A stretch of DNA of 48,600 nt, taken from positions 1-48,600 of the forward strand of contig CAMEWO010000015.1 of NCBI GenBank assembly GCA_945946665.1, written 5' to 3'. The stretch comes from an uncultured Eubacterium sp. (GTDB taxonomy: Bacteria > Bacillota > Clostridia > Lachnospirales > Lachnospiraceae). Numbering within the stretch: the stretch's first letter is position 1; the number at the start of each line of letters is the position of its first letter. The position numbers and the translations under genes are program-made. Below the pieces are notes generated by a model, which saw nothing but the letters and a program-made list of their open reading frames with translations, was not told the origin of the DNA and searched no databases. Shown here piece after piece: positions 1-48,600 of this stretch.

Positions 1-257
1 AAAACAAGTAAAGTTAATTTAAGAATTGCTAAGTGTATAAGTGCAGAAACCGGAAGTAATAATATCACATTTGAGTCTATAGTTGATTACGTGATCCTTA
101 TAAGCTTTATAATGAAACTATTGGAGTGCCCAAAGAAGAAAATTCAAAGGTTCTATTGCATAAAAGCCATTAATATGGCATAATATATTATAGAATTGCG
201 GCGGACGTCTGCGGACTATGCCTAAGGGAGTTGGATGCGTCCGGCTTCCTTTTTTAA
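1..257 (+). pseudogene. possible decayed gene tail at left edge
   Basis: Frame 1 is open from the first base to a TAA at 181-183 and reads like protein (for example SAETGSNNITFESIVDYVIL). Near 105-112 the protein-like reading seems to pass into frame 3 (SFYNETIGVPKEENSKVLL), which meets a TAA at 171-173 and is then open again to a TAA at 255-257 (YYRIAADVCGLCLRELDASG). Together this resembles the 3' end of a gene broken by one frameshift and one nonsense change. I do not recognise the family, and the gene start lies outside the window. Chance open frames are the alternative. Confidence 0.25.
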
Positions 258-538
258 TGTTTAAGTAAAGACACACACGATAGCAACTTGTGTGTACTTA
301 TACTTTAATGTGTATCACACCACGTATCTGCTCATTCTTGTTCGTTATTCAAATTATTTTTATTCAAATTAATTTTAACAAAATCTCTCTGAATTAAATG
401 TAACATGGATTAATATATATATCAATCGTTTTTTATACATATATTTCTTGTTTGAATATTTTTCTTTTAAGGATATGTTAACTGTAAAGTTTGAAACCGT
501 ACAAGGTGTAGAATATCTTGCCCTGACGCACAAAAACT
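258..538. other. AT-rich stretch without a recognisable gene
   Basis: Very AT-rich DNA with stop codons in most frames. It holds a small inverted repeat (ACACACA ... TGTGTGT, about 271-297), a short direct repeat of ATTCAAATTA (about 347-372) and a 21-codon open frame from ATG 475 to TAA 538-540 (starts MLTVKFETVQGVEYLALTH). An AAGGAT lies directly before that ATG, too close to be a good ribosome-binding site. The frame ends at the base of the terminator stem, so it may be a leader peptide, the 3' end of a lost gene, or chance. I assign no function. Confidence 0.3.
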
Positions 539-578
539 AAGAACCTCCAACACCCACTATGGAATGTTGGAGGTTCTT
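539..578. terminator. strong bidirectional Rho-independent terminator
   Basis: A perfect 14-bp inverted repeat (539-552 pairs with 565-578, 12-base loop) has a T-rich run on its right (ATTCTTTTAC) and an A-run on its left, which reads TTAGTTTTTG on the minus strand. It can end transcription of the pectinase gene, whose stop lies at 634, and anything coming from the left. Confidence 0.85.
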
Positions 579-633
579 ATTCTTTTACTTATGATATCTA
601 TACCAAGTTCTTTAAGATACCATTTCAAATCAG

Positions 634-3600
634 TTAGGCTTTTTTCTTATCATTTGTTTTAGATGCCTGTATTCCGAAAAGAACCAGAACTGCTACACAC
701 ATAAGCATCAGCCAGAATACTATTGCATTAGAGTCTGCTGTCTTAGGACTTCCTAATGTACTTGTTGTAATTGTTCCCTCTGCTGCAGATACATCAACTA
801 ATACATATTCTGAACAGTGGTCAATTGCAAATTCAGCAAATCCATTAGAAACAGTTGCTATCTGATACTGATTCTCAAGAACTCCCTTTTTGCTGTTATA
901 GTAGTACAGCGCTACTCTTGTTCCATCATTAAACTTGCCAGAAACATTAACTGCTGCTTTCAGTGTTCCAGGAAGATTTCCTGAATACTCGAAATCAACT
1001 ATTGTGTAACTAGAATCCTTGATTCCTGCTCTATCTGCAACTCTTTCAACCTTGTTATCCTTTGCATCTACTGTAATCTTAAGGTTAAAGTTCACAGATT
1101 TTCCAGTAAGTTGGCTTCCGTCAATTGTAACGATAGAATTTACCTTGCCATCTTTATCAACAACACCAATACTTAATGTCTTTCCTGTTTCCTTAAGCTT
1201 ATCAAATACTTCCTTAGTGATTGAAGTATTCTCTTTTGCAAATGTAGTAACAATGCTTGATGCATCATTATATAACTTATTAACTACTGTGCTAGTTACA
1301 TTTTCTGTAGTTTCCATTACTGGTGCATCTGTTGTAATCTTACCTTCTGCATTAATAGCTGCAATTACTTTTTCAGCACCCGCAGAAATCTCCCCAATTT
1401 CAGCAAAATTAGTTCCATCAATCTGAGTTACTGTAGCTCCTGGAATTTCCTCAGGCTTAAGAACATCATATCCTTCTGTTGAACTTGTATTAGATGAATC
1501 TGTATCTGATGAATCATCTGAACTGTCATAGTCGTCATCTGATGAATCAGAATCTGTATCATCTGAGCCAGGACTTGATGGATTTGATGGATTTGACTCA
1601 TTACCTAATTCATCTGTAAAGTTAGATGTTGGCAGACCATCATTGGTATATGTAACATCACTTCCTGCTTCTACGGCATCAATATAAGAACTCTTTTCCC
1701 ACTGGAGTACAGACATATTAACATTGCCAGCACCTGTATAAGGAACCACTGTACTGCTAAGTGTTGCTGCATCTCTTAATACATAAGAGTATCCAAGAGA
1801 CGACTTGAATGATGAAGCATCTGTAATCTTCAGTGTTCTATCACTTGCTTCTAATGAGTTATTAACCTTTGGTTCAAGCTTATATCTTGTTCCATTAATA
1901 TAATACAATGAATTAATTGCGTTAATGTAACCTGATGGGCTACTTCCGTTACCACTATTTAAAGCATTAATAATTCCGTTAAGATAACAGTTCTCAAGAA
2001 GAACGTTAGCATCACATGTTGACGAAGCACCATTACTTACAATATGCTTTGCAGCTTCTTTATTTGTAATAGACATTCTTGCATCAAACAACTCCTGAGC
2101 ATCCATTACACAGTTATACATATGAGATGTACCAAATCTTACTCTTGGCATTCTATCCATTGAATCATAGTAATAGTTATTAGCAAATGTTACATGAAGA
2201 TTTTCATTTGCTGTAGCCTCATCATTCTGACCAAGAAGATGTGTCTTCTTCTGTCCATATGCATAGATACGAATCTGTTCATCTGACATACCACTCTTTA
2301 GCAATGAATTGTAATATGGATAAGCATCAGGATTTGACTTCATCATATTCATCATTGCGTTAAAGAATACATTTCCCTTGCTTCCTGGCATGAACTTACA
2401 CCATGATACTGTAATATCCATTCCAGTTGCATACTGACCAGTTGTTTTGATATCAACTACTCCATCATATGACTTATAGAATGTACAATGGTCAACCCAT
2501 ACTCTTGAGCTGCCATTTTCAATTGTCATATAGTCCCAGTCGTTCTCATCATAATCGCCCGCTGTCTTTTCGTCCCACTCCCAAAGCTCATCGAATTGCA
2601 AGTTTCTGATTATAATGTTCTTTGAGTCACTAATATCTAATGCAGCATGCTTAATTGAAGCACCATTCTTAGAAAAAATTGTAAGATTACTGATTCCTTT
2701 AATATAAATCTTTGATACACCACTTGCTTTCAATACCGGACTAAGCAATGCAGGATTATGTGGTGCAATAATATTGGTATCGCCAAATGCTTCACCGCCT
2801 GCCTCATTATATCCAAGATTTAAATCTGATGTAACCTCGATAACACTAGGTGTACCCTTTGTTGCACGAATTTTCTTCACTGCATTCAAAAACTCACTGG
2901 CAGTAGAAACCTTATAATAATTAGCATTATTTTCCTTTAACAGACCACCACCAGTTGTTGAAGAAGATGCTGCAAAACCTTCAAGATTATATTTAGCCAG
3001 ACCTGTATCATCGCCTTCATACTGTGAATACTTATCTGTTGTATATGTTGATGTAACAAAACCTGTATTAGCAGGAAGAACCATATTTCCCTTATAATTA
3101 GCACTGATATCATTAATCAAACCTAAGGCAGTGGCTACCATGCTCTGTGCCTTACTTGCGCTAATTTGTCTTCTGTTAAAGTTTACATCATATCCAGCAC
3201 CATATGTTCCGCTTTCATAATATTTAGCCCCCTCATAGGCTTCCTTATCAGATGAAAGTTCAGCACCGCCCCATGTAGCATAACCCCATTCCTTATTAAG
3301 TACGCTTCCCATGTAGCAGTTAACAAATGTCAATGAGCTGTTTGCCTTATATGGTCTTCCCAGATAATACTTCTGTCCGCCACAGCTGCCTTCAGAATAA
3401 AATCTGCTGTTATTAAACAATACATAGGCACTTGAATCTGGCGAATTTCCAAAAGCTGTATAATATCCAGAATTCTTTACTGAATTATATCTAAACACAA
3501 AATCACAGTCATTAAAGTAAATTGTTACATCCTGACCCCACATATAATCCACATTACCAGCAATATAACACTTGTAGTAATACTGACTAGATTTATTGGC

Positions 3601-6600
3601 TAATAATGTATCCTGATAGCCAAGTAATCTTACACCCACAATCTGCGCTCCAGGTGCATCACATCTAAGTGCTTCTGCTGATTCATTCGAACTACCATTG
3701 TAGCCTGTACCTGTGTACTGATATGAATTCTCTATTGTTATATTCTCCGCAGTAAATCCAGTTGCACTGCTTTTAACGTACATAGCACAACGCCACTCTG
3801 TGCCCTTATTGCCATCAGGACCAACATTATCTCCAATATGTCCGTCAATAGAAGTATCATAGTAAATACGTGTCTTTACACTATCCTCACCAATAATAGA
3901 TACATTTGCCTTGTCAATCACAAGTCTCTCATTGTAATCACCATTGCGAACAAGAATTACTTTTGATCCACCAGCAACTGCAACCGCCTCAGTAATTGTT
4001 TTGTACTGAGGAGCACCATTGACATCTGGTGTGCCAGCTGTTCCTGAATATTCTGCATCTACAACAATATCGTATTTTGTAAGATACACATAATTCAATG
4101 ATTTGCGAATCTTACCACCTGCATATTCAAGTGTTAGTACTACATCATTACGTCCCTGTGCCAGTGTAATATTATTATCAAAAGAGAAAGTTCCGTTTGC
4201 GCTAGCTACAGTTGCAGTCTGCTGTGTAACTCCATTTACAGCAACCGAAACTGTACCAGCAGCACCAGCAACACCCTCCAAAGTAATCTTATTCTCAAAA
4301 ACAGTGTTAAATGAACGCTTTGTCAGTTCCAGTGCAACATTTTCATCGTACTCACCAGAATGACCATTTGTAGGTAATGTCCATACCTCATCACTGAAAT
4401 TACCAAAATTGGTACTAGAAAATCCCTTTACATAGTAATAATATGGAACCTCTGCCTGAACAGTTTTATCTACATAAGATGTAGTGGTTACATCTGCAAT
4501 CTTAGTCATATCCTCTTCATCAGAGCTTCTTCTATACACTTCATAACGTGTTGCCCCTGCTGAAGGTGTCCATGTAAGGCTAACCTGATTTGCAGGAGAT
4601 GTGTATGGTAATGTAACTACTGGTTTAGGAAGTGCCGCAATAATATTGGCAACATTAGACTCTACAACCGCAGTCTTATTAGCTGATTTCTGGTCTACAT
4701 CTCTTCCCAGAGTACCAAACACTCTGAACTGATAATCACCAGAAGCATTGCTGTCTACCATGTAATCAAAAGTCTTAGATTGAATGAAAGAATCCTTATC
4801 TACATCTTCCCATACGCTTGAGCCAGGTTTCTTAACCTGAATTACATAATTTGCATCATATTCAGCATCACCAGCCGTCCATGACAGAACAATCTTAGTT
4901 CTATCCTCAGCTGCTGTGGCTGTTACCCCTGTAACAACTGGCGCTGTTCCTAATGGAAGATAATACTTATTCTGGTCATACAACAGATTTCCAGCTGCAT
5001 CGTAGTACTTCATATTAGTAACTGTAGCCATAACATTATTAAATAATATACCAAATCTTAATGCATCATCATAAGTAGACGCATTCGCTGTATACTGATA
5101 ACCAGAAGAATACTTTTCTGTATAGGAGTATTCCTTATCTCCAGCTTTTACAATAAATTTAATCTGATCTGCTGCAACTCGCTCAACGGTATATGACAGC
5201 TTTGTTCCAGCTTCAAAACCTCCTGTTAAATGTCCTGATGTATTGATTGCAGAACCATTCTTTGTATTGGCAGTCTGTACATCGGTCTTTCTTGCTCGGA
5301 TTGTTGAAAAATAATATCCAACACTAGAGGCACTATCTGCCTTAGCCACACCACCAAGTATATATCCAGAACCGCTGACTTCAATATCAAATGTTATCTT
5401 ATTATTGGTCTTAACTTCTGGAAATACAAGCATGCTGCAATTTGCAGGATTTGAACCTCCAGAAACCTGTTCAATCTTCAGCTGCTGTCCAGATTCTGTC
5501 ACATTGAGAGTATTCCCTGATCCAAGCTGAATCCACTCTGGTTCAGCAATTGCTGTATAATCAGGATTCCTCTCCCCAACAGGAGCATCATTGCATATAT
5601 CAATAGCTCTAATATATGTTGTACCACCACCTATTTCAAATGTAAGCGTTGTTGCATCTCCCTCGTATTTAAATGTGGCTGTTCCTGGATTCTTATTAGC
5701 CATGCTGAATACTTTATTAGTTTTACTTTCATCATCAGCAAGGTAAATTGTCCCATCACCTGTTGCTGTTATACTACTAGACGCATTAAATGAAGAACCT
5801 GTAAATGTTATTGTAGCATTTCCAGCCACTTTAACGTCTATTGAATTACCATCATTGAATGCGTATCCATGTGTTGAATCATTAAAATATATACCAGACA
5901 AAACTGTTCCCTTTAATGTAACATATGAATCTGGTGTTGAAAGTGACTTTGTTAGCTTATTTGAATTTGTGTATAAATCTGAAAAATATTTGCCATCAGT
6001 CAGAGAATAACTATATACAACACCATCTTTCTTTGGTTCCTTTGCAAGACTATTATCTCGCACTTCCAAAACATAAGATTTTGGATTGCTTGTCTGGTCT
6101 GCATATTTCACCGTAATCTTATTGTCATCAACATCAATGTCACCTACTCCGTCACCTGCCGTAACCTTACTGCTTAATGCCTGACCGCCAAGATTTGCCC
6201 ATACAACAGCCTTTGTTGTTCCGGCAATTTCTACATTTCCTGTACCTGACTCAACAGATACACCATATACTCCATCCTCTACATCTGGTGCATTAACAAC
6301 AAATGTAGTATCACCTACTACAACTTTCCCACTCTTTGCTGCATCATAATATATTACTGGATAGTTCTGATTAGTTACATTTTCACCCGCTGAAGTCAAT
6401 AACAAATCTAAAGACATTATTCCCTTCTTTGACTGTGAGCCTGTATCACCATCTAAACGATATCCGCTAGCATTATTCAATTCCACATCATATTTACAAC
6501 CTGTATTTAAAGAAACTGAATAACTACCATCTGAACCGATGGTTGCTGTCTTTGTATTGCTGCTATCTGCAACATCTGTAAACTTTAATTCTGCACCACT

Positions 6601-7674
6601 TACCGCAGACGATGTCATACCAGAAACTGTTGCTTCACCAACAACAATATATTCAATCTCCTTTAATACCTCTTTATCATCTACTGCATCATTTGAATTC
6701 GCATCATTATATACAATAACCTTCTTATTAGCTGTATCTAATAAACACTTATAAGCTGAACCCGAAACTTCATCTGTTGATTCTTTAACAATGCTAAAGT
6801 TTTCTGCCGTAGGTTCTTCAGAAAACTGCAATTTTGATGTACCCGCTGTAATTGTAGCTGAAACGCTAAAATCTCCCTCATCAGACAGTGAACCATCTAA
6901 AGAAAAAATCTCTGATGTTTTATATAAAACCTTAAGGGCAACTGCTTGTCCTGAAGCCAATGGATATACGTCCTGACCATCAACAGTTACCTTGAGGTTT
7001 TCTAAAGTTGCAACTGTATCGTCAATAAGAATCATTGGATATAATGAATCACTTGACAAATCGATGTCAGTTGGTAAAAAACTTCCCGTATATTCTACGC
7101 CGCTTGAAACAACCTTACATGTTATTCCACTTGAAGTCTTTTTCACTTCGAATGAATACTTTGTACCAAGTAACGCACCCGAATTTAAATTTCCGCCTGA
7201 AGCATTCTTTACATTACCAGAACCATATGTTCCATCTGACTTCTTATATATTGGTCTTATATTTTTATTTCCCCTAAAAGCTAAGCAAGCATAGTTCGCT
7301 TTATCCTTATAAACACCAAATCCTATTCCTGATGAATTTGAAGCATATGTACTTGATACAGTAATATCACATACCAGAGTAATATCTTTACTGGTTGACT
7401 CCCCCAGCGTTAAAACCACTGAGTTTGACAAATCAGTAGTTGAAATTGGTCTCACAGCTTTAGTACAATTCAATTCAATTGAATCACTATTTTCCTTAAC
7501 AACAATACCATCAGTATTATTTTTGTTAGTCCAACCAGCAATAGTTGTACTATCCGCCGCCTTAACTTCTATCATTCCAAAACCTGCGAAGTCCAACGGA
7601 ACCACACCCACAACCATCAAGGCTGCAAGCACACATGCGATTATCCTTTCTGTAAATTTCCTACGCTTTTTCAT
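634..7674 (-). CDS. giant wall-anchored pectin methylesterase / pectate lyase
   Basis: Secreted 2346-residue enzyme predicted to remove methyl esters from pectin and then cleave the polygalacturonate by beta-elimination. Order by rough residue: signal peptide 1-39; beta-sandwich, possibly carbohydrate-binding, 40-240; carboxypeptidase-regulatory-like repeat 345-420; small beta domain 590-690; second beta-sandwich 700-910; two fibronectin III-like modules 912-1100; Ig-like module 1105-1195; CE8 pectinesterase 1200-1500 with YQDTLL and GNVDYMWG carrying the two catalytic Asp, and LGRPY where most members have LGRPW; PL1 pectate lyase 1590-1985 with VWVDHCTF, DITVSWCKF and PRVRFGTSHMYN; Ser/Asp-rich linker 2025-2060; beta domain 2065-2300; SPKTADS plus one membrane helix and a KKK tail, a sortase-type anchor variant. 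GGAGGG lies six bases before the ATG. Monocistronic, with its own promoter and terminator. Module names outside CE8 and PL1 are inferred. Confidence 0.93.
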   Translation of the reverse strand: MKKRRKFTERIIACVLAALMVVGVVPLDFAGFGMIEVKAADSTTIAGWTNKNNTDGIVVKENSDSIELNCTKAVRPISTTDLSNSVVLTLGESTSKDITLVCDITVSSTYASNSSGIGFGVYKDKANYACLAFRGNKNIRPIYKKSDGTYGSGNVKNASGGNLNSGALLGTKYSFEVKKTSSGITCKVVSSGVEYTGSFLPTDIDLSSDSLYPMILIDDTVATLENLKVTVDGQDVYPLASGQAVALKVLYKTSEIFSLDGSLSDEGDFSVSATITAGTSKLQFSEEPTAENFSIVKESTDEVSGSAYKCLLDTANKKVIVYNDANSNDAVDDKEVLKEIEYIVVGEATVSGMTSSAVSGAELKFTDVADSSNTKTATIGSDGSYSVSLNTGCKYDVELNNASGYRLDGDTGSQSKKGIMSLDLLLTSAGENVTNQNYPVIYYDAAKSGKVVVGDTTFVVNAPDVEDGVYGVSVESGTGNVEIAGTTKAVVWANLGGQALSSKVTAGDGVGDIDVDDNKITVKYADQTSNPKSYVLEVRDNSLAKEPKKDGVVYSYSLTDGKYFSDLYTNSNKLTKSLSTPDSYVTLKGTVLSGIYFNDSTHGYAFNDGNSIDVKVAGNATITFTGSSFNASSSITATGDGTIYLADDESKTNKVFSMANKNPGTATFKYEGDATTLTFEIGGGTTYIRAIDICNDAPVGERNPDYTAIAEPEWIQLGSGNTLNVTESGQQLKIEQVSGGSNPANCSMLVFPEVKTNNKITFDIEVSGSGYILGGVAKADSASSVGYYFSTIRARKTDVQTANTKNGSAINTSGHLTGGFEAGTKLSYTVERVAADQIKFIVKAGDKEYSYTEKYSSGYQYTANASTYDDALRFGILFNNVMATVTNMKYYDAAGNLLYDQNKYYLPLGTAPVVTGVTATAAEDRTKIVLSWTAGDAEYDANYVIQVKKPGSSVWEDVDKDSFIQSKTFDYMVDSNASGDYQFRVFGTLGRDVDQKSANKTAVVESNVANIIAALPKPVVTLPYTSPANQVSLTWTPSAGATRYEVYRRSSDEEDMTKIADVTTTSYVDKTVQAEVPYYYYVKGFSSTNFGNFSDEVWTLPTNGHSGEYDENVALELTKRSFNTVFENKITLEGVAGAAGTVSVAVNGVTQQTATVASANGTFSFDNNITLAQGRNDVVLTLEYAGGKIRKSLNYVYLTKYDIVVDAEYSGTAGTPDVNGAPQYKTITEAVAVAGGSKVILVRNGDYNERLVIDKANVSIIGEDSVKTRIYYDTSIDGHIGDNVGPDGNKGTEWRCAMYVKSSATGFTAENITIENSYQYTGTGYNGSSNESAEALRCDAPGAQIVGVRLLGYQDTLLANKSSQYYYKCYIAGNVDYMWGQDVTIYFNDCDFVFRYNSVKNSGYYTAFGNSPDSSAYVLFNNSRFYSEGSCGGQKYYLGRPYKANSSLTFVNCYMGSVLNKEWGYATWGGAELSSDKEAYEGAKYYESGTYGAGYDVNFNRRQISASKAQSMVATALGLINDISANYKGNMVLPANTGFVTSTYTTDKYSQYEGDDTGLAKYNLEGFAASSSTTGGGLLKENNANYYKVSTASEFLNAVKKIRATKGTPSVIEVTSDLNLGYNEAGGEAFGDTNIIAPHNPALLSPVLKASGVSKIYIKGISNLTIFSKNGASIKHAALDISDSKNIIIRNLQFDELWEWDEKTAGDYDENDWDYMTIENGSSRVWVDHCTFYKSYDGVVDIKTTGQYATGMDITVSWCKFMPGSKGNVFFNAMMNMMKSNPDAYPYYNSLLKSGMSDEQIRIYAYGQKKTHLLGQNDEATANENLHVTFANNYYYDSMDRMPRVRFGTSHMYNCVMDAQELFDARMSITNKEAAKHIVSNGASSTCDANVLLENCYLNGIINALNSGNGSSPSGYINAINSLYYINGTRYKLEPKVNNSLEASDRTLKITDASSFKSSLGYSYVLRDAATLSSTVVPYTGAGNVNMSVLQWEKSSYIDAVEAGSDVTYTNDGLPTSNFTDELGNESNPSNPSSPGSDDTDSDSSDDDYDSSDDSSDTDSSNTSSTEGYDVLKPEEIPGATVTQIDGTNFAEIGEISAGAEKVIAAINAEGKITTDAPVMETTENVTSTVVNKLYNDASSIVTTFAKENTSITKEVFDKLKETGKTLSIGVVDKDGKVNSIVTIDGSQLTGKSVNFNLKITVDAKDNKVERVADRAGIKDSSYTIVDFEYSGNLPGTLKAAVNVSGKFNDGTRVALYYYNSKKGVLENQYQIATVSNGFAEFAIDHCSEYVLVDVSAAEGTITTSTLGSPKTADSNAIVFWLMLMCVAVLVLFGIQASKTNDKKKA

Positions 7675-7730
7675 AAAACCCTCCGAAAAAAACTATTATT
7701 TGTGAGCCACCTATGCACCCACAGTATCGA

Positions 7731-7760
7731 ATTATAGCATACCCCCCCCCTTAATTTCTA
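7731..7760 (-). promoter_or_regulatory. pectinase promoter with G9 tract in the spacer
   Basis: On the minus strand a perfect -10 TATAAT (7731-7736) is followed upstream by TATGC, nine G (7742-7750) and TAGAAA (7755-7760), which matches four of six -35 bases at an 18-base spacer. The predicted start of transcription is near 7724, about 50 bases before the ATG. Loss or gain of one G would set the spacer to 17 or 19, so the tract could tune or switch expression. The -35 match is weak. Confidence 0.6.
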
Positions 7761-7913
7761 CTGATTTTTTGTTATAATACACAAAAAATACAATTATTAT
7801 CTTGTATAATTCATTATATTCAACAAATCATATTAATATATCCAACATTTGTACAAGCAACCATTCACAAATCATTTTCGTCCACGCTCTTGCATCTGTA
7901 TAAATCGCACAAA

Positions 7914-7970
7914 AAGACTGGCGTACTATCTGATATCACTTATTGATATCAAATCATACCGCCAGTCCTT
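7914..7970 (-). terminator. Rho-independent terminator after the Rpn gene
   Basis: GACTGGCG and CGCCAGTC form the outer stem and GATATCA / TGATATC an inner one. On the minus strand the stem is followed by CTTTTTGTG. It lies about 110 bases beyond the stop of the Rpn-type gene, and the space between holds a short protein-like frame. Confidence 0.75.
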
Positions 7971-8078
7971 CTAATTCACATATCATATAATATTATTCTA
8001 ATAAACCTCATCTACAATCACTTTTGCATTATAATCCTTTATAGATGTACAGATAACATTGTCCTCTTAATTATTCTT

Positions 8079-9092
8079 TTACTTTTCCTTATTAGAAATT
8101 TTCGTCATAATCTTATCTATATCGTAATCTGGAGCAGCGGCTACAACCATATCGTACAATGGCTTTATAGTCTCGGGTTCCTCTTCAAGTTCAGATGCAA
8201 TAGTATCAATATCTTTGAATTTCTGGACTTTCTTAGTAATTTGAGTAATCAACCTCCTCATATCTCCTTCTTCCCGTCCTTTTCCATGTCCATCAAGCCA
8301 TCCTTCTTCCCGCTCAACCCTCATGCGTCCTTCTTCATCGTAATCATATACGCTCACGTCAATCACCTCATCCCTGTATTCAGAGAAGAAACCTGATAAG
8401 ACACCACCGGCAATACATTCATCAACCGCCTCTGTAACTGCTGTTCGGATATTCTTATTCTCTGAATATTTCTTCTCATTGACCTTATTTACGAATGTCA
8501 TATAATCCCGGAGAGTGTGACACTTATTCAGGATTGCAGGAACTTTTCTGCTTTTTGAATCAGCTGGAGTTCCGTCATCTGATTCTTTACCACAATTGGG
8601 ATTAATATTGATAACCCTGACCTTAAGCTCAAGTTCCGGCTCAAATTCCGTATCAATCACAGATACACTATCATTATACATATCCGACAGCTTCAGAACC
8701 ATCTCTTCTTCCTTCATTCCATCTCTTCCGTTATAGAATGTCACAAAATGTGGAACCGGAATTTTTAGCATGGTACGTCTGTGCAGCTCACTATTTGGAT
8801 ACATCTCTCTGTACACATCCGACACATAATGTAGAAATCTTAGTGGCATATTAGGATTCTTAGAAGCCTGCTGTTCAAACATATACAAATCCTGTCCAAA
8901 CACAAATGAAGCATCATTCTTATACTTCATATATACGCCACCCTGAAGTGTGGTAACAGCAAGATCATCTACGTTAGTATAATCCGTGTCATTCAGCGCA
9001 TTATACAGCTCAAGCAGATTCTTCTTGTCACGGAACAACATACAGAATACGTTGTCCTTAAATCTTATAGGTACATTTTCTTTATTACTCAT
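8079..9092 (-). CDS. Rpn-family recombination-promoting nuclease-like protein
   Basis: A 337-residue protein resembling the Rpn / putative transposase group (PD-(D/E)XK nuclease fold; formerly annotated as transposase). The N-terminal half shows the expected layout: start of the form NVPIRFKDNVFCMLF, then FGQDLYMFEQQ with Asp68, Glu73 and Gln75 as likely metal-binding residues, followed by MPLRFLHYVSDVYREM and VPHFVTFYNG. The C-terminal part is charged and helical with a glycine/arginine patch (GWLDGHGKGREEG), as is usual in Lachnospiraceae copies. In the family these enzymes cut DNA and stimulate RecA-independent recombination; the true role is poorly known. It stands alone between two terminators. 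No terminal inverted repeats or target duplications are visible around it. Family assignment is good, function is inferred. Confidence 0.8.
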   Translation of the reverse strand: MSNKENVPIRFKDNVFCMLFRDKKNLLELYNALNDTDYTNVDDLAVTTLQGGVYMKYKNDASFVFGQDLYMFEQQASKNPNMPLRFLHYVSDVYREMYPNSELHRRTMLKIPVPHFVTFYNGRDGMKEEEMVLKLSDMYNDSVSVIDTEFEPELELKVRVININPNCGKESDDGTPADSKSRKVPAILNKCHTLRDYMTFVNKVNEKKYSENKNIRTAVTEAVDECIAGGVLSGFFSEYRDEVIDVSVYDYDEEGRMRVEREEGWLDGHGKGREEGDMRRLITQITKKVQKFKDIDTIASELEEEPETIKPLYDMVVAAAPDYDIDKIMTKISNKEK

Positions 9093-9217
9093 AAGTCCTC
9101 CTGACTGGCAGGAGTGAAGATTATGTACCTGATAAAGAGGAACTGATTATATCAAAAAGGTTATCAACTGACACCATAATAACATTCCACATCCCACAAA
9201 ACAAGCGCAAATCAACA

Positions 9218-9245
9218 ATCCCCGGTGAATCTCTTCACCGGGGAT
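9218..9245 (-). terminator. Rho-independent terminator of the alcohol dehydrogenase
   Basis: A perfect 12-bp stem (9218-9229 with 9234-9245, core CCCCGGTGAA) and a TCTC loop. The minus-strand continuation TTGTTGATTTG is only moderately T-rich, but the stem is very strong and lies 62 bases beyond the stop codon. Confidence 0.8.
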
Positions 9246-9306
9246 AAAACCCTTCATATCACATCATATCATTCCTGCATTTCTGCAAGTTATATGTACT
9301 CTGCAA

Positions 9307-10524
9307 TTAGAAGTCAACCTCTGTATCATAGTAGCAGCACTTAAGCAGCTTCTCCATCTCTTCCTGGCTAGGCTGTCTTGGGTTAGAGCCTGTGCAGGCA
9401 TCAAGAATTGCGTTAGCTGCAATCTGTGGAAGTCTCTCAAGGAATACTTCTTCAGGAACGAAGCCCTGCTCTGCTGGATAGCTGTCTGGACCATACTTGC
9501 CGATGCAGTGTGGAATATTCAGGTCATCGTTCATCTTTCTTAAGTAATCAATAAGAAGTTTAACCTTCTCATCATCATTAGAGCCGCCTAACTTCATGAA
9601 GTCAGCAATCTCACCATATCTCTTCTTAGCAACCGGGTCTTTTGCGTTAAATGCAATAACCTTAGGAAGATACATAGCGTTAGCAGCACCATGGATAATA
9701 TGTGCGCCATAATCAGCAAATGCAGCACCTGTCTTATGTGCCATTGAATGTACAATACCAAGTAATGCATTTGAGAATGCCATACCAGCAAGGCACTGTG
9801 CATTGTGCATGCTGTCTCTCTTTGCCATATCTCCATTATATGAATCAACAAGGTCTGCCTGAATCATCTTAATAGCATGCAATGCCAATGGATCTGTGAA
9901 ATCACAGTTAGCTGTAGAAACATAAGCCTCAATAGCATGTGTCATGGCATCCATACCTGTGTGAGCAACAAGTTTCTTAGGCATTGTCTCAGCAAGATCT
10001 GGGTCTACGATAGCAACATCTGGTGTAATCTCGAAGTCAGCGATTGGATACTTAATACCCTTGTTATAATCTGTGATAATTGAGAATGCAGTAACCTCTG
10101 TAGCTGTTCCTGATGTAGATGAAATAGCACAGAAATGAGCCTTAGTACGAAGTCTTGGAAGACCGAATACTTTACACATATCCTCAAATGTTACCTCTGG
10201 ATACTCATACTTAATCCACATAGCCTTTGCAGCATCTATTGGAGAACCACCACCCATAGCAATAATCCAGTCTGGCTGGAACTCCTGCATCTTGGCAGCA
10301 CCCTTCATAACAGTATCAACAGATGGGTCTGGTTCAATACCTTCAATAAGGTCAACCTCCATGCCTGCTTCCTTCAGGTAGCCGATTGCACGGTCAAGGA
10401 ATCCGAACTTCTTCATTGAACCGCCACCTACACAGATGATAGCTTTCTTTCCCTGGAATGTCTTAAGAGCTTCCAGAGAACCCTTTCCATGATACAAATC
10501 TCTTGGTAAAGTAAATCTTGCCAT
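9307..10524 (-). CDS. iron-containing alcohol dehydrogenase (butanol-dehydrogenase type)
   Basis: Cytosolic group III NAD(P)H-dependent alcohol dehydrogenase of 405 residues, likely reducing aldehydes such as acetaldehyde or butyraldehyde to alcohols to re-oxidise NADH in fermentation. The nucleotide-binding motif GGGSPIDAAK is at 91-100. Iron ligands are visible as Asp192 and His196 (GMDAMTHAIEA), His259 (IVHSMAHKTGAAF) and probably His278 (IIHGAANAMYLP); the spacing between the last two is five residues longer than in FucO. GGAGG precedes the ATG by about seven bases. A promoter and Rex-like operator lie just upstream and a terminator follows, so it is a single-gene unit. The substrate cannot be read from the sequence. 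A copy of its leader and first codons lies upstream of transketolase. Confidence 0.92.
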   Translation of the reverse strand: MARFTLPRDLYHGKGSLEALKTFQGKKAIICVGGGSMKKFGFLDRAIGYLKEAGMEVDLIEGIEPDPSVDTVMKGAAKMQEFQPDWIIAMGGGSPIDAAKAMWIKYEYPEVTFEDMCKVFGLPRLRTKAHFCAISSTSGTATEVTAFSIITDYNKGIKYPIADFEITPDVAIVDPDLAETMPKKLVAHTGMDAMTHAIEAYVSTANCDFTDPLALHAIKMIQADLVDSYNGDMAKRDSMHNAQCLAGMAFSNALLGIVHSMAHKTGAAFADYGAHIIHGAANAMYLPKVIAFNAKDPVAKKRYGEIADFMKLGGSNDDEKVKLLIDYLRKMNDDLNIPHCIGKYGPDSYPAEQGFVPEEVFLERLPQIAANAILDACTGSNPRQPSQEEMEKLLKCCYYDTEVDF

Positions 10525-10558
10525 AACAAAATACCTCCATAAAAATAATAATCACGCC

Positions 10559-10582
10559 AGTTTGTTAAATCCATAACAAACT
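10559..10582 (-). promoter_or_regulatory. Rex-like redox operator of the alcohol dehydrogenase
   Basis: AGTTTGTTA-N6-TAACAAACT is a perfect 9-bp inverted repeat. Its core at 10562-10579, TTGTTAAATCCATAACAA, matches the clostridial Rex consensus TTGTTAANNNNTTAACAA except for one base. It lies a few bases downstream of the -10 box, at the expected transcription start, the position for repression relieved by NADH. Rex control of adh genes is established in clostridia; here it is inferred. Confidence 0.75.
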
Positions 10583-10590
10583 CTAGCTAT

Positions 10591-10619
10591 ATTATATTCT
10601 TATTTATGCAGAAATGCAA
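10591..10619 (-). promoter_or_regulatory. promoter of the alcohol dehydrogenase
   Basis: TTGCAT (10614-10619), 17-base spacer, perfect TATAAT (10591-10596) on the minus strand. The same promoter, with the same spacer, occurs in the duplicated copy upstream of transketolase. Confidence 0.85.
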
Positions 10620-10794
10620 GTTAATATTTTGTCAAATTCAATTTAATTTTTTTTAATTCGATTTATCAAACAACATTTTTCGTTTAATATATATATAAAT
10701 AGTATTGACAGTAAATAATCTGTAATGTAATATAATCAATATAGATTTTAATTAACCCTGGTTGTGCTATTTTGTGATATGTATATTATTTATC

Positions 10795-10823
10795 TTGTAG
10801 ATAATAATATAATCCGCTATAAT
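10795..10823 (+). promoter_or_regulatory. promoter of the small plus-strand gene
   Basis: TTGTAG (10795-10800), 17-base spacer, perfect TATAAT (10818-10823), about 30 bases before the start codon. A second candidate further up has TTGACA at 10705-10710 with poorer spacing to a -10. The rest of the 330-bp intergenic region (10525-10854) is AT-rich and holds nothing else I recognise. Confidence 0.65.
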
Positions 10824-10854
10824 GTTCTCATTGAATTGAAAGGCGGTGGTAAGG

Positions 10855-11046
10855 ATGGAAGATATGAGCGATAAAGAATTATTACAAAAGAATATAGAAG
10901 AATTTTCACGTCTTCAGAATTATATGTCACTGGCAGATAAATCATCTGAAGTTTACAAAGCTATGAAGATTAGATATATAGAATTAAAAGTTATTCTTAC
11001 AGCTTCTAACGTGAATTTAACAGAGCTTGATTTAATAAAAGAATAG
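10855..11046 (+). CDS. small helical protein of unknown function
   Basis: A 63-residue protein, charged and predicted to be all helical (for example KELLQKNIEEFSRLQNYMS, then ELKVILTASNVNLTELDLI). I do not recognise a family. The size and helical-hairpin pattern recall Spo0E-type proteins, but the SQxLD motif is absent, so I do not make that call. There is no signal peptide or membrane segment. Starts are possible at GTG 10846, ATG 10855 or ATG 10864; 10855 is chosen because AAAGGCGG lies about eight bases before it. It has its own promoter and is followed by a strong hairpin, which supports a real small gene. Confidence 0.65.
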   Translation: MEDMSDKELLQKNIEEFSRLQNYMSLADKSSEVYKAMKIRYIELKVILTASNVNLTELDLIKE

Positions 11047-11080
11047 TGATTTTATAGAAACCAGCACCATCAGGTGCACC

Positions 11081-11117
11081 AAAGGAGCAGAACTTCAGAT
11101 AACAGTTCTGCTCCTTT
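11081..11117. terminator. hairpin between convergent genes
   Basis: A 14-bp perfect stem (AAAGGAGCAGAACT with AGTTCTGCTCCTTT) and a short loop, preceded by a smaller hairpin GCACC-ATCA-GGTGC at 11064-11077. The T-tail is short on both strands. It separates the small plus-strand gene from the end of the MATE gene and probably serves both. Confidence 0.7.
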
Positions 11118-11197
11118 ATCATATGTGTCGTATCATAAGTTTCTTAACTTCTGACTTTAGATGTTGTATATATCACCTTTTTCAGATACCCCTCTTT

Positions 11198-12574
11198 TCA
11201 CCTGTCCTCCGGCAGCTTCCTTATGAAATTCACAATCACCGGAAGTGCCGTAGCGAAAGACAGAACATCTGATACAGGCTGGGCAAGCTGGATTCCCCTT
11301 GCTCCCATTGTATATGTAAGAATATATATCATTGGAATTAAATACAATCCACTCCTCATCATTGACAGGAATGTTGCCCACGCCCGTTGCCCCGTACTTT
11401 GCAACGTCATATTAGACAACACAATCAGTGGATTAAGAAACAACGCCATGCATTGATACCTAAGAGCAGGCGTTCCAAATGCAATAACCTCAGCATCATC
11501 CCTGAATACTGCTATTGCCTGATTTGAAAACAGAAGTCCGGCTACTGCAAACATTCCAAGCAATACTTCTCCTGCTACCAGAGTGAAGCTGAAAGCCTCC
11601 TTGACACGCGAGAACTTTTTGGCACCGTAATTGAAGCCACACACCGGCTGGAATCCCTGTCCAATACCCAGACCTACAGCAAATATGAAGAAGCTTATTC
11701 TTGATACGATACTCATGGCTGCCACAGCTGCATCTCCATATATCCTTGCCTGCTGGTTAAGAATCATAGTAGATACTGCCTGAAGCCCCTGTCTCACAAG
11801 ACTTGGAAAACCAGTTGTCACAATATCGAACAGCACATTGAATTCCCTTGTGATTTTCCTTACAGACAGCTTGCTCTGTGTCTTTCCAGAAAGGAACATG
11901 GAAAGCAGCACGCAGAAGCTGACAAACTGTGATATAGCTGTAGACAGTCCCGCACCTGCAATTCCCATATCAAGTCCGAACATTAATATAGGGTCACCAA
12001 CCATATTAAGAATTGCACCAGTCATAAGTCCGACCATTGACAGAGAAGCCTTCCCCTCAAATCTTAATATGTTATTCATTGTAAATGTACTTGTCATGAA
12101 TGGCGCAGCTGCCAGAATAAACAGGCTGTATGTTTTCGCATAAGGCAAGATAGTATCCGTACTTCCCAGCAGATACACCATTTTTGTATTAAACACAGTT
12201 CCCAGAATCCCAATAAGAAGTCCCATAAACATAGATGAGAAAAATGCCGTGGATGCCACCACTGATGCACTTTCCTCATCTTTATTTCCAAGTCTTCTGG
12301 ATATAATGCTTCCTGCTCCCTGTCCAAATAAGAATCCAAATGCCTGAAGTATTGACATGAACCCAAATACAATACCAACCGCACCACTGGCACTTGTCCC
12401 CAGCTTTCCCACAAACATGGTATCTACCATATTATATATATTGGTCACCAGCATACTTATTGTCGTTGGAATACCAAGCGTAATAACAAGACTTCCCACA
12501 GGCTGTTTTGTCATCTTGTCATATTGTGTAGTATATTTAACCTTTTCGCCCTCTGCACTGCGAAACCAGCTCAT
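11198..12574 (-). CDS. MATE-family multidrug/metabolite exporter
   Basis: A 458-residue integral membrane antiporter with about twelve predicted helices and the MATE N-terminal signature (ITLGIPTTISMLVTNIYNMVDTMFVGKLG), then GQGAGSIISRRLG and the second-half repeat (GIGQGFQPVCGFNYGAKKF). The family exports cationic drugs or metabolites by Na+ or H+ exchange; the substrate is not predictable. The ATG has GGAGG six bases upstream and lies 18 bases after the transketolase stop, so the two genes are almost certainly co-transcribed. It is the last gene of the long minus-strand series. The pairing with transketolase could be functional or simply positional. Confidence 0.9.
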   Translation of the reverse strand: MSWFRSAEGEKVKYTTQYDKMTKQPVGSLVITLGIPTTISMLVTNIYNMVDTMFVGKLGTSASGAVGIVFGFMSILQAFGFLFGQGAGSIISRRLGNKDEESASVVASTAFFSSMFMGLLIGILGTVFNTKMVYLLGSTDTILPYAKTYSLFILAAAPFMTSTFTMNNILRFEGKASLSMVGLMTGAILNMVGDPILMFGLDMGIAGAGLSTAISQFVSFCVLLSMFLSGKTQSKLSVRKITREFNVLFDIVTTGFPSLVRQGLQAVSTMILNQQARIYGDAAVAAMSIVSRISFFIFAVGLGIGQGFQPVCGFNYGAKKFSRVKEAFSFTLVAGEVLLGMFAVAGLLFSNQAIAVFRDDAEVIAFGTPALRYQCMALFLNPLIVLSNMTLQSTGQRAWATFLSMMRSGLYLIPMIYILTYTMGARGIQLAQPVSDVLSFATALPVIVNFIRKLPEDR

Positions 12575-12592
12575 ACGCCGCCTCCATGCAAT

Positions 12593-14581
12593 CTACATAA
12601 TCCCTTCAACTGCCTTTACAACAGTCTCAGTTGTGAAACCAAATTTCTCAAAAAGCTGAGCCGCAGGGCCAGAAGCTCCGAATCCCTTCATAGACACAAC
12701 AGCTCCGTCAAGTCCCACATATCTGTACCATCCGAAATCAGAAAGGGCCTCGACTGCAACTCTCTTTCTTACTGCATTAGGAAGAACTGATTCCTTATAC
12801 TCAGCGCTCTGCTCCTCAAAAAGCTCCATGCTTGGCATACTTACAACTCTCACATCTATATCCTTCTTTGCAAGTTCAGCCTTAGCTTCAACTGCAAGAG
12901 AAACCTCAGAACCACTTGCGATAATAATTGCATCTGGTACAGCCTTATAAGAATCATCAATTATATATCCACCCTTAAGGGCATCCTTAGATGAGCCTGG
13001 CATCTGTGGAAGATTCTGTCTTGTGAGAACAAGGGCTGTAGGAGTCTCCTTAGATGTAGCTGCGTACATCCATGCAGCACTTGTCTCAACCTTATCACAT
13101 GGTCTGAACACTGTAAAGTTAGGAAGAGACCTGAGCGCAGCCAGCTGCTCAATTGGCTCATGTGTTGGGCCATCCTCTCCAACTCCGATTGAATCATGTG
13201 TAAATATATAAGTTACAGGCAGCTTCATAAGGGATGAAAGTCTTGCCATTGGCTTCGTATAATCGCTGAATACAAAGAATGTTGCTGCAAATGGTCTTAA
13301 ACCTCCATGAAGGGCAATACCATTAGTAATTGCTGTCATAGCCTGCTCCCTTACACCAAAGTGAAGATTGCTTCCGGCATAATTATCCCTGGAGAAATCA
13401 CCGGCATCCTTCATATTAGTCTTATTAGAAGGTGCAAGGTCTGCTGAACCCCCAATCATATTAGGCATATGCTGCTTAATGAGATTAAGAACTGTTCCTG
13501 ATGTGCTTCTTGTAGCTTCAGGCTTGTCACCAGCTGCCCAGTACTCCTCAGAATTGAACAAATCGGACAAATCATATCCATTATAATAGTTATCCCATTT
13601 TTCCTTCATCTCAGGGAACTTGCTGCAATACTCTGCAAAAAGCTTATTCCATTCATCCTCTGCCTTAGCTCTGTCTGAAGCCAGCTCCTTATAATGGTCA
13701 TATACTTCCTGTGGAACCTCAAATGCCTCTTTGCATGGCCAGCCAAGATTCTCCTTTAAAGCTGCAACATTATCTTCACCTAATGGCTCTCCATGTGCAC
13801 TTGCCTTACCCTGCTTAGCAGGACAGCCATATCCTATAAGAGTGTTAATCTTAATAAGTGAAGGTCTGTTCTTATCAGCCTTAGCCTCTTCAATAGCAGC
13901 CCCGATTGCTCCAAGGTCATTGCCATCCTCAACCTCAATAGTCTGGAATCCAAATGCCTCAAATCTCTTCATTACATCCTCTGTAAATGCAATATCAGTA
14001 CTGCCTTCAATTGATATATTATTAGAATCATATAAAACAATAAGCTTTGACAGTCCAAGTGTTCCTGCAAGAGAGAAGCTCTCTGATGATATACCCTCCA
14101 TCATGCATCCATCGCCACCTAATACATAGGTGTAATGGTCAACCACATTGTAACCATCCTTGTTAAATACTGCTGCAAGATGAGCCTCTGCCATTGCCAT
14201 TCCCACAGCCATTGCCATTCCCTGTCCAAGAGGACCTGTAGTTGCCTCAATACCTACTGTGTGACCATACTCGGGATGACCTGGTGTCTTAGAATCCAGC
14301 TGTCTGAAATTCTTAATATCATCGATGCTTAAATCACCATATCCAAATAAATGTAACAACGAATATAACAGCATTGAGCCGTGTCCACCTGAAAGAACAA
14401 ATCTGTCTCTGTTTTTCCATTCAGGATTCTTAGGATTATGGTTCATATGTCTTGCCCATAACTCATATGCTGCTGGTGCAGCTCCCAAAGGAAGTCCTGG
14501 ATGTCCTGATTTTGCTTTCTGAATTGCATCTGCTGATAAAACCCTGATGGCATTAACAGACAGTTCCTCAATATTACTCAT
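12593..14581 (-). CDS. tkt: transketolase
   Basis: A 662-residue, single-chain thiamine-diphosphate enzyme of the non-oxidative pentose phosphate pathway, moving two-carbon ketol units between sugar phosphates in the cytosol. Visible motifs: SGHPGLPLG near residue 26 (catalytic-site His), [18 protein letters not shown], the TPP/metal motif [13 protein letters not shown] followed by NN about 30 residues on, HGEPLG, and the pyrimidine-domain motif HFGVREQAM. Length is usual for bacteria. The start at MSNIEELSV is chosen because GGAGG lies five bases before this ATG; a longer frame would begin inside a repeat. It is followed at 18 bases by a MATE exporter. Just upstream lies a second copy of the alcohol dehydrogenase promoter with a slightly changed Rex-like operator, so redox control is possible. 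Confidence 0.96.
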
Positions 14582-14591
14582 TTTCTCCTCC

Positions 14592-14647
14592 AATCCCGCG
14601 TGTATTACCACACTGCTTTTCTGTCTTTATCTTTCAATCTCTGAAAT
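14592..14647. repeat. 56-bp direct repeat, copy 1 (next to transketolase)
   Basis: Identical at 55 of 56 positions to 14802-14857, in the same orientation. The other copy contains the last codons and stop of the AAA-like gene, so this copy is a displaced duplicate of that gene's 3' end. The near-identity points to a recent event. Confidence 0.95.
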
Positions 14648-14702
14648 TAAAGTAAATCTTGCTATAACAAAATACCTTCATAAAAATATTAATCACGCCG
14701 GT

Positions 14703-14720
14703 TCGTTAATTCTATAACAA
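14703..14720 (-). promoter_or_regulatory. Rex-like operator, duplicated copy
   Basis: TCGTTAATTCTATAACAA, equivalent to the site in front of the alcohol dehydrogenase. One half site is unchanged and the other has one substitution (TTGTTAA to TCGTTAA), so binding may be weaker. It lies directly after the copied -10 box. Confidence 0.5.
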
Positions 14721-14731
14721 ACTCCAGCTAC

Positions 14732-14760
14732 ATTATATTCTTGTTTATGCAGAAATGCAA
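14732..14760 (-). promoter_or_regulatory. duplicated promoter upstream of transketolase
   Basis: TTGCAT (14755-14760), 17-base spacer, TATAAT (14732-14737) on the minus strand, all as in the alcohol dehydrogenase promoter. Predicted transcription start is near 14725, giving a leader of about 145 bases before the transketolase ATG. Confidence 0.75.
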
Positions 14761-14801
14761 GTTGTATTTTTGATAATTATTAATATTAATTCGAAAACGT
14801 A

Positions 14802-14857
14802 AATCCCGTGTGTATTACCACACTGCTTTTCTGTCTTTATCTTTCAATCTCTGAAAT
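14802..14857. repeat. 56-bp direct repeat, copy 2 (end of AAA-like gene)
   Basis: Partner of 14592-14647. It includes the final four codons and stop of the AAA-like gene plus the bases after them. Between it and the copied promoter lie 38 AT-rich bases (14764-14801) that I cannot trace elsewhere in the window. Confidence 0.95.
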
Positions 14858-17789
14858 CTGCTTCTGTGAGATAGATTAAATCTCCATTCTCAGTGTGCTT
14901 CTTCTTAATGCCCTTAAACAGCTTTCGTGAAGCTCTCTTCTCAGAATGGGCAATAGCCTGATTGATAATCTCCTTTACATCATCTAATCTGATATTGTCT
15001 GAAACTCCATGGAGTCTGTCAATCTTCAGATATAATTCAAGGAGGGCATCATCATCAACCTCGTATGAACGTCTTCTTGCGAACTTCTTAGCCATTTCAA
15101 CCAGCTCATTAACTGTATACTGCTTCAACACAAATCTGTGGTCAAATACAGCGGAAAGCTGTGGATTGAAATTGAGAAGTACATTCATCTCTGAATCAGA
15201 ATCAACAAGCACCACTATCATTCTGCCCGTATTCTGTGTCATACATTCAAGCATCTCTGAAATTCTGGTTGGCTGGATTACCCCAGCTCCCTCAACTACA
15301 AGAACTGAACCCATAAGCCTTGGAAGAGCCTTCTTAAGTCCCTTCTGGTTAATGCTTTCGCCTGTTGTTCTGGCAATCTTTCTTGGATTATCCTTATATA
15401 TTGAGTTAATGGCTCTGACAAAGGCTTTTGCCAGATCATATTTATCAGAGCTTGAATTACCGGAGATAATAATATTACCTTTCATGGATGTGTTAGTTGA
15501 CATATATTCCTGGATATGCTGGAAATAATCTGCCAGCTCGGTCTCCACACCCGGCATTTCCTTATATTTCTTAAAGAACTTGGAAAGCTCGTTATTAAGC
15601 TTAAGCTCCCTGGTTTCCTTGACAGGATTTGCTGCCTCAATCTTACTTGCTGCTGCCTTAGGCGAAATCTTTCTTGTTTCGCTCTTTTTAGAAGCTGCCA
15701 TCTCCTCCTCAACATACTGGGCAAGTACATTGTCAGGAACCATGTCAAGCTGGGCTGTATCAAGGGAAATCTTCTCAACTTCACTTTCTGCTGCCGCTGT
15801 AAGCTCTCTCTCTACAGATTCAGCAACTTCATCGACTGCAATATCTTTATTAATCTCACCTGCTGCCCTTGCAGCCTCCTTAAGATTCGATACAGCTTCC
15901 TCCAGCTTCTGGGAAGCCTTGCCTGTTCTTACTGCCAGGTCAGTTTTTGCCTCCATCAGCATAAACTGTGTCTTATCCTTAATTGAGCCTTCAGATGCTG
16001 CTGCAGCTCCAACACTGCCAGCTCCACCAGCTTTTGCTGCCAGCTTTGCCTGCTTTCTCTCTTCAAGAATCTTCTCATAAGCAGCGCTGTTTTCTTCCTT
16101 CTCATCAAGAAGTCTGTCCAGCTCGCTCTTAGAATATTCTTTAGTGTTCTGGCTGCCATACTTTTCTTCCATGACTGATGTCATCCAGTCAGCTATGCTC
16201 ATCTGACCTTCTATCTGGTCATCCTCTTCCTCTTCAGGCTGTTCTACAACCTTAGGAACTGGAACCGGATTAGGTCTGAATATCTCCACATCCTGTTCCT
16301 CATCCTCTTCATCAAGAACCTTGCTCAGATTCTTTGCAATCTCAGCCTGAAGGTTCTGTGTGTCATATATATTGTTAGTAGGTTCTGCTACGGCCTCAAT
16401 CTCCATAGCATCCTCCCTGGCTTTCATCTGTCTTTCTGATTCAGCTCTTTCTTCAGCAAGAGCCTCCTCTTCACTTTCCTTTGTGATTTTGTCATAACTT
16501 GACTCAATCTTCTTCTTAGCATTTGCAATAAGGTCTTTTAATGACTCAGGCATCTCACCAATCTTTGCCTGTTCCTGCTCTGGCTCCCTGGCTGCTGCCA
16601 CTTCTGCCTCTGCGGTTCCTGATATACCTGCTGTGGTATCCTCACCCACACCTGCACCAGCACCAGTTCCATCCTCTGTCCCGGTTGCAGCATCCATTCC
16701 ATCTACAACCGTTCCATCTTCAGAAGTTCCCTCTGCGACAAATCCTGGCTGTGCAGCTTTTGCACTGTCAGCTTCCTGGCTTGATGTCTGCCCCTGCCCA
16801 CTAACTGTGTTATCTGATGCAGCCTTCGCCTCCTCTGCGGCTTTGGCCTCTTCTGCTGCTTTGGCTTCTTCTGCTGCTTTGGCTTCTTCTGCTGCCTTTG
16901 CTTCAGCTGCCTTGGCTTCTTCTGCCGCCTTAACCTGCTCTAATATGAATCTCTTAAGCTTTCTGTTAACACCATTCTCATCAAACTCTGTCTCGAATTC
17001 AGTGTAATCAACATCATCATCCTGATTGACAGCATCCTTCACCATCTTGCTGATATTGATAGTATCCCCTGCTGCCGCAGAACCATCCAGCATCTCATCA
17101 ATCTCAGCTTCCTTCTTGTCACTGAAATTACTGCTGTCCATCTGCTTCTGGAACAGGATTTCTCTTGTAATCTCCATGTCAGTCTTGCGGGCTCTTGCCT
17201 CATCCAGCTTCTTCTGCTGGGAATCAGTAAGCTTCGCTCCGTGGAACTGCTTCATCTTAAGAGCCTTAACAACATAGGCTCCATCCTGGAAAAGAAGTGC
17301 TATCTCATCACATGCCTTTACGCACTCCTTCTTCCTTCCTGTCTTGGAATAGAGCTTAGCCAGCTCGTACATGTACTTTTCATCAACTTCCTGAGACTTG
17401 TAATCTTCCAGAATCTCCACAAGTTCATTACTTTGGGCACCCTCTGCTTTTCTTAACTCATAGTAGAGGACATATTTGTTAACATCTCTGGATGCCATTT
17501 TCTCATATTCGAGGAAAAGCTGATCCGCATCATCAAACTGTTTCAGCTTTATCATAAGTGTTGTAAGCTCATATACCAGCTTCTTGCCTCCAAGATTCCT
17601 GTTATATGCAAGAATAGCCATATCTCTGGCCACTTCCAGCTCACCCACCTTTTCATGAGCAGTGATGGCTGCTGACAGTGATGGCCAGTCCTTGACCTTA
17701 TGCCAGTCAAGTGTCTTTGCCAGGTCAGAAGCCTGCTTGTATTTCTTTTTCTCAACAAGAGTCTGGATTTGCTCCATGCTTATTTTCAT
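14844..17789 (-). CDS. TPR / Ala-rich coiled-coil protein with degenerate AAA domain
   Basis: A large cytosolic protein (about 981 residues from this start). The first 250 residues are helical repeats of TPR type (KKYKQASDLAKTL, FDDADQLFLEYEK). A run of AKAAEE hexapeptides coded by an 18-bp DNA repeat (about 16829-16935) leads into a long acidic, low-complexity, coiled-coil middle. The last 260 residues look like a CbxX/SpoVK-type AAA domain: NIIISGNSSSDKYDLAKAF in the Walker A position, SVLVVEGAG in the Walker B position, then RMIVVLVD and NPQLSAVFDHRF with YTVNEL. Both Walker motifs lack key residues, so ATP hydrolysis is doubtful. The frame extends to 17891, but no good ribosome-binding site marks a start; the recognisable repeat begins near the ATGs at 17789 and 17777. 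It lies 85 to 190 bases after the SMC-like gene. Function unknown; a scaffold role is a guess. Confidence 0.8.
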   Translation of the reverse strand: MKISMEQIQTLVEKKKYKQASDLAKTLDWHKVKDWPSLSAAITAHEKVGELEVARDMAILAYNRNLGGKKLVYELTTLMIKLKQFDDADQLFLEYEKMASRDVNKYVLYYELRKAEGAQSNELVEILEDYKSQEVDEKYMYELAKLYSKTGRKKECVKACDEIALLFQDGAYVVKALKMKQFHGAKLTDSQQKKLDEARARKTDMEITREILFQKQMDSSNFSDKKEAEIDEMLDGSAAAGDTINISKMVKDAVNQDDDVDYTEFETEFDENGVNRKLKRFILEQVKAAEEAKAAEAKAAEEAKAAEEAKAAEEAKAAEEAKAASDNTVSGQGQTSSQEADSAKAAQPGFVAEGTSEDGTVVDGMDAATGTEDGTGAGAGVGEDTTAGISGTAEAEVAAAREPEQEQAKIGEMPESLKDLIANAKKKIESSYDKITKESEEEALAEERAESERQMKAREDAMEIEAVAEPTNNIYDTQNLQAEIAKNLSKVLDEEDEEQDVEIFRPNPVPVPKVVEQPEEEEDDQIEGQMSIADWMTSVMEEKYGSQNTKEYSKSELDRLLDEKEENSAAYEKILEERKQAKLAAKAGGAGSVGAAAASEGSIKDKTQFMLMEAKTDLAVRTGKASQKLEEAVSNLKEAARAAGEINKDIAVDEVAESVERELTAAAESEVEKISLDTAQLDMVPDNVLAQYVEEEMAASKKSETRKISPKAAASKIEAANPVKETRELKLNNELSKFFKKYKEMPGVETELADYFQHIQEYMSTNTSMKGNIIISGNSSSDKYDLAKAFVRAINSIYKDNPRKIARTTGESINQKGLKKALPRLMGSVLVVEGAGVIQPTRISEMLECMTQNTGRMIVVLVDSDSEMNVLLNFNPQLSAVFDHRFVLKQYTVNELVEMAKKFARRRSYEVDDDALLELYLKIDRLHGVSDNIRLDDVKEIINQAIAHSEKRASRKLFKGIKKKHTENGDLIYLTEADFRD

Positions 17790-17944
17790 GTCGTATTTAT
17801 CCAATTTCCACGCCACCTTTTCCTTAAATATACTTATCAGGGTCAGAAATTCTCTGCCCATGTATCTAACTCTATCTCCCCAAGGACACAATTATCCTAT
17901 TATTCACATACATCATAAGTCTAACATACCATTTTTGTGTTGTA

Positions 17945-17998
17945 AACCATAAATCGAATGTGAAACTTGACAACCATTAATCGAATGTGAAGCTTGCC
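17945..17998. repeat. 27-bp tandem duplication at the SMC-like gene end
   Basis: Two adjacent 27-bp units (17945-17971 and 17972-17998) agree at 24 positions. The second holds the last codons (ASFTFD) and stop of the SMC-like gene; the first is a non-coding copy just beyond the stop. Confidence 0.85.
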
Positions 17999-20900
17999 TG
18001 CTCGTAATCCATCCTTGTGTATTCCATCTGGTCAGAATCAGTTTTACTGTAATAATCCACCACAACTGTCTGCTGTCTGCCATCTGTAAGCTTCTGTCCC
18101 AGAATGTAGTTAACATCAAACCTTCCTGTAATTGCCGGTGTGGCACCACGGGCAGGAACAATAAGCTGCACATGATTAGTTTTCAGCATTTTAAATATAG
18201 GCTCCCAGATGTATATATCCTTTGCTGCGCCAAATGGATTATCAATAAATATTGTCTTTCCAATCACGCTGGAATCCTGTGATGGTGCATTTATGCTGGA
18301 AATGTAATTAATAACCGCAATAAGGAACTGTATGTATATTCCCTGTGACTGTCCTGTTGAACCTACCGCCTCTTCATAGCGCAGATATCTGCTCTGATCC
18401 TTTATTCTCTCACGCTTGTACAGATTAACCCTTATAGAATTCATATCTGTAACAATAACGGAAAACAGCCTCTTCCATGTAAGCCTGTTCCTTATGTAAT
18501 TAAGCCTCTCATCTGCTGTAGGGAAGCTTTCCGCTACTGCGATTGTCTCATCTATGTAAGCAGACATATTTTCCTTGAACATGTCCTCAGGTACGTATGG
18601 AATCTGGAGACCAATAACAGATATATTTTCCTCATCAAGATTAATGGTTGAAAGCTTAGGAAGACGGTCAAGGTCTGTCTTAATATTACAACAGGTCTGA
18701 ATACACCTGTTCTCAAAGTTCTCCTTAATTCTCTCCATATCCTGGATACCTTTGGATACTCTGTCCTTTTCAAGCTGGATAAGTCCGTTAGTCTCACTAA
18801 GTCTTTCTGCCATATCCTCTGTCTGGACAGCGTCTGAAGGCATTGTCAGTGCATTTCTCACCTCTGTGGCAAGCTCGGATGCACCATAACCTGCAAGAAG
18901 GTCAGCAAGAGTATTCTTATGCTTTTCGAATTCATCCTTCTTCTTTGCCATAAGCTTCATGTGCTTATCATACTCTTTTGCCACAGCATCATAGCCCTTC
19001 ACATCCTGCATGGTAATATTGGCATACACAGCTGGTGCAGCTTCACCGTCCCTGACTTCTATATCATCAGCTGCCCCATGTCCAGATACTCCGGCAGCCA
19101 GGCGGGCAATTTCCCTCTCATCAGGAATTGTCATTCCTGCATTAGATATAATTCTTTCCAGATCCTTGTTCCACACATAGATATCCTTCTGCTGGCGGCT
19201 AAGCTGGTCTGCTTCCTTCTTAACTTCCCTTATATCGGCGGCAATTTTTTCAGCCTGTTCTTTGTGTTGTTTTACGTAAACTTCCGGATTATCACATTCC
19301 ACAGAACTGTATTCCCCGAATCTTTCAATGATCTGGTTGATTCCGTGAGAAACGCTTCCTTCAAGACGGTTCATCAAAGCATTCTGTGAATCCAGTTCCT
19401 CCCTCTGTTTAGAGGATTTTTCCAGATCTGCCTTAATAGATGCCTTTAATTCATACATGGCTGATGAGCCACCTGATTTAAGAGTACCATCTTCAACGCT
19501 TCTTTTAATTATTTCAACATCGCTTCCCCTGTATTCAATGGATTTAAGACATTTCTCCATAGATGTACGGTAGTGCTTAAGAAGAGCCTCTTTATCACTA
19601 AGATCACTGTTTTCCTTATCAATAATCTCCTTAAGTCCCAGGAATCTGCTTTCCAGACTCATATAGTCACCATCTGTACCAGCCTGAGTATCTTCCCCCT
19701 CAACGTAGTACTGGCTGTATGTATCATTCCAGCTCTCTTTAAGCCTTTCCTGTTCCTTTGCAAGTCTTCCCTTCTCTTCCAGGGCTTTCTTGTACCTGTC
19801 TTCTGCCAGAGACTTAGACTGCTGGCTGTCCCGCACATCCCCATAAATCTTCTCAAGCCCGGCCTTAATACTTACAAGCTGGCTCTGCTTATCCTCCAGT
19901 TCTGCGTTAATGTCTCTTACACGGGTTAATGCATCCCTTTTCTCCTCAAGGCTTAAGCGCTCACTGTTAAGGACATCCATTCTCTCAGACAGTCTGCCCT
20001 TTTCCTCCTTAAGTCCTGCAATCTGCTGTGATATTCTGTCAATTCCCCTGTTGTTTTCCACAATTTTATCCTGAATTGCATTTTTATCCACAGGAGAAGA
20101 ATATTTTTCAACAATATCCCTTTCCAGAACATACACATAGTCGTCCCATATCATCTGTCTTCTGTCAGATAACTTGTTTATCTGGTTTTCATAATCAAAG
20201 AGTTCCTGGCCTGCTGTCTCAATTTCCACCTGTAAGCCGGCATCATCCCTTAAGAAATTCATATCCTTCATGGCAAATGCCACCAGTTCAGTATTGACCT
20301 CCAGCTTAGTGTCATACAGCACTGATTCGCTTATAATTGGAACGACGTAAGCTCCACGCTGGAAATTCTTTAAGGTCACATCCTCCTTGATTCTGTCAAA
20401 ATCGTTCTTAATTACGAAGCTGTATTCCGCAAATGGCACACGTTTGAATACATCTCTTTTCTGTCCCGGATTAAGGTTTCTGAACCATTCATGCCCCTCA
20501 ACCACATCTTCACCATAGGTGTCAGTGAGATATTTTTTCAATTTGTCCCTGTCAGCACTGTCACATTCGTAAGTACCTTTCTTTGCATTTTCAATAAATG
20601 TAACAAGCCTGTCTTTTTCTGTGGTAAGGGCAACTAATTCCCTTCCCATCTTGTCATATATATTATACAGTTCGTTCTTAAGTTCTTCTTTACCGGCAGC
20701 TCCATATATTGTCAGAAGCTTATCCAGTCTTACTGTATCCCCGGCACTTTCCGCAAGCTTTCTCGCTCCCTCCAGCTCCTGAGTCATAAGCTGGTTATTA
20801 ACCACCAGCATATTGTAGCTGTTCTCACAGCTTACAAGCTTCTTGTCAATGTCCGATATGTCCAATCTGATTTTTTCACTTTCAGATACAGCTGCATCAA

Positions 20901-22491
20901 GTCTGTCCTTTGCCTCTTCAAGTTCCTGTACAGCGTTCTCAGCTACAATTAGTCCGGCATTCTCCATTGCCCTTCCCGACTTAATTTCCAGCTCCTTAAG
21001 CTCACTTCTGATATATGAAATCTGTGCATCAGAGCCTGCCTGTTTCTTAAGCATCTCAGTATATCTGTTATTCTCCTGGTCAAGGCTGTCCTTTGCCTGA
21101 TTCAGTTCCTGGTCAGCAGATTCTGCCTCTCTGTTAATTTCCTGTAATTTGCTGTCAATATACTGCTTAATCTCTGCGGCAATAGACTTTAATTCTTTAA
21201 TGATGTCCTCGCTGCCCCTGTTTTTATTATTAATGGTTTCTGTTATCTGCATAACCTGTTTTTTGTATTCCAGATAATCCTCATAATCCTGGGCAGATTC
21301 CATGTCCATTAACCTGTGTCTTTTTTCTTCAATTTCTTTATCAATAAGCTGGATAGCCCTGGAAGCCTCTTCAATAAGACCTTTTAATTCATTTAAAGAT
21401 TTTTCCTCAAGAGCCACCTGACCACACTGGACATTCTTTAACTCCTGCTCTCTGTCAGCAGATAATCCTTCCAGTTTTTCCTCAATTTCCTTCTGTTCCT
21501 TTTCCTTTGCAAAAAGGACCTGTTTGCATGACAACAGAAGCTGGTACAGTTTCTCCTCCAGCCTTTCCTTCTCGATATACAGTTCCTTAAATCCTCTAAC
21601 ATAATCTGCGAAATTGCTGATTGCCGCCATCTGGCTGTCGTAGCTGTTAATCTGGGCATGTTTTTTTGACAATTCCAGCAGCTTGTCCTTAATGTCCAGA
21701 AGCGTCTGTGCCATGGTGCCTTCATCATTATTTACACCAAGTCTGTTATTGTAAGATTTCTGGATAATCTCCTCTATGAGAAGGTCTTCCACCACTTTCC
21801 TGCTGGACTTATAGCTGTTCTCGAAATAAGTTCTCACATGGCCTTCTGTTTTGTTAATTCCTCTTACAATCTCCCACTGGCTCTCAAATATTCCGTACTG
21901 GGTAAGGAAATTCTGGTAATCCCCCTTCCCCTCAAATATTTTTACAGAAACACCAAAGTCCTTTTTTTCCAAATCACGAAGGTACGCCTTCAATCCATTA
22001 TATGTAATCTTCTCCCCATTACTTTCTAAAGGGAGGTTCTTAATATCGTTATCTCCGAATTCCCTGTAAAATATACAGTAATTAAAATATTCTATGGCAG
22101 AGGATGCATTTGCCTTAGTCTGTACTGCTGCTTCCTCCAGCTGATTCTCATCTTCCCCCTGGCTTCTTGCTTTTCTTGCACAGAAACCTGTTGTCATATA
22201 TTTGTAATTGTCCTTCTGGTAACATGGGTCCAGCTTCCACTCAATAAGGGAATGAATTACAGTATTGCCGCCGCCCTGTCTGAACAGCTTTTCTATTGGC
22301 TGCTTGTCATCCAGTGTGCAGTTAGGAATCACATTCTGCATAAGAAGAAGCATAAGAAGACTCTTACCACCGCCATTTGCCAGGTCATACAATGTGTTAT
22401 GGCAGTTAAAACGCATAACGAAATCATCATAACACTGGGTTCCGAAATTATATTTAACATTATTAATTCTTATCCTGTTAATCTGTGGCAT
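17977..22491 (-). CDS. SMC-like condensin ATPase (MksB / JetC-like)
   Basis: A 1504-residue SMC/MukB-type protein expected to form a DNA-entrapping ATPase with the two proteins encoded just upstream. Walker A is at 40-44 (ANGGGKSLL), with the N-terminal layout INRIRINNVKYNF common to such ATPases. Long coiled coils rich in Glu, Lys and Leu run from about 280 to 620 and 780 to 1340, separated by a globular hinge near 637-760. The C-terminal head has a signature-like STGQSQG at 1378 and Walker B TIFIDNPFG at about 1413, where the usual Glu after Asp is Asn; MukB and SMC have DE, so hydrolysis chemistry may differ. The start overlaps the preceding gene by 14 bases, suggesting coupled translation. 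Length fits MukB/JetC more than canonical SMC. Family call is strong; whether it serves chromosome folding or plasmid defence is open. Confidence 0.85.
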   Translation of the reverse strand: MPQINRIRINNVKYNFGTQCYDDFVMRFNCHNTLYDLANGGGKSLLMLLLMQNVIPNCTLDDKQPIEKLFRQGGGNTVIHSLIEWKLDPCYQKDNYKYMTTGFCARKARSQGEDENQLEEAAVQTKANASSAIEYFNYCIFYREFGDNDIKNLPLESNGEKITYNGLKAYLRDLEKKDFGVSVKIFEGKGDYQNFLTQYGIFESQWEIVRGINKTEGHVRTYFENSYKSSRKVVEDLLIEEIIQKSYNNRLGVNNDEGTMAQTLLDIKDKLLELSKKHAQINSYDSQMAAISNFADYVRGFKELYIEKERLEEKLYQLLLSCKQVLFAKEKEQKEIEEKLEGLSADREQELKNVQCGQVALEEKSLNELKGLIEEASRAIQLIDKEIEEKRHRLMDMESAQDYEDYLEYKKQVMQITETINNKNRGSEDIIKELKSIAAEIKQYIDSKLQEINREAESADQELNQAKDSLDQENNRYTEMLKKQAGSDAQISYIRSELKELEIKSGRAMENAGLIVAENAVQELEEAKDRLDAAVSESEKIRLDISDIDKKLVSCENSYNMLVVNNQLMTQELEGARKLAESAGDTVRLDKLLTIYGAAGKEELKNELYNIYDKMGRELVALTTEKDRLVTFIENAKKGTYECDSADRDKLKKYLTDTYGEDVVEGHEWFRNLNPGQKRDVFKRVPFAEYSFVIKNDFDRIKEDVTLKNFQRGAYVVPIISESVLYDTKLEVNTELVAFAMKDMNFLRDDAGLQVEIETAGQELFDYENQINKLSDRRQMIWDDYVYVLERDIVEKYSSPVDKNAIQDKIVENNRGIDRISQQIAGLKEEKGRLSERMDVLNSERLSLEEKRDALTRVRDINAELEDKQSQLVSIKAGLEKIYGDVRDSQQSKSLAEDRYKKALEEKGRLAKEQERLKESWNDTYSQYYVEGEDTQAGTDGDYMSLESRFLGLKEIIDKENSDLSDKEALLKHYRTSMEKCLKSIEYRGSDVEIIKRSVEDGTLKSGGSSAMYELKASIKADLEKSSKQREELDSQNALMNRLEGSVSHGINQIIERFGEYSSVECDNPEVYVKQHKEQAEKIAADIREVKKEADQLSRQQKDIYVWNKDLERIISNAGMTIPDEREIARLAAGVSGHGAADDIEVRDGEAAPAVYANITMQDVKGYDAVAKEYDKHMKLMAKKKDEFEKHKNTLADLLAGYGASELATEVRNALTMPSDAVQTEDMAERLSETNGLIQLEKDRVSKGIQDMERIKENFENRCIQTCCNIKTDLDRLPKLSTINLDEENISVIGLQIPYVPEDMFKENMSAYIDETIAVAESFPTADERLNYIRNRLTWKRLFSVIVTDMNSIRVNLYKRERIKDQSRYLRYEEAVGSTGQSQGIYIQFLIAVINYISSINAPSQDSSVIGKTIFIDNPFGAAKDIYIWEPIFKMLKTNHVQLIVPARGATPAITGRFDVNYILGQKLTDGRQQTVVVDYYSKTDSDQMEYTRMDYEQASFTFD

Positions 22492-23218
22492 CCCCGCTTC
22501 TTTCCTCCTTGTCTTTTAGTGCTTCACTCATAATTTTTGCAAATCTTCCGTGATAATCATCAAAATAATTCTCAATCATTGCCCTGAATCTGTCAGTTGC
22601 ATAGAATCTCCCCTGATTTTCCACCAGCAGATTCTGTGATATACAGAAATTAAACACCATCTTTACGAATCCAGCCTTGGAATTCCTTGCAGCCCTTAAT
22701 CCAATCTGTTCCGCCCCGGAGGTTGCAGGAAGTTCCTCCCAGCTAAGGGCAATCTGCTTGAAACTGTTGTCTTCCACCTCATCTAACACAATGCCTGTGC
22801 GGTTGTCCAGTATACCATTAATTGAATTGTCAACATTGTCAATTATATCTTCCACCCTGACATAGTCCACATATGTTGAAGTCGTAGTGTCATTATAAAA
22901 TTCAGTGATAATGTTATATATTACAAAATATGCCAGATACAATTCTCTGTTTAATCTGATTCCCAGCGTCCTTTTAAGTTCTTCATTACTGTATCCAAAT
23001 GCTGTGTTATTCTCTCCCCCGCTTATAAACAGCCCATTATTATATTCATACAGTTTAATATTCATCTTCTTTAATGCCATATGAACGAAATCATATACTT
23101 CTGCATTATTATTGTATTCCTGATAGTAAGACTGGTTGTTTCCTGTCTCTGACACCTGCTCCCCCGCCAAGAGCTTGGAAACTATATCCATGCCCTTCTC
23201 TAAATTTTTGTTCTCCAT
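22478..23218 (-). CDS. MksE / JetB-like condensin subunit
   Basis: A 246-residue mostly helical protein between a JetA-like and an SMC-like gene, in the order and size expected for the MukE/MksE/JetB subunit, a winged-helix partner of the kleisin. I see no catalytic motif. Segments such as YSNEELKRTLGIRLNRELYL and FVKMVFNFCISQNLL fit winged-helix helices; the C-terminus FRAMIENYFDDYHGRF is helical. It may correspond to the DUF6063 family, from memory. The start MENKNLEKG is chosen because GAGGA lies seven to eight bases upstream; a longer frame from TTG 23251 has no such signal. It lies 110 bases after the JetA-like stop, and its last codons overlap the start of the SMC-like gene. Identity relies partly on context. 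Confidence 0.7.
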   Translation of the reverse strand: MENKNLEKGMDIVSKLLAGEQVSETGNNQSYYQEYNNNAEVYDFVHMALKKMNIKLYEYNNGLFISGGENNTAFGYSNEELKRTLGIRLNRELYLAYFVIYNIITEFYNDTTTSTYVDYVRVEDIIDNVDNSINGILDNRTGIVLDEVEDNSFKQIALSWEELPATSGAEQIGLRAARNSKAGFVKMVFNFCISQNLLVENQGRFYATDRFRAMIENYFDDYHGRFAKIMSEALKDKEERSGDATD

Positions 23219-23328
23219 ACTTTTATCCTCATTTCCGACCCTGTCCGGCAAGTATCTGCCCTATCTCCGATATACTCTGCTCATTCCTGCCTCACTATGG
23301 TCCGTTAAAACTGCCTTCTCTTAAGGTT

Positions 23329-24831
23329 TTATCCCCTGACGAATACCAGGTCACTTACCTCACATCCATCAAACAGCGCAAGCTTCCCATTACCATTAAA
23401 TCCTATTGAAAATGTTACAGGCTCTTTATCTGCAAAGGCTTCCTTTACATATTCATCCAGAAAGCTTTCATTATTGCCGCCATCACCGCCAATGCAGTAT
23501 TCCTTCTTCTGGCACAGATTTACAAAAAATGAGTAGTAATCCCCATTCTTTACAATATCCGGTGAATAAAGCTTCTTCATGGCATTATTGAATTCTTCCA
23601 GTGTAAATGTATTCCTGACCTCCAGTGCCGACAGAATATTGTCCATTAAGAATACATAATTATCCCGGATTCTCTTCTCCTCGACTTCATCCTCAAATAC
23701 AATATCAGTAAGCTCCTGTCTGGAAACCTTCTCTGCCTCCTGATATTTTACCGGCTTGTTTTCCAGTGCATTATCAATGGCAGTAATATCAAATGTTTTC
23801 TTTACCTTAGGCATAAAAAGCGGACTGACAAGCTGTACCAGTATATCAGCCCTGTCTGTCTTAATCATGTCATTAAGCATGTTCTTAAAATCCACATGAG
23901 CCCGGAGTTTGCCAAGCTTGGCCTTTCTTACCGCCTCATCTGTAAGCTTCTGCATATCCGTGCACGCCTTTAACAGCTCACTGTGCCTGTTCATGGCAAC
24001 CTTAAGCTGGCTTTCCAGTTCATATATTTCATTGACAGTCTTAAAATAGCTGTCGCCATGTCCTTTTTTATCAATTTTTTCCAGGGCAGCCTGAATCAGA
24101 TCCCTGTTCTTTCGAAACAGCTTCTCTTCATCCTCAAACCACTTCATTCCTGTATCCACGAATTCCTCGTAGGCTTCAATTCCTGCATACACGTCAGAAG
24201 CGATGATTGACATCACTTCATTTTTCTTAAGCTGCAGGCGGTTCACTTCCTCGTTAATCCGCTCCACAACCTCTGTTCCGCCCTTAAAATTGTTGGCACG
24301 TATCATTTTCTCAAGAAGAAGCTGCTGTACGTTAATTCTGCTTTCGTCCTTGATTTCCTTAGTATCCAGATAGAATTCTATGGCATCCGGGCTTATGGAA
24401 TACCATACTGTACTGTTACGCACCGTGCTTTCGATAATCCTTACCCTGGAAGTTCTCTTTTTCTTGTCTATAGGATCAAAATACTGGAAATCAAAGGGTT
24501 TTCCATCATTCTTAATCTTGTCAAATATGTAATCCCCAATCTCCCTGCTCTCTTCCTCACCAAGAACCAGTCCAAAATCCTTCTTAAGCACATCTGTAAT
24601 GAATTCCAGATATTTCGGATATGTGACATCCTTCTCTTTAAAATTATTCTCTTCTATGAAAAATCTTAAAATGGCCATGAGAATATAACCCATGTCAAGG
24701 ATTTCATATCTTCCATCCTTGAACTGGGAAAAGCTTATCTGTGTAAGCTTGAAGAAAGGATAATATTTTTTCAGGTTAAGCATTCTTTCCCGGTGATCAG
24801 ATATAATATCACCATGCATTGTAACAGCCAT
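23329..24831 (-). CDS. MksF / JetA-like kleisin subunit
   Basis: A 500-residue soluble protein, first gene of the condensin-like module. The N-terminal part (YYPFFKLTQISFSQFKDGRYE, then a region predicted as winged helix) and the long helical middle (RINEEVNRLQLKKNEVM) fit a MukF-type kleisin; the family probably equals DUF5716, now called JetA in some annotations (from memory). In Wadjet-like systems this subunit bridges the SMC heads and binds the MksE/JetB dimers. The ATG at 24831 has GGAAGGTGG four bases upstream; a frame from TTG 24846 is less likely. The gene begins 20 bases after the recR stop, so it shares the dnaX-recR transcript. No transmembrane or nuclease motif is seen. Assignment is moderately sure. 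Confidence 0.75.
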   Translation of the reverse strand: MAVTMHGDIISDHRERMLNLKKYYPFFKLTQISFSQFKDGRYEILDMGYILMAILRFFIEENNFKEKDVTYPKYLEFITDVLKKDFGLVLGEEESREIGDYIFDKIKNDGKPFDFQYFDPIDKKKRTSRVRIIESTVRNSTVWYSISPDAIEFYLDTKEIKDESRINVQQLLLEKMIRANNFKGGTEVVERINEEVNRLQLKKNEVMSIIASDVYAGIEAYEEFVDTGMKWFEDEEKLFRKNRDLIQAALEKIDKKGHGDSYFKTVNEIYELESQLKVAMNRHSELLKACTDMQKLTDEAVRKAKLGKLRAHVDFKNMLNDMIKTDRADILVQLVSPLFMPKVKKTFDITAIDNALENKPVKYQEAEKVSRQELTDIVFEDEVEEKRIRDNYVFLMDNILSALEVRNTFTLEEFNNAMKKLYSPDIVKNGDYYSFFVNLCQKKEYCIGGDGGNNESFLDEYVKEAFADKEPVTFSIGFNGNGKLALFDGCEVSDLVFVRG

Positions 24832-24851
24832 ATTTCCACCTTCCAATTAAT

Positions 24852-25448
24852 TTACAGCTGGGTTCTTCCCTCCAGGGCACGAAGCAGTGTAACCTCATCT
24901 ATATACTCCAGATCCCCGCCAACCGGCACTCCGCTGGCAATTCTTGTAACTTTAATTCCTGTAGGTTTAATCAGTCTGCTAAGATACATTGCTGTGGTCT
25001 CTCCCTCAAGGCTGGAATTAGTTGCAATAATAACCTCATCCACATCCTTTTCCAGTCTTAAGATAAGCTCCTTAATCTTAAGGTCTCCCGGCCCTATTCC
25101 CAGCATTGGACTGATTGCACCGTGAAGCACATGATAAACCCCCTCATACTTTCCTGTTTTCTCATATGCTGCCATATCCCTTGTATGTTCCACCACCATA
25201 ATTGTTTTATGGTCTCTCGCATTATTTGCACAAATCGGACATAAATCCTTGTCTGTCAGTGTGAAGCATTCCTTGCAATACCTGATATTTGCCTTTGCAT
25301 CAAGCATTGTCCGGGTCAGCTTCTCTACTTCCTCCTGTGGCATGTTAATAATGTGAAATGCCAGGCGCTGGGCGCTCTTCGCCCCAACCCCTGGTAATCT
25401 TGATAACTGTTCAATTAATTTATTAATGTGACCACTGTATATGTCCAT
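24852..25448 (-). CDS. recR: recombination mediator RecR
   Basis: A 198-residue protein of normal length that works with RecO and RecF to load RecA at single-stranded gaps. The N-terminal helix-hairpin-helix (LSRLPGVGAKSAQRLAFH), the four-Cys zinc site (Cys58, Cys61, Cys70, Cys73) and the Toprim domain (about 82-175, IMVVEHTRDMAAYE and later EVIIATNSSLEGETTAMYL) are all present, as is the GVPVGGDLEY C-terminal motif. Its ATG overlaps the ybaB stop by one base (TAATG), so translation is coupled. The dnaX-ybaB-recR order is conserved across Firmicutes. Confidence 0.97.
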   Translation of the reverse strand: MDIYSGHINKLIEQLSRLPGVGAKSAQRLAFHIINMPQEEVEKLTRTMLDAKANIRYCKECFTLTDKDLCPICANNARDHKTIMVVEHTRDMAAYEKTGKYEGVYHVLHGAISPMLGIGPGDLKIKELILRLEKDVDEVIIATNSSLEGETTAMYLSRLIKPTGIKVTRIASGVPVGGDLEYIDEVTLLRALEGRTQL

Positions 25449-25798
25449 TAGAAAAGGCCTCCGCCAAGTCCTCCAAGTCCACCGGTAAGCTTAGACATCT
25501 GTGCAGCCGATTCCTCTTCACACTTTCTTAAAGCCTCATTAGCTGCTGCCATGATAAGATCCTCAAGCATCTCTACATCCTCTGGGTCTACCGCTTCAGG
25601 GTCAATCTTAACCTTTGTTATCTCTCTCTTACCTGTAACTGTGACCTCAACAACACCGCCACCTGCTGCTGCAGTGAATTCCTTTGCTTCAAGCTCAGCC
25701 TGCTGTGTTTCCATCTGACGCTGCATTCTCTGTGCCTGCTTCATCAGGTTGTTCATGTTGCCAGGCATGCCGCCTGGAAATCCGCCTCTCTTTGCCAT
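25448..25798 (-). CDS. YbaB/EbfC nucleoid-associated protein
   Basis: A 116-residue DNA-binding protein of the YbaB/EbfC family that forms a dimer and binds DNA with little sequence preference. Family features are the Gly/Met-rich start ([20 protein letters not shown]), the helix [17 protein letters not shown] and the strand motif [19 protein letters not shown]. The glycine-rich tail [11 protein letters not shown] is typical. It overlaps the dnaX stop by one base (TAATG) and the recR start by one base, the usual dnaX-ybaB-recR coupling. Confidence 0.96.
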
Positions 25799-27498
25799 TA
25801 TATATATTCCTCCTTATCATCTACCACAATGTCAATGTTAACCTGTTGTCTGATATCTGTAAAACGGTTCTGGAAATCATCTCCATCAGGCAGTTTTGTA
25901 ACTATTATATTAACCTTTAGTCCGGTTCTTTCCTCAATTAAATCAATAAGCTGTTCTTTTACTTCTTCCCTTGATACCGAATTGTACGCCGATGTGGACT
26001 TAAGCACAATCTCAAGGCTTGCTCCGTCAGAAGCCAGTGCCACATTAGCCTGTCGTAAGAATGTCAGAAGAAGTGGATCGCTTATGGAACTTACTATGTC
26101 ATCCCAGCTTAATGCAATCTGTTTAATATCTTCAGGGAGAGCCTGAACCACTTTCTTCTCAGGTTTTACGGCCTCCGTCATTCCACTCATGTGTCCTGCA
26201 TCCCTGCCGCCATTATTTCCGGCGTAAGAACCATTCCCCGGTCCCTGATAGTCCCCTTCTCCATATCCTGCCGGAATAAATGTGCCATCGGAAAGCTTGT
26301 CCTCTGTCTCCTTAATATGCTTTATGGTCTCCTCCAGCTGCTGTTCAAGCTGACCTACCCTGCCTGACAGTTCTCCGATATCTGCTGCAGGCTCCATGGC
26401 TGGTTTACACAGCTTTATCAAAGATACCTCCAGCTTAATTCTCTTCTGGGTTGCCAGCTTTAATTCATTGGATAAATCGGACATAACTCTTATATATCTC
26501 ATAAGCGTTTCTGCATCTGCAAGCTTTGCATCCTCTGCCAGTTGCTTTAGATTATCAGCAGACACATCAATAACATCCTCAAGGCTTGATATATCCTTTG
26601 TTGATGCAACTAAAAGAAGGTTCCTTAAATACCAGACAAAATCTGATGTAAACTGTGAAAGGTCTCTTCCCTGCATTACCACGTCCTCAACAATGTGAAG
26701 ACAGGCAGAAACATCTCCTGAAACAACCGCTTTCAACGTATCTGCAAACACTGTTGTATCCACAGCTCCCAGCACATCTAAGACATTTTCATAGGTAAGC
26801 TCATCCTGACCCAGATGAAATGCAACACACTGGTCAATAAGGCTTAAGGCATCTCTCATGGAACCATCTGCCGCCTTGGCAACGTACCGCAGTGCTTTGT
26901 CTTCCACACGGATATTCTCATATTCCATAAGCTGTGAAAGTCTGCCTGCTATGGTATCAATGCTGATTCTGTGAAAATCGTACCGCTGGCATCTGGAAAG
27001 TATTGTAATAGGAATCTTGCTTGCCTCAGTAGTTGCAAGTATGAATATAACATATTCCGGTGGTTCCTCCAGTGTCTTTAACAATGCGTTAAATGCGCCA
27101 ATGGAAAGCATATGGACCTCATCGATAATGTACACCTTCTTCTTTCCCTCAGTTGGAGAATACATTACCTCATCCCTGATTTCCCTTATGTTATCAACAC
27201 CATTGTTTGATGCCGCATCTATCTCAACCACATTCATGGAAACCCCGGCCGCAATAGCCTTACATGTCGGACATTCACCACAGGGACTTCCATCCACCGG
27301 ATTCTCACAGTTCACAGCCTTTGCAAAAATCTTGGCAACTGTTGTCTTACCGGTTCCTCTTGTTCCGCAGAAAAGGTAGGCATGTCCCACTCTGTCCAGC
27401 TTTATCTGATTCTTAAGAGTTGTAACTATATGGTCCTGTCCCTTTACATCTTCAAATGTTACAGGACGCCATTTTCTATATAAAGCCTGATAAGACAT
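25798..27498 (-). CDS. dnaX: DNA polymerase III subunit gamma/tau
   Basis: A 566-residue clamp-loader ATPase at the replication fork. Walker A GTRGTGKT is at 45-52, the zinc site has Cys64, Cys73, Cys76 and Cys79, and IIDEVHML carries Walker [10 protein letters not shown] is the SRC arginine-finger motif. A low-complexity Gly-rich linker (near residues 415-440) leads to a C-terminal tau-like domain. I see no slippery A/T run in the linker that would suggest programmed frameshifting to gamma. The ATG has GGGAGG about eight bases upstream. It opens the operon and lies about 107 bases after the SRP RNA, as in Bacillus subtilis. Confidence 0.97.
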
Positions 27499-27604
27499 CT
27501 TACTCCTCCCTGCCAGTCCATTGTTCGCGTTGAGCTTACAGCTGTTGTCACAATATCAAAATGCACTTTCTACACAGATGTATTCAGCATATCTACAATA
27601 AAAT

Positions 27605-27875
27605 AAAAAACCGCGCGTCTGACTTCGAACAATAATCCACAGACGTTACCGATACAGTTAGCTCGATCCAGGCTGCCTTCCGGCACACAGAAGGTTTCAC
27701 TTAATGCTGCTTCATTCCTGACCTGACATGGTTCATGAATTTCTGTTGCGAAAGACCCAAATGTCAACACCACTTATATCGGGCTGCTCCATAAACAACT
27801 GCCCTCTGCCAAACATCACCCCTGCTATAGCGGATTTCAGGTACAAGGTGCCGCTACTACCCCGGCTGCGCGGTC
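27605..27875 (-). ncRNA. ffs: signal recognition particle RNA (large, Firmicutes type)
   Basis: About 270 nt, with Alu domain. On the minus strand the 5' part reads GTAGCGGCACC ... TGTACCTGAAATCCGC and closely matches B. subtilis scRNA. The conserved domain IV, ATGTCAGGTCAGGAATGAAG followed by CAGCATTAAG (near 27690-27720), has the GGAA tetraloop closed by A-U where B. subtilis has C-G, a compensated change. The 5' CCGCGC pairs with GCGCGG at the 3' end, and that closing stem plus TTTTTT (27605-27610) acts as terminator. It acts with Ffh in co-translational membrane targeting. The position upstream of dnaX is conserved in Firmicutes. Ends are good to a few bases. Confidence 0.96.
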
Positions 27876-27881
27876 TTAAAT

Positions 27882-27910
27882 ATTATACCCGTCCAGCCTG
27901 TTTGTGTCAA
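27882..27910 (-). promoter_or_regulatory. consensus promoter of the SRP RNA
   Basis: Perfect TTGACA (27905-27910), 17-base spacer, perfect TATAAT (27882-27887) on the minus strand, with the RNA 5' end about seven bases downstream. This is the strongest promoter seen in the window. It may also feed dnaX by read-through. Confidence 0.92.
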
Positions 27911-28101
27911 TAGTTATGGGCATTTTAGCCCTCCTGCACGTCCCTGAAATTTTCGACTTTTTCTTATGTTTTTTACTGCATTTTTGTTAAAATGTGTTAT
28001 ACTAGCGTGAAAGCAAAACATTGAAAATTATTGAATTAATTATGTTGTTGGAGTCAAAAGATATTTTGCCCCCAACAGTTGTCTGCAGATTGGAGACTAG
28101 A

Positions 28102-28653
28102 ATGAAGATTGATACCGATACAAACAGGCCGGCTGACGATACACCGTCTTTCAGAGAATCTGAAGGAACCCAGGAAAGCCTTGATATAAAGTACATGAAA
28201 GAAGCCATTAAGCTAGCCAGAAAGGCAGGAAAACACATGGAGGTGCCCATAGGCTGTGTCATAGTCCATGAGGGAAAAATTATTGGCAGGGGATACAACA
28301 GGAGAAACACTGATAAAACAACTCTTGGTCATGCCGAAATTACTGCTATTAAAAAGGCAAGCAAAGTTATAGGGGACTGGCGGCTTGAAGACTGCACAAT
28401 ATATATTACTCTTGAACCATGCCAGATGTGTGCCGGTGCTATTGTCCAGGCAAGAATTCCCAGAGTTGTCATTGGCTCCATGAATCCCAAAGCAGGCTGT
28501 GGCGGCTCCATACTTAATATTCTGGAAATGCCCCAGTTTAACCATGTCTGCCAGGTGACCAGAGGTGTTCTTGATTCAGAGTGCAGCACACTCCTGTCAA
28601 CATTTTTTAAAAATCTAAGGGAATCCAAGAAAACACAGACCAGGGCAGATTAA
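28102..28653 (+). CDS. tadA: tRNA-specific adenosine deaminase
   Basis: Converts A34 to inosine in the anticodon of tRNA-Arg(ACG). The zinc and catalytic motifs are clear: GHAEI (His77, Glu79) and PCQMC (Cys107, Cys110), with VPIGCVIVHEGKIIGRGYN before them. The 183-residue form starts at an ATG with TTGGAG six bases upstream; the frame is open back to a TTG at 28021, without good signals. The N-terminal 30 residues are polar and not part of the usual fold. It is divergent from the SRP RNA; in B. subtilis tadA, scr and dnaX all point the same way. Its last codons run into a 35-bp tandem repeat. Confidence 0.95.
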   Translation: MKIDTDTNRPADDTPSFRESEGTQESLDIKYMKEAIKLARKAGKHMEVPIGCVIVHEGKIIGRGYNRRNTDKTTLGHAEITAIKKASKVIGDWRLEDCTIYITLEPCQMCAGAIVQARIPRVVIGSMNPKAGCGGSILNILEMPQFNHVCQVTRGVLDSECSTLLSTFFKNLRESKKTQTRAD

Positions 28654-28762
28654 TACCAGCTTATACAGATTAGGCTCAGGCAGATTAACACCAGCTTATA
28701 CAGATTAGGCTCAGGCAGATTAACACCAGCTTATACAGATTAGGCTCAGGCAGATTAACACC
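28646..28762 (+). repeat. 35-bp tandem repeat, three units plus a partial
   Basis: Units at 28646-28680, 28681-28715 and 28716-28750 and a 12-base part at 28751-28762. The second and third units are identical and the first differs by one base. The array starts within the last codons of tadA (each unit begins CAGATTAA, the source of the tadA stop) and ends 25 bases before the next start codon. It has no spacers, so it is not a CRISPR. Slippage is likely to change the copy number between strains. Confidence 0.97.
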
Positions 28763-28787
28763 GTTTTACGAAAGGACAGCTTATATA

Positions 28788-29333
28788 ATGCAGTTTGAGT
28801 ACCAGAATAACAATCTTACACTTAAGATTCTTGATACAAGCCATATAGATAAAATTATCGACTTCTACACAAGTAACAGGTGTTATTTTGACCCTTATGA
28901 AGCAGATAAACCTGATAATTTCTACACCAGGGAATTCATCACTAACCTTGTTGATGCGGAATATAATTCCTTCATGCATCGCAAACACGCCAGATATTAC
29001 CTGTTCTGCGACCTTTTTCCAGACAAAATCATCGGCAGTGTCTCATTTTCAAATATTAATAAGAGTATGAGTTCATGCATTATCGGATATAAGATAGACA
29101 GACAGCTGTGGAACCAGGGCTATGGAAGAAAAATGCTGACAATGGCTCTTAAGGCGGTTGTTAATGACTTACATATGCACAGAATCGAGGCATATATTCA
29201 TCCGAAAAATCTATACTCCCTTAAACTATGCCGCTCCCTTGGCTTTATAAGTGAGGGTACAGCTTACGCCTATGCAAGAATTAACGACAGGTGGGAAGAC
29301 CATCTAAGATATGTGTATATATCCCAGACATAA
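28788..29333 (+). CDS. GNAT-family N-acetyltransferase
   Basis: A 181-residue acetyl-CoA-dependent acetyltransferase similar to the RimJ/RimL group that modifies protein N-termini or amino groups of small molecules. The acetyl-CoA binding loop is seen in QLWNQGYGRKMLTMAL, preceded by the strand IGYKIDRQ and followed by MHRIEAYIHPKNLYSLKLCR and LGFISEG, the usual order. There is no signal peptide. The start has AAAGGA about 13 bases upstream, a rather long distance. It follows tadA after the tandem repeat and may share its transcript. The substrate is unknown. Confidence 0.88.
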   Translation: MQFEYQNNNLTLKILDTSHIDKIIDFYTSNRCYFDPYEADKPDNFYTREFITNLVDAEYNSFMHRKHARYYLFCDLFPDKIIGSVSFSNINKSMSSCIIGYKIDRQLWNQGYGRKMLTMALKAVVNDLHMHRIEAYIHPKNLYSLKLCRSLGFISEGTAYAYARINDRWEDHLRYVYISQT

Positions 29334-29377
29334 TGCCTTGGTCCAGTATTTATATGCTATAAGAAAGAAGGTTTTAT

Positions 29378-30403
29378 ATGAATACAGATATTACAAAACA
29401 AATGGAAATGGTACTGTACAGAACTGAAGATGATAATGTAACTGTCAGCGCCTTAATAAAAGATGAAACTATCTGGCTGACACAAAAAGCTATGGCTGAA
29501 TTATTCGGTGTTCAGACACCGGCAATCAGCAAGCATTTAAAAAATATTTTTGAGCAGGGAGAACTTCGTGAAGAAGTGGTAGTTTCCAAAATGGAAATAC
29601 CCACTCCACACGGTGCGATTCCCGGAAAAACACAGCTTTCCCCTACCAATTATTACAATCTGGATGCCATTATTTCTGTAGGTTACAGAGTAAACTCCAT
29701 TCAGGCAACCAGGTTCCGTATCTGGGCAACCGGTATTTTGAAGGAATATATGATTAAGGGTTTTGCTATGGATGATGAACGCCTGAAACAGGGTAAAACA
29801 GCTTTTGGAAAAGACTATTTCCGTGAATTGCTGGAAAGAGTTCGCTCCATCCGTGCCAGCGAACGCAGAATATGGCAACAGATAACCGATATCTTTGCAG
29901 AGTGCAGCATTGATTACGATAGAGATTCTGATACTGCATATCATTTTTATGCCACTATACAGAACAAATTCCACTATGCCATTACCGGTAAGACTGCGGC
30001 TGAAATTGTGTACAATCAGGCTGATCACACCAAAGAGAATATGGGATTAACTACATGGAAAAATGCTCCCGATGGTCGCATTCTCAAATCCGATACCCCG
30101 ATTGCAAAAAACTATTTAGACGAAAAACAGATTCGTCAATTGGAACGTGCTGTTACAGGGTATTTTGATTACATAGAGGATTTGATTGAACGGGAGAATG
30201 TTTTTACAATGGAGGAATTCTCCAAAAGCGTGAACGAGTTCCTTGAGTTCCGCAGATACGATATTCTGAAGGATAACGGACGTATTTCCCATAAACAGGC
30301 AGTGGAGAAAGCTTATCAGGAATATGACATCTTTAATAAGACGCAACCAATCGAGTCTGATTTTGATAAGGTAGTGAAAGGATTGGCAAAAATTGAAATA
30401 TAA
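29378..30403 (+). CDS. RhuM-family protein
   Basis: A 341-residue protein with strong similarity to the RhuM (virulence protein) family: IWLTQKAMAELFGVQTPAISKHLKNIF is a helix-turn-helix-like start, then SPTNYYNLDAIISVGYRVNS and ATRFRIWATGILKEYMIKGF, both hallmarks of the group, and further on ADHTKENMGLTTW. RhuM genes are scattered among gut bacteria, often on mobile DNA or near restriction and toxin loci; the molecular role is not established. AAGAAGG precedes the ATG. Neighbours are an acetyltransferase (44 bases upstream) and a MATE exporter (24 bases downstream); none suggests a pathway. I see no integrase or repeats marking an island. Confidence 0.9.
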   Translation: MNTDITKQMEMVLYRTEDDNVTVSALIKDETIWLTQKAMAELFGVQTPAISKHLKNIFEQGELREEVVVSKMEIPTPHGAIPGKTQLSPTNYYNLDAIISVGYRVNSIQATRFRIWATGILKEYMIKGFAMDDERLKQGKTAFGKDYFRELLERVRSIRASERRIWQQITDIFAECSIDYDRDSDTAYHFYATIQNKFHYAITGKTAAEIVYNQADHTKENMGLTTWKNAPDGRILKSDTPIAKNYLDEKQIRQLERAVTGYFDYIEDLIERENVFTMEEFSKSVNEFLEFRRYDILKDNGRISHKQAVEKAYQEYDIFNKTQPIESDFDKVVKGLAKIEI

Positions 30404-30427
30404 AGGAAATGAAGGAGAAGGAAAACA

Positions 30428-31756
30428 ATGAACAAGGATTTAACTGTGGGAAAAACAGACACAGTGTTGTGGAAGTTCTGTCTTCCACTGTTTGGAAGCA
30501 TTGTATTCCAACAGATGTACAACATTGCAGACAGCCTTGTAGCTGGCAAATTTATTGGAGAAAATGCTCTGGCAGCTGTAGGCAACAGCTATGAGATAAC
30601 TCTTATATTTATTGCATTTGCATTCGGATGCAACATGGGCTGTTCCATTATTGTCTCCCAGCTTTACGGGGCTAAGAAATACAGCAGGCTTAAAACAGCT
30701 GTTTCCACATCCTGCATCTCCAGTGGGATTGTGTGCGGATTACTTATGCTGATTGGGCTTCTTGGCTGCTCCCCTCTTCTTCATATGATTCACACACCAG
30801 AGAATGTATTTGCGGATTCCAAGCTGTATCTTGATATTTATGTGTGGGGACTGCCTTTTGTATTTTTCTATAATATATCAACAGGTATTTTCTCTGCATT
30901 GGGAGATTCCAAGACACCATTTTACTTCCTTGCTGTATCCTCAACTGCTAATATCGCTGTGGATATTCTTTTTGTCAAAGCATTTGACATGGGTGTTGCA
31001 GGTGTTGCCTGGGCTACATTCATATGCCAGGGTATAAGCTGTATCCTTGCTGTTATCACTGTTCTAAAGCGTCTTAACAATATTAAAGCTGATGAAAAAT
31101 GTCCTCTTTTTGACTGGGAACTTGAAAAAAAGATTGCCAAGATTGCCATTCCAAGTATCCTTCAGCAAAGCTTCATATCAATTGGAAATATAATGATACA
31201 GAGTGTTATCAACAGCTTCGGTGCCTCTGTTATGGCTGGATACTCTGCTGCAATTAAGCTTAACAATCTTGTTATTACTTCATTCAGCACCATTGGAAAT
31301 GGTATATCTAATTTCACAGCACAGAATCTGGGTGCAAAGCAGTTTGGCAGAATTAAGGAGGGCTTTAAAGCAGGACTTAAGATGGTCTGGCTATTCTGTA
31401 TTCCATTCTGCCTGCTCTATATACTGTTGGGAAAGACTCTGCTGCTTCTTTTCATGGAGAAAGGCTCCACAGAAGCACTTCTGACAGGACAGCAGTTCCT
31501 GTGGATTGTAGCACCATTCTATTTTGTTGTTTCTGCCAAGCTGGTGGCAGACGGTATTCTCAGGGGAATAGGCGCAATGTGGCAGTTTATGGTTGCCACA
31601 TTTACTGACCTTATTCTGCGTGTAGTATTAGCTTTTGTATTCTCAGGAATCACCGGCTCAGCTCTTGGCATCTGGTGTGCATGGCCTGTAGGCTGGTCTA
31701 TCGCCATGGTTATTTCGGTATGCTTTTACCATAGGGAAAGCAGGAAACTTCTTTAG
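30428..31756 (+). CDS. MATE-family exporter (second copy)
   Basis: A 442-residue membrane antiporter with about twelve helices. Typical parts are LPLFGSIVFQQMYNIADSLV, then GCSIIVSQLYGAKKYSRLK and GNGISNFTAQNLGAKQFGRI in the two halves. It is clearly different in sequence from the MATE protein at 11198-12574, so it is not a recent duplicate. The start ATG has AAGGAGAAGGA upstream. It lies 24 bases after the RhuM-like gene and ends 13 bases before the convergent peptidase gene. Substrate unknown. Confidence 0.92.
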   Translation: MNKDLTVGKTDTVLWKFCLPLFGSIVFQQMYNIADSLVAGKFIGENALAAVGNSYEITLIFIAFAFGCNMGCSIIVSQLYGAKKYSRLKTAVSTSCISSGIVCGLLMLIGLLGCSPLLHMIHTPENVFADSKLYLDIYVWGLPFVFFYNISTGIFSALGDSKTPFYFLAVSSTANIAVDILFVKAFDMGVAGVAWATFICQGISCILAVITVLKRLNNIKADEKCPLFDWELEKKIAKIAIPSILQQSFISIGNIMIQSVINSFGASVMAGYSAAIKLNNLVITSFSTIGNGISNFTAQNLGAKQFGRIKEGFKAGLKMVWLFCIPFCLLYILLGKTLLLLFMEKGSTEALLTGQQFLWIVAPFYFVVSAKLVADGILRGIGAMWQFMVATFTDLILRVVLAFVFSGITGSALGIWCAWPVGWSIAMVISVCFYHRESRKLL

Positions 31757-31769
31757 TCCATCCAAGATG

Positions 31770-32657
31770 TTAATCAACCGTAACATACACATTCTTTACA
31801 GGATAAATATCTGTACTCCATATGTCTTCAAATTGCTCATATGTTAATTTTCTGTTATATTGATTTTTATCATGTATATTTGAATTTTGTCTTGTTGAAT
31901 CAGCAATATATATATATTCTTCATCGTACCCAACAACAGCAATATAGTGCAATCCATTAGGTCTGTCTATGCTGATGGTTACGAGTGCAACAACGGGTTT
32001 ACCCTGGTTTAATCTGCATTTTAAGTTTTCTATATTTCCATGATAAGCATGGGCTTTTATGCCATAGTCTTTCAATTTATCAACAATATTGTGAACTGCA
32101 ACGTACCCAAAAAACTTATCAAATTCCTTGTAAAGTTCCGGCCCTTCAACTTTGATTCCTTGATTTCTAAGTATGTATGCCGTTGCATAGCCGGAACAGT
32201 CTGACCCTGACTGATATGCATAATAATTATCTTCTGAATATACATATATCTGCTCTGGCAGGTTTTCCCGAGATATCCGGTCTTTTGCCGGAACAACCTT
32301 AACCAAAAATGTGATGAGGCAAACCATACTCATTAAAACAACTGCTATAATACTCACTTTTTTAGTTTTCTTATATCTTATAATTCTCTCTGGTTTGTCA
32401 TTATCGGACCTGGTTATTTTACTTCCAAAGATTGTTCCCAGAAAAACAAATGGTCCAATAATATAAATTGCAGCATCAACCATTCTCCACAAAAATATAT
32501 AAATCATTATGCCAAAAACTGCTCCCCATATCATTCCAAAGAATGCCAGACTTTTTCTCTCTATTCCGTCAGCTTCTTCTTTTTTCTGTCTCCTGCCTAT
32601 ATCTATTCTTAAATATATTAATGATACAATTATCAGAATAACAGTACTTGCTTTCAT
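31770..32657 (-). CDS. membrane-anchored C39-like cysteine peptidase
   Basis: A 295-residue protein with four predicted membrane helices in the first 120 residues and then a papain-like C39 domain facing, by inference, the outside. The active-site Cys is near residue 153 (YQSGSDCSGYATAYIL, with the oxyanion Gln four to five residues before), His near 238 (GLHYIAVVGYD), and Asp follows in IADS. C39 domains usually cut the double-Gly leaders of bacteriocins as part of an ABC exporter; no ATPase part or bacteriocin precursor is seen here. GGGAGG lies four bases before the ATG at 32657, which is preferred over a TTG at 32675. It is convergent with the MATE gene, 13 bases apart. Substrate unknown. 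Confidence 0.82.
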   Translation of the reverse strand: MKASTVILIIVSLIYLRIDIGRRQKKEEADGIERKSLAFFGMIWGAVFGIMIYIFLWRMVDAAIYIIGPFVFLGTIFGSKITRSDNDKPERIIRYKKTKKVSIIAVVLMSMVCLITFLVKVVPAKDRISRENLPEQIYVYSEDNYYAYQSGSDCSGYATAYILRNQGIKVEGPELYKEFDKFFGYVAVHNIVDKLKDYGIKAHAYHGNIENLKCRLNQGKPVVALVTISIDRPNGLHYIAVVGYDEEYIYIADSTRQNSNIHDKNQYNRKLTYEQFEDIWSTDIYPVKNVYVTVD

Positions 32658-32782
32658 AATACCTCCCTTTGGCAAATTACTAACTATTCTGATAATAGTA
32701 CGTATTATCTTAAATTTCTTACAATTTGGTACTATTTAGCCTTGTTTTTTAAGAAAATATGACATATCATATTGGGGAGGCA

Positions 32783-33193
32783 TTATTTGTTTATGATTTC
32801 CAATAGTTCATTTGGGGTAACAATAAAAGGCTTTGAAGGAAAATGTTTCATATTTCCAGTGACAAGCATGGCATGTTTGTCTTGCTTTGACATGCATACT
32901 TCGTAAAAGACGAGATCCTTGGGGTCAGGTAAATCTTCTCCCGTTGAAATGCGGTCTGTACAGATGCCATACTTGAGGAAGTAGTTAATAATAGCCTGAA
33001 TCGTAGTTTCAGGAAAATGAAATTTTGTACGATGAAGAACATCACTATATTCGGTAAGAATTTCATCATTATATACCGGAGTAATTCTGTCAGTAAGCAA
33101 CGCTTGGAATACTTGTACTGTTGATGCATCTGGGTGTTTGGATAATAAAGCTGAAACAATTACATTGGTGTCTATGACAACAAGATATTGCAT
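32783..33193 (-). CDS. PIN-domain toxin (COG1569-like)
   Basis: A 136-residue PIN-fold ribonuclease, probably the toxin of a toxin-antitoxin pair. Acidic metal-binding residues are visible in VVIDTNVIVSALL (first Asp), ILTEYSDVL (Glu) and LPDPKDLVFYEV (Asp), with LVTGNMKHFP near the end, which matches the putative-toxin PIN family. AGGTGATACA precedes the ATG. It starts 8 bases after the stop of the antitoxin gene, so the two are translated from one message. A weak AT-rich hairpin follows at about 32755-32770. The RNA target is unknown. Confidence 0.88.
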   Translation of the reverse strand: MQYLVVIDTNVIVSALLSKHPDASTVQVFQALLTDRITPVYNDEILTEYSDVLHRTKFHFPETTIQAIINYFLKYGICTDRISTGEDLPDPKDLVFYEVCMSKQDKHAMLVTGNMKHFPSKPFIVTPNELLEIINK

Positions 33194-33201
33194 TGTATCA
33201 C

Positions 33202-33492
33202 CTACTTTCCGGACCGAACGGCTTCAATTTCAGCGTTGATGTCATCTAGAGTCATATCCTGTAAACCATTTTCTTCTGCAATTTTACGCATTTCCCAGAA
33301 TGCTGCTATAGCATCATCTCTTGTGGTATCAGCTGGAGCAGAGATTTCAAAGGGAATTCTTCTTTCTCGAACCACAGCCTTTGCAAAGATGTTAAATGCT
33401 GTGGTTGCGTTCATTCCAAAATCAGAACAAAGAGAATCAAATTGTTTTTTTAATGCTTCATCCATTCGGATACTAAAAGTTGCCTGTGCCAT
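33202..33492 (-). CDS. RelB/DinJ-type antitoxin
   Basis: A 96-residue protein with the ribbon-helix-helix start of RelB/DinJ antitoxins (ATFSIRMDEALKKQFDSLC, then GMNATTAFNIFAKAVVRERR and IPFEI). The C-terminal half is acidic and likely wraps the toxin. Such antitoxins usually pair with RelE/YafQ toxins, but the gene downstream is a PIN protein. GGAGG lies nine bases before the ATG, and its own promoter lies just upstream. It should repress that promoter together with its toxin. Confidence 0.9.
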   Translation of the reverse strand: MAQATFSIRMDEALKKQFDSLCSDFGMNATTAFNIFAKAVVRERRIPFEISAPADTTRDDAIAAFWEMRKIAEENGLQDMTLDDINAEIEAVRSGK

Positions 33493-33553
33493 AAAAATGT
33501 ACCTCCTTGCAAAAATCTATTTTATGTTCTAATTTATTTAATTTTATATCTAT

Positions 33554-33581
33554 ATTATACAATAATTTATAAAATATGCAA
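33554..33581 (-). promoter_or_regulatory. promoter of the toxin-antitoxin operon
   Basis: TTGCAT (33576-33581), 16-base spacer, perfect TATAAT (33554-33559) on the minus strand, about 60 bases before the antitoxin start. The surrounding DNA is extremely AT-rich. I see no clear palindrome for the autorepressor. Confidence 0.65.
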
Positions 33582-33648
33582 TAAACTATTTAAAAATGAA
33601 CCAAAGGCTGAATTGGATTATTTACATAACAGAAAGGCGTATATCATT

Positions 33649-34329
33649 ATGGAACCATTTTCTCAATCAGAAGTTATAAGAGTCTCCCGCAATTACCGTC
33701 CTGCCGGTTTTTCTATGAACACCATGGAAGCTTATCACTCTTATTATGGTATTGGCTTCCGTATCAAAGGGGAATCTATCATTTCATCTTTAGATAAAAA
33801 TTTTTTCGTTCACGCTGGGGATGTAATTCTCATAAGCAATGAACTATACCACAAAAGCACCTATACTTCACAGTCAGATGTGGAAGGCATCAGAATTCAA
33901 TTTACTAATGATTTGATGGAAAAATTATTTACCTGCTTTGACAAGCAAACAATTCTTAACCTTTTCGACCGTGTTGTAATACATATATCAGACCAGGGAA
34001 AAGATATATTCCAGCCTGTTCTTACCCAGGCTTTAGCATATTTAGAACAGAATTACAGTAATGACCCATCTCTTAAAGATACAGCTGATGCTGTGTCTGT
34101 TTCTTCAGGGTACCTTTCGCGTTTATTCACAAAAACATTTGGAATCAGCTATTCCTGCTACCTCAATAAGATAAAGATTAACCAGGCAAAATATCTTCTT
34201 ATAAGAACGAATATGCCCATAATTGACATAAGTCTGGAATGTGGATTTTCCAGCCAGAACTATTTCTGCTACGCCTTTAAAAATGAAACAGGCTGCTCCC
34301 CATTGCAATACAGGAAGCAGCACATGTAA
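33649..34329 (+). CDS. AraC-family transcriptional regulator
   Basis: A 226-residue regulator with an N-terminal cupin-like sensing half (FFVHAGDVILISNELYHKS) and a C-terminal AraC double helix-turn-helix (LKDTADAVSVSSGYLSRLFTKTFG, then PIIDISLECGFSSQNYFCYAFKNETGCSPLQYR). It likely binds a sugar or other small ligand and activates genes nearby. The frame is open to a TTG at 33613, which has AAAGG seven bases before it; the ATG at 33649 is given but the longer form is possible. It is convergent with the ABC transporter gene, 10 bases apart, and divergent from the toxin-antitoxin operon. Its target cannot be read from the sequence. Confidence 0.88.
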   Translation: MEPFSQSEVIRVSRNYRPAGFSMNTMEAYHSYYGIGFRIKGESIISSLDKNFFVHAGDVILISNELYHKSTYTSQSDVEGIRIQFTNDLMEKLFTCFDKQTILNLFDRVVIHISDQGKDIFQPVLTQALAYLEQNYSNDPSLKDTADAVSVSSGYLSRLFTKTFGISYSCYLNKIKINQAKYLLIRTNMPIIDISLECGFSSQNYFCYAFKNETGCSPLQYRKQHM

Positions 34330-34339
34330 TATATATTAT

Positions 34340-37300
34340 TTATTCACTTCTTAAAGCCACAACTGGGTCTTTCTTTGCAGCACTTCTTGATGGAATAATA
34401 CCTGCAATCAGTGTAAGAATTATGCTGATGCATACAAGCACTACAGCAACAGACAAAGGAAGGTATGCCTTAAGTCCTGCAATTCCTGTGACGTGCTGTA
34501 TCACCTTATTAATTGGAATGCATAAGAGTACTGTCACAATTACTCCCAACACACCTGAAGTAAAACCAATAATTACAGTTTCTGCATTGAACATGCTTGA
34601 TACATTGTGTTTTGATGCACCTATTGCACGAAGTATACCAATCTCCTTTGTACGCTCCTGAACTGATATAAGAGTAATTACTCCAATCATAATTGATGAT
34701 ACAATAAGTGATATTGCCACAAATGCAATCAATACATAGGTTACAGCATTAATGATTGATGTTATTGAAGACATCATAAGTCCTACGTAATCTGTGTATT
34801 TAATCTGCTTTAACTCATCAACGTCTTTGTTATAATCAGCTATGGCATCCTCTATTACATCCTTTGATTCAAATGTAGCTGCATAGAGATTAATTGAAGA
34901 TGGTTTATCTATATCCACACATCCTAATTCACTCATATTATTGTCATATGACGAATCAGAGAATTCCAGCACCTCATCATAATACTGGGCTTTCTGGCTC
35001 TGTGTATATTCCGTCATAGCCGCATCAAGAGCCATTGCGAGCTGCATTGGATTAACACTGCTCATCTGCTGTTTTGTCTGCTCAGCATACTGGTTCTTTA
35101 CCTGCTCTTCTATCATCTGACTGAACAAATCGGACATTTCCTCATCTGTCATAGATGAAATATAGGATTTAACATCACCTTCACTCATTCCCATCTGTTC
35201 AGTAAGAACCTGAATCATGGTATTATCCATATCATCCCTTGTCATATTTCCCATAGTTTGTGATACTGACTGTTCAAGGAAATCGTCGGAAGGAATACTC
35301 ATAATATCTATATAAGCGGCAGCTTTCTCGCTCTCGCTCAAATCTGATATATACTTGTCAAATTCTTTTGCTTTCTCACTCTCTGACAGATTACCTGTAT
35401 TTTCCCTGAAAGGAAGACCTGTAAATATATCAATTTCCGGTTTATCCTGCTGGGCTTTAACAGCTGGTGAATCCTTTGACTTGTCTATCACATACTCTGT
35501 AAGCTTACTTGTGTATGCAATTGAACCTGAAAGCATTCCTGCCACTGCCTCTTCATCAGGCTTTATAATTCCGGACACTTTAATTGGTGTTCCATTGTCA
35601 TACAGATAACGCAAGCCTGCATCTGTATCTCTTAAATCAGTGTATATATCCTTCTTCTCATCATAGGTATAACAGTTGGAATTAAGAATAGCCCTGAATT
35701 CCATATTGCATATATCTTCATATGACCAGCTACCTGTATCTCTTTCCAGTTCGGTTTTCTTTAATGCCGCATCGGTCATCTTATCCATATCTTCCTGGGA
35801 TTTAAGACCTAATGCATACAGAGTCAGGTCATCCAGCTCATTATTCTCATCAAGGACAAGCACTACTTCGTTATATTCTGTTGGCCATGAGCCATACACA
35901 AGATTATACTGCTTCTCAAGAATATCATTTACAAGCCTTCCATTATCTCCTGGAAGCATCTCCTGCCACAGCTTAATGTTTCCTCCACCCATTGATGACA
36001 TCATGGAATCCGGCATTCCTAACTGTGCACCAACATTAGACATTGCATTAAGGTCAACTCCCAGATTCTCAATTACCATCTTGTTAAGAAGTTCCTGTGT
36101 GTCGGAGTGGATAATTGTTCCATCTACATTTTTAGTGTACAGAAGAAGGTCAAAGTCATATGTATACTGGACACCATTTACTGCATCATAGAGTCCTGAC
36201 TTGCCATTCTCATCAGCTCTCTCATTCTCAATGTACTCTTTAAACGCCTTAAGGTCATTCTCCTTAGTTTCCATGTTGTTAAGAGCATTTATCATATTAT
36301 AGAGCACCTGCTTTGTGTACACCGCATCATTCTCATGCTGTACTTCACTGTCATCATGCACCCCCATAAATGACTTCATAAGTGTAGACATATCCACATT
36401 AGTCTCTTCAATTGTAAGGGGATACGACGACAGGGTATCCTCCTGCATCTTGTCAATATATCCTGAAAGTCCATTTGAAACAGAAAATATAAGGGCAATG
36501 CCGATGATTCCTATGCTTCCTGCAAATGAAGTAAGAGCTGTTCTCCCTTTCTTGGTAAACAGATTCTTAAGTGACAGGCTAAATGCTGTTGTAAGAGACA
36601 TTGATGGTTTCTTCTCTTTGCGTCTCTTCTTTCTCTTACTTTCTTCAGCCTGTTTTTCTTCTTCGGCTTTTTTACAGGCTTTAATCTCCTCCTCTGTCAA
36701 AGGCTTAGTATCCCCTGTAATCTCACCATCAAGGACATTAATAATTCTTGTGGAATATTTTGCTGCAAGGTCAGGGTTATGGGTAACCATTATAATAAGA
36801 CGATCCTTGGAAATCTCTTTTAAAATATCCATAACCTGTACGCTTGTCTCTGTATCAAGGGCTCCTGTTGGCTCATCTGCCAGTATAATGTCAGGATTAT
36901 TCACTAATGCTCTGGCTATTGCCACACGCTGCATCTGTCCACCTGACATTTCACTTGGTTTCTTGTTAATCTGGTTTCCCAGGCCTACTTTCTCAAGGGC
37001 TTCCTTAGCTCTCTGCCTTCTCTCTGATTTGCTTACGCCAGAAAGGGTAAGGGCTAACTCGACATTTTGAAGAACTGTCTGATGCGGAATCAGATTGTAA
37101 CTCTGGAACACAAATCCAATTGAATGGTTACGGTATGCATCCCAGTCACTGTCCTTGAAATCCTTAGTAGACTTCCCATTGATAATAAGGTCTCCATCTG
37201 TGTACTGATCCAGTCCTCCAATGATGTTGAGCATAGAAGTCTTACCGCAGCCGGATGGACCCAGTATGGAAACAAATTCACTTTCCCTGAACTTAAGATT

Positions 37301-37372
37301 AATGCCTTTTAATGCATGTACTGTTCCATCTCCTGCAGGATAATCTTTAGTTATGTTAATTAATTGCAGCAT
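34340..37372 (-). CDS. MacB-like ABC transporter, ATPase-permease fusion
   Basis: A 1010-residue single-chain half transporter of the MacB/LolD-FtsX type, which uses ATP in the cytosol to drive events outside the membrane, such as peptide or antibiotic export. ATPase at 1-230: Walker A GPSGCGKT near 38, signature MSGGQMQRVAIARAL near 142, Walker B IILADEPTGALDTE. A basic linker (KRKKRRKEKK) leads to the first membrane helix (about 280-305), then an extracellular domain of about 550 residues, much larger than in most MacB proteins, and three C-terminal helices with the FtsX motif ERTKEIGILRAIGAS. The ATP-binding domain comes first, as in MacB. No adaptor protein is nearby. The substrate is unknown. 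Confidence 0.93.
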   Translation of the reverse strand: MLQLINITKDYPAGDGTVHALKGINLKFRESEFVSILGPSGCGKTSMLNIIGGLDQYTDGDLIINGKSTKDFKDSDWDAYRNHSIGFVFQSYNLIPHQTVLQNVELALTLSGVSKSERRQRAKEALEKVGLGNQINKKPSEMSGGQMQRVAIARALVNNPDIILADEPTGALDTETSVQVMDILKEISKDRLIIMVTHNPDLAAKYSTRIINVLDGEITGDTKPLTEEEIKACKKAEEEKQAEESKRKKRRKEKKPSMSLTTAFSLSLKNLFTKKGRTALTSFAGSIGIIGIALIFSVSNGLSGYIDKMQEDTLSSYPLTIEETNVDMSTLMKSFMGVHDDSEVQHENDAVYTKQVLYNMINALNNMETKENDLKAFKEYIENERADENGKSGLYDAVNGVQYTYDFDLLLYTKNVDGTIIHSDTQELLNKMVIENLGVDLNAMSNVGAQLGMPDSMMSSMGGGNIKLWQEMLPGDNGRLVNDILEKQYNLVYGSWPTEYNEVVLVLDENNELDDLTLYALGLKSQEDMDKMTDAALKKTELERDTGSWSYEDICNMEFRAILNSNCYTYDEKKDIYTDLRDTDAGLRYLYDNGTPIKVSGIIKPDEEAVAGMLSGSIAYTSKLTEYVIDKSKDSPAVKAQQDKPEIDIFTGLPFRENTGNLSESEKAKEFDKYISDLSESEKAAAYIDIMSIPSDDFLEQSVSQTMGNMTRDDMDNTMIQVLTEQMGMSEGDVKSYISSMTDEEMSDLFSQMIEEQVKNQYAEQTKQQMSSVNPMQLAMALDAAMTEYTQSQKAQYYDEVLEFSDSSYDNNMSELGCVDIDKPSSINLYAATFESKDVIEDAIADYNKDVDELKQIKYTDYVGLMMSSITSIINAVTYVLIAFVAISLIVSSIMIGVITLISVQERTKEIGILRAIGASKHNVSSMFNAETVIIGFTSGVLGVIVTVLLCIPINKVIQHVTGIAGLKAYLPLSVAVVLVCISIILTLIAGIIPSRSAAKKDPVVALRSE

Positions 37373-37574
37373 CGCTTTTTCCCTTTCATTATACTTTCCC
37401 CTCTGTTTTGCTGGGGCAAACCTTACTTTAATTGTTATTTAGCTGGGTTCGATTATGCGCCTTATGAAATAGTAATGTCAATTAAAAATGTATTAAATAT
37501 AGTTATATCTTCCTTTTTTTGTGCATAGTCTGCAATAGATGTTTTGTACAAAATCATTGAAAGGAAGGATTGAA

Positions 37575-38627
37575 ATGAAGGAGTTTAAAAGGCTGGTATC
37601 ATATATTTATTCTTACCCGGGAGGTGTAAAAGATAAAAACGTAGGATTTGCAAAAGCAGAGGTACGTAATGGTATCTTTGGTCTGTCTGTTAACCTGATG
37701 GGAGTGTACCGTGACACCCCTGAAGGTTTTTCCATATATCTGATATTTGACAGGACAAAGAAACAGGGGACATACAATCTTCTGCCTGTAGGCAGTGTAA
37801 TAATTAATGGTGGCAAAGGCAGGTATCAGGATATATTTAATCCGGACAACATTGCCTCTTCCGGCTACACCTTTTCCCAGATAAAGGGAATTGGTGTCCT
37901 TAAGCCTGATGATAATTACTACAGCTGTTTCAGCTTGTGGGAAGCAGATGAAATAAACCCTTCCAAGTGCGTATATCTTCCAAAGGATTATGTAATTAAA
38001 GAGGAAAATTCCGAAGTGACCGAGGAGCCTGAAAAGCCCAAAGTTCATGAAGAGCCTGAAGTTCATGATGCACCTGTGATGACTGAAAAACCTGAAGCCC
38101 ATGAGGCACCTGTGGTTACTGAAGGCTCTGACATGCCGGGAGCATCTGATATGCCTGTGTCTCCTTCACAATCTGGTCCTGTATTTGTTCCGGTATCAAA
38201 CTTCGAGAAAAAAAAAGAAACAATACAACAACCTGAAAACCAGAATTTACATGACGTATCTGATGTTGATTTCAAGATTGATTTTGCAGAGAAACTCTTC
38301 TTACATGCTGATTATATTAATGCCTTTGATGATGATTATTACTACGATTGTATAGAAGTAACCCCTGAGATGCTTAAAAGATTTGTTCCAGGTGAACTGA
38401 CAGACAATAATTCATTTATGATGCATGGATTCTATACATACAGGCATCTTCTATTTGGAAGAGTTGCCGCAAACACCAACGGAACACGGTATTTTATTGG
38501 TATTCCGGGAATGTACTCTAACAAAGAACGCTACCTTGCCACTATGTTTGGCTTTAACAGTTTCAAGAAAAGCCACAGAAGCGACTACCCAAATCCTTAC
38601 TTCGGATACTGGTATGCGGAGATATGA
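37575..38627 (+). CDS. Lachnospiraceae-type protein with C-terminal DUF6128-like domain
   Basis: A 350-residue soluble protein of unknown function. The N-terminal 130 residues form a beta-rich domain (MKEFKRLVSYIYSYPGG ... VGFAKAEVRNG). The middle is a Pro/Glu/His-rich low-complexity linker with imperfect repeats of the form E-x-P-E-x-H-x-A-P-V. The C-terminal 110 residues (RHLLFGRVAANTNGTRYF, then IGIPGMYSNKERYLATMFGF) resemble a domain I recall as DUF6128, common in Lachnospiraceae. The start has GGAAGGATTGAA before the ATG. Its last 31 bases overlap the end of rsmA on the other strand. The 200-bp gap before it (37373-37574) holds a 12-bp palindrome TTTTGTACAAAA at 37542-37553 and a T-run. 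Confidence 0.75.
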   Translation: MKEFKRLVSYIYSYPGGVKDKNVGFAKAEVRNGIFGLSVNLMGVYRDTPEGFSIYLIFDRTKKQGTYNLLPVGSVIINGGKGRYQDIFNPDNIASSGYTFSQIKGIGVLKPDDNYYSCFSLWEADEINPSKCVYLPKDYVIKEENSEVTEEPEKPKVHEEPEVHDAPVMTEKPEAHEAPVVTEGSDMPGASDMPVSPSQSGPVFVPVSNFEKKKETIQQPENQNLHDVSDVDFKIDFAEKLFLHADYINAFDDDYYYDCIEVTPEMLKRFVPGELTDNNSFMMHGFYTYRHLLFGRVAANTNGTRYFIGIPGMYSNKERYLATMFGFNSFKKSHRSDYPNPYFGYWYAEI

Positions 38628-39487
38628 TTACTCAGCATTGCAAACTGCTCCAGTGTCAGTGCTTCACCCCTTACAGTTGCAGGAAGGCCAACAGCTTCCA
38701 ATGCTGCAAGAAGCTTCTCCCTGGTTATTCCAAGGCCAGCATTGACCACACTGTTAGTCATAGTCTTTCTGCGCTGGTTAAATGAAGCCCTTATTATATT
38801 GAACATAAGATGCTGGTCAGTTACATCCACTGGAGGTTCCTTAAACCTTTCAAGGCGTATTACTGCTGAATCCACATTAGGGCGAGGCATGAAACAGCTG
38901 GCAGGAACAGTAAGGACAATCTGCGGTCTGGCATAGAACTGGACAGCTAAAGATAAGGCTCCATAGTCTTTCGTTCCAGGTCCAACCTGCATCCTGTCTG
39001 CCACTTCCTTCTGAACCATAATTGTAATGCTGTCCAGTGGAACCTGGCTTTCAAATAATCCCATAATTATAGGAGTAGTTATATAATATGGCAGATTAGC
39101 CACAACCTTTATAGGCTTTCCACCATTCTTTTCATTAGCCAGCTTGACAATATCAAGCTTAAGTATATCTTCGTTGATTACTGTTACATTGTCATAATAG
39201 CTTAAGGTATCCTGTGTAAGAATTGGGATAAGCTTCTTATCAATCTCTACAGCCACAACTTCCCTTGCTTCCTCGCAGAGAATCTGGGTCATAGTTCCTA
39301 TTCCCGGGCCAATCTCCAACACAAAATCATCCTTGGAAACTCCTGCTTCCCTTACAATTTTCCTTACAACGTTCTCATCAATAAGAAAATTCTGTCCAAA
39401 CTTTTTCTGAAATGAGAATCCATATTTATCAAGGATTTCTATTGTATTAGTGGGATTCCCCAAATGTTTAACATTGCTAAAATCAGA
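38597..39487 (-). CDS. rsmA: 16S rRNA (A1518/A1519) dimethyltransferase
   Basis: A 296-residue KsgA/RsmA enzyme that dimethylates two adjacent adenines in helix 45 of 16S rRNA using S-adenosylmethionine, a late step in small-subunit assembly. Motifs: FGQNFLIDENVV, the SAM loop VLEIGPGIGTMTQIL, and NLPYYITTPIIM, the NLPY catalytic motif; the C-terminal FNQRRKTMTNSV is also typical. TAGGAG lies about six bases before the ATG at 39487; a longer frame to 39532 is unsupported. It is the third gene after metG and tatD. In B. subtilis rnmV usually lies between tatD and ksgA; it is absent here. Confidence 0.96.
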   Translation of the reverse strand, partial: SDFSNVKHLGNPTNTIEILDKYGFSFQKKFGQNFLIDENVVRKIVREAGVSKDDFVLEIGPGIGTMTQILCEEAREVVAVEIDKKLIPILTQDTLSYYDNVTVINEDILKLDIVKLANEKNGGKPIKVVANLPYYITTPIIMGLFESQVPLDSITIMVQKEVADRMQVGPGTKDYGALSLAVQFYARPQIVLTVPASCFMPRPNVDSAVIRLERFKEPPVDVTDQHLMFNIIRASFNQRRKTMTNSVVNAGLGITREKLLAALEAVGLPATVRGEALTLEQFAMLSNHISAYQYPK

Positions 39488-39562
39488 CATAACACTCCTA
39501 TTACTGTTTCTAAGCCCTGACACATGCAGCACATTATTAATTCTAATATTATAACCCTAACA

Positions 39563-40339
39563 TTATAATCCAAATAATACCCTTGCATTATTATTAGTAA
39601 TATCAATTACTTCCTGGGCTGTAATCCCTTTAATCTGCGCTATTTTCTCTGCTACATAGACTATATTCCTGCTGTCGTTTCTTGTTCCCCGGTGAGGCTC
39701 CGGTGCCATATATGGACAGTCAGTTTCAAGCAGAATCCTGTCCATTGGAATATACTCCACTGCTTCAACCAGCTTCTTTGCATTCTTAAATGTAACAACA
39801 CCGCCTATACCAAAATAAAATCCCATGTTAAGAAAATCCCTGGCAGCTTCCTTAGTATAAGAATAACAGTGAATAATTCCACCACACTCCCCGGCATGTT
39901 CCTGTTTCATACATTCTAAAGTGTCTGCGCAAGCCTCTCTTGAGTGAATAATTACAGGTTTATTAATCTTTCTGGCAATGCTCATCTGCTGCCTGAACCA
40001 GTATTTCTGGATATCTTTTCCAGGCTCGGGATAATGGTAGTCAAGTCCGATTTCCCCAATGGCAACAACCTTTTTATCAGATACAGCTGTTTCTTCAATC
40101 CATTTTAATTTGTCTGAATTAAGACTTTCCACTTCTTCTGGGTGAACGCCAACAGCTGCATATACCTTTTCATAGCGAGAGGCCAGGGATAAGCTGTCCT
40201 CGCATCCTTTAAGGCTGGCTCCCACGTTAACAATAACGTCCAAAGCCCCCTCCTCTGATAACATGGTACTAATCAGCTGGTCCCTGTCCTCATCAAAATC
40301 CGAATCATCATAATGAGCATGTGTTTCAAATATTTTCAT
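39563..40339 (-). CDS. TatD-family metal-dependent deoxyribonuclease
   Basis: A 258-residue member of the TatD/YabD hydrolase family, TIM-barrel enzymes with 3'-5' DNase activity linked to DNA repair or turnover. Metal-binding signatures are all seen: ETHAHYDD, IGEIGLDYHY, VIIHSREA, IIHCYS and LLETDCPYMAPEPHRG. The ATG at 40339 lies two bases after the metG stop, so the two are coupled; the ribosome-binding site lies within the metG end. The order metG-tatD-rsmA is conserved in Firmicutes. Confidence 0.95.
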   Translation of the reverse strand: MKIFETHAHYDDSDFDEDRDQLISTMLSEEGALDVIVNVGASLKGCEDSLSLASRYEKVYAAVGVHPEEVESLNSDKLKWIEETAVSDKKVVAIGEIGLDYHYPEPGKDIQKYWFRQQMSIARKINKPVIIHSREACADTLECMKQEHAGECGGIIHCYSYTKEAARDFLNMGFYFGIGGVVTFKNAKKLVEAVEYIPMDRILLETDCPYMAPEPHRGTRNDSRNIVYVAEKIAQIKGITAQEVIDITNNNARVLFGL

Positions 40340-40340
40340 A

Positions 40341-42347
40341 TTATCCAATCTCACTTCCGGCAATGATGTCCTTATCTACAGTCATAACTGAAAGGTTGTC
40401 CTTATCATCCATAGCTGCAAGAATCATTCCCTGAGATTCTACTCCACAGATTTTACGTGGTGCAAGATTAGTAATAACAGCAACTTTCTTGCCAACCATC
40501 TCTTCTGGCTTATAGTACTGGGCAATACCTGATACAATCTGGCGTACCTCATCACCAATTCTTATCTGTGAACACAGAAGCTTCTTGGCTTTCTTAACAG
40601 GCTCACATGCAAGAACTTCACCTACTCGTATCTGAATCTTCTCGAAATCCTCGAAGCTAATCTCTGGCTTTGCTTCAACCTGTGGATACTCCACTGCACC
40701 AGAAGCCTTCTTCTGTGCTGCCTGAATCTCTTCAACCTTCTTTAGTACTTCCTCTAAATCAAGTCTGGCAAAGAGAATCTCTGGTTTATCTGTAACCTTA
40801 AGACCACTCTCACGAAGTCCGAATTTATCAAGGTCATCAAAATCTCTTACCCCAGCTTTACTGTTTTCAGGATATAACTGGGCAAATATCTTCTCTGCTG
40901 TTTCAGGCATATATGGCATCAGCAGATTAGCACCTATTGTGATACTCTCTGTAAGGTTATATAAAACCTCTGCCAGTCTGTCTTTATCTTCCTCATTCTT
41001 GGCGAGAGCCCAAGGCATTGTTTCATCAATATATTTGTTGCATCTCTTAAATAATGCAAATACTTCTGTAATAGCATCCGCAACGTGAAGTGTCTTCATC
41101 TTGTTCTCAATACGGCTCTTTGCTCCTGTGACAAATGCTTTAAGGTCAGAATCAAAATCAAGGCTGTTGCCCTTATCATCTGTTCCGGCACCCTCTGAAG
41201 TTACACCTGTATGGTTCACAACTCCGCCGAAATATTTATTAGTCATGGCAACTGTTCTGTTAACAAGATTACCCAGAGTATTTGCCAGCTCTGAATTAAG
41301 TCTCTCAACTAACAGCTCCCATGTGATAACACCATCATTTTCAAATGGCATCTCATGAAGAACGAAGTATCTTACTGCGTCAACTCCAAACAGGTCTACA
41401 AGGTCATCAGCATAGATAACATTTCCCTTTGACTTACTCATCTTGCCATCGCCCTGTAAGAGCCATGGATGACCAAATATCTGCTTAGGCAGCGGTAAAT
41501 CCAGTGCCATAAGAATAATTGGCCAGTATATTGTGTGGAATCTTAAGATATCCTTACCAATAAGGTGAAGGTCAGCAGGCCAGTATTTCTTAAACTGCTC
41601 TGAGCTGTTGCCGTCTGCGTCATAACCAATTCCAGTAATATAGTTTGTCAGTGCATCTATCCATACATAAACTACATGTCTGTCATCAAAATCAACAGGA
41701 ATTCCCCATTTAAATGAAGTACGTGACACGCACAGATCCTGAAGTCCAGCCTTAAGGAAGTTGTTCATCATCTCATTTTTTCTTGACTCCGGCTGTATAA
41801 ACTCTGGATGCTCCTCAATGTGCTTAATAAGCCTGTCCGCATATTTGCTCATTCTGAAGAAATATGCCTCCTCCTTGGCAGGCTGGCAAGGTCTTCCACA
41901 ATCAGGACATTTGCCGTCTACAAGCTGTGAAGGTGTGAAGAAGGATTCGCAAGGTGTACAGTACATTCCCTCGTACTCACCCTTATATATGTCACCTTTA
42001 TCATACAGCTTCTTGAAAATCTTCTGAACCTGCTTCTCATGGTCTGCATCCGTTGTTCTTATAAATTTATCATAAGATGTATTCATAAGGTCCCAGATAG
42101 ACTTAATCTGCCCTGCAACACCGTCAACGAATTCCTTAGGTGTAACTCCAGCCTCTTCGGCCTTAATCTCTATCTTCTGCCCATGCTCATCTGTTCCTGT
42201 CTGAAAGAATACATCATACCCTTCCTGTCTCTTATATCTGGCAATACTGTCTGCCAGCACAATTTCATAGGTATTGCCTATATGAGGCTTTCCTGATGTA
42301 TAAGCAATAGCTGTTGTAATATAATATGGTCCTTTATTCTGTGGCAT
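40341..42347 (-). CDS. metG: methionyl-tRNA synthetase
   Basis: A 668-residue class I synthetase that charges tRNA-Met. The HIGH motif is HIGN at 22-25 (GKPHIGNTYE), the zinc site has Cys in CTPCESFF and KCPDCGRPC near 130-150, and KMSKS is at about 300 (GKMSKSKGNV). A C-terminal EMAP II-like tRNA-binding domain is fused (FEKIQIRVGEVLACEPVKKA ... NLAPRKICGVESQGMILAA), as in Bacillus. The start MPQNKGPYY is chosen because GGTGGAG is five bases upstream; an in-frame extension to 42404 has no signals. No T-box or S-box leader fits in the roughly 70 bases from promoter to start. Confidence 0.97.
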   Translation of the reverse strand: MPQNKGPYYITTAIAYTSGKPHIGNTYEIVLADSIARYKRQEGYDVFFQTGTDEHGQKIEIKAEEAGVTPKEFVDGVAGQIKSIWDLMNTSYDKFIRTTDADHEKQVQKIFKKLYDKGDIYKGEYEGMYCTPCESFFTPSQLVDGKCPDCGRPCQPAKEEAYFFRMSKYADRLIKHIEEHPEFIQPESRKNEMMNNFLKAGLQDLCVSRTSFKWGIPVDFDDRHVVYVWIDALTNYITGIGYDADGNSSEQFKKYWPADLHLIGKDILRFHTIYWPIILMALDLPLPKQIFGHPWLLQGDGKMSKSKGNVIYADDLVDLFGVDAVRYFVLHEMPFENDGVITWELLVERLNSELANTLGNLVNRTVAMTNKYFGGVVNHTGVTSEGAGTDDKGNSLDFDSDLKAFVTGAKSRIENKMKTLHVADAITEVFALFKRCNKYIDETMPWALAKNEEDKDRLAEVLYNLTESITIGANLLMPYMPETAEKIFAQLYPENSKAGVRDFDDLDKFGLRESGLKVTDKPEILFARLDLEEVLKKVEEIQAAQKKASGAVEYPQVEAKPEISFEDFEKIQIRVGEVLACEPVKKAKKLLCSQIRIGDEVRQIVSGIAQYYKPEEMVGKKVAVITNLAPRKICGVESQGMILAAMDDKDNLSVMTVDKDIIAGSEIG

Positions 42348-42421
42348 ATTCTCCACCCGCTTTCCGAAAGCACCACCCTCTGATGATAAGGGCACCACTT
42401 TCAATATTTTTCTAGCAATAA

Positions 42422-42450
42422 ACTATAACATAAATCCTTTCGTTATTCAA
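42422..42450 (-). promoter_or_regulatory. promoter of the metG-tatD-rsmA operon
   Basis: TTGAAT (42445-42450), 17-base spacer, TATAGT (42422-42427) on the minus strand, about 75 bases before the metG start. Confidence 0.7.
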
Positions 42451-42500
42451 CAATGCCAATATAATATTTCCACACATAAATGCATATTTTGTTATTATAA

Positions 42501-44408
42501 ATGTTAATTAATATGAGAGTATCCATGATTCAGCGAATCTTTCTATGTATCCGTAAATTTACCGCCTTAAGCATTTCCCTTGTATTTGTTGCCACACTGC
42601 TTGTGTCAGGGTGTACAGGGTGTGAAGCTGGCATCAGGGCATACAACCGGGCTGGAAGCATGGCAGGCAGTGAAGCAGACAACCGGGCTAGCAGCAACAC
42701 ACGCAGCGTGGCAGATAGTGGGATAGCGTCTCAAACCCCTGAGGACACTGCATTCGAAGAATTCTGCAATGAACTTTTCCGGGAAAGCCTGTCCGAAAGC
42801 GGACTTTCCACCCACATTTATCTTGAACATCCTGAAAATTACGGAATTACTGATTATCCTCTGACAATTGGCGGATATGATATTGACGGTATTGGAGATA
42901 CAACACATATAACAGATGCTCTCGCCAGACTTAAATCCTTTCCAGAAGAACAGCTTTCCTACAAAAATAAACTAACATATGATGAACTTAAAATATATCT
43001 TGAAACAGAGCTTGAATACAGCGATGTCTGCCTATATGACACTTCCCTGTCCATAAACATAGGCAGCCAGCTGCAGCTTCCACTAATATTCTCCGAATAT
43101 CCCATCCGTGAAGAAAAGGACGTGGAGGAATATTTATGCATACTTAAGGATACAGATGAGTATTTTGCCAATATTATTGAATTTGAAAAAATGCGTGCCA
43201 AAGCAGGTATATTTATGGAAGATGCAATTGCTGACGAAATAATCCACCAGTGCCGTTCATTTCTTGAAAACATAGATGACGGATTCCTTGTCACAACATT
43301 TAATAACCGGATTAAAGCGCTGAATCTTCAAGATAAATCAAAGGAAACGGACTACATCCAGAAGAACGAAGAAATCCTCTCAGAACATGTTGCAAAAGGA
43401 TATGAAATTCTTATTGAGGGCATTGCTTCCCTTAAGGGTTCCTGCCAGTATTCTGGTGGAATCGGCAACTCTCCTGAGGGAAGACGTTTCTATGAGTATT
43501 ATCTTAAATCAAATGTAGGATGGATAAGGTCTGTTGAAGATTTTAACAGCCTGATTAAGGAATACATTGTAAGAACCTGTAACGAAATCCGTAATATAGC
43601 TGCTGCCCACCCTGAATCCTACAGGAAAATCAATACATTTGAATTTCAGAAGCTGTCCAATGAAGAAACTCTGGCACAGCTGAAGAAAATGAGTAAAAAA
43701 GACTATCCTGAAGGTACTGACATCGATTACAATGTGTGTTTTGTAGATAAATCTCTCTCTGAATTTACCAGTCCTGCCATGTATTTCACGCCACAGATTG
43801 ACAATATAAAAGACAATACCATCTACATCAATCCTGACTCAGAAACTGACAGATTATATGCCACTCTGGCACATGAAGGATTTCCCGGACATATGTACCA
43901 GCACACATATTTTGCTTCCACTAATCCCAATCCACTTCGCTACATCCTTTCTCCAACCGGATATATTGAGGGCTGGGCAACATACACCGAAATAGACTCC
44001 TATAATTATGCAGATACTGGTGATGAATACCTGAATAGACTTAATGGACTTAATTATGCCCTGATTCTTATGATATACGCCAGTGTGGATATGGGTGTAA
44101 GCTACTATGGCTGGACACCTGATGATGTGGAAAAATATTTATCAGGCTATGGATTTGGCGGAAAAGAAACTGCCCTTGACATGTATACTACCATGGTCAG
44201 CGAACCGGGAAATTACTGCCGGTATGTCCTGGGATATATCGGAATCATGGAGCTTAAGCAGAAAGCAGAAGAACTCCTTGGTGATAATTTCAACACCAAA
44301 GAGTTCAATACATTCATTCTTGAAACTGGTCCAATCCAGTTTGATATTCTGTTTGACAGAATTGAAGACTGGGCAGTGGGTCAACAACATGACACATCCC
44401 AGAAATGA
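42501..44408 (+). CDS. DUF885-family lipoprotein, predicted zinc metallopeptidase
   Basis: A 635-residue lipoprotein. The lipobox LLVSGC puts the lipid on Cys38 (long form), with a signal helix before it and a Ser/Ala/Asn-rich spacer after it. The catalytic zinc motif HEGFPGH (LAHEGFPGHMYQH, near 458) and the downstream Glu in GYIEGWATYTE (near 490) are the gluzincin-type signature of DUF885. The family includes secreted or membrane-bound peptidases, so a role in extracellular peptide breakdown is probable. Starts are possible at 42501, 42513 and 42525; only the last is preceded by a weak GAGAG. It is divergent from metG and convergent with the DnaJ-like gene; no clear terminator lies in the 27 bases between. 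Confidence 0.88.
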   Translation: MLINMRVSMIQRIFLCIRKFTALSISLVFVATLLVSGCTGCEAGIRAYNRAGSMAGSEADNRASSNTRSVADSGIASQTPEDTAFEEFCNELFRESLSESGLSTHIYLEHPENYGITDYPLTIGGYDIDGIGDTTHITDALARLKSFPEEQLSYKNKLTYDELKIYLETELEYSDVCLYDTSLSINIGSQLQLPLIFSEYPIREEKDVEEYLCILKDTDEYFANIIEFEKMRAKAGIFMEDAIADEIIHQCRSFLENIDDGFLVTTFNNRIKALNLQDKSKETDYIQKNEEILSEHVAKGYEILIEGIASLKGSCQYSGGIGNSPEGRRFYEYYLKSNVGWIRSVEDFNSLIKEYIVRTCNEIRNIAAAHPESYRKINTFEFQKLSNEETLAQLKKMSKKDYPEGTDIDYNVCFVDKSLSEFTSPAMYFTPQIDNIKDNTIYINPDSETDRLYATLAHEGFPGHMYQHTYFASTNPNPLRYILSPTGYIEGWATYTEIDSYNYADTGDEYLNRLNGLNYALILMIYASVDMGVSYYGWTPDDVEKYLSGYGFGGKETALDMYTTMVSEPGNYCRYVLGYIGIMELKQKAEELLGDNFNTKEFNTFILETGPIQFDILFDRIEDWAVGQQHDTSQK

Positions 44409-44435
44409 CAACAGCAAAACCAGTACATAATTCAT

Positions 44436-45236
44436 TTAACAACAGTAGAATCCGCCACCACATGCCAGATTGCAGCAGGCATTAAGCATGCACAGCTTAA
44501 TGCACAAATCACCACTTCCTGCGCTGGATCTGCCATAGGCAGTTCCTCTGTCTGAATACCACTGGCCACCGCTTCGAAGCTGATTATAAAGCATCTGGTA
44601 CACCTGATTATCAGGATTTAATTCAACTGCGTGCTTTGCATGCTCCAGGGCTGTGGCTGTGTTTCCCACAGCAGAATTAGCCTGGGCACTGTAGTAATAC
44701 CATCTTGCATCCCTGTCCTGCATGCTGTTTAACAGATTCAATGCCTCCTGGTATGAACCGCTCTTAATATAGTTATAAGCAGCTTTCAAGTATCTGCTTG
44801 TCTCATCATCACCAAATGGTTCTTCCCTTCCGGCATATCCGCCGCCTCCGGTACTGTATCCAAATCCAAATGGACCAAAACCCCAGAAAGTACCGTAATC
44901 GCCATACGGATTATCCTGCTGTCCATTCTGTCTGTCTCCATCGTAGCCATAACCACTGGAAGAGCTGCCATAGCCACCGGCTCCACCGTATCCTGAACTA
45001 CCGCTTCCATAGCCCTGGTTTCCATAGGCACCATATCCAGAACCTGCTTCTCTTTCTTTCATTATCTGGCTGTACGCCTGCTGAACCTGCTTAAACATTT
45101 CCTCAGCTCTATCCTTATTAGGATTGTTAATATTAGCATCCGGATGATACTTACGGCTAAGTGTTCTATATGCTTTTTTTATCTCTTCGTCAGATGCACT
45201 CCTTGGCACTCCTAACACACTATAGGGATCTGTCAC
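44436..45236 (-). CDS. J-domain protein with TPR-like part and Cys-rich tail
   Basis: A 266-residue J-domain cochaperone that should stimulate a DnaK-type ATPase. The J-domain is at 1-65 with the essential HPD at 31-33 (SRKYHPDANINN). A Gly/Tyr/Ser-rich linker (70-135) replaces the classical G/F region, then two TPR-like helical pairs (YIKSGSYQEALNLLNSMQ, ATALEHAKHAVELNPD), and a tail with seven Cys in the last 25 residues. It lacks the DnaJ zinc finger and C-terminal client domains. It starts with GTG; the GTGA overlaps the stop of the upstream gene by four bases, and GGAGG lies seven bases before it. The Cys tail could bind metal or a lipid; this is a guess. Confidence 0.88.
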   Translation of the reverse strand: MTDPYSVLGVPRSASDEEIKKAYRTLSRKYHPDANINNPNKDRAEEMFKQVQQAYSQIMKEREAGSGYGAYGNQGYGSGSSGYGGAGGYGSSSSGYGYDGDRQNGQQDNPYGDYGTFWGFGPFGFGYSTGGGGYAGREEPFGDDETSRYLKAAYNYIKSGSYQEALNLLNSMQDRDARWYYYSAQANSAVGNTATALEHAKHAVELNPDNQVYQMLYNQLRSGGQWYSDRGTAYGRSSAGSGDLCIKLCMLNACCNLACGGGFYCC

Positions 45237-46066
45237 TTTTTAACCTCCATCCGGCGCTTTTTCGCCTGTTCATATCTGGTCCAGACACCAGAGTATATTA
45301 TATTCTTAAGTATTTCTGCATCCTGTATTATAGGCAGGAATTCAAACTGTCTGGCACACTGTGCCATAACACTGTTTAGAATTTCAAGAATCATATCCTC
45401 GAAACCTTCTTTGTCACAATATCCCTTAAGCACATTGAAACGTTTATTTTTAATATCTCCATCCAGATCGTCATATGCATCAAGTATATATATGAATTTT
45501 CCCAGGAAAAACCCGAGATTATACAGTGTATCTTCCCACTCATCCTGCTTCATGGCTGTTATCTTTCCCAGAATCCGTCCAAAACATGCAGAAACCGTAT
45601 CAATATTGTTCTCTCCTGCGCCTTCAAGCTGTGAAAGCCTTGTAAGCTCCTCACTTATAATCCGGGCTTTTTCAGGATATTTTTCAGCAATTTCCTTCGT
45701 CTTTCCCTTAAAATATACCGCCTCTGCCCTTGCAGCCAGCTTTCTGTCATCCTTCCAGTCATCCTCACATTTGTAATAAGCCATAAGAAGGTTCATATCA
45801 GCCACATAATCTGTTATCTCACTTTTACGGAATCCATGCTTCTTTACAGGATGAACCATGCATCTTTTCTCACACACCGTAAGTTCAGGCTCATACAGAC
45901 CTGTAAGCAGCATTACAAGAAATGTAAAATCATAGCTTAAAGTCATTCTGGATATAAGCCCATGTTCACTGCCCAGAGTGTCACACAGACCACAATAATA
46001 TGACCTGTACACATCAAATTCCCGGAATCTTAATTCAGGTTTATTAACAACCACATATCCATACAT
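45233..46066 (-). CDS. DUF5685-family protein
   Basis: A 277-residue protein of a family common in Clostridia, recalled as DUF5685. Typical are MYGYVVVNKPELRFREF, YYCGLCDTLGSEHG near residue 25, CEKRCMVHPVKK near 65 and LGKFIYILDAYDDLDGD near 190, where the Asp-rich motif and helical content recall a terpenoid-synthase-like fold, though no activity is known. Cys pairs are conserved-looking. GAGG lies six bases before the ATG at 46066. It is translationally coupled to the J-domain gene, which suggests that the two work together, perhaps with the chaperone guiding this protein. Function unknown. Confidence 0.82.
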   Translation of the reverse strand: MYGYVVVNKPELRFREFDVYRSYYCGLCDTLGSEHGLISRMTLSYDFTFLVMLLTGLYEPELTVCEKRCMVHPVKKHGFRKSEITDYVADMNLLMAYYKCEDDWKDDRKLAARAEAVYFKGKTKEIAEKYPEKARIISEELTRLSQLEGAGENNIDTVSACFGRILGKITAMKQDEWEDTLYNLGFFLGKFIYILDAYDDLDGDIKNKRFNVLKGYCDKEGFEDMILEILNSVMAQCARQFEFLPIIQDAEILKNIIYSGVWTRYEQAKKRRMEVKK

Positions 46067-46156
46067 ACAAAACCTCATTTACACCGGCGGCCTTATGACT
46101 ACTTCTGCTTCAATAACTACTGCACTTTAATAAATATTAGCCAGCTACTGCCATAA

Positions 46157-46185
46157 TATATAACAAACACTGCTTTTTAAGTCAA
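46157..46185 (-). promoter_or_regulatory. promoter of the DUF5685-DnaJ operon
   Basis: TTGACT (46180-46185), 17-base spacer, TATATA (46157-46162) on the minus strand, about 90 bases before the first gene. Confidence 0.65.
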
Positions 46186-46212
46186 TTCACATGAGTAATT
46201 AATAATAAAAAT

Positions 46213-47013
46213 TTAATATTTATTAACACCTATTGTATTTTTAAGACCATTTCTTATAAGGTCACCAATATTCTTGCTTGATTTCTTTGCCTTTTCCATA
46301 TATTCAGGGGATTTCATTCTTGTGCGCAGATTCTCCATTCTTCTGTCGATGGAAGCTATTATTTCAGCACAATCTGCCAGCTCTGCTGATATATTTTCCT
46401 GCTCATCCTCCGGAATATTCTTCTTATATCTAAGCTTATGCTCCTGGCTTGCCCACAAATCCATGGCAAGTGTCCTTATCTGGACTTCCACCTTCATTGG
46501 TCTTTTTTCGTTATGAAGAAATATAGGCACTTCCACAATCAGATGAAGACTTCTGTACCCACTTGGCTTAGGATTCTTGATATAATCCTTAATCTCAATC
46601 AGCGTTATGTCATCCTGTGCAAGGAAGCAGTCTGCCAGCATGTATATATCCTCAATAAATGAGCATATTACCCTTACACCGGCTATATCCCTGATTTCAT
46701 TCTCAATAGCCTCAAATGAAAGAGGTATATTCTTACGTCTGATTTTCTTTAATATGCTGTCCAGGGACTTAATTCTTGTCTTAATGGATTCAATTGGGTT
46801 ACAGTCGTATGCCAGGGAAAACTGCTCATTAAGCACCTTGAATTTCGTCTCTACCTCCATTGATGCACATTTGTAATAAGACATAAGTGTATCGATAGGG
46901 CGCATATTCTCTGATATCATATCCAGAACTTCATCAGAAAACAGGCTGTCTTTAATAAACTTTTCTGTACGCTGTTCTAATAACTGTTCTGTCTGCTGCT
47001 CCAGGTAATTCAT
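46213..47013 (-). CDS. small alarmone synthetase (RelA/SpoT-domain protein)
   Basis: A 266-residue single-domain (p)ppGpp synthetase of the small alarmone synthetase group, transferring pyrophosphate from ATP to GDP or GTP. Synthetase-domain motifs are present: EIRDIAGVRVICSFIEDIY, NPKPSGYRSLHLIVEVP and MKVEVQIRTLAMDLWASQEH. The hydrolase, TGS and ACT domains of long Rel proteins are absent, so activity is probably set by transcription. It is slightly longer than RelQ, with extra helices at both ends. GAGGATTAAC precedes the ATG. It is a single-gene unit ahead of the DUF5685-DnaJ operon. Confidence 0.93.
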   Translation of the reverse strand: MNYLEQQTEQLLEQRTEKFIKDSLFSDEVLDMISENMRPIDTLMSYYKCASMEVETKFKVLNEQFSLAYDCNPIESIKTRIKSLDSILKKIRRKNIPLSFEAIENEIRDIAGVRVICSFIEDIYMLADCFLAQDDITLIEIKDYIKNPKPSGYRSLHLIVEVPIFLHNEKRPMKVEVQIRTLAMDLWASQEHKLRYKKNIPEDEQENISAELADCAEIIASIDRRMENLRTRMKSPEYMEKAKKSSKNIGDLIRNGLKNTIGVNKY

Positions 47014-47242
47014 GTTAATCCTCTTTTCTGTACTTTTTATTAGTAGATTATTGTTCCCAATTACTATTTAATTCTATATCTTTCATCATGGAAACACAAT
47101 AGAATTTCTTCCCTCCCAGACTACATATAAAATGATAATGCTTTAAAAAATTCATTGCCATTTTTCGACAATAATATTACTATAAATTTATCGGGTATGA
47201 TAAATAAGAATTGGAATTTTACGTAAGAAAGGATGAGTAAAT

Positions 47243-48553
47243 ATGCACATACAATTTCAGCTTTGTGGATTATGTATTCTGGGTTTGTTAATTGTTTTTT
47301 ATAAAAGCCATAAGAATCTAAAGCTTTACAAGGAAAAACTGTTCTTTTTCGTGTTATGCATGATTACTGTAAGCCTTATTGGAGATGTTGCATCTCTTTT
47401 TGCTATCAGATACCAGCTATGGCTTACACCATGGTTTGTCAAAGCAGTATGCAAAACTTACCTCGTATGTCTGGTTTGTGGATCATGGTCTACTTTGATA
47501 TACATCCTTGCAGACTTATTACCACAAAACAAGCATAAAAAAATAGGTGTACCCATGATTTTACTCATAATTCTTGAAAGTGCCCTGATTTTACTTACTC
47601 CGATTTGCATCTACGACCAGGCAGACCAGGTATATACCTATGGTCCATCAGTCATGGTTAACTATTTGTTTAATGTAGTTCACATTATATCAATTTTGAC
47701 AGTTACATACGTATTCCGTAAGAAGCTTAATCCACGACGCCGCTTTTCTATTACTTTATGGATGTTAATCTGGATTGTGGCTGCTGGCATACAGTTCATG
47801 AACAATGAACTATTACTTGTTGGTTTTGCCAGTGCACTGGGTGTTCTCATTTTGTTTACAGTCATCGAGAATCCTGAATCCAACCTGGATCGCAGACTGG
47901 GCTGTTTTAATTCCTATGCACTGAATGAATATCTTATAGAAATGTATGAAACCGGGAAAGATTTCTCTCTTCTGGAAATTTCACTGGACAACCTGAAGGC
48001 ATTTGAAGAACGTGGCATAGATACCAATGAAATTATGAAGAAACTGGTCAGCCTGTGCAAAAAGGATGTCCTGCTGTTTAAAAATATTCAGTTAAGCCTT
48101 GTTCTAACCAGCCCGGATAAAGAGTCACTGACAGCTTCTGCCGAGGCTGTTATGAATGAATTCTCTGACTCTGATATATTTTTAGAATCTGCAACACTTA
48201 CTCTGATACCGCATGCCAACAGCTTCGGAAATCCTGATGAGTTGTTCCGTTTTCTTGCATTTGTACAGAATGAATGTATTGATAAGAGAGGCACTCTGAT
48301 TCATGCAACTGATGCACTAATCTCCAAATTCAGAGACCAGTACCTAATTGAGCAGGAAATCAGGGATGCTCTGGCAGAGGACCGGGCGGAATTATTTCTG
48401 CAGCCTATATATTCCAACAATGAAAGGTGTTTTACATCTGCCGAAGCCCTGATGAGAATCCGTAAGCGTGATAATGAACTTCTGTCACCGGGATTATTTA
48501 TTCCTATTGCTGAAAAAAATGGTCAGATTGTTGAACTTGGTGAACGTAGCTGA
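47243..48553 (+). CDS. membrane GGDEF-like/EAL protein, EAL domain cut short
   Basis: A 436-residue protein with about seven N-terminal membrane helices (to about residue 215), a degenerate GGDEF-like region (215-345: DRRLGCFNSYALNEYL at its start, no GGDEF loop) and the first 65 residues of an EAL phosphodiesterase domain (ELFLQPIY, SAEALMRIR, GLFIPIAEKNGQIVELGE). A TGA at 48551-48553 stops it where a normal EAL domain would run about 170 residues further. The metal-binding residues of the later EAL motifs are therefore missing. The three frames after the stop do not show a clear continuation in the last 47 bases. It may be a truncated gene, a frameshift or a sequence error. AGAAAGGATG precedes the ATG. 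Confidence 0.8.
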   Translation: MHIQFQLCGLCILGLLIVFYKSHKNLKLYKEKLFFFVLCMITVSLIGDVASLFAIRYQLWLTPWFVKAVCKTYLVCLVCGSWSTLIYILADLLPQNKHKKIGVPMILLIILESALILLTPICIYDQADQVYTYGPSVMVNYLFNVVHIISILTVTYVFRKKLNPRRRFSITLWMLIWIVAAGIQFMNNELLLVGFASALGVLILFTVIENPESNLDRRLGCFNSYALNEYLIEMYETGKDFSLLEISLDNLKAFEERGIDTNEIMKKLVSLCKKDVLLFKNIQLSLVLTSPDKESLTASAEAVMNEFSDSDIFLESATLTLIPHANSFGNPDELFRFLAFVQNECIDKRGTLIHATDALISKFRDQYLIEQEIRDALAEDRAELFLQPIYSNNERCFTSAEALMRIRKRDNELLSPGLFIPIAEKNGQIVELGERS

Positions 48554-48600
48554 ATTGGAATCCGAGGTTCCAGTTTGCAAAAGTAAATCCCTGCTCCGGA

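Follow-up and report, generated by a model that had tools for sequence, protein, structure and literature searches.

A local capture of an alcohol dehydrogenase promoter in front of transketolase, common to two related Lachnospiraceae

The transketolase gene (tkt) of an uncultured Eubacterium sp. (Lachnospiraceae) is preceded by a copy of the promoter region of a nearby iron-containing alcohol dehydrogenase gene (adh), and the same joint is found in one of its relatives. This is a real, local promoter capture common to two related species, and from comparison of the two loci we consider it fairly probable that a tandem duplication followed by trimming produced it. The window, that is, the whole 48,600-nucleotide stretch analyzed here (GCA_945946665.1, contig CAMEWO010000015.1, positions 1 to 48,600), contains the following genes of the locus.

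14844 to 17891, minus strand: AAA-like gene upstream of tkt (open frame from the first possible start)
12593 to 14581, minus strand: transketolase (tkt), downstream of the captured promoter (TIGR00232, 929.5 bits, cut-off of 682.25)
11198 to 12574, minus strand: MATE exporter gene, downstream of tkt (PF01554, 177.6 bits)
9307 to 10524, minus strand: iron-containing alcohol dehydrogenase, adh (PF00465, PF25137)

The C terminus of the AAA-like protein is weakly SpoVK-like (41.3 bits against a cut-off of 422.95), and no Pfam family was found over the 881 residues scanned. Between the MATE gene and adh, the opposite strand carries a 63-residue open reading frame (10855 to 11046, plus strand) with no Pfam family at an E value of ≤0.01, which looks Spo0E-like by eye only. 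Farther away, a bacterial large SRP RNA (RF01854, 182.1 bits) lies at 27611 to 27873 on the minus strand, just upstream of dnaX (25798 to 27498).

The captured stretch and its source are made up of the parts listed below, in which G011 is the related genome that carries the same insert and ORF X is an open reading frame seen at greater length there.

14802 to 14857, minus strand: 56-bp direct repeat, upstream copy, holding the end of the AAA-like gene (final codons and stop) and the native AAA-tkt spacer (55/56 identical to the other copy)
14802 to 14806, minus strand: GGATT, a 5-bp microhomology common to the end of the repeat and the tail of ORF X in G011 (similarity between G011 and the window stops here)
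14786 to 14801, minus strand: last bases and stop of ORF X, TACGTTTTCGAATTAA (the same leader copy follows ORF X in G011)
14648 to 14772, minus strand: adh leader copy with promoter, operator, decayed ribosome-binding site, and first six adh codons (14 mismatches in 125 against 10507 to 10631)
14755 to 14760, minus strand: −35 element TTGCAT, weak (aligned with 18 adh leaders)
14732 to 14737, minus strand: −10 element TATAAT, spacer of 17 (aligned with 18 adh leaders; same hexamer in G011)
14703 to 14720, minus strand: Rex-type operator copy, TTGTTATAGAATTAACGA, with one half-site base changed (identical in G011)
14663 to 14665, minus strand: former adh start codon, now ATA, also ATA in G011 (ATG at 10522 to 10524)
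14592 to 14647, minus strand: 56-bp direct repeat, tkt-proximal copy (55/56 identical to the upstream copy; 56/56 in G011)
10507 to 10631, minus strand: native adh leader, the source of the copy (leader alignment)
10562 to 10579, minus strand: native Rex-type operator, TTGTTATGGATTTAACAA, one of two exact TTGTTAN6TAACAA matches in the assembly

In an ungapped alignment, positions 14648 to 14763 match 10507 to 10622 at 106 of 116 bases, with 10 mismatches; the next-best ungapped match to this leader on either strand of the whole window reaches 55/116. No third leader copy was found in the 2.45-Mb assembly, in which the two copies alone fall below an E value of 0.2, the repeat itself aside. The copy points toward tkt. 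Read along the minus strand, the end and stop of the AAA-like gene in the first 56-bp repeat are followed by TACGTTTTCGAATTAA (14801 to 14786), AT-rich DNA, TTGCAT-17-TATAAT (14760 to 14732), the operator-like TTGTTATAGAATTAACGA (14720 to 14703), TGAAGG, ATA and five more adh codons, the second 56-bp repeat, GGAGG, and the ATG of tkt. The repeat block spans 266 bp in all (56 bp, 154 bp, and 56 bp), and the repeat at 14802 to 14857 contains the C-terminal codons and stop of the AAA-like gene (FRD*). Two features characteristic of promoter capture by tandem duplication are present: the donor promoter and a donor 5' fragment (six adh codons) are joined to the AAA-like gene end and tkt, and the receiver-side DNA of the joint is also kept at its native site, as the 56-bp direct repeat. 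The promoter hexamers and their spacing are the same as in the native adh leader. Since the start codon is gone (ATG to ATA) and the ribosome-binding site is weakened (TGGAGG to TGAAGG), we propose that the captured stretch now reads as an untranslated leader carrying a promoter for tkt and the MATE gene. The original prediction for this DNA had described a gap-free 116-bp leader copy with about 10 mismatches, an ATA in place of the start codon behind a weakened ribosome-binding site, one changed half-site base in the operator (found to be TAACAA to TAACGA), and two flanking 56-bp repeats, one being the end of the AAA-like gene; in each of these points it agrees with what we found.

Among the 22 genomes of the genus that were compared, the insert is present in two, the window's genome and G011, which is its nearest relative as judged by tkt (97.7% identical residues, versus 78 to 88% in the others). 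The leader copy is absent at all 17 readable AAA-tkt junctions of the relatives, a count that omits G010, G015, and G021 as not judgeable and G011 as missing the AAA side. These junctions bear out the earlier proposal that the adh promoter region came to lie ahead of tkt and the MATE gene by rearrangement; had it been fixed in all distant relatives, the arrangement would have spoken against that proposal, and with the copy absent at 17 junctions the reading stands. The best further match to the leader among the 22 genomes (E = 9.6e-5) was the adh leader of G020 itself. Fifteen fetched stretches, the window's own aside, contain both tkt and adh. The adh gene follows tkt directly, at about 125 to 505 bp, in seven (G001, G006, G013, G017, G018, G019, and G020); the MATE gene lies 133 to 184 bp before adh in three (G005, G016, and G021), with tkt and MATE about 9.5 kb apart in G016; and the interval between tkt and adh is about 2.5 to 4.5 kb long, with no identified gene, in five (G002, G003, G008, G009, and G014). 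The MATE gene comes after tkt in G004 and G007, where adh is not on the fetched stretch. The usual gene order is AAA-tkt-(MATE)-adh, all on one strand. In three relatives (G001, G008, and G003; loci L189, L192, and L194, respectively), AAA-tkt gaps of about 190 to 200 bp hold a hairpin-like repeat, T-rich DNA, and TTGCAA-17-TATGCT, which, read by eye, suggests that tkt independently acquired a promoter of its own there. The tkt gene of G017 (L184, near 3555) matches as two pieces with a two-base offset, a possible frameshift or assembly error.

All 18 native adh leaders have TTG at −35, a near-TATAAT −10, and TTGT....TAACAA just downstream of the −10. The TAACAA half occurs in 18 of 18 of them and TAACGA in the copy of both species, by alignment and by plain count. 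With a position matrix trained on 17 relatives, whose own sites are thus scored on their own matrix, the native operator scores 17.9 bits and the copy 11.5, the range of all 18 natives being 16.8 to 22.8. The 18 operators of the matrix scan were chosen by a pattern requiring TAAC[AG]A, and it is the leader alignment that shows TAACAA to be invariant. Across the window the copy ranks third in the matrix scan; the two higher-scoring sites are the native one and a match at 6774 that is unrelated. Rex sites with up to one mismatch showed no enrichment in the assembly (28, versus 35 in a reversed control), and the copy's operator therefore cannot stand alone as evidence. No clear target gene emerged among open reading frames of at least 80 amino acids near the other exact site (L206) or near the one-mismatch site closest to rex (L209). 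The AAA-tkt gap of G013 (L183) has a weak Rex-like match of 8.8 bits, TTATTAATACAACAACAA, so Rex-like DNA ahead of tkt may not be entirely unique.

The Rex-type DNA-binding domain (PF06971) was found in 21 of the 22 genomes, including those of the window (80.9 bits, G000 C1:206153-206299) and G011. Because this model also matched 7 of 14 control genomes, the open reading frame was retested with NCBIfam, and Rex is encoded in the window's genome (NF003990, 316.1 bits versus a cut-off of 233). The Clostridia consensus for Rex sites at fermentation genes is given as TTGTTAANNNNTTAACAA in the excerpt available (PMC8457756, citing Ravcheev 2012). As far as that excerpt describes such Rex-controlled genes, the locus resembles them in the near-consensus palindrome of the 18 native adh leaders and in the presence of a Rex gene in the genome; the tkt copy departs from them at the one conserved half-site base that is altered in both species. 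In the portion of the Staphylococcus aureus work used here, Rex binding was at 57 nM for a site free of mismatches, 120 nM with a single mismatch, and 270 nM with three mismatches; substitutions at positions 1, 4, 5, 6, and 7 within one half reduced binding, and that portion does not name positions 2 and 3 among them (PMC2883068). The copy's operator change is at the second base from the outer end of the half-site, and a strong effect on the operator does not follow from that portion of the S. aureus data, in which position 2 is not named. Since the changed base is conserved, redox control is probably weakened: we expect Rex control of the copy to be reduced, not certainly lost, and Rex repression of the captured promoter is probably partial or lost. 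The earlier claim that transcription of tkt and the MATE gene is redox controlled may be right but is not upheld at this strength, with an operator base changed and a score of 11.5 against 17.9 bits. A literature search linking the Rex regulon with transketolase returned transketolase as a row in a protein table.

Transcription may also reach tkt from upstream. Between 14400 and 15000 no terminator reading toward tkt was found, the one site listed there sitting on the opposite strand, and read-through from the AAA-like gene into tkt is therefore possible. It had also been claimed that tkt and the MATE gene are separated from the long dnaX operon; with no terminator in that interval, this part of the original prediction is not borne out. 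The missing terminator is what one would see if the insert were an inert scar, with its promoter silent and tkt still read from the dnaX/AAA operon, a functional reading that is compatible with the proposed origin and that we regard as conceivable, if doubtful. The operator, ribosome-binding site, and start codon are all altered, as an inert stretch would allow, and the consensus promoter scan omits the captured promoter, since its −35 is weak (3/6 bases in agreement with TTGACA); the scan listed one other promoter-like site on the tkt strand, versus 2.2 expected by chance. Set against a silent promoter is the match of the −35, −10, and spacing to the native adh leader, unchanged in the two species. 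The −35, −10, and operator are identical between these species, and the spacer, leader, and ribosome-binding site differ at one base each. The insert and repeat together differ between species at 4/209 positions, versus 32/526 four-fold sites (P = 0.02, weak evidence that was pooled after the fact); for the insert alone the comparison is 4/153 versus 32/526 (P = 0.10). The conserved promoter elements and low divergence hint, not strongly, at retained function. Under the reading we prefer to an inert scar, the captured promoter would serve tkt and the MATE gene alongside possible read-through from the upstream operon.

The origin of the insert is best approached through G011, whose assembly is 77% complete and consists of about 220 contigs. 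Its contig C152 (4,379 bp) begins with 24 bp identical to the MATE end of the window (11204 to 11227), which is followed by ORF X, the leader copy, the tkt-proximal repeat, tkt, a 323-bp stretch, the MATE gene, and 48 bases past the MATE stop. The 323-bp stretch (L068, 2618 to 2940), which separates tkt from MATE, has a long inverted repeat and is not in the window. ORF X is an open frame of 138 codons back to the upstream stop in G011, ending in GFTFSN*, and its last 16 bases are the upstream limit of the insert in the window (14786 to 14801). The two species can be aligned up to TACGTTTT plus the preceding five bases, GGATT, and then diverge; beyond GGATT the window enters the AAA-tkt spacer and G011 enters ORF X, which suggests that GGATT is a deletion junction in the window's lineage. 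In G011 the 24-bp MATE end and ORF X, which precede the new joint, lie at the contig edge, an arrangement not present in the window; in genome searches the 24-bp piece had E values of 2.3e-4 to 6e-4. It differs from the full MATE gene of C152 at one base (its third base, TTC/TTT), as expected of a second MATE copy, and compared with C152's own MATE end it gives an 86% match with a gap. MATE-end DNA stands before the adh leader in three relatives, and the same DNA before the G011 copy is what a tandem duplication predicts.

We hypothesize that a head-to-tail duplication in an ancestor of the window's species and G011 took in the end of the AAA-like gene, tkt, MATE, ORF X, and adh as far as its sixth codon. 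At the new joint, the second AAA-end/tkt/MATE would have come to lie immediately behind the adh promoter, operator, and start; both species show this leader/repeat/tkt joint. A later deletion in the window's lineage would have removed the first tkt-MATE-ORF X, from the end of the first AAA-tkt spacer to the end of ORF X across the 5-bp microhomology, as the comparison with G011 suggests, leaving the 56 bp, 154 bp, and 56 bp. The native leader and copy differ at 10/116 positions, a level no different from the 32/526 four-fold sites at which tkt and MATE differ between the two species (P = 0.30), which fits an event near or before the species split. The repeats differ at 1/56, versus 10/116 (P = 0.11) or 14/125 (P = 0.04) for the leaders, a mild misfit for one event that could be explained by conversion between the close repeats or by faster change in the copied leader. 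The proposed intermediate rests on a contig edge, since G011 is fragmentary. Its assembly lacks the AAA 3' end and adh, and the two-copy state was not seen there. The DNA after the MATE gene in both species differs from the context of the 24-bp piece, so a tandem duplication must assume further changes; nor is any homology visible where adh is joined to the AAA-like gene end, which likewise counts against it. ORF X was not found beside adh in any other genome of the genus, its sole other match at an E value of ≤1e-10 being a 322-residue relative in G007 (36/80 identical) on a different contig from adh. At the native adh, the 9-bp TTAATTCGA in AT-rich DNA is the sole hint of the ORF X end. The 122-residue tail of ORF X matched no family in Pfam (E ≤ 0.01), NCBIfam (E ≤ 0.001), or PHROGs (E ≤ 0.01), and its G007 relative matched none in the same three collections (E ≤ 0.01). 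ORF X may resemble Rpn/PD-(D/E)XK transposase-like nucleases.

A second tkt-MATE was not found in the window's assembly or in that of G011, and elsewhere in the window's genome there is one 98-bp, 71% match to MATE. This absence would be natural if no large duplication had ever occurred and template switching had instead brought the adh-start stretch into the AAA-tkt junction, duplicating a 56-bp target; taken by itself, the window shows exactly such an insert and target duplication. A target duplication of 56 bp would be long, however, and the MATE end and ORF X before the leader in G011 go unexplained unless the insert was originally much longer. We therefore think such an ectopic copy-in unlikely as the source of the joint and keep to tandem duplication and trimming.

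Putative mobile promoters, and the transfer of noncoding regulatory DNA, were reportedly described by Matus-Garcia in 2012 and Oren in 2014. Such elements are several dispersed copies before unrelated genes, and the tkt case shares with them the appearance of a promoter before another gene and a promoter-bearing segment present twice. It differs in being local, with two copies only and traces of flanking genes in G011: the copies in the assembly are 4 kb apart, one of them is the native leader, and no long match exists elsewhere in the 22 genomes beyond the equivalent site of G011. Insertion of a dispersed mobile promoter before tkt is thus very improbable, and we reject it. An assembly artefact is more improbable still: repeats can mislead short-read assembly, but the leader/repeat/tkt joint recurs in a second assembly, and the repeat block is just 266 bp long.

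Closer parallels come from laboratory evolution. According to the sections available, the Cit+ mutation of Escherichia coli is a tandem duplication of rnk-citG that puts citT under the rnk promoter (PMC5918244). The tkt case resembles that account (PMC5918244) in the proposed head-to-tail duplication behind a neighbor's promoter and in a truncated fusion frame at the joint; it differs, so far as the account goes, in being inferred from natural genomes, in having a central-metabolism gene as receiver, and, in the window, in having lost the donor start codon and one of the two copies of the duplicated genes. Deletions and tandem duplications formed without homology are also described as routes to promoter capture, under laboratory selection on transferred genes, in the passages used here (PMC11111574). 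The tkt locus is like those cases in its illegitimate joint, no homology being visible at the adh/AAA joint, and in having duplication as the proposed route; their setting of laboratory selection on transferred genes is the difference that these passages bring out.

We tentatively entertain, as a less than likely possibility, a fuller account in which the locus is a natural fossil of two steps: duplication of a tkt-MATE block onto the neighboring Rex-controlled promoter would have rewired a pentose-phosphate enzyme and a MATE exporter to NADH sensing, and the surplus would then have been trimmed, the sister species standing in or near the untrimmed state and the weakened operator tuning Rex repression without abolishing it. 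The published cases of promoter capture by tandem duplication considered here come from laboratory evolution or selection, where duplications of this kind readily collapse, according to the part of the Cit+ report drawn on here (PMC5918244). An inherited case from nature, in which one species is trimmed and a sister carries traces of the intermediate, would show how captures become permanent, and the tkt locus offers a small, testable case in which an operator changed once it had been captured.
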